This document shows positions 1 through 22,679 of a stretch of DNA of 22,679 nt, piece by piece (positions within the stretch are counted from its first letter, which is position 1; every line of letters starts with the position of its first letter). The notes beneath the pieces were generated by a model that was not told where the DNA came from, ran no database searches, and saw nothing but the letters and a program-made list of their open reading frames with translations. The stretch covers positions 1 through 22,679 of IMG/VR virus record IMGVR_UViG_3300029319_000556. One strand, 5' to 3'. The position numbers and the translations under genes were made by a program. This DNA is from a virus.

Positions 1-545
1 TTAAATGTACCTGAGATACCTAAAGGCATACCATCAGAGAAAGATCCCTGACCGAAAGGATACACTAAGAACACAGCAAATGCTGCTGAAACTGGTGCTG
101 AATAAGCAACACAGATCCAAGGTCTCATACCTAAACGATATGATAGTTCCCACTGTCTGCCCATGTAAGCAGAAATTCCAATAAGGAAGTGGAAGATAAC
201 CAATTGATATGGACCACCATTGTACAACCACTCATCTAGAGTACCTGCTTCCCAAATAGGGTAGAAGTGAAGTCCAATTGCATTTGAACTAGGTACAACA
301 GCACCAGAAATGATGTTGTTACCATACATGAATGAACCAGCAACTGGTTCTCTGATTCCGTCGATATCGACAGGAGGTGCTGCAATGAATGCAACGATAA
401 AGCATGCTGCTGCTGTGAGCAAACATGGGATCATTAGGACACCAAACCAACCAACATATAATCTGTTGTTTGTTGATGTAACCCATTCGCAAAACTCTGG
501 CCAACCTTGTAGTAGACCGCCTTGCCTTCTTGAAAGAGTTGTCAT
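1..545 (-). CDS. psbA: Photosystem II D1 protein, N-terminal part (runs off left edge)
   Basis: Encodes the D1 reaction-centre core of photosystem II in the thylakoid membrane. Phage copies replace host D1, which turns over quickly in light, and so keep photosynthesis going during infection. 181 codons are visible of about 360 usual for D1, starting [10 protein letters not shown]; the frame is still open at the window edge. Visible hallmarks are the stretches around [38 protein letters not shown] and [16 protein letters not shown]. Tyr162 and Asp171 correspond to the redox-active TyrZ (161) and manganese ligand (170) of host D1, shifted by one residue by a longer N-terminus. The ATG sits in a TAATG overlap with a short upstream frame and has no clear Shine-Dalgarno sequence. 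An early-type and a late promoter overlap about 155-190 bases upstream. Identity is certain; the gene is partial only because of the window. Confidence 0.98.
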
Positions 546-698
546 TAGGACGTTAGAATAAGTAGGGCACCAAGGGTAGATGCGATACTGTATTTCCAGT
601 AATCCCTCACTACTGGATATGAGAGACGAGGTATTATACTGCCTATAGGTCTCGGTTTAAGAGCAGTTATGGTTTTGTTACGTAATGTAACGTTCCAT

Positions 699-881
699 TT
701 ATTTATAATACAGGAAATCCTGACATTTGTCAAGTCCTTTGTAGATTAATGGGACACTTGATAAACTGTCTAGACGTTTAATCAATTGATTACGTCTCTT
801 CCTTGCTTGTCGCAATGCTTGTGGTTTGAGGTGGCGTTTCTGTTCCTTCTTGGAATGATGCTGCCAATTAGGGACTTTCAT
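699..881 (-). CDS. Small basic protein of unknown function (60 aa)
   Basis: I do not recognise a function. The product begins MKVPNWQHHSKKEQKRHLKP and is very rich in Lys, Arg, Gln and His in its first 40 residues, suggesting nucleic-acid binding or a scaffold for acidic partners; this is inference only. The ATG overlaps the end of the upstream 57-aa gene by 14 bases. The 3' end doubles as the psbA promoter region, and the stop codon TAA is formed inside the TATAAATA late element. The dense minus-strand gene order with short overlaps supports it as a real gene. Confidence 0.6.
   Translation of the reverse strand: MKVPNWQHHSKKEQKRHLKPQALRQARKRRNQLIKRLDSLSSVPLIYKGLDKCQDFLYYK
700..707 (-). promoter_or_regulatory. 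T4-type late promoter of psbA
   Basis: An exact TATAAATA on the minus strand. It lies at the 3' end of the preceding small gene, whose TAA stop is inside the element, and gives psbA a leader of roughly 145 bases. It is fused with the -10 hexamer of an early-type promoter (705-733). Confidence 0.75.
705..733 (-). promoter_or_regulatory. Sigma70-like (early) promoter of psbA
   Basis: Minus strand reads TTGACA, a 17-base spacer, then TATTAT: a perfect -35 and a -10 with one mismatch at ideal spacing. The spacer contains the inverted repeat CAGGA-TT-TCCTG immediately before the -10. The element lies within the coding 3' end of the preceding small gene. Host RNA polymerase could use it before the phage late system is active. 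Confidence 0.65.
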
Positions 882-1041
882 TGTTTTCTCTTAGAACTTC
901 ATCAATGTATTGAGGATGTTGTCTTAAAAAAGGAACATCTTCTTTTGCATGTTGTATTGCATCAAATGTGCTATCTGCATACTCGCAGATCTCAAAATGA
1001 TGTCTTTGTTGGTCGTGATAACCTACAGTGTAGTGTGACAT
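868..1041 (-). CDS. Small conserved cyanophage hypothetical (57 aa, MSHYTVGYHD...)
   Basis: The ATG at 1041 opens a 57-codon frame ending in TAA at 868. The start MSHYTVGYHDQQRHHFEICE matches, from memory, a small protein common near hli and psbA in T4-like cyanophages; I cannot run the search. It is acidic with His-rich N-terminal strands (YHDQQRHHFEI) followed by a predicted helix around residues 22-40, and has no membrane segment. It lies between the 64-aa gene and the 60-aa basic protein, overlapping the latter by 14 bases. No function can be assigned. Confidence 0.72.
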   Translation of the reverse strand: MSHYTVGYHDQQRHHFEICEYADSTFDAIQHAKEDVPFLRQHPQYIDEVLRENNESP

Positions 1042-1062
1042 GGTTCTTAAGATTATGTCAAG

Positions 1063-1257
1063 TTAAAGTTCGTATCTTCTAACTGACCCTTTAAGAGAGT
1101 TTGTTTTGACAAATGCTTTTGCTTCTCTTTGGGTATCAAATAGTTTAGCAAATCTTGGGTCTAGATGCCATTTGTGAGCAGACATAAGGTATTCAGTACG
1201 TCCGTCACTTTTTCTAGTAACCCTCCATAAAATATTGTTTTCTGTATCAGCAGACAT
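1063..1257 (-). CDS. Small hypothetical protein (64 aa)
   Basis: The product begins MSADTENNILWRVTRKSDGR and ends with a basic tail (KGSVRRYEL). The composition, mixed charge with Trp and aromatic residues and short predicted strand-strand-helix segments (DTQREAKAFVK), is that of a small soluble protein. A TATAAATA late promoter lies 24 bases upstream of the ATG and a terminator lies just before that, so this gene starts a late transcription unit that continues to the 57-aa and 60-aa genes and probably psbA. I do not recognise a function. Confidence 0.75.
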   Translation of the reverse strand: MSADTENNILWRVTRKSDGRTEYLMSAHKWHLDPRFAKLFDTQREAKAFVKTNSLKGSVRRYEL

Positions 1258-1281
1258 AGTAATTAATAAAATCCATAAAGT

Positions 1282-1289
1282 TATTTATA
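1282..1289 (-). promoter_or_regulatory. T4-type late promoter
   Basis: Exact TATAAATA on the minus strand, 24 bases before the ATG at 1257 and directly downstream of a terminator hairpin. The same spacing recurs at other late elements in this window. Confidence 0.75.
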
Positions 1290-1292
1290 GAT

Positions 1293-1320
1293 AAAAAAAA
1301 AGACCTCGTAAAAGGTCTTT
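1293..1320 (-). terminator. Rho-independent terminator after the hli/small-protein operon
   Basis: Minus strand: AAAGACC, an 8-base loop, GGTCTTT, then a run of T. It starts three bases after the stop of the 24-aa gene and ends just before the next late promoter, so it separates the early hli unit from the late unit leading to psbA. Confidence 0.8.
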
Positions 1321-1323
1321 ATA

Positions 1324-1398
1324 TTATTGATAGATAAATCCAAGTCCTTGAATTCCAGTGTATGCTACAACACACATAAACAAGATTTGATAAATCAT
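1324..1398 (-). CDS. 24-aa hydrophobic microprotein
   Basis: A 24-codon frame, MIYQILFMCVVAYTGIQGLG with four more residues, is almost entirely hydrophobic and long enough for one membrane span. A strong Shine-Dalgarno (AAGGAGC, 1405-1411 on the plus coordinates) sits at good spacing before the ATG, and the ATG overlaps the TGA stop of the upstream 59-aa gene (ATGA), the classic signature of translational coupling. The stop is three bases before a terminator, as expected for the last gene of an operon. It resembles small photosystem or cytochrome b6f subunits in size and layout only; I cannot match it to a named one. Confidence 0.55.
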   Translation of the reverse strand: MIYQILFMCVVAYTGIQGLGFIYQ

Positions 1399-1574
1399 GA
1401 TGCTGCTCCTTGATATACTGGTGTCATAATTCCACCACCCTCATCATCATCGTCATCGTCACCATCCATGGCACGAAGAAGTAGTTCAAAAAATACTAAT
1501 GACCCTATAGGATAGAGGCACCACAGTATTGCTTGAAAGGGTGAAATGTCGTTTACAACAGATAAGTCGGTCAA
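1395..1574 (-). CDS. Small membrane protein with acidic tail (59 aa, TTG start)
   Basis: No ATG is available. A TTG at 1574 overlaps the upstream TGA stop (TTGA) and gives a 59-aa product beginning MTDLSVVNDISPFQAILWCL. Residues 14-35 form one hydrophobic span ending in ELLLRAMD. Then comes a run of Asp (DGDDDDDDEGGG) and a conserved-looking tail MTPVYQGAAS. I recall similar small proteins beside hli and psbA genes of T4-like cyanophages. The stop overlaps the ATG of the 24-aa gene. Membrane location is a prediction; function is unknown. Confidence 0.6.
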   Translation of the reverse strand: MTDLSVVNDISPFQAILWCLYPIGSLVFFELLLRAMDGDDDDDDEGGGIMTPVYQGAAS

Positions 1575-1720
1575 TGTCGTCGTTCTTGGGTTAAGTTTTT
1601 AACAATAACTCTGCCGTTTTCATGAGTAAATTGAAGTTCATCATCGTGCCCCCAGCAGAGTTCTTCGTATAGGGCATTTAGTTTTTCCATGTCTTGATAA
1701 AGAGCGTCAGGGTTTGGCAT
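1571..1720 (-). CDS. Small hypothetical protein (49 aa)
   Basis: Begins MPNPDALYQDMEKLNALYEE. The ATG at 1720 overlaps the end of the 76-aa gene by 14 bases; a longer in-frame start at 1762 would overlap that gene by 56 bases and is less likely. Helical, acidic N-terminal half, then ELQFTHENGRVIVKNLTQER, which looks like a two-stranded hairpin. The pattern is soluble and compact. I recall similar short proteins in cyanophages but cannot name a function. Confidence 0.65.
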   Translation of the reverse strand: MPNPDALYQDMEKLNALYEELCWGHDDELQFTHENGRVIVKNLTQERRH

Positions 1721-1937
1721 GATCGGAGTTATTATTTGACTTAACTGGAAGCGTATCATCACGTGATTTGTTTTTAATCACGATGAAAGCGTCCTTGTTA
1801 TATTTAACAGTTCCTTTTAAAGGCGACCATTTTGTTCCCAAACCCTCAATTCCGTAAGTAGAGGATCCTGCAATATCAATAACAATATCGTCTTCTGGAT
1901 CCCAACCTAGTTTATCAAACGCTTCATAAATGTTCAT
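1707..1937 (-). CDS. Hypothetical protein (76 aa)
   Basis: Begins MNIYEAFDKLGWDPEDDIVI. An acidic N-terminal helix/strand (DPEDDIVIDIAG) is followed by a Gly-rich loop and a basic stretch (KGTVKYNKDAFIVIKNKSR). It has no membrane span and no recognised catalytic motif. The start follows the stop of the 30-aa gene by one base, and the 3' end overlaps the next gene. It belongs to the operon that starts at the hli promoters. Function is not known. Confidence 0.7.
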   Translation of the reverse strand: MNIYEAFDKLGWDPEDDIVIDIAGSSTYGIEGLGTKWSPLKGTVKYNKDAFIVIKNKSRDDTLPVKSNNNSDHAKP

Positions 1938-2030
1938 TTAGAATACGATTGTATTTGTAAGAGTACTAGTTGCCAATGCCATCGCAAAGATGTATGGCAC
2001 AACTCTTAATGGCACTGGATGTCTATTCAT
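1938..2030 (-). CDS. 30-aa membrane microprotein (MNRHPVPLRV...)
   Basis: A 30-codon frame from ATG 2030 to TAA 1938. The start is in a TAATG overlap with the third hli gene, implying coupled translation. The product MNRHPVPLRVVPYIFAMALA plus ten residues has a short polar, basic N-terminus and one hydrophobic span, so N-in topology would be expected. I recall near-identical short proteins next to hli genes in other T4-like cyanophages. A thylakoid or photosystem role is inference from its position. Confidence 0.65.
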   Translation of the reverse strand: MNRHPVPLRVVPYIFAMALATSTLTNTIVF

Positions 2031-2164
2031 TATACAAAACCTGGTATGATTTGACCTGTAGTTAAGTATGCACCTAGACCAGCAATAATGCCGAGCATTG
2101 CTAATCTACCGTTAAGTTTCTCAGCAAATAATTTTTCCTTTTCGATTGGTTTTGGTGTTGTCAT
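2030..2164 (-). CDS. hli: High-light-inducible protein, third copy (44 aa)
   Basis: Hli proteins are single-helix members of the light-harvesting (Cab/ELIP) superfamily that bind chlorophyll and carotenoid, sit in the thylakoid membrane and protect photosystem II during assembly and stress. This copy begins MTTPKPIEKEKLFAEKLNGR and carries the signature AEKLNGRLAMLG followed by one membrane helix ending in TTGQIIPGFV. The Glu-Asn-Arg ligands of the Cab motif are all present. The ATG at 2164 overlaps the stop of the second copy (TAATG) and its stop overlaps the next ATG, so three to four genes are chained. A longer in-frame extension to 2242 lies inside the previous gene and is rejected. Confidence 0.93.
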   Translation of the reverse strand: MTTPKPIEKEKLFAEKLNGRLAMLGIIAGLGAYLTTGQIIPGFV

Positions 2165-2328
2165 TAGAAAATACCTGGAATAATTTGACCAGTTGTAACG
2201 TATGCACCAACTGCTGCTACGAAACCAAGCATTGCTGCCCAACCGTTAAATCTTTCTGCTTCTGGAGTCATGATAGTGTACCTATTGTGTGTTAAATGTG
2301 TGATAGTAAATTGTGAATTAATCTTCAT
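2164..2328 (-). CDS. hli: High-light-inducible protein, second copy (54 aa)
   Basis: Carries AERFNGWAAMLGFVAA and ends TTGQIIPGIF, the same C-terminal sequence as the third copy. The Arg of the usual NGR motif is replaced by Trp (NGW), so one chlorophyll-bridging residue differs from the other two copies. I chose ATG 2328 because AGGA lies seven bases before it and the frame runs without interruption; ATG 2271 would give a 35-aa protein that contains only the helix and is also possible. It follows the first hli by one base and overlaps the third (TAATG). Confidence 0.88.
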   Translation of the reverse strand: MKINSQFTITHLTHNRYTIMTPEAERFNGWAAMLGFVAAVGAYVTTGQIIPGIF

Positions 2329-2329
2329 T

Positions 2330-2530
2330 TTAGAATCCTAAGATTCCACCGAAGAAAAATGACCCTGTGGTCACATACGAAACGAAACCTGCAACGAGTC
2401 CTAGCATAGCAAGACGACCATTGAGTTTCTCAGCATTAGGACCGTATCCTTCATAAGATTCATCTAAGTAAGGACGGGTTTCAGTGGGAAACATGTTTTG
2501 TCTGCCACCAGATTCTGTTGTGGTTGTCAT
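2330..2530 (-). CDS. hli: High-light-inducible protein, first copy (66 aa)
   Basis: The longest of the three Hli proteins: a polar 30-residue N-terminus beginning MTTTTESGGRQNMFPTETRP, then NAEKLNGRLAMLGLVAGF with intact Cab-motif residues and one membrane helix ending SFFFGGILGF. Probable role is photoprotection of photosystem II together with phage D1. It is the first gene after two tandem early-type promoters (2559-2587 and 2632-2660), so the cluster is expected to be transcribed early, with the other hli genes and the small membrane proteins on the same message. Confidence 0.95.
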   Translation of the reverse strand: MTTTTESGGRQNMFPTETRPYLDESYEGYGPNAEKLNGRLAMLGLVAGFVSYVTTGSFFFGGILGF

Positions 2531-2558
2531 TTGTTACTTTGTAAAGATTTACAACTAA

Positions 2559-2587
2559 AGTATATAGTAAATATTAAGATTTGTCAA
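2559..2587 (-). promoter_or_regulatory. Sigma70-like (early) promoter of the hli operon
   Basis: Minus strand TTGACA, 17-base spacer, TATACT: perfect -35 and a -10 with one mismatch, about 29 bases before the ATG at 2530. It is one of the strongest early-type promoters in the window. Confidence 0.8.
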
Positions 2588-2622
2588 CCCCCAAGTTGTG
2601 GTAATTTCCTTACAAAATAAAA

Positions 2623-2645
2623 GACACCTGTATAATACCAGGTGC
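2623..2645 (-). terminator. Hairpin terminator after the tail-collar gene
   Basis: Minus strand: a CACCTG/CAGGTG stem with a loop containing TATTATA, followed by TCTTTTATTTT. It lies 32 bases after the stop of the collar gene. The loop also supplies the -10 of a promoter (2632-2660). Confidence 0.72.
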
Positions 2646-2660
2646 CGTAAGGGTTGTCAA
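2632..2660 (-). promoter_or_regulatory. Second sigma70-like promoter, inside the terminator
   Basis: Minus strand TTGACA, 17 bases, TATTAT. The -10 coincides with the loop of the terminator hairpin. Transcripts starting here would begin in or near the hairpin's 3' arm, so the hairpin would not form and stop them, while read-through RNA from the collar gene would still fold. It is tandem to the promoter at 2559-2587. Confidence 0.5.
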
Positions 2661-2677
2661 TAAAAATCTATGTTATG

Positions 2678-3283
2678 TCAACTAACTCTCATAATATATG
2701 CAATTGCATAAAATGGTGGCAATATGTCAAATGCTTCTCCCATTGTACCACCTTGATCTCCAGTATCACCACTAACTGTCATTGTTAAACTTCCACTATC
2801 ACCAGTGTTTGCATCTTCTACTTTACAATCATTATTACCTCCCCAAGGTCTATCACCTTGATCTAATTGGTAAACTTGATTACCATAGGTATGATTGTGA
2901 TTACCACCAGTTGCTGTTAGTGTACCTGATGAGTGAGTGTGAGATGGAAGTTCATTTGTTCCTAAAGTTTTAGTTGCTGCACCACCTGATTCTTTAGACG
3001 TTCCATCAACTGATGTTCTCCATTCTTCAGTACCAACATCAAATGACGCTGCTGCAACTACAAATTTATTAACTAAATTAGGTGTGCCATTATTTCCGTC
3101 ACATATTGCCCAGTTAGCAGGAATGTCTGCTTGCAATCCAGAATACATAATAATTCCATTGATAGGAACTAATGCATTATTAATTGAAGCATCTACTTTT
3201 TGAGTTGAAACTGCACCAGTATCAATTTTTGCATTTGTTATTGCCTGATTTTCTACCCCAGGCGTATCTAATCGGTATACCAC
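2678..3283 (-). CDS. Tail-collar / short tail fibre-type protein (201 aa, GTG start)
   Basis: A virion tail protein with the phage tail-collar pattern: GIIMYSG (43-49), IPANWAICDGNNGTPNL (54-70), NKFVVAA, a Gly-rich middle with two HxH motifs (SHTH at 114-117 and NHNH at 128-131), and the typical ending LPPFYAIAYIMRV. HxH pairs bind metal in trimeric fibre tips such as T4 gp37. The N-terminal 40 residues are repeat-like (ITNAKIDTGAVSTQKV), as in fibre shafts. No ATG precedes the conserved part and a stop lies just before GTG 3283, so GTG is the start; a late-promoter-like ACTAAATA lies 23 bases upstream. It stands apart from other tail genes, among metabolic genes. Likely role is host attachment or baseplate fibre. 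Confidence 0.85.
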   Translation of the reverse strand: MVYRLDTPGVENQAITNAKIDTGAVSTQKVDASINNALVPINGIIMYSGLQADIPANWAICDGNNGTPNLVNKFVVAAASFDVGTEEWRTSVDGTSKESGGAATKTLGTNELPSHTHSSGTLTATGGNHNHTYGNQVYQLDQGDRPWGGNNDCKVEDANTGDSGSLTMTVSGDTGDQGGTMGEAFDILPPFYAIAYIMRVS

Positions 3284-3305
3284 TTAATTAAACCACTCTA
3301 CTATT

Positions 3306-3731
3306 TTATTTAGTTTTATCAAAAAAGAAAGGTCCATTTTCAGAACCCCATTTTTGTTCTCTAGTAACAGGATCAAACCCAGCATCAATTACTTGATAAA
3401 AATCAGGTCCCATTTGTATCTTACTTACTAAAACAGTGTTTTTAAAAATACAACCAGGAACAGTTTGACCATAATAGTGTCCATTATGTTTAATAAACAC
3501 TAAATTACATTGATCATTTTCTACAATGATTTGATTTTCAGATTCTTTTATTGTGATAATCTTATCACGATAAGGTTTCTCTTCATGTTTATATCTTTGT
3601 ACTACATGAAATTTATTCTCAGAAACTTTTTCGTGAGTTAAAAGGATATGTGCAAATCTAGTTGGACGACTAGATGCTTGTTTCCAATTATTAAAATCTC
3701 CTTCAAACCAATTTAAAAATTCTTTTAACAT
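3306..3731 (-). CDS. cpeT: CpeT/CpcT-like phycobiliprotein lyase
   Basis: CpeT/CpcT proteins attach bilin chromophores to phycobiliproteins of the cyanobacterial antenna. Cyanophage versions are about 140 residues, as here (141 aa). Family features are the N-terminal LKEFLNWFEGDFNNWKQA, the HI-LTHEKV and HVVQRYKHEEKPYR strands of the lipocalin-like barrel, and the end FDPVTREQKWGSENGPFFFD. Published work on a cyanophage CpeT found phycoerythrobilin binding without clear transfer, so lyase activity should not be assumed. The start overlaps the end of the GIY-YIG gene by seven bases. A candidate early promoter lies 48 bases upstream inside that gene. Confidence 0.88.
   Translation of the reverse strand: MLKEFLNWFEGDFNNWKQASSRPTRFAHILLTHEKVSENKFHVVQRYKHEEKPYRDKIITIKESENQIIVENDQCNLVFIKHNGHYYGQTVPGCIFKNTVLVSKIQMGPDFYQVIDAGFDPVTREQKWGSENGPFFFDKTK
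3307..3314 (-). promoter_or_regulatory. Variant late promoter before the tail-collar gene
   Basis: Minus strand ACTAAATA, 23 bases upstream of the GTG at 3283, two mismatches from TATAAATA. The same octamer at nearly the same distance precedes the 359-aa gene (14774-14781). Confidence 0.45.
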
Positions 3732-4153
3732 AAACCTTTGAAGTAATCTTTACGATAATATCTTCCTAGAATATTACCATTATAGTACAAAGGTGTACCA
3801 TCTGTCAATGCTTCTGATAGAACATTGTTTACGAAGAGTTGCCTAGTTTCTTCAAAATTACATTTCCCTACAGTAGTATGTAAACTAAGTATCTCTCTAG
3901 TAAATTTTTCTTTTCCTAATTTTTTTACGTCCTCTTTTAATTCTGGACACGAACCATAATAATTTTTCCAATCAGATTCTTTTCTTTGTTTTCTAGTTTG
4001 ACCTTTCTTTTTTCTAAAAGACCAAAAATATTTTCTTCCAATATATTTTCTTCCATTGCATGTATTTGTAATTAAATAAACAAACCCATGATATCCATTT
4101 ATTTTATCACAATCAAATATTTCTCCTTCATACCACCATGGATTCTCGTACAT
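3725..4153 (-). CDS. GIY-YIG nuclease-like protein (142 aa)
   Basis: Residues 22-45 read GFVYLITNTCNGRKYIGRKY, a GIY-YIG motif in the form FVY...YIG followed by the Arg expected on the first helix. A very basic stretch (FRKKKGQTRKQRKESDWKNY) and a conserved Glu in NFEETRQLFVNN follow; the Glu would be the metal ligand. It is shorter than many homing endonucleases and has no obvious separate DNA-binding domain. From memory, close relatives with the same MYENPW start and LGRYYRKDYF end are widespread in T4-like cyanophages, which suggests a resident gene rather than a recent invader. Possible roles are homing or DNA processing; neither is shown. Confidence 0.78.
   Translation of the reverse strand: MYENPWWYEGEIFDCDKINGYHGFVYLITNTCNGRKYIGRKYFWSFRKKKGQTRKQRKESDWKNYYGSCPELKEDVKKLGKEKFTREILSLHTTVGKCNFEETRQLFVNNVLSEALTDGTPLYYNGNILGRYYRKDYFKGLC
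3779..3808 (-). promoter_or_regulatory. Candidate sigma70-like promoter of cpeT
   Basis: Minus strand TTGACA, 18-base spacer, TATAAT: both hexamers perfect, spacer one base over ideal. It lies inside the 3' part of the GIY-YIG gene, 48 bases before the cpeT ATG. Confidence 0.45.
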
Positions 4154-4171
4154 ACAAAAGTCATCACTGAT

Positions 4172-4561
4172 TTATTTATTCAATTCCCCTTCATCCTCTT
4201 CCAATCGTTGTGCATCGCTTGGAGGTACCATGCCTGTGCTAGTTGTTTCGGACCCTCTTTCAACAATCGGATTTGAAATTTCGATAGACCACCCTTCATT
4301 TCCAAATACTCCTTTCTCCACGATAGTGGGTTCTTTTCTTGGTTCATTTTCTTCCCATTCCTTTATAATTTGATCTGTTTGTCTGTCAACATCTTTCATT
4401 GTGTTGTAAATTTTAGCATCAATCCATTTCTGTTTTAACCACTCAATGATACCTAAAGCAAGAAAAGAGATAGGGAAGCGTTGTTTCTTCGCCCATCTCT
4501 CTGCCTTAGCATACCAAGGGTCAGTTCCCTTGCCAAATTGTTTCTCGAATTCTATTTTCAT
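4172..4561 (-). CDS. Hypothetical protein (129 aa)
   Basis: I do not recognise this protein. It begins MKIEFEKQFGKGTDPWYAKA, has a basic, Trp-rich helix (ERWAKKQRF), a hydrophobic stretch at about 30-42 (PISFLALGIIEWL) that could touch the membrane, an amphipathic helix (DVDRQTDQIIKEWEENE), and an acidic low-complexity C-terminus ending EEDEGELNK. The ATG overlaps the PTOX stop (ATGA), so translation is probably coupled to PTOX. Confidence 0.75.
   Translation of the reverse strand: MKIEFEKQFGKGTDPWYAKAERWAKKQRFPISFLALGIIEWLKQKWIDAKIYNTMKDVDRQTDQIIKEWEENEPRKEPTIVEKGVFGNEGWSIEISNPIVERGSETTSTGMVPPSDAQRLEEDEGELNK
4173..4180 (-). promoter_or_regulatory. Late-promoter-like element before the GIY-YIG gene
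   Basis: Minus strand AATAAATA, one mismatch from TATAAATA, 20 bases before the ATG at 4153 and overlapping the end of the preceding gene. Spacing fits the other late elements; the sequence itself is weak in such AT-rich DNA. Confidence 0.35.
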
Positions 4562-5051
4562 GTGATCATTGTCATTGCATGTTGCAATTCTTTTGCATGG
4601 TTTAATTCGTCTTGTGCTATCTCTTGTATCTTTTTATCCTCTGGATGCCATGCAGAATACTTAACGTAGGTCTCATAAGCATGTGCTTCAATCTTCATGT
4701 TGATATCATAAGCGTTAGTAGGATCGAGAAGATAATACCCAACCATGATCCAATAATAAAGTAAAACAAGATGCTTGGCAAAGAACCTGTCGATCCAATA
4801 TTTATTGCCCTCCCTAAATTCCATCTCTTCCAAATGTTCTGTTTCATTTAATGCCTGATAAAAATGTTCCTTCATTAGATATATGTGATCTTCTCCTCGA
4901 AGTCCAAGAGATTCACGAAAATGTAACACACTGATAAATGAAAAGTAAGGTGCTCTAGCAATAACTTCTAATACCGAAAATCTCTACCTCTGTAAAGAAA
5001 GTCAAGGATGTAAATTGTGGTATTTAATACCCATGTGTTGAATTGTTTCAT
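4558..5051 (-). pseudogene. Plastoquinol terminal oxidase (PTOX), split by a one-base frameshift
   Basis: PTOX is a di-iron membrane-bound oxidase that passes electrons from plastoquinol to oxygen, relieving photosystem II. The gene starts at ATG 5051 (MKQFNTWVLNTTIYILDFLY RGRDF) but then hits a stop. One frame over, translation continues VLEVIARAPYFSFISVLHF and runs to 4558. The shift lies at a TTTT run (4977-4980): one more T would restore a 164-aa protein. In that restored protein the six iron ligands are all present: Glu29, Glu70 and His73 (ETEH), Glu122 (EAHAYETY), Glu149 and His152 (ELNH). The ORF that starts at GTG 4929 (123 aa) lacks Glu29 and cannot be the active enzyme alone. It could be a homopolymer sequencing error, a true mutation or slippage. 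The ATG overlaps the upstream TGA. Confidence 0.88.
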
Positions 5052-5170
5052 TGTAAGTACTCGACTATTTTAAGAATGCCATAAGCAGTAAAGACCTGTG
5101 GAACAATAAATGCCACCATCGCTACGACCCAAAACATATAGTAATAATTTTCTTTATTTTGTGTTCTCAT
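5048..5170 (-). CDS. 40-aa membrane microprotein upstream of PTOX
   Basis: Begins MRTQNKENYYYMFWVVAMVA and has one strong hydrophobic span at about 11-30 followed by a short polar tail (GILKIVEYLQ). Its ATG sits in a TAATG overlap with the 58-aa gene, and its TGA overlaps the PTOX ATG (ATGA). This double coupling ties its expression to PTOX, so a role beside PTOX in the membrane is a reasonable guess but nothing more. Confidence 0.65.
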   Translation of the reverse strand: MRTQNKENYYYMFWVVAMVAFIVPQVFTAYGILKIVEYLQ

Positions 5171-5346
5171 TAGTAAGAATGCTCCTCTACTTTTCCTTGT
5201 ATACATGCATCATCTATGCATTCTGTGTATGTTAGTTCTTCTTTAAAGTAAGAACGGTATATCTTATCCCAGATAAGATCGAATTCTTCTTGGTTTAAGT
5301 TTTTAAACAAACATTTGTCGTTTAAGTAGATGTGATAGTTTTTCAT
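5170..5346 (-). CDS. Small hypothetical protein (58 aa)
   Basis: ATG 5346 to TAA 5170. The product starts MKNYHIYLNDKCLFKNLNQE and ends in an acidic tail. Three Cys residues (12, 43 and 48; the last two in CIDDAC) are notable in so short a protein. It looks soluble and helical. The ATG overlaps the TGA of the upstream membrane protein, and the stop overlaps the next ATG. I recall similar small proteins in cyanophages without a known function. Confidence 0.7.
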   Translation of the reverse strand: MKNYHIYLNDKCLFKNLNQEEFDLIWDKIYRSYFKEELTYTECIDDACIQGKVEEHSY

Positions 5347-5636
5347 TTGTTATTAAGATATATTCCTTTTATTTGTGGTAAATAAATTAACATAAATGCT
5401 AACAACCAAAAACAAATAAAGACATATAAGTGAACACCTCTAAAGGGTGAAAATATAAACCCTAGAGTAACAAGAATCACCCATATATAATCAACCATAC
5501 CATGAAATGTTTGCCACCCCTTACCATATTTTTGTATAAGGTTATCTCTTTGTTTAGCAAACCATGGTGACACATGTCTCATCATAACGAAACCTTCATT
5601 AAGAACCATAATAAAAAATCCAATCCAAAAAATCAT
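5343..5636 (-). CDS. Three-span membrane protein of unknown function (97 aa)
   Basis: Begins MIFWIGFFIMVLNEGFVMMR. Hydrophobic spans lie at about 2-19, 49-66 and 69-90, with a basic loop between the first two (RHVSPWFAKQRDNLIQKYGKGW). It could be holin-like by size, but it sits between nrdB and the PTOX cluster, far from any visible lysis gene, so I do not call it one. The ATG overlaps the nrdB stop by four bases and its TGA overlaps the next ATG. Confidence 0.75.
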   Translation of the reverse strand: MIFWIGFFIMVLNEGFVMMRHVSPWFAKQRDNLIQKYGKGWQTFHGMVDYIWVILVTLGFIFSPFRGVHLYVFICFWLLAFMLIYLPQIKGIYLNNK

Positions 5637-6763
5637 AATTGAAATCCTGCAAATGTGTCTTTCTTGACATCTTGTTTAATGCCACCAACTTGATAACTCT
5701 CCACCTCAGTTTCCTGTGGTGCTACTTGCATACCTTTAGAAGACAACCAGTGTTGTGTCCATGGTAATGGATTGTTTCTCAATGGAATGTCGTAAATAGG
5801 ATCTAATCCTATCGCCTTCATTCTTTTGTTAGCAATCCATTCAACATATTGATGAAGTAGTTTATCATTAAGACCAATCATACTTCCATCTTTAAACAAA
5901 TATTCTGCCCATGCTTTTTCCTCATTGACACACCTCTCAAACATTTGTCTTACATAAGGTTTCTCTTCTTTAGCAATTTCTTTAAACTCAGGATCATCTC
6001 CTTCTTGCCATTTTTTGAGGATGTTTTGAGTAAGGACAAGATGCTGACTTTCGTCTCTGGCGATGAGAGAGATAATTTTAGCGGATCCTTCCATAAGTTT
6101 GAGTTCACCAAACGCAAACGAGCAAGCAAACGAGACATAGAATCTAATACCCTCCAGAATATTTACATTAGCAACTGCTCTATATAGTTTCTTTTTAAGA
6201 TCCCTTCTTTCCCACGCTCCTGTTGGACTGTCTCTCCAGTTTTCTCTCCACCAATTACTTGTGTCATATTCATGTGCTTGATTAATAAAAAAGTCATATG
6301 ATTCTGTTACTGATGATGCACGAGAAAGAATCTTTTCATCATCAAGAATAGTATCAAATACCTCAGCAGGGTCAGGATAAATGTTTTTAATAACGTAAGT
6401 ATAAGAACGACTATGAATCATTTCCATAAATCCCCATACTTCCATACATGCTTCTAGTTCAGGTAATGAGCAATAAGGGATAAATGCCATCCCAGGACCC
6501 CTCCCTTGTACAGAATCCAGCATGATCTGGTATTTAAGATTGCTGGTAAAAATGTGCTTTTGCTCAGGGCGTAATGTCTGATAGTCACTTCGATCTTTTT
6601 GTAAAGAAACTTCCTCAGGTCTCCAAAAATAACTGAGTTGTTGCTGTGTTAATTTGTCAAAAACTGGATACTTATAGGAATCATATCTTTGTACCCCTAA
6701 TGGTTTACCAAAAAACATAGGTTGTTTTTTAGTGTTCACTTTTTCCGTGTTAAAAACTGTCAT
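5633..6763 (-). CDS. nrdB: Ribonucleotide reductase class Ia, small (radical) subunit
   Basis: NrdB holds the di-iron tyrosyl radical that starts reduction of ribonucleotides to deoxyribonucleotides by NrdA. With start ATG 6763 the protein is 376 aa, the usual length. Iron ligands are Asp83, Glu114, His117, Glu204, Glu238 and His241, and the radical tyrosine is Tyr121, essentially E. coli numbering. The C-terminus (DVKKDTFAGFQL) is the tail that docks on NrdA. An upstream GTG at 6799 has a strong GGAGG at six bases and would add twelve residues overlapping the nrdA end. I preferred ATG because homologous sequence begins at TVFNTEKV; the GTG remains possible. It follows nrdA by 16 bases. Confidence 0.96.
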   Translation of the reverse strand: MTVFNTEKVNTKKQPMFFGKPLGVQRYDSYKYPVFDKLTQQQLSYFWRPEEVSLQKDRSDYQTLRPEQKHIFTSNLKYQIMLDSVQGRGPGMAFIPYCSLPELEACMEVWGFMEMIHSRSYTYVIKNIYPDPAEVFDTILDDEKILSRASSVTESYDFFINQAHEYDTSNWWRENWRDSPTGAWERRDLKKKLYRAVANVNILEGIRFYVSFACSFAFGELKLMEGSAKIISLIARDESQHLVLTQNILKKWQEGDDPEFKEIAKEEKPYVRQMFERCVNEEKAWAEYLFKDGSMIGLNDKLLHQYVEWIANKRMKAIGLDPIYDIPLRNNPLPWTQHWLSSKGMQVAPQETEVESYQVGGIKQDVKKDTFAGFQL

Positions 6764-6779
6764 ACCTTTTAATTCTTGT

Positions 6780-9080
6780 TCAGATTTTACAGGATTCACA
6801 GTCGTCCTCCTCTGTGTTGTCTAGTTCTGCGAGTATATTCTCTAGTGTTTGTTTTTTATCTTCTAACAAATCATCACCTTTTTGATCATAAGTATTTTGA
6901 TAATATGATGTCTTCCAACCATATTTGTATGTGGTTAAAAGATCTTGTGCCATAACAGAAACAGGAACTTCATTATCAGGATAGTTCTCTGGATTGTAAC
7001 TCCAGTTACCACTAATTGCCTGGTCAAAAAACTTTTGCATTACTGCTAGGATTTTAATATATCCTTGATTTGATTCCATGTCCCAGAGAAGAGTGTAGTT
7101 GTTTTTGAGATAAGTGTACTGGGGAACAACTTGCTTAAGTGGTCCTTTTTTACTTTTCTTAATGGACAGGTATCCTCTAGGAGGTTCGACTCCATTGGTT
7201 GCATTTGACACAACGGAACTGCTCTCCGAAGGCATTTGTGCGGACAAAGTGCTGTGCCTGAGTCCATGCTGTAGGATACTAGTCCTAAGAGTTTCCCAAT
7301 CATACGTTAAGTTGTTTGGTACAAGTTCATCTACGTCCTTTTTATAGGTATCAATCGGTAGTATTCCGTCTGAATATTTAGTGTGACTGAATGCTTCACA
7401 TGCACCCTTCTCTTTTGCAATTTCATTAGATGCTTTAAGCAAGTAATATTGGAATGATTCTGTTAAATCATGCACTGATTGCAATGCTTTTGGGTCACCG
7501 TATTTACATCCAATCTTTGCCAAATAATGAGCAAGACCAATAAAACCTACCCCAAGTGATCTACGTGCCTTTGTAGCACGTTCTGCTGCCCTTACAGGGT
7601 ATCCCTGATAGTCAATTAATTCTTCTAGTCCACGAACTGCAAGATCACATAGTTCTTCCATCTCATCTAAATGTTTAATTTTGCCTACATTAATTGCAGA
7701 TAGAATACAAAGAGCAATTTCACCACCTTCATCATCAATATGATTGATAGGGTCAGTAGGTAATGTAATCTCCTGACATAAGTTACTCATGTTAACTTTA
7801 TCTTTAAAAGATGAATGAGTATTACAATGGTCAATGTTCATCAAATAGATACGACCTGTCTCTGCTCTTTCTTTTAAAAGATTGAGGAATAGTTCTTGTG
7901 CTCCTATCCTAACCTTTGGGATAGATTCATCACTCTCGTAAGTGCAATATAGTTCGTCAAATAATTCAGTCCCAAAACTGTCATAAAGGTTAGGAACATC
8001 ATGAGGAGAAAAGAGTGTGATCTCTTTATTTTCAATAAATCTTTCATAAAATAATTTACTTAATTGAATACTGTAGTCAAGTTTACGAACACGGTTATCT
8101 TCTGTGCCCTTATTGTTTTTTAAGACAATTATGTCTTGGATTTCTTGGTGCCAGATTGGGAAGTGGACAGTCGCTGATCCACCTCTAATGCCATTTTGAG
8201 TGCAGCATCTGACAGTCGCTTCAAACTTTTTGAGGAACGGTACAACACCTGTGTGTTGAACTTCTCCACCCCTGATTTTAGCGTTGATCCCACGGATCCT
8301 GCCTGCGTTGATGCCGATACCAGCACGTTGTGCGACGTATTTACCAATAGCCATATCAGAACTAAAGATACTATCGAGGGTGTCATCAACATCAACGAGA
8401 ACACAAGATGCAAATTGACGAAGGGGTGTTCTGACGCCTCCCATGATCGGCGTTGGGATGTTGAGTTTATGTTTGGAAATGGCATTGTAATAATTTCTAA
8501 TGTAAGATAAACGATTATCTTTACTATAGTTAGCAAAAATTGTAATCGCAATCATTATGTACATGAACTGTGGTGTTTCATAAATTTCACCACTACTTCT
8601 ATCTTGAACTAGATACTTATCTACTACTTGACGAAGACCTGCATAGGTAAACAACAAGTCACGATCATGGTCAACCCATTCTCCGATAGTATTAAGTTCT
8701 TCTTCTGTGTAATTCTTGAGAACATCACCGTCATACACACCTAACTCTACACACTTTTTAATTTGATCAAGTAAAGTAGGATGATCCCAACGTCCACCAA
8801 TTAATTGTTTGCGAAGTCCAGATAAAAGAAGACGTGCAGCAACAAACTGATAGTTTGGATGATCTAAATCAATAAGATCAGAAGCAGACCTTACTAAAAT
8901 TTTTTGAATTTCATCTGTAGTAATTCCATCATAAAATTGAATACCTGATTGAATCTCTACCTGACTTGCAGAGACCCCTGAGAGACCCTTACAAGCGGAT
9001 TCAACCATCTTATGGAGTTTCTCTAGGTTAAGAGGTTCAATTGAACCATTTCTTTTCTTTACGTTCGTTCCGTTGCTCAT
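6780..9080 (-). CDS. nrdA: Ribonucleotide reductase class Ia, large (catalytic) subunit
   Basis: Catalyses ribonucleoside diphosphate reduction, giving dNTPs for phage DNA synthesis. The 766-aa protein has an N-terminal ATP-cone region (VKKRNGSIEPLNLEKLHKMV), the active-site Cys226 (RQFASCVL), the N433-x-C435-x-E437 triad (SNLCQE), Cys458 (ALCILSA), the SESSSVVSNATNGVEPPRG loop, the Tyr pair of the radical path (KTSYYQNT), and the C-terminal redox pair CESC that takes electrons from thioredoxin or glutaredoxin. The start ATG 9080 overlaps the primase TGA; a GTG four codons upstream is also in frame. nrdB follows directly. Confidence 0.97.
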   Translation of the reverse strand: MSNGTNVKKRNGSIEPLNLEKLHKMVESACKGLSGVSASQVEIQSGIQFYDGITTDEIQKILVRSASDLIDLDHPNYQFVAARLLLSGLRKQLIGGRWDHPTLLDQIKKCVELGVYDGDVLKNYTEEELNTIGEWVDHDRDLLFTYAGLRQVVDKYLVQDRSSGEIYETPQFMYIMIAITIFANYSKDNRLSYIRNYYNAISKHKLNIPTPIMGGVRTPLRQFASCVLVDVDDTLDSIFSSDMAIGKYVAQRAGIGINAGRIRGINAKIRGGEVQHTGVVPFLKKFEATVRCCTQNGIRGGSATVHFPIWHQEIQDIIVLKNNKGTEDNRVRKLDYSIQLSKLFYERFIENKEITLFSPHDVPNLYDSFGTELFDELYCTYESDESIPKVRIGAQELFLNLLKERAETGRIYLMNIDHCNTHSSFKDKVNMSNLCQEITLPTDPINHIDDEGGEIALCILSAINVGKIKHLDEMEELCDLAVRGLEELIDYQGYPVRAAERATKARRSLGVGFIGLAHYLAKIGCKYGDPKALQSVHDLTESFQYYLLKASNEIAKEKGACEAFSHTKYSDGILPIDTYKKDVDELVPNNLTYDWETLRTSILQHGLRHSTLSAQMPSESSSVVSNATNGVEPPRGYLSIKKSKKGPLKQVVPQYTYLKNNYTLLWDMESNQGYIKILAVMQKFFDQAISGNWSYNPENYPDNEVPVSVMAQDLLTTYKYGWKTSYYQNTYDQKGDDLLEDKKQTLENILAELDNTEEDDCESCKI

Positions 9081-10060
9081 ACTTTTTTCCACTGTGTAAA
9101 TTTAAGGGTTGCTTCTAATCCTTGATAAGTATTTGATTCTACTATACTTTGAACATTATGTCCAGCAAGTGTCATGTCATTCAAATCTTTCTCTTTAATA
9201 TTTTTTGGAAAGATTACTACTTTATCACCTCGATTGATGGTCTTGTTGATTCGTTCAACGATTTCTCTGTTACGAGGTTCGTTATCATAAACCCAAATAT
9301 AATTGCTCCAACCAAGCGACCTAATATCAATATCGGAACCGCACATAGCAACCGAGTTTTTAATGAACGTTGAGTCGAAAGGTCCTTCTGTAACATAGAT
9401 TGTTTCATTTTCATTTACTTTATCCATTCCATATATTTTTGTTCTATTATCGTCTAGCATAACGGTAATGTAACGTATTTGTGATTGTGGGTATATCGAT
9501 CTACCTTGGTATCCAAAAATACCATCCTTATCTTTAAGGGGAATTATAATTCTTGACTCATCATATTGTGTATCCTTAAATACTTTCTTATGCTTATTGG
9601 TCCACTCTTTAAACTTCGGACAGAAGTAGAAAGACCCTGTTGGTAACTGACGTTCTTCAAGATATCTACGGGCAACATGTGTTTTATTTAGATCTGAGAT
9701 TTTTTGTAAATCTGAGAATATGTTCCTTTGGAAACGTGGTTTTTCAAACTCAAATTTTGGTAGTGGAATACTAGTTCCTTTGCCACTAGAACCCTCTTGA
9801 TATGCTTCTAAAACATACTCTCCATACAACTTAGGATCATGATCTTTTAAAAAATTAGGTAGGGTTCTACCTACACCACAGTTGTGACATTTGTAAATAT
9901 AAGATCCTTTCTTTTGAAAGAAATACCCCCTTGCCCGATTCTTGTTCTTTTTAGAATCGCCACAATAGGGGCATCTGAAATTGTATACAGTTTCTTGTTT
10001 CTTAAACTTATCCAGTTGTATTGAAACCAGGGAAATATACTTCCTGTCTAGATGCAGCAT
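9077..10060 (-). CDS. DNA primase (T4 gp61-like)
   Basis: Makes RNA primers for lagging-strand synthesis together with the gp41 helicase. The 327-aa protein has an N-terminal zinc-binding domain (Cys30, Cys33, Cys58, Cys61 in CPYCG and CHNCG), a linker, and a TOPRIM catalytic domain with the conserved Glu225 (VTEGPFDS) and the acidic VYDNEPRN near 257-264. Order and length fit bacteriophage DnaG-type primases of the T4 gp61 group. The ATG at 10060 overlaps the preceding gene by 53 bases; the conserved LDRKYISLVS lies right after it, so this start is favoured. nrdA follows with a four-base overlap. Confidence 0.93.
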   Translation of the reverse strand: MLHLDRKYISLVSIQLDKFKKQETVYNFRCPYCGDSKKNKNRARGYFFQKKGSYIYKCHNCGVGRTLPNFLKDHDPKLYGEYVLEAYQEGSSGKGTSIPLPKFEFEKPRFQRNIFSDLQKISDLNKTHVARRYLEERQLPTGSFYFCPKFKEWTNKHKKVFKDTQYDESRIIIPLKDKDGIFGYQGRSIYPQSQIRYITVMLDDNRTKIYGMDKVNENETIYVTEGPFDSTFIKNSVAMCGSDIDIRSLGWSNYIWVYDNEPRNREIVERINKTINRGDKVVIFPKNIKEKDLNDMTLAGHNVQSIVESNTYQGLEATLKFTQWKKV

Positions 10061-10445
10061 TATCTGAAATCGTTTTGTCTATAATAGCAGATTTTTGGTC
10101 ATCCGTCAACACGGGTTTGATAACTCTTTGTCCGACTGGACTAACGAGGAAAGATATAATACTAATAGCACCAGCAATAGTCCACATTTTCTTTTCCATG
10201 AGTCGAAGACGGTCATCAACCATACGTATATCTCTCTCGCATCCTTTTTTGATTTCATCTGTTTTCCTACTTACTTCTCTGTGTAAACTATCGACTTTTT
10301 CAAAAAGTACAGCATCAATTCTATCTTGTTTATCTAACTTTTCATTATGCACAGCAAGAAGTTGACCCATCTTTACAGAGTTTTCCTGTAATGAGTCAAC
10401 TACTTTTTCTAATCTTTCTAGTATTGCTGTGTTAATGTCAGACAT
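10008..10445 (-). CDS. Coiled-coil protein with one membrane span (145 aa)
   Basis: Begins MSDINTAILERLEKVVDSLQ. Residues 1-86 are heptad-like and charged, a likely coiled coil; 88-106 (MWTIAGAISIISFLVSPVG) is a membrane span, followed by a polar tail. This layout resembles XhlA-type phage membrane proteins, but is common enough that I do not assign a lysis role. I recall close relatives beside the primase in other T4-like cyanophages. The 3' end overlaps the primase start by 53 bases. Confidence 0.78.
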   Translation of the reverse strand: MSDINTAILERLEKVVDSLQENSVKMGQLLAVHNEKLDKQDRIDAVLFEKVDSLHREVSRKTDEIKKGCERDIRMVDDRLRLMEKKMWTIAGAISIISFLVSPVGQRVIKPVLTDDQKSAIIDKTISDNAASRQEVYFPGFNTTG

Positions 10446-10451
10446 GACTCC

Positions 10452-11075
10452 CTAAAGAGTTTCTACGAATTGATTTGCTTTTTCAAAATTCTCAGAGATT
10501 AAACTAGTAAATTTATTCTGGTTCTCTTCACTCATCTGTAACCAGGTCTTTAAAAATTTCTCTTGTTGTTCTTGTGACAACGTAGCAAACTGTTCATTTA
10601 ACTGATTAAATGTACCTTGCCAATCAAATGATTCTTTTTTGTTAGTTTTTTCCACTTTACTTACATCCTTTGCTACTTTTTTCTGACGGTCACTTGCTTT
10701 CTTTGCATAGTCCTTTGCCTTTGCTTTAGACAATGCTTGAATTTCTTGTTTACGATTAGCAGCACGTTTCTCACGCTCTTGCTTCTTCTGTAACTTACGT
10801 TTCTGTTGAATCATACGCATAGCAGAAGATACCTCATTGCTACCTGAGTTCTCTGATGAATATTCTTTAATTACAGTTTGGTCTTCCATGGTTTCTTCTT
10901 TTAATCTAGAGTTTCTAATCCTTTGAAATATATCAATACCCATTTTATTCTTCCTTTTCTTACGAACAGGAGGTTCATCAGGTGGTAGTCCAGCAATTGC
11001 ACCAGAACTAGCACTATTAGTAGGCACTTCTTCGATCACAACGTGACCGTTCTTTTTAAGTGTCATGACCTTCAT
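10452..11075 (-). CDS. Highly charged, probably coiled-coil protein (207 aa)
   Basis: Begins MKVMTLKKNGHVVIEEVPTN. After a short strand-rich N-terminus and a Pro-rich linker (GLPPDEPPVRKKRKNK) comes a long Lys/Glu/Gln-rich helical region (90-150) and a helical C-terminus (QLNEQFATLSQEQQEKFLKT). No catalytic motif is visible. It could be an internal head, scaffold or DNA-associated protein; this is inference from composition. The first ATG overlaps the upstream TGA (ATGA); the second ATG at codon 4 is preceded by AAGG and may be the true start. Confidence 0.75.
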   Translation of the reverse strand: MKVMTLKKNGHVVIEEVPTNSASSGAIAGLPPDEPPVRKKRKNKMGIDIFQRIRNSRLKEETMEDQTVIKEYSSENSGSNEVSSAMRMIQQKRKLQKKQEREKRAANRKQEIQALSKAKAKDYAKKASDRQKKVAKDVSKVEKTNKKESFDWQGTFNQLNEQFATLSQEQQEKFLKTWLQMSEENQNKFTSLISENFEKANQFVETL

Positions 11076-11434
11076 AACTTTTGTAGTTCCTTAATACAAT
11101 AATCATCTATTGAGATTCTATCATTTTTTATTTTTGGATATCGGTTTAAATAAAGCATGAAACTTTTTAAGACCGACCAATATTCACTAGAAATTTTATA
11201 GAACAGCAATGGTGTTGCTGCTTCTCCAAACACATTGTAAATAATAATCATATGATTTAAAATCAGATGTAACTTAAGATTACCTGACTTAATATAAGTT
11301 TTAAGTAATCTTTTAAGGTACTTGAATCTTTTTAAATCATCATAAAAGTCATCTTTGGTGACTGCTTGAGGATTATTATAATTTTGAATGGCAAAGAAGA
11401 GGTAGTTATCCTCGTTCAATTCATTAAATTTCAT
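11072..11434 (-). CDS. Conserved phage hypothetical protein (120 aa)
   Basis: Begins MKFNELNEDNYLFFAIQNYN and is largely helical, with YLKRLLKTYIKSGN and HLILNHMIIIYNVFGEAATPLLFYKIS. The latter segment is strongly conserved in my memory of T4-like phages (a small protein often next to structural or DNA-handling genes), but the family has no assigned function that I can state. It starts 8 bases after the upstream stop and overlaps the next gene by four bases. Confidence 0.8.
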   Translation of the reverse strand: MKFNELNEDNYLFFAIQNYNNPQAVTKDDFYDDLKRFKYLKRLLKTYIKSGNLKLHLILNHMIIIYNVFGEAATPLLFYKISSEYWSVLKSFMLYLNRYPKIKNDRISIDDYCIKELQKL

Positions 11435-11441
11435 ACATTAT

Positions 11442-12020
11442 TTAAGAAATAGTTAGTGTTAAGTCAGTACCAGATCCTCCAGCACCAACAGTTTTACCTG
11501 CGAATGCATCTTCAGAATCCACAGTAGTTCCTTTATCTTTAACAGAACCTGCACCACCAATAGTTTGATCAGCAATAGAAAGAACTTCTGCTTGAGATGG
11601 AACAGTGAAGTCAAACTCAAGACGGTTTGATCCAGTTCCTCTTGCATAAGTTGCAGTAATAGCACCAGTAACAGAACCAGTAACTGCAAGTGTTACAGTA
11701 CCTGAGACATCAACTTGCTCGTTGTAGATAACAACAACAGTTCCTGTGTCTCCTTGTGATAATGCTTCTTGCTCAAAGAATACAGCAGTAATATCTGCCT
11801 CACCGAGGAGAGTTGTTGCAGAAGTACCACCAGCAAGACCACCAATTGCTACTAGGAGTTCGTCCCAATAACGTGCAGTTGCCTTGTCAGTACCTTTATA
11901 ATGGCGAAGGACCCACCCTTGCTCAGTTGCGAAGCAATCTTCCAACAGACCATTTTTATTCACACGATCCAAGTACTTTGGTTTCGATTCATCAGATTCG
12001 GTTTTTCCCCAGAGAGGCAT
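11442..12020 (-). CDS. Virion structural protein with Ig-like domain (192 aa)
   Basis: The start MPLWGKTESDESKPKYLDRV is a hallmark of a family of cyanophage structural proteins. The N-terminal 65 residues contain the CFATEQGWVLRHYKGTDKA segment and LLVAIGGLAGG. Residues 75-192 look like a bacterial Ig-like beta-sandwich: ITAVFFEQEALSQGDTGTVV, VTLAVTGSVTGAITATYARG and NRLEFDFTVPSQ, with Gly, Thr and Val enrichment. Such domains decorate capsids or tails and bind surfaces. A TAGGAG sequence eight bases before the ATG and a TATAAATA 41 bases upstream mark late expression. Exact virion location is unknown. Confidence 0.83.
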   Translation of the reverse strand: MPLWGKTESDESKPKYLDRVNKNGLLEDCFATEQGWVLRHYKGTDKATARYWDELLVAIGGLAGGTSATTLLGEADITAVFFEQEALSQGDTGTVVVIYNEQVDVSGTVTLAVTGSVTGAITATYARGTGSNRLEFDFTVPSQAEVLSIADQTIGGAGSVKDKGTTVDSEDAFAGKTVGAGGSGTDLTLTIS

Positions 12021-12061
12021 TGTTAAAACTCCTAATATACGTGTTGATTGCGTTATAAAGA

Positions 12062-12069
12062 TATTTATA
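12062..12069 (-). promoter_or_regulatory. T4-type late promoter of the Ig-like structural gene
   Basis: Exact TATAAATA on the minus strand, abutting the T-run of the terminator just upstream and 41 bases before the ATG at 12020. Confidence 0.78.
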
Positions 12070-12093
12070 AAAAAAGGAGGGTTACCCCTCCTT
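12069..12093 (-). terminator. Rho-independent terminator after the 63-aa gene
   Basis: Minus strand: perfect 8-base stem AAGGAGGG/CCCTCCTT with a four-base loop, followed by T residues. It lies 14 bases after the stop at 12108 and directly precedes the next late promoter. Confidence 0.88.
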
Positions 12094-12107
12094 AAAGAGA
12101 TTTAGTT

Positions 12108-12299
12108 TTAGTCCTTTGAAAGTAATGCTTTCTCAAGTGCTTCAACTAATTGATCATCTACTTTGTTTCCTGATTTAGATGCTGCTTTTTTAAGAAGTCC
12201 AATGACAAACTCTTTGAGTTTATCTTCTAGATCTTCTGGAATTTTATCGACTGCAGCGTCGATAACTTTGATTGCAAATGGAAGTAATAGTTTTACCAT
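12108..12299 (-). CDS. Small helical protein (63 aa)
   Basis: Begins MVKLLLPFAIKVIDAAVDKI and is composed of three amphipathic helices (LEDKLKEFVIGLLKKAASKS, DDQLVEALEKALLSKD). I recall similar short proteins in T4-like cyanophages, always next to structural genes. It has its own late promoter 22 bases upstream and its own terminator, so it is a single-gene late unit. Possible minor virion or assembly factor; no function shown. Confidence 0.82.
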   Translation of the reverse strand: MVKLLLPFAIKVIDAAVDKIPEDLEDKLKEFVIGLLKKAASKSGNKVDDQLVEALEKALLSKD

Positions 12300-12321
12300 G
12301 ATAATAATATGCGGTTCAAGT

Positions 12322-12329
12322 TATTTATA
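12322..12329 (-). promoter_or_regulatory. T4-type late promoter of the 63-aa gene
   Basis: Exact TATAAATA on the minus strand, 23 bases before the ATG at 12299 and just after the stop of the upstream gene. Confidence 0.78.
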
Positions 12330-12331
12330 CA

Positions 12332-13675
12332 TCAAAGGTATAATGCTTTTAACTCTTCAGCGTGTTCTCTTAATGCCTTGTTAACAGATTCAGTTACACC
12401 ATCTTGATACTTAACACGTTTAACCTTAGTTGCTTTCTTAGCAAGTGCTTTTTCAGAACCATCATCATCTTTATCTGATCCACATTCTTCTTTAACTGCT
12501 TTATTAGCACCTTTTAATTTCTTGTTCTTGTCAAACACTGACATAGGATCAGTTGCATCATCAATATCAGGATTAACAATTACACCTTTAACATCTTTTT
12601 CAATAAGTTCACTTCTCCAATCAGAGAATCCTTCTTTTTTAGTTCCTTTCTTTGATTTAATTGCTGCTGATACTGCTGCACGTCTCTTCATTAAATATGA
12701 ATCAGATGAATCCTTGTCACCATCGTTATCAACATCACCATCTTCCTTACCAACAGGATCAAGTTTCTTTTTCTCTTCTACATATTCTACTTCTTCTTTC
12801 TTAGCGGTCTTTGCTGAATCTTTAAATGCCTTGTCTGTAGGGGCACCCTTGTCACCTTTACTACGCATCTTCTCTCCTCTTTCTCTCTTAGCATGGATGT
12901 TAGCATAAAGACCTTTCTTTCCTTCTTCTAATTCTTCTTCATGTGGAATTGTATTTCCATCTTTATCTTTTTGATGATGTTCAGATACTGTTTCCTCATC
13001 TTCTTTAACACAATTAGGAACTTCTTTACCACCTTTCTTCTTAGTTCCTTGTGCTTTATAACCATCCCAGCACTTAGAAGCACCAACGTTAGCACGTGCT
13101 TGCTTCATACCTTCTGATAATTCTTCTCCAGAAACAATGCTTGCATATTCAACGGCAAGATCTTGCATTTTTTCTGTCCCAAAGGACTCAAGGATACCCT
13201 CAATAACATCTCCAGACAGAATAATTTTATCCATTTTGGATGCAATTTCCTGTTGTTCTGCCAAGGATAAACCCAGCATCCACGCAGATAATCTTACATT
13301 GGCACTCATCGTCTCTTCTTTAATCGGTTTAGTTTTATTTATACGTCTATTGACTTCAGTAGGTTTCTTCCACATGTCATAGTCATGTCCAGGAGTCATT
13401 CTTTCAGTAAATTTTCTGAATTTATTAGTTCCAACCAAACGATGTGTTTGATCAGCACCTGAAGTATTCCATTGTTTATATTCTTTAATATCATTAACCC
13501 ATGATCTAAACATATCACCTTCTTCAGTAACAGCAATTACATAGTTAGGTCCACGGCGATGGATTTTACCCACCTCACCGTTTGTATTTTGAACATAAGA
13601 ACCAACTTCATATAAGTTTCCATGTCTATATGAAGTATTTTTTGCTTGTTTATTAAAGTTACTAAATTCCATCAA
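12332..13675 (-). CDS. Modular probable structural protein (447 aa) with internal start
   Basis: A mosaic of short modules. Residues 17-95 hold the GNLYEVGSYVQNTNGEVGKI segment and RMTPGHDYDMW, seen elsewhere in cyanophage proteins. From Met123 (MSANVRLSAWMLGLSLAEQQ) a helical region follows, then CWDGYKAQGTKKKGGKEVPN (202-221), GLYANIHAKRERGEKM (255-270), an acidic DGDVDNDGDKDSSD loop (312-325) like Ca-binding EF-hand or dockerin loops, and YLMKRRAAVSAAI. The whole is highly charged, suiting a head scaffold or internal protein. An exact TATAAATA inside the gene lies 26 bases before the ATG of Met123, so a 325-aa late product (12332-13309) is likely as well. Function is inference. Confidence 0.8.
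   Translation of the reverse strand: MMEFSNFNKQAKNTSYRHGNLYEVGSYVQNTNGEVGKIHRRGPNYVIAVTEEGDMFRSWVNDIKEYKQWNTSGADQTHRLVGTNKFRKFTERMTPGHDYDMWKKPTEVNRRINKTKPIKEETMSANVRLSAWMLGLSLAEQQEIASKMDKIILSGDVIEGILESFGTEKMQDLAVEYASIVSGEELSEGMKQARANVGASKCWDGYKAQGTKKKGGKEVPNCVKEDEETVSEHHQKDKDGNTIPHEEELEEGKKGLYANIHAKRERGEKMRSKGDKGAPTDKAFKDSAKTAKKEEVEYVEEKKKLDPVGKEDGDVDNDGDKDSSDSYLMKRRAAVSAAIKSKKGTKKEGFSDWRSELIEKDVKGVIVNPDIDDATDPMSVFDKNKKLKGANKAVKEECGSDKDDDGSEKALAKKATKVKRVKYQDGVTESVNKALREHAEELKALYL
13336..13343 (-). promoter_or_regulatory. Internal T4-type late promoter
   Basis: Exact TATAAATA on the minus strand inside the 447-aa reading frame, 26-27 bases before an in-frame ATG (13309) that follows AAGAAGAG. 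Spacing equals that of other late promoters here. Confidence 0.65.
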
Positions 13676-14751
13676 ATAGGTTCACTATTCCTACCTTCTA
13701 TATATTCTTTTGAAAAAATGCCTGCACGAACACCAGTGACTTTATCACTCTTGTATTCAACTACTCGATACGCTTCACCTTTTCTAGCACCTAAAATAGG
13801 ATTATATCCTTCACGTTCTAATTGAGATAGTTGAGTGCTTTCTACAACTTTAGATTTAAAATTTAAATTAACTTTTCCAGGACCAGTTTTAATTAGAACT
13901 GGATCACCTTGTGCAAATAAACTAACATTGTTTTCATTCTTTCTTCCAGAACCATAATCTTTACCAAAGATTGCTTTTTGTTTTAATTGTTTATCCTCAA
14001 TCTCACGATAAAAAGCACTCCTATATGCTTGTCTATAGAAATCAGATGTTTCTTTTTTAGAAATGTCTTCTCTAAAACTTTTTACTTCTGGATGATCGTA
14101 AATAGATCCACCTGATCTAGAAGATAATCCAGAATACTGTTGAAAATCTTTTGCTCCTCGACCATCTTTATGTGATATAAAAATTTTAGATTCGCCTTTA
14201 GAATTAATACCTACAAAATCTGCTTTAGCACCTGAAGAACCAGCAACAAAACCAATAATATCTTTATAACTTTGAGATTTAATTCTCAACGTTACTGATT
14301 TCATATTACCTAGTTCTTCAATTTTTCTATTAATTTTACTTAAGATTGAAAATTCAATTTGAGTGTCTGGATAACCTTTAATTTGTCTCCAGTTATCTAA
14401 AGTTTCTAATCTTTGATTCCAATAACTTTGTTGTCTCCATTCTCTTCCTGATTTTGGTTTAATTAAAATTCTAACTTTTTCATTTTTAGTTTCAATTTCA
14501 ATAACTTCTAGGTTAGATTGGACACTAGGCATTAAACGACGTGTATGTTTAATTCTTTTAAACTTAAGAAGTTCTAGAATAGAGTCATGCAAGTTAGCAC
14601 GATAAGCAGTTTTAAACTTAACAGTTCTAGTTCCTTTACCTGTTTTACTTGGAGAAGAAATTTCTGGTTTACCAGAGTATCTTTCCTTATAAGAAGTTTT
14701 AATATTGTCTGTTAGAAAAGTTAACAGTTCTTCTGCAGTTTCAAACTTCAT
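13672..14751 (-). CDS. Protein of unknown function, possible nuclease fold (359 aa)
   Basis: Begins MKFETAEELLTFLTDNIKTS. The basic first half (KFKRIKHTRRLMPS, IEIETKNEKVRILIKPKSG) is followed by GAKADFVGINSKGESKIFIS with HKDGRGAKDFQQYSG at 174-208. The pattern, an acidic residue after a turn (Asp178), a beta hairpin and a Lys (Lys195), then FQQYSG, resembles PD-(D/E)XK-like nuclease cores, though the middle acidic residue is not clear. C-terminal strands (PVLIKTGPGKVNLNF, EAYRVVEYKSDK) form a second domain. It overlaps the next gene by four bases and has ACTAAATA 23 bases upstream. No confident function. Confidence 0.8.
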   Translation of the reverse strand: MKFETAEELLTFLTDNIKTSYKERYSGKPEISSPSKTGKGTRTVKFKTAYRANLHDSILELLKFKRIKHTRRLMPSVQSNLEVIEIETKNEKVRILIKPKSGREWRQQSYWNQRLETLDNWRQIKGYPDTQIEFSILSKINRKIEELGNMKSVTLRIKSQSYKDIIGFVAGSSGAKADFVGINSKGESKIFISHKDGRGAKDFQQYSGLSSRSGGSIYDHPEVKSFREDISKKETSDFYRQAYRSAFYREIEDKQLKQKAIFGKDYGSGRKNENNVSLFAQGDPVLIKTGPGKVNLNFKSKVVESTQLSQLEREGYNPILGARKGEAYRVVEYKSDKVTGVRAGIFSKEYIEGRNSEPI

Positions 14752-14773
14752 TAAACACTCTACTCTACAAAAA

Positions 14774-14781
14774 TATTTAGT
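14774..14781 (-). promoter_or_regulatory. Variant late promoter before the 359-aa gene
   Basis: Minus strand ACTAAATA, 23 bases before the ATG at 14751, in the 30-base gap after mazG. It is identical to the element before the tail-collar gene. Confidence 0.45.
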
Positions 14782-15195
14782 TTAAAGATCACCTTTCTTA
14801 CGGTTCTCAGAAAAATATACATCAAACGATCCCTTAGGATAACGCTTCTCTAGTTTTTTGACATTGGTAGCAATTACATCATCAAATGATACTTCAAGTG
14901 CCATACATGCCTGTGCCACGTACCACATAACATCACCCAACTCAATAATAAGATGCTTACGATTGTCTTTATTCCATGGTTTACCTTGGAATACCATTTT
15001 TTTAACGATCTCTAGAAACTCACCACCTTCGGCATTGATTCCAACACCACTAGTGAGGAGACGTTCAATGTTAGCACCTTCACGGTCTAACTCTCCAATA
15101 CGATCAGCGAAGTCAACGAAGTTTGTTGATGCATCAGATGTAACTGCAGAAACAAATTCTTCATAACGTTTAAAATCAATGTGCTTCTTAGTCAA
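14782..15195 (-). CDS. mazG: MazG-like nucleotide pyrophosphohydrolase (TTG start)
   Basis: All-alpha NTP pyrophosphohydrolase. The family pattern is ExxE...ExxD: Glu56, Glu59 and Glu62 in AEGGEFLEIVKK, then Glu85 and Asp88 in ELGDVMWYVAQAC. A cyanophage MazG studied in vitro hydrolysed dGTP and dCTP and not ppGpp, so a role in recycling host nucleotides is likelier than alarmone control; this is knowledge of the family, not of this protein. The only start with a good Shine-Dalgarno is TTG 15195 (GGAGG, eight bases before), giving 137 aa beginning MTKKHIDFKRYEEF; the open frame upstream to 15258 lies in the helicase gene. It overlaps the gp41 stop by eight bases. Confidence 0.88.
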   Translation of the reverse strand: MTKKHIDFKRYEEFVSAVTSDASTNFVDFADRIGELDREGANIERLLTSGVGINAEGGEFLEIVKKMVFQGKPWNKDNRKHLIIELGDVMWYVAQACMALEVSFDDVIATNVKKLEKRYPKGSFDVYFSENRKKGDL

Positions 15196-16555
15196 AATTA
15201 AATCCTCCAAATTTGGTTTTATTAGTAGATGGTTTTTCATTATCATCACCTGCATCAATCATACCGTCTTGTGCAGATTGTTCACAATCATACAACTTCA
15301 TCTTTGCTCTGTCAATACCCACAGCAAATCTCTTATTAATTGTAAGATCATTGTATCTATTCTTTAATTGTTTTACTAAAATTTGCCCTAACTGTTCAGA
15401 TTCTTCTGTACTAATAAGAGCAAACATAAGATCAGCAGTAGCAGGGAGACCAAAAGATTCCGAAGTATCTGTAAGGTCAATATCAGTGCTACCATAACCA
15501 CTACGAGTTGTTTGAGTAGCAGATACAACTGGTACACCCTGTTCTACAGCAAGACCACGAAGTTCTTCTGCAATACCTTTAACTAAAGTATATGAGTTGA
15601 CAAATGATGCTTTGAATCTTTGTGAGGTACAAATATTAAGGTAATCTACAAAGATAATATCAGGTTTAAAACTTTTCTTAAGAGATAGATCACTAAGAAG
15701 AGATCTAAAATGTCCCACATGAGCAGATGCAGTTGGATATTCTTTGATAATAAGTTTACCACTTGTTTTCTTCATCAAGTTATTTACTTTACTTTCATAC
15801 ATTTTTCTAGGAAGTGAAGCAATATCTTGAATAGGAACACTTAAAAGATTAGCATCAATACGTTCTGCAATTTTTTCTTCTGACATTTCACAAGTAATAT
15901 ACAATACATTCTTACCTTGTAATAATGTTGATGCAGCAACATGACACATGAATAATGATTTACCTACACCAGTGCCTGCTAATGCAACGTTTAATGATTT
16001 GTTAGTAAGACCACCTTTAGTAATCTTATTAAACATTGCCAGATCAAAAGGAATCTTAGTTTCTACACGATTGTAGAAATCATATCTTTCTTGATAATCA
16101 TCAAGGTAATCATGACCAACTTTATTGTCAAAAGAAACAGAAATTGCATCAGAAAGGATAGTTGGAATTGAACCCATATCCTTTTCTTTATCATCACCTT
16201 CAGCAATTTTAATACTTTCTAAAAGTGAGAGATAAATTGCTCTATTTCTACACCATTCCTCTGTTGTATCTACTAACCATTTGTAATCAGAATTATCTTT
16301 TTCTAAATTACGTATAGCAGAACTAACATTTTTAAATGTTTCTTCACTAAGGTGAGATGCTCCTTGGAGATCTACTTCTAATGATTCTTTAGTAGGACAC
16401 TTCTCATACTTTTCAATAAAAGATTTGATAAGTTTGAATAAAGTTAAGTTAGTGTCTGATTCAAAATAAGAAACCTTAAGATATGGAAACACTTGACGAC
16501 GATATTCGTCGTTACATACAAGGTTCTTTATAATTGTATACTCAAGTGAGTTCAT
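15188..16555 (-). CDS. gp41: Replicative DNA helicase (T4 gp41-like)
   Basis: Hexameric DnaB-family 5'-3' helicase that opens the fork and works with the primase. The 455-aa protein has an N-terminal helical domain, then the RecA-like motor: Walker A AGTGVGKS (193-200), ITCEMSEEKIAERI (220-233) with the catalytic Glu223, Walker B IIFVDYLNI (300-308), and SATQTTRSG as the DNA-sensing H3 motif. Length and order fit T4 gp41. The ATG overlaps the stop of the oxygenase gene (ATGA); mazG begins within its last codons. Confidence 0.95.
   Translation of the reverse strand: MNSLEYTIIKNLVCNDEYRRQVFPYLKVSYFESDTNLTLFKLIKSFIEKYEKCPTKESLEVDLQGASHLSEETFKNVSSAIRNLEKDNSDYKWLVDTTEEWCRNRAIYLSLLESIKIAEGDDKEKDMGSIPTILSDAISVSFDNKVGHDYLDDYQERYDFYNRVETKIPFDLAMFNKITKGGLTNKSLNVALAGTGVGKSLFMCHVAASTLLQGKNVLYITCEMSEEKIAERIDANLLSVPIQDIASLPRKMYESKVNNLMKKTSGKLIIKEYPTASAHVGHFRSLLSDLSLKKSFKPDIIFVDYLNICTSQRFKASFVNSYTLVKGIAEELRGLAVEQGVPVVSATQTTRSGYGSTDIDLTDTSESFGLPATADLMFALISTEESEQLGQILVKQLKNRYNDLTINKRFAVGIDRAKMKLYDCEQSAQDGMIDAGDDNEKPSTNKTKFGGFNFD
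15287..15315 (-). promoter_or_regulatory. Candidate sigma70-like promoter of mazG
   Basis: Minus strand TTGACA, 17 bases, TATGAT, inside the 3' end of the helicase gene and 92 bases before the mazG TTG. It encodes part of gp41, so chance is not excluded. Confidence 0.35.
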
Positions 16556-17091
16556 AAGTAATGCAAATAAGTGCTCATAATATATTTGTCCTCGCTTATT
16601 GTAGGTTTACCTTTATGAGGTATCATCCACAACGGAGGAAAGACAATCATTCTACCACGTTTTGGTCTAATGAATTTGTCTATACCAGGAAAACATGTTT
16701 CACCACCTTCTGTAACATCGTTTAAATAAACAAGAAAAGCAATAAACCTTTTTGCTGATATATGATCCCCAACATCGACGTGGGTATCAAATTGATCGTC
16801 AGTATTCTTTCTGTATCTTTTTACTCTAGGAAACTCATAGGTATAATTTTGAGGTAACCAAGGATCACATCCAACACTGTCTATGTAACAATCTAGATAT
16901 GGACTGATCTTATCAATACATTCAGGAACCATAGATTTATCAAAAACCAATTCATAAAACTGAGGTTTTAATTGATGATCAATAAATTTTGATTTACCAA
17001 AATCAATATAATCAATTAAGAATTGACAATACTCATTTGATAATACGTTATCATAAACTTTGATAAAATCATTTATTTTATTCAACGCCAT
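16552..17091 (-). CDS. 2-oxoglutarate/Fe(II)-dependent oxygenase (prolyl hydroxylase-like)
   Basis: Uses Fe(II), 2-oxoglutarate and oxygen to hydroxylate a substrate. The 179-aa protein shows the HxD pair His104 and Asp106 (FDTHVDVGD), the distal His159 (MIPHKG), and Lys169 (EDKYIMSTYLHY) where a basic residue binds the 2-oxoglutarate carboxylate. GGETCFPG and GRMIVFPPLW are typical of P4H-like folds. Substrate is unknown; phage relatives are proposed to act on protein or DNA bases, not shown here. ATG 17091 lies in the uvsX 3' end (14-base overlap); a TTG at 17121 also in frame would extend the overlap to 44 bases and lacks support. It is embedded between uvsX and gp41. Confidence 0.9.
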   Translation of the reverse strand: MALNKINDFIKVYDNVLSNEYCQFLIDYIDFGKSKFIDHQLKPQFYELVFDKSMVPECIDKISPYLDCYIDSVGCDPWLPQNYTYEFPRVKRYRKNTDDQFDTHVDVGDHISAKRFIAFLVYLNDVTEGGETCFPGIDKFIRPKRGRMIVFPPLWMIPHKGKPTISEDKYIMSTYLHYL

Positions 17092-18085
17092 AGTTAAACT
17101 CTTGCCCTGCTGCCCAGTCAAGTTTTTCCATTACTTCTTCTGTGAAGTATTTTTCAGGTTCCTTGAGAATAACAGAAGGATAAACGGAAGATTCACCAAC
17201 AATAACTCTATTCCCCTTCCTCTCGAATACTCCATACTTTTCACCCAACTCCAATAGTCCGTAGTACTTGTCCAGTCCACGTGAGTCAAAAAATAATCGT
17301 GTTGCAACTTGTGAATTCTCCTTAGTGAAACGTGATTTGTTTGCTTTTACTTTAATAATATTACCTACAATATCAGTTCCATCTTTTTCTTTAGATTTAG
17401 AAAGATGAATAATAGTTGATGCAGCATATTTAAGACCACTACCACCACCCATATCAGTTGCTTCACCATATGGGTTCATTGTTTTATATGTATGGTTTGT
17501 GACAATCATAGGAACTTTTAGTTTTCCTAGTTTACTGGTAATAATTCTGAAAACTGATTTAATGACTTGTGATTTAGTCATGTCACGAACTTGTTTATCA
17601 GACAAAGCATCATCTAATTCTTTTGTTGATGCAAGCATACCAAGAGAATCTAAGATAATTAAAAGAGGTTTACGATCTTGTTCCTTTGTTTTAATAAGGT
17701 TATCTAAGATACGAATAATTTGAGTACGAAATTCTTCAATGGTGTCTACTGGAAAATGCCAAACACGATTCTCATCTAATCCACGATTTTGAAACATGTC
17801 TGATGTAACTGCAGATTCACTATCAAAGTAAAATACAGCACCATCAGGATTTGTTTCTAAAAAATGTTGAGCAATACCAATAGCATAAAAAGTTTTACCT
17901 GTTGCTTGTTCACCAGCAATAGCAGTAATTCTATTGTCAGGGATACCACCATTGATACTACCACTAATCATGGCGTTCAGGATGTAAGATCCTGTTCCAA
18001 CAAAACATTGTTTGTTGTTTGTTTCAGAAACAACTTTAGCGTATTCATTTTTTGCTTCTTTAGCAAGTGTTTCAAAGATACTCAT
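17078..18085 (-). CDS. uvsX: UvsX RecA-like recombinase
   Basis: Strand-exchange protein for recombination-dependent replication and repair. The 335-aa protein has an N-terminal helix, Walker A GEQATGKT (58-65), FYFDSESA (85-91 region) with the catalytic Glu89, Walker B LLIILD (140-145) and the DNA-binding loop region around TNHTYKTMNPYGEATDMGGG, with GGGSGLKYAAS as loop 2. The start ATG 18085 overlaps the gp43 stop by four bases. It is the T4-typical neighbour of the polymerase and helicase. Confidence 0.96.
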   Translation of the reverse strand: MSIFETLAKEAKNEYAKVVSETNNKQCFVGTGSYILNAMISGSINGGIPDNRITAIAGEQATGKTFYAIGIAQHFLETNPDGAVFYFDSESAVTSDMFQNRGLDENRVWHFPVDTIEEFRTQIIRILDNLIKTKEQDRKPLLIILDSLGMLASTKELDDALSDKQVRDMTKSQVIKSVFRIITSKLGKLKVPMIVTNHTYKTMNPYGEATDMGGGSGLKYAASTIIHLSKSKEKDGTDIVGNIIKVKANKSRFTKENSQVATRLFFDSRGLDKYYGLLELGEKYGVFERKGNRVIVGESSVYPSVILKEPEKYFTEEVMEKLDWAAGQEFNYGVE

Positions 18086-20577
18086 ACGAATAAAAACTCC
18101 AGGTTAACTTCTTTTTCGGTTTTCCAACCAATAGTATCAAGAATAATCTTGAGAGGATCCAAAAATGATTTTTGGAATTGTCTTTTATAATCAATGTTCT
18201 TACTGACTTCAAGTTCTGTAGGAAAATTAGCAATAAAAGAAAAAACATTTTCTCCTAAAATATTAGGAGTTTGTAAATAAACAAACTTAATTTTCTCACC
18301 CTCTTGAATCAAAGGATACTTATGAATAAGTTTGTTTTTCTTTAAATGAAAATTATACAAGAGAGATCCTCGTACATGGATGGGACAACTTTTCCTATAC
18401 AGGGTAGCATCTCCTCTCCATTTTGTCAATCCATTAACACTTCTAGGAAAAGCAACATCCTCTGGAGGCATGTTATAGAAGTCAGTTTTAAACTCATCAA
18501 TGAATTTTATTAGATCTTCCTCAGTTTTAGTCATGATAATATTGAGTGCTTCTTTAATCTTAGTTCTGCATGGTGCAGGTGTAGAAGATTTAACTGCTTC
18601 AATACCCATCATTTTAAGTTTTGGTTCTGTATAACGGACTCCCTCACTATCCCATACGTTAAGAATGTATCGTTTTTTGGCAGTCCAGATTCCTTTGTCA
18701 GCAACGTTTTCACGTTTCATAATCATTTTTTGATCATATGCTGACACATACGTTGCCAGTTCTTTATATGAACCCTCAATAAAAGGTTCCAGTTTTTCTT
18801 TGCATATCTTATCAAGTATGGATACAATTGCTGTTTTTTCGCCAACCCGATTACTAAAAAATTTAGTAACGAGAGGTCCAAGATTAAGATATATTGAATC
18901 GGTGTCAGATGCGATGACATAATCTACCTCCTCCGTTTTTAACAGATTATTTAGGTAGTCATTCATCTTATTTTCTATCCAACGAATAGAAACTTGACCA
19001 GAAAGTGTGATTGCTTCTGCATTAGCAAGTTTATAATATCTAAAATATTGATTACCAATAGCACCATAAGCACTATTAAGTTGAATCTTACGTGCCATTT
19101 GGATATTATTAAATTTTGAAATATCCTTAACTAATTGTGGGGTAGGATTCTTTTCATATTCTTGTTTAGCAACAAGCATCTTTTTCTTATAGATCTTACG
19201 TTCGTTGTAGATCTTTTCCATTAACTCAGGAAGGAATCCTCGAACATCTTTTCTATATTGTGCTCCATTTGCACATACACATTGATCACCATCAATAGTT
19301 ATCTGTTGTTGCAGAATTCTATCTACAGTTGCCGATGGATGTTTTGTAGGTAATAACGTCTCTGGTGAGATATTATACTGCATAATAAGATGAGGGTATA
19401 GAGAGTTAAGGTCAAAACTAACAACCCACTCATAAAGACCTGGGACAGGTTCTTTAACATATGCACCAGCATACTTAGCATCTTTATCATTCCTTTCAAT
19501 AGGAGGAACGACAATACCTTTAGGTGTAAGATAATTATAGATGATACTATCCCACATACGAACCTGTGAGTAAACATCTTCAATATTAACCTTAGCATCA
19601 TATGCAAGATTAACAGCAAGATCAATTAGTTTCATCTTGTCTTCTAATTGATCAACTAATTCAACGTCATGAATGTTATACGTAACAAACTTTTGCCAAT
19701 TCTGAGTGTAAAAATCTCTAAAAGTTTCATACTCAGAGTGATCAAGTTTCTTTTCACCTAGTTCCACATTACAAATATGATCAAGACGATATGATTCTTG
19801 ATTAGTATAAGTAAATTTTTGATAAAGATCTAGGTAGTCAAGAATACTAACACCGATAATATCATAGTGAATATTTAAACGACCTTTAATTTCTGTTTCT
19901 TTTTCAAATACTTTATTCCATGGTGAAAGTGATTTCATATACTTTGTAGAAAGTACACGTTCTATTCGACGACATATAAAAGGAACGTCAAATAGTTTTA
20001 CATTCCAACCAGTAATAATATCAGGAGTGTTTTCTGCCCACCATTTTAAAAAATCACGTAGCATCTCTTCTTCTTTCCAGAAAACACGATACTCTACATC
20101 ATCTCGTGAATGTTCATACTCACGTGTTCCCCATACAATTATTTTCTTACTAGTAAAATCTTTAATAGAAAGACAAAGAATCTCCTCTGAAACTTCCCTA
20201 ACATTAGGAAATCCATTTTCAGAAGAGGTTTCAATATCAATGGTATAAATTTTTAACAGAGAAGTATCACAATCTAATCGCTCCTCTGGAAATTTGCTAC
20301 TAATATACTGATACAAAAATCTAGAATTACCATAGATTTTATAGTTATCTACATGTTTGTATTGTTCAATAAATTCTCTAGCATCTTTTATGGTATCAAA
20401 ATTAATCTTTTGAGCATACTCACCCTCTAGAGTTTTATATTCAGTTTTATTATTTGTTGGAGCAAAAAGAACAGGGGAGAAAACCTCTTCATATTGAACA
20501 CGTTCTCCATGATCGTATCCAATATAAAGGATTTTATCCCCAGTCAAAAACACATTACTGTAAAAGTTCTTCGTCAT
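18082..20577 (-). CDS. gp43: Family B DNA polymerase (T4 gp43-like)
   Basis: Replicative polymerase with proofreading. In the 831-aa protein the 3'-5' exonuclease carries Exo I Asp114 and Glu116 (YTIDIET), Exo II Asp197 (NVKLFDVPF), and Exo III Tyr300 and Asp304 (YNIHDVEL). The polymerase carries motif A Asp389 (SFDLNSLYP), motif B (KIQLNSAYGAIGNQ, 497-510) and motif C Asp558/Asp560 (ASDTDSIYL). The C-terminal end (EKEVNLEFLFV) may be the sliding-clamp peptide. The gene is intact and uninterrupted. Its start lies inside the preceding Sm-like gene (23-base overlap). Confidence 0.98.
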   Translation of the reverse strand: MTKNFYSNVFLTGDKILYIGYDHGERVQYEEVFSPVLFAPTNNKTEYKTLEGEYAQKINFDTIKDAREFIEQYKHVDNYKIYGNSRFLYQYISSKFPEERLDCDTSLLKIYTIDIETSSENGFPNVREVSEEILCLSIKDFTSKKIIVWGTREYEHSRDDVEYRVFWKEEEMLRDFLKWWAENTPDIITGWNVKLFDVPFICRRIERVLSTKYMKSLSPWNKVFEKETEIKGRLNIHYDIIGVSILDYLDLYQKFTYTNQESYRLDHICNVELGEKKLDHSEYETFRDFYTQNWQKFVTYNIHDVELVDQLEDKMKLIDLAVNLAYDAKVNIEDVYSQVRMWDSIIYNYLTPKGIVVPPIERNDKDAKYAGAYVKEPVPGLYEWVVSFDLNSLYPHLIMQYNISPETLLPTKHPSATVDRILQQQITIDGDQCVCANGAQYRKDVRGFLPELMEKIYNERKIYKKKMLVAKQEYEKNPTPQLVKDISKFNNIQMARKIQLNSAYGAIGNQYFRYYKLANAEAITLSGQVSIRWIENKMNDYLNNLLKTEEVDYVIASDTDSIYLNLGPLVTKFFSNRVGEKTAIVSILDKICKEKLEPFIEGSYKELATYVSAYDQKMIMKRENVADKGIWTAKKRYILNVWDSEGVRYTEPKLKMMGIEAVKSSTPAPCRTKIKEALNIIMTKTEEDLIKFIDEFKTDFYNMPPEDVAFPRSVNGLTKWRGDATLYRKSCPIHVRGSLLYNFHLKKNKLIHKYPLIQEGEKIKFVYLQTPNILGENVFSFIANFPTELEVSKNIDYKRQFQKSFLDPLKIILDTIGWKTEKEVNLEFLFV

Positions 20578-20824
20578 CAGATGGCAATTGTGATAGGAGT
20601 TTTTGATACTCCGAAAGGATATTTGAATCTGGTGTTGCTAATGTAGCAAGTGATTCAGAATATAGTAAAACATTTCTTTGGTTTGTATACCTTGGGAATG
20701 TCTTAAGTTCTCCTTCAACAATTTCCATTGGATCCGCTAGGAAACAAGAGGGTTCCATTTCCATCTCAGAAATTTGAGAAATTAAATAAGTGCCATTGCG
20801 AAGAAGTATCAATTTTATTTCCAT
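20555..20824 (-). CDS. Small Sm-like protein, paralog A (89 aa)
   Basis: Begins MEIKLILLRNGTYLISQISE. It is the shortest of three related proteins in this cluster that share the pattern K-h-h-h-L-[KR]-[SN]-G near the N-terminus, an x-x-P strand, and a C-terminal helix (PDSNILSEYQKLLSQ). It ends with an acidic tail. The N-terminal strand arrangement resembles Sm/LSm folds, which often bind RNA, but this is inference from pattern. The ATG overlaps the previous stop by one base and its end overlaps the gp43 start by 23 bases. Confidence 0.75.
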   Translation of the reverse strand: MEIKLILLRNGTYLISQISEMEMEPSCFLADPMEIVEGELKTFPRYTNQRNVLLYSESLATLATPDSNILSEYQKLLSQLPSDDEELLQ

Positions 20825-21216
20825 TACGCTGCTTCAACAGTTGTTTCTGGAACCTCTACTGGAGGCGGTGCCATTGGTGATTCTTTATCACTCTCTAGTT
20901 CAATATTATTCTTTAAACAATAATCTTTGAGAATATTGTCATGTGGGTCGTAGATAGTAACTAACCAATCTGCTGGAATTACAAATGATCTTTGTTTAGA
21001 AAGAGGTGCCCAGTGGGTGTATTTGACAGAATACTTTGTACGTGGTCCTTCTTCACCTTCTACTTGAAGTTCATCAGATTCTTCAGCGGTGAGTTGCATT
21101 ACAAATGGATTTGAAAGATGATAAGCAACAATGCCTTTCTTTTCAGTGTCCATAATTTCTTTGGCGTCAGAAATAACATCTTCGCCAGATTTCAACAACA
21201 TAACTTTAACGGTCAT
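20824..21216 (-). CDS. Small Sm-like protein, paralog B (130 aa)
   Basis: Begins MTVKVMLLKSGEDVISDAKE and continues with YHLSNPFVMQL, an acidic hairpin, then YTHWAPLSKQRSFVIPADWL and TIYDPHDNILKDYCLKNN. Strands and C-terminal helix align with paralog C (RWNPLTPDTQIAVNPDWVIS, EPMMSIVESYIKMTQ). The last 25 residues are Pro/Glu-rich and probably flexible. The position, between a nucleotidyltransferase-fold protein and the polymerase, suggests a nucleic-acid role; no catalytic residues are visible. The start overlaps the previous gene by four bases. Confidence 0.78.
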   Translation of the reverse strand: MTVKVMLLKSGEDVISDAKEIMDTEKKGIVAYHLSNPFVMQLTAEESDELQVEGEEGPRTKYSVKYTHWAPLSKQRSFVIPADWLVTIYDPHDNILKDYCLKNNIELESDKESPMAPPPVEVPETTVEAA

Positions 21217-21920
21217 AGTGATAATGTAGTGTCTTCTAAATGTCTAATGTGGTTTGATAGTTTATCAAGGTATCCACGATTTCGTAACTCTTTGAACACT
21301 AGGTTCTCTAGAGCGAACTCTCCACCTTGTTGAATTGCAGACGCTCTCATGTCACGAATTCTCTTTTGAAGTTTTCGTAGAACGTCAGCATCATCTGCTT
21401 CATTCTCAATGAGATCATCAATCTTCTCCATCATATCACGAATCTTGCGAATAAGCAAGGGGTCTGCAAGATTAACCTTAACTTTGTTAGGTGACAATAA
21501 CCATTTGTCTTGAATGATGGAATACACACCTTGGTTAGCAGGTAGTGGATCTCTCTCATCTTGAGCATATAACTCAACAGGATGAGCATAGATTTTAATG
21601 TCGTGGACGAGTGCCCACAACTTCTTTTTGTCTCTTAGATAATCATCTAAAAGATCTGGGCAGTCAGCAATTTGACTTTTGTCTACAACTAAGTGAAGGT
21701 CTAGATCAGAAAATCTAGTGTAATTGTAGTTAGCGTTACCACCAACCAGAATCATATCTTTTACTGCATTGGACGGAATCTTAGCAAAATCTGCCCATTT
21801 GTTTCCAATCTGTAAAAGTTTATCTTTTACTTCTGGTTTGAGAACGCCATCTTCCCAAAACTTGATATTTAATTCTTGGTTATACATCAGAGTCAATCTG
21901 AGTTTTTGGAACGTCTTCAC
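21213..21920 (-). CDS. Nucleotidyltransferase-fold protein (235 aa, GTG start)
   Basis: Contains VGGNANYNYTRFSDLDLHLV (59-78): the Gly-Gly turn followed by S-D72-x-D74, the first catalytic signature of the polymerase-beta-like nucleotidyltransferase superfamily. VELYAQD (107-113 region) may provide the third acid. The C-terminal half is helical, basic and acidic mixed (MEKIDDLIENEADDADVLRK). Substrate is unknown: RNA tailing, protein modification and toxin-like roles are all known in the superfamily. I chose GTG 21920 because AGGA lies five bases before it and a late-type GATAAATA lies 23 bases upstream; an ATG eleven codons later has no Shine-Dalgarno. Confidence 0.83.
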   Translation of the reverse strand: MKTFQKLRLTLMYNQELNIKFWEDGVLKPEVKDKLLQIGNKWADFAKIPSNAVKDMILVGGNANYNYTRFSDLDLHLVVDKSQIADCPDLLDDYLRDKKKLWALVHDIKIYAHPVELYAQDERDPLPANQGVYSIIQDKWLLSPNKVKVNLADPLLIRKIRDMMEKIDDLIENEADDADVLRKLQKRIRDMRASAIQQGGEFALENLVFKELRNRGYLDKLSNHIRHLEDTTLSL

Positions 21921-21941
21921 TACTATCCTATCACTTTTTTA

Positions 21942-22310
21942 TTATTTATCAACTACCTCAGTTTCGGTAAGAGTAGTTTCCTCAGGTTGTGTCATCTTAA
22001 TATAACTTTCAACAATGCTCATCATAGGTTCAGAAATAGAAATAACCCAATCAGGATTAACTGCAATTTGAGTGTCTGGAGTAAGTGGGTTCCACCTAGA
22101 AAGAAGAATCTTATACTGACCTTTAATACTTTGACGTGCTTCAGGATCTTCAATATCAAATTCTAATTCAGAACCTTCAAGAGGTTCAATCTTTACACAG
22201 TGAGGGTTGTTGAATACAAATGCTTGTCTACGTTGTTTATCATCAACCGCTTCTTGTAGTTCAGTCACAACATATTCCCCAGATTTTAGGGAAACAATCT
22301 TTATTGCCAT
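21942..22310 (-). CDS. Small Sm-like protein, paralog C (122 aa)
   Basis: Begins MAIKIVSLKSGEYVVTELQE and has the same layout as paralog B: strand pair, FNNPHCVKI, an acidic segment, ILLSRWNPLTPDTQIAVNPD and a C-terminal helix, then an acidic Thr/Glu-rich tail (EETTLTETEVVDK). It is the first gene after the strong early promoter at 22335-22363, so this small family is expected early in infection. Function is unknown; an RNA-binding or clamp-like adaptor role is only a guess. Confidence 0.8.
   Translation of the reverse strand: MAIKIVSLKSGEYVVTELQEAVDDKQRRQAFVFNNPHCVKIEPLEGSELEFDIEDPEARQSIKGQYKILLSRWNPLTPDTQIAVNPDWVISISEPMMSIVESYIKMTQPEETTLTETEVVDK
21943..21950 (-). promoter_or_regulatory. 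Late-type promoter of the nucleotidyltransferase gene
   Basis: Minus strand GATAAATA (one mismatch to TATAAATA), 23 bases before the GTG at 21920. The spacing supports the GTG start. Confidence 0.5.
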
Positions 22311-22334
22311 TTTAATATAGTTGGTTTAATTTAT

Positions 22335-22363
22335 ATTATAAAGAGGTCTTAACGATTTGTCAA
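22335..22363 (-). promoter_or_regulatory. Consensus sigma70-like (early) promoter
   Basis: Minus strand TTGACA, exactly 17 bases, TATAAT: both hexamers are perfect. It lies 25 bases before the ATG at 22310. The -35 overlaps a GGTCTT/AAGACC inverted repeat followed by TCTTTAT, a possible terminator for the upstream hsp20 gene. Confidence 0.85.
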
Positions 22364-22366
22364 GAC
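22342..22366 (-). terminator. Possible weak terminator overlapping the early promoter
   Basis: Minus strand GGTCTT, 11-base loop, AAGACC, then TCTTTAT. The stem is six base pairs and the T-run is imperfect, so termination of hsp20 transcripts would be partial at best. Confidence 0.35.
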
Positions 22367-22391
22367 CCCCTGTTGATTTATTTATTTGATA

Positions 22392-22679
22392 TTATAGATA
22401 CTCTTTTCTTGCATGGTGTTCTGGAATAATCTTGCCTAGTGTAACTGTAAGAAGTCCATCTGCAAATGATACATCTTTAACTTCAACGTCATCAGATAGC
22501 GACCATGACCTTGAGAAAGATCTCTGTGCTAGTCCTCTATGACTATATGTTTCTTTTTCTTTTTCTTCTTTAGTTCCTTCAACGATTAACTTACCATATT
22601 CCGTGTAAACTTTAACTTCTTTCTTTTTGAATCCTGCAAGTGCAATCTCTAATCTGGATTCAACGTTGTTTACATGAAC
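22392..22679 (-). CDS. hsp20: Small heat shock protein Hsp20 / alpha-crystallin, C-terminal part
   Basis: ATP-independent holdase chaperone. 95 codons before TAA are visible; the start lies beyond the right edge. The alpha-crystallin domain is seen in the NNVESRLEIALAGFKKKEVK strand pair, GKLIVEGTKEEKEKE, HRGLAQRSFSRSWSLSDDV, and the GLLTVTLGKIIPEHHARKEY end. An A-x-x-x-L-x-V-x-L-like tail, DGLLTVTLGKIIPE, is typical. T4-like cyanophages usually carry one hsp20 near the replication genes, thought to protect virion or host photosynthetic proteins. The 81 bases after its stop hold the early promoter of the next operon. Confidence 0.95.
   Translation of the reverse strand, partial: VHVNNVESRLEIALAGFKKKEVKVYTEYGKLIVEGTKEEKEKETYSHRGLAQRSFSRSWSLSDDVEVKDVSFADGLLTVTLGKIIPEHHARKEYL

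Follow-up and report, generated by a model that had tools for sequence, protein, structure and literature searches.

The plastoquinol terminal oxidase (PTOX) gene of a cyanophage contig, IMG/VR record IMGVR_UViG_3300029319_000556, appears from its sequence to be a broken copy and not a working member of its family, since translation would meet a stop after 27 codons where an uninterrupted frame of about 166 codons is expected. The favoured explanation, held at a probability of roughly two in three, is a recent and private 10-bp deletion that inactivated a dispensable auxiliary gene. The window, meaning the whole stretch of DNA that was analysed, is the entire record of 22,679 bases (35% G+C). 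This 22.7-kb contig carries a T4-like cyanophage gene set: psbA (truncated at the left end), hli genes, a tail-fibre-like gene, a CpeT-like gene, a SegE-like GIY-YIG gene, PTOX, nrdB, nrdA, primase, gp41, UvsX and DNA polymerase. The features around the break are given below, where L010 (IMG/VR contig 3300030118_005141) and L098 are relatives with an intact PTOX.

4172..4561, minus strand: conserved gene 3' of PTOX (T4-GC 410, PHROG 6464), its ATG overlapping the PTOX stop (ATGA)
4558..4983, minus strand: remainder of PTOX (3' part), read in the other frame and uninterrupted up to its stop at 4558-4560; it carries the six putative diiron ligands
4927..4929, minus strand: GTG, the first usual start codon of the downstream frame; a product from this GTG would be without the first iron ligand
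4957..4971, minus strand: 15-bp cluster on the right side of the break in which four synonymous sites differ from L010 and agree with intact L098
4966..4968, minus strand: first iron ligand codon, GAA (equivalent to E32 of the L010 PTOX)
4968..5051, minus strand: PTOX 5' fragment of 27 aa (MKQFNTWVLNTTIYILDFLYRGRDFRY), from ATG 5051 to a premature TAG at 4968-4970
4975..4976, minus strand: deletion point; alignments and the motif census place the ten missing bases of the relatives (QRFW codons) between 4976 and 4975
4977..4980, minus strand: TTTT run, with four T in the closest relatives too
5633..6799, minus strand: nrdB, intact, 5' of PTOX, in an order matching L010

A preliminary description of this DNA had reported a PTOX gene split at 4558-5051 on the minus strand, with the N-terminal frame starting at ATG 5051 and the rest of the enzyme in a different frame. 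The split is real and was rightly placed, as was the TTTT run at 4977-4980, and the downstream frame is indeed open from 4983 to the gene end at 4558-4560. Both halves are judged to reflect true homology rather than chance, because the downstream frame matches the Pfam AOX profile PF01786 (35.1 bits against a cut-off of 22.7, E=1.4e-8) and PHROG 4235, named 'plastoquinol terminal oxidase' (E=5e-76). The diiron ligands follow the order E, ExxH, E, ExxH, and all six (E, E, H, E, E, H) are kept in the downstream frame; they are putative, having been assigned from motif order and not from a metal-bound structure. The earlier statement that every ligand is preserved thus stands, with the count corrected from five to six. 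The RFW motif that precedes the first ligand is absent from the window PTOX.

This absence is explained by comparison with relatives. Directly after TTTTC (4980-4976), the window is without ten bases that are present in the aligned phage and IMG/VR relatives, and these ten bases cover the QRFW codons: the relatives read RDFQRFWVLEV, while the window with one T added reads RDF-S-VLEV. The join that had been called seamless on addition of one T restores the frame and not the motif, the relatives having TTTT and ten more bases. The T run consists of four T in the alignment of P-SSM4, P-RSM3, P-SSM3 and L010. The last of these is 98.5% identical to the window over 4,444 bp with the same gene order, encodes an intact PTOX of 167 aa, and differs from the window across those 4,444 bp by a single indel, the ten-base gap at 4976/4975. 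On these alignments, the event is best described as a 10-bp deletion at 4976/4975. The PTOX gene differs between the window and L010 by three amino-acid substitutions and five silent codon changes, which are too few to judge relaxed selection.

The lost motif is kept very widely. All 255 relatives with sequence at the site have RFW (175 phage or viral loci and 80 host genomes). The viral loci comprise 95 of the same phage type as the window and 80 of Syn9 type, the samples being the best-matching 80 loci per search and not a random draw. The motif is QRFW except in eight relatives that have PRFW, and the six ligands are invariant wherever they are covered. No split PTOX occurs among the 255. 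In the set of the window's phage type, PTOX is intact wherever no contig end truncates it, and contig ends account for the few incomplete copies. A comparison with related phages, which the preliminary description had proposed, reveals no shared split but intact relatives carrying ten extra bases. The window junction had no match in IMG/VR either as an exact 21-mer or as a pattern allowing synonymous change, in searches that may omit records of the window's own genome and hence near-identical sister records. Among the sequences sampled, the deletion is carried by one only. A different arrangement was seen in L022, where a second partial PTOX (the C-terminal third, positions 3-176) lies at the 5' end of the contig ahead of a complete copy; this is possibly a tandem duplication.

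The structural setting of the motif was examined on a model of the intact L010 PTOX (mean pLDDT 90.6, six helices), which in a fold search resembled the trypanosome alternative oxidase 3VVA with a TM-score of 0.84. A PDB sequence search with PTOX returned only chance matches for the single protein and none for the profile. In the model, QRFW (residues 26-29) falls within the first turn of a helix spanning residues 24-51, three residues before ligand E32, which the same helix carries.

The main rival of a recent deletion is an assembly chimera, in which an assembler or gap closer switched strains within a conserved stretch of mixed cyanophages and lost ten bases, the real PTOX being intact. The interest of this alternative, which is considered unlikely but carries appreciable weight, comes from the four variants at 4957-4971: they match a different lineage, that of L098, whose letters there are identical to those of the window, while both flanks are L010-like and the window agrees with L010 again beyond the cluster. 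When the 56 differences were placed at random 20,000 times, no placement put four of them into the 20 bp to the right of the break, while the chance of four falling within 15 bp of one another anywhere in the 4.4 kb is 3%; the location was picked out post hoc. The cluster could reflect either a short tract of natural recombination whose border is faulty or a change of strain during assembly. The conserved stretch around the site is common to many strains and the deletion was not found a second time, both of which would suit a chimera. Against it, no sequence common to the intact alleles at the break could account for an overlap-based join skipping exactly ten bases. Wherever comparison is possible, the remainder of the contig shows neither indels nor frameshifts, and natural recombination also produces short tracts in these phages. 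About 20 other window genes match proteins of Syn30, P-RSM4 and P-HM2, each in one frame, so the contig does not appear to be indel-prone; an indel-prone long-read contig would look otherwise. An indel-rich contig is ruled out by these single-frame genes together with the one indel in 4.4 kb against L010.

The remaining alternatives are all far less probable than a chimera. A one-base sequencing error in the TTTT run, with no real loss, would account for the restoration of the frame by one added base; it is refuted by the alignments, since intact relatives, including the 98.5%-identical L010, have the same four T and differ from the window by ten bases and not one, and next to no weight is left to it. 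Ribosomal slippage, also raised in the preliminary description, would need a -1 slip at T TTT with the rare codon CGG in the A site, giving some full-length PTOX with one Ser in place of QRFW. Once shifted by -1, tRNA-Phe can still pair with TTT, and the phage seldom uses CGG (2 of 132 Arg codons, counted over six genes). However, GATTTTCGG does not conform to X XXY YYZ and is no canonical slippery heptamer, folding of the downstream RNA does not exceed that of shuffled sequences (z=0.35), no relative is split or has such an arrangement, and the product would be without a motif that all relatives have where the first-ligand helix begins. Slippage is accordingly regarded as very improbable. It is tempting to speculate that slippage before the rare CGG makes a PTOX without QRFW and tunes the oxidase level to the supply of arginine tRNA during infection, but this is more doubtful still, and no paper joining cyanophage, PTOX and frameshift was found in the literature searched. 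Internal initiation in the downstream frame, yielding a shorter working oxidase, merits equally little credence. The frame is open over 141 codons and contains GTG 4929 and ATG 4875, but there is no ATG, GTG or TTG in it between the upstream stop and the first-ligand codon; initiation at a usual start thus cannot yield a protein with six ligands, and the product would be without an invariant ligand.

Of the three options offered in the preliminary description (sequencing or assembly error, very recent inactivation, slippage), recent inactivation is the best supported, although by way of a 10-bp deletion instead of a one-base shift. Under the favoured explanation of a recent private deletion, the phage lineage would earlier have had a normal PTOX, a plastoquinol oxidase of the diiron alternative-oxidase family, which in cyanophages is thought to route photosynthetic electrons to oxygen during infection. 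Ten bases would then have been lost at the start of helix 2, removing the invariant RFW of QRFW and shifting the frame, so that translation would end after 27 residues and no active enzyme would be made. We infer that the deletion exists in a real phage genome, and it is probably recent, given that the 3' part of PTOX is undecayed. It may have arisen at the margin of a short recombination tract, where replication slipped or a break was repaired wrongly. Alleles that encode the Phe of the motif by TTT (e.g., L091) have imperfect repeats, TTTTC and TTTTG, ten bases apart, and slipped replication is therefore a possible origin if a hypothetical ancestral allele resembled that of L091.

Such a loss would presumably be tolerated, PTOX being dispensable and the host having its own. 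PTOX was found in nine of 16 cyanomyoviruses, and P-HM1 has it while the co-isolate P-HM2 does not (PMC3037559). Prochlorococcus hosts have a PTOX of their own, and host PTOX transcripts go up in infected cells (PMC5082946). This sporadic occurrence in cyanomyoviruses, together with the host gene and its rise in expression, makes it likely that loss of the phage PTOX is tolerable. An effect on the neighbouring gene at 4172..4561 is also possible: its expression may drop, because the premature stop would leave about 400 bases untranslated before its overlapping ATG.

The location of PTOX varies between phage lineages. In the window (4558-6799) and in L010 it sits just 3' of nrdB, from which three small genes separate it; P-SSM4 has it between gp16 and gp17, and in Syn9 it adjoins plastocyanin and gnd. 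Two other genes of the window may be mentioned. About 400 bp 3' of PTOX, a SegE-like GIY-YIG endonuclease is encoded at 3725-4153 on the minus strand (PF19835, E=3e-51); its family is named 'NAD synthetase' in PHROG 447 and P-RSM4, a label that looks like a misannotation. At 12332-13675, also on the minus strand, a 447-aa protein has parts that match unrelated PHROGs, among them a C-terminal piece of a cyanophage cytidylyltransferase family, and is possibly a shuffled low-complexity fusion.

In itself, another cyanophage that has lost a photosynthesis gene of host origin, seen here at an early stage, is ordinary biology and of little weight. The main value lies in the corrected diagnosis: a frame that can be closed by one added base need not reflect a homopolymer error, and it was the comparison with relatives that altered the reading. 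If raw reads confirm the deletion, the window phage and its 98.5%-identical intact relative would provide a natural knock-out comparison for the contribution of phage PTOX.

Several known systems help to place the window gene. The alternative oxidase of Trypanosoma brucei (3VV9, 3VVA) is a mitochondrial ubiquinol oxidase with a fold like that of the intact PTOX, from which it differs in its greater length and by an identity of only 17%. The PTOX genes of the Prochlorococcus phages P-SSM4, P-RSM3 and P-SSM3 (T4-GC 404, PHROG 4235) are much closer, being 84-87% identical in nucleotides across 99% of the gene; they have the same T run, start and ligands as the window, but retain the ten bases and an intact frame of 166 aa, and the gp16-gp17 position in P-SSM4 contrasts with that downstream of nrdB in the window. 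L010 shares the gene order of the window from nrdA to the tail-fibre-like gene and differs in its intact PTOX. Degraded versions of a PTOX-bearing cassette (zwf, gnd, petE, PTOX), adjoining endonucleases, have been described in cyanomyoviruses (PMC3037559). These resemble the window in that auxiliary genes of this class are sporadically lost or decay, whereas the window has a single small deletion in a gene that is otherwise undecayed.
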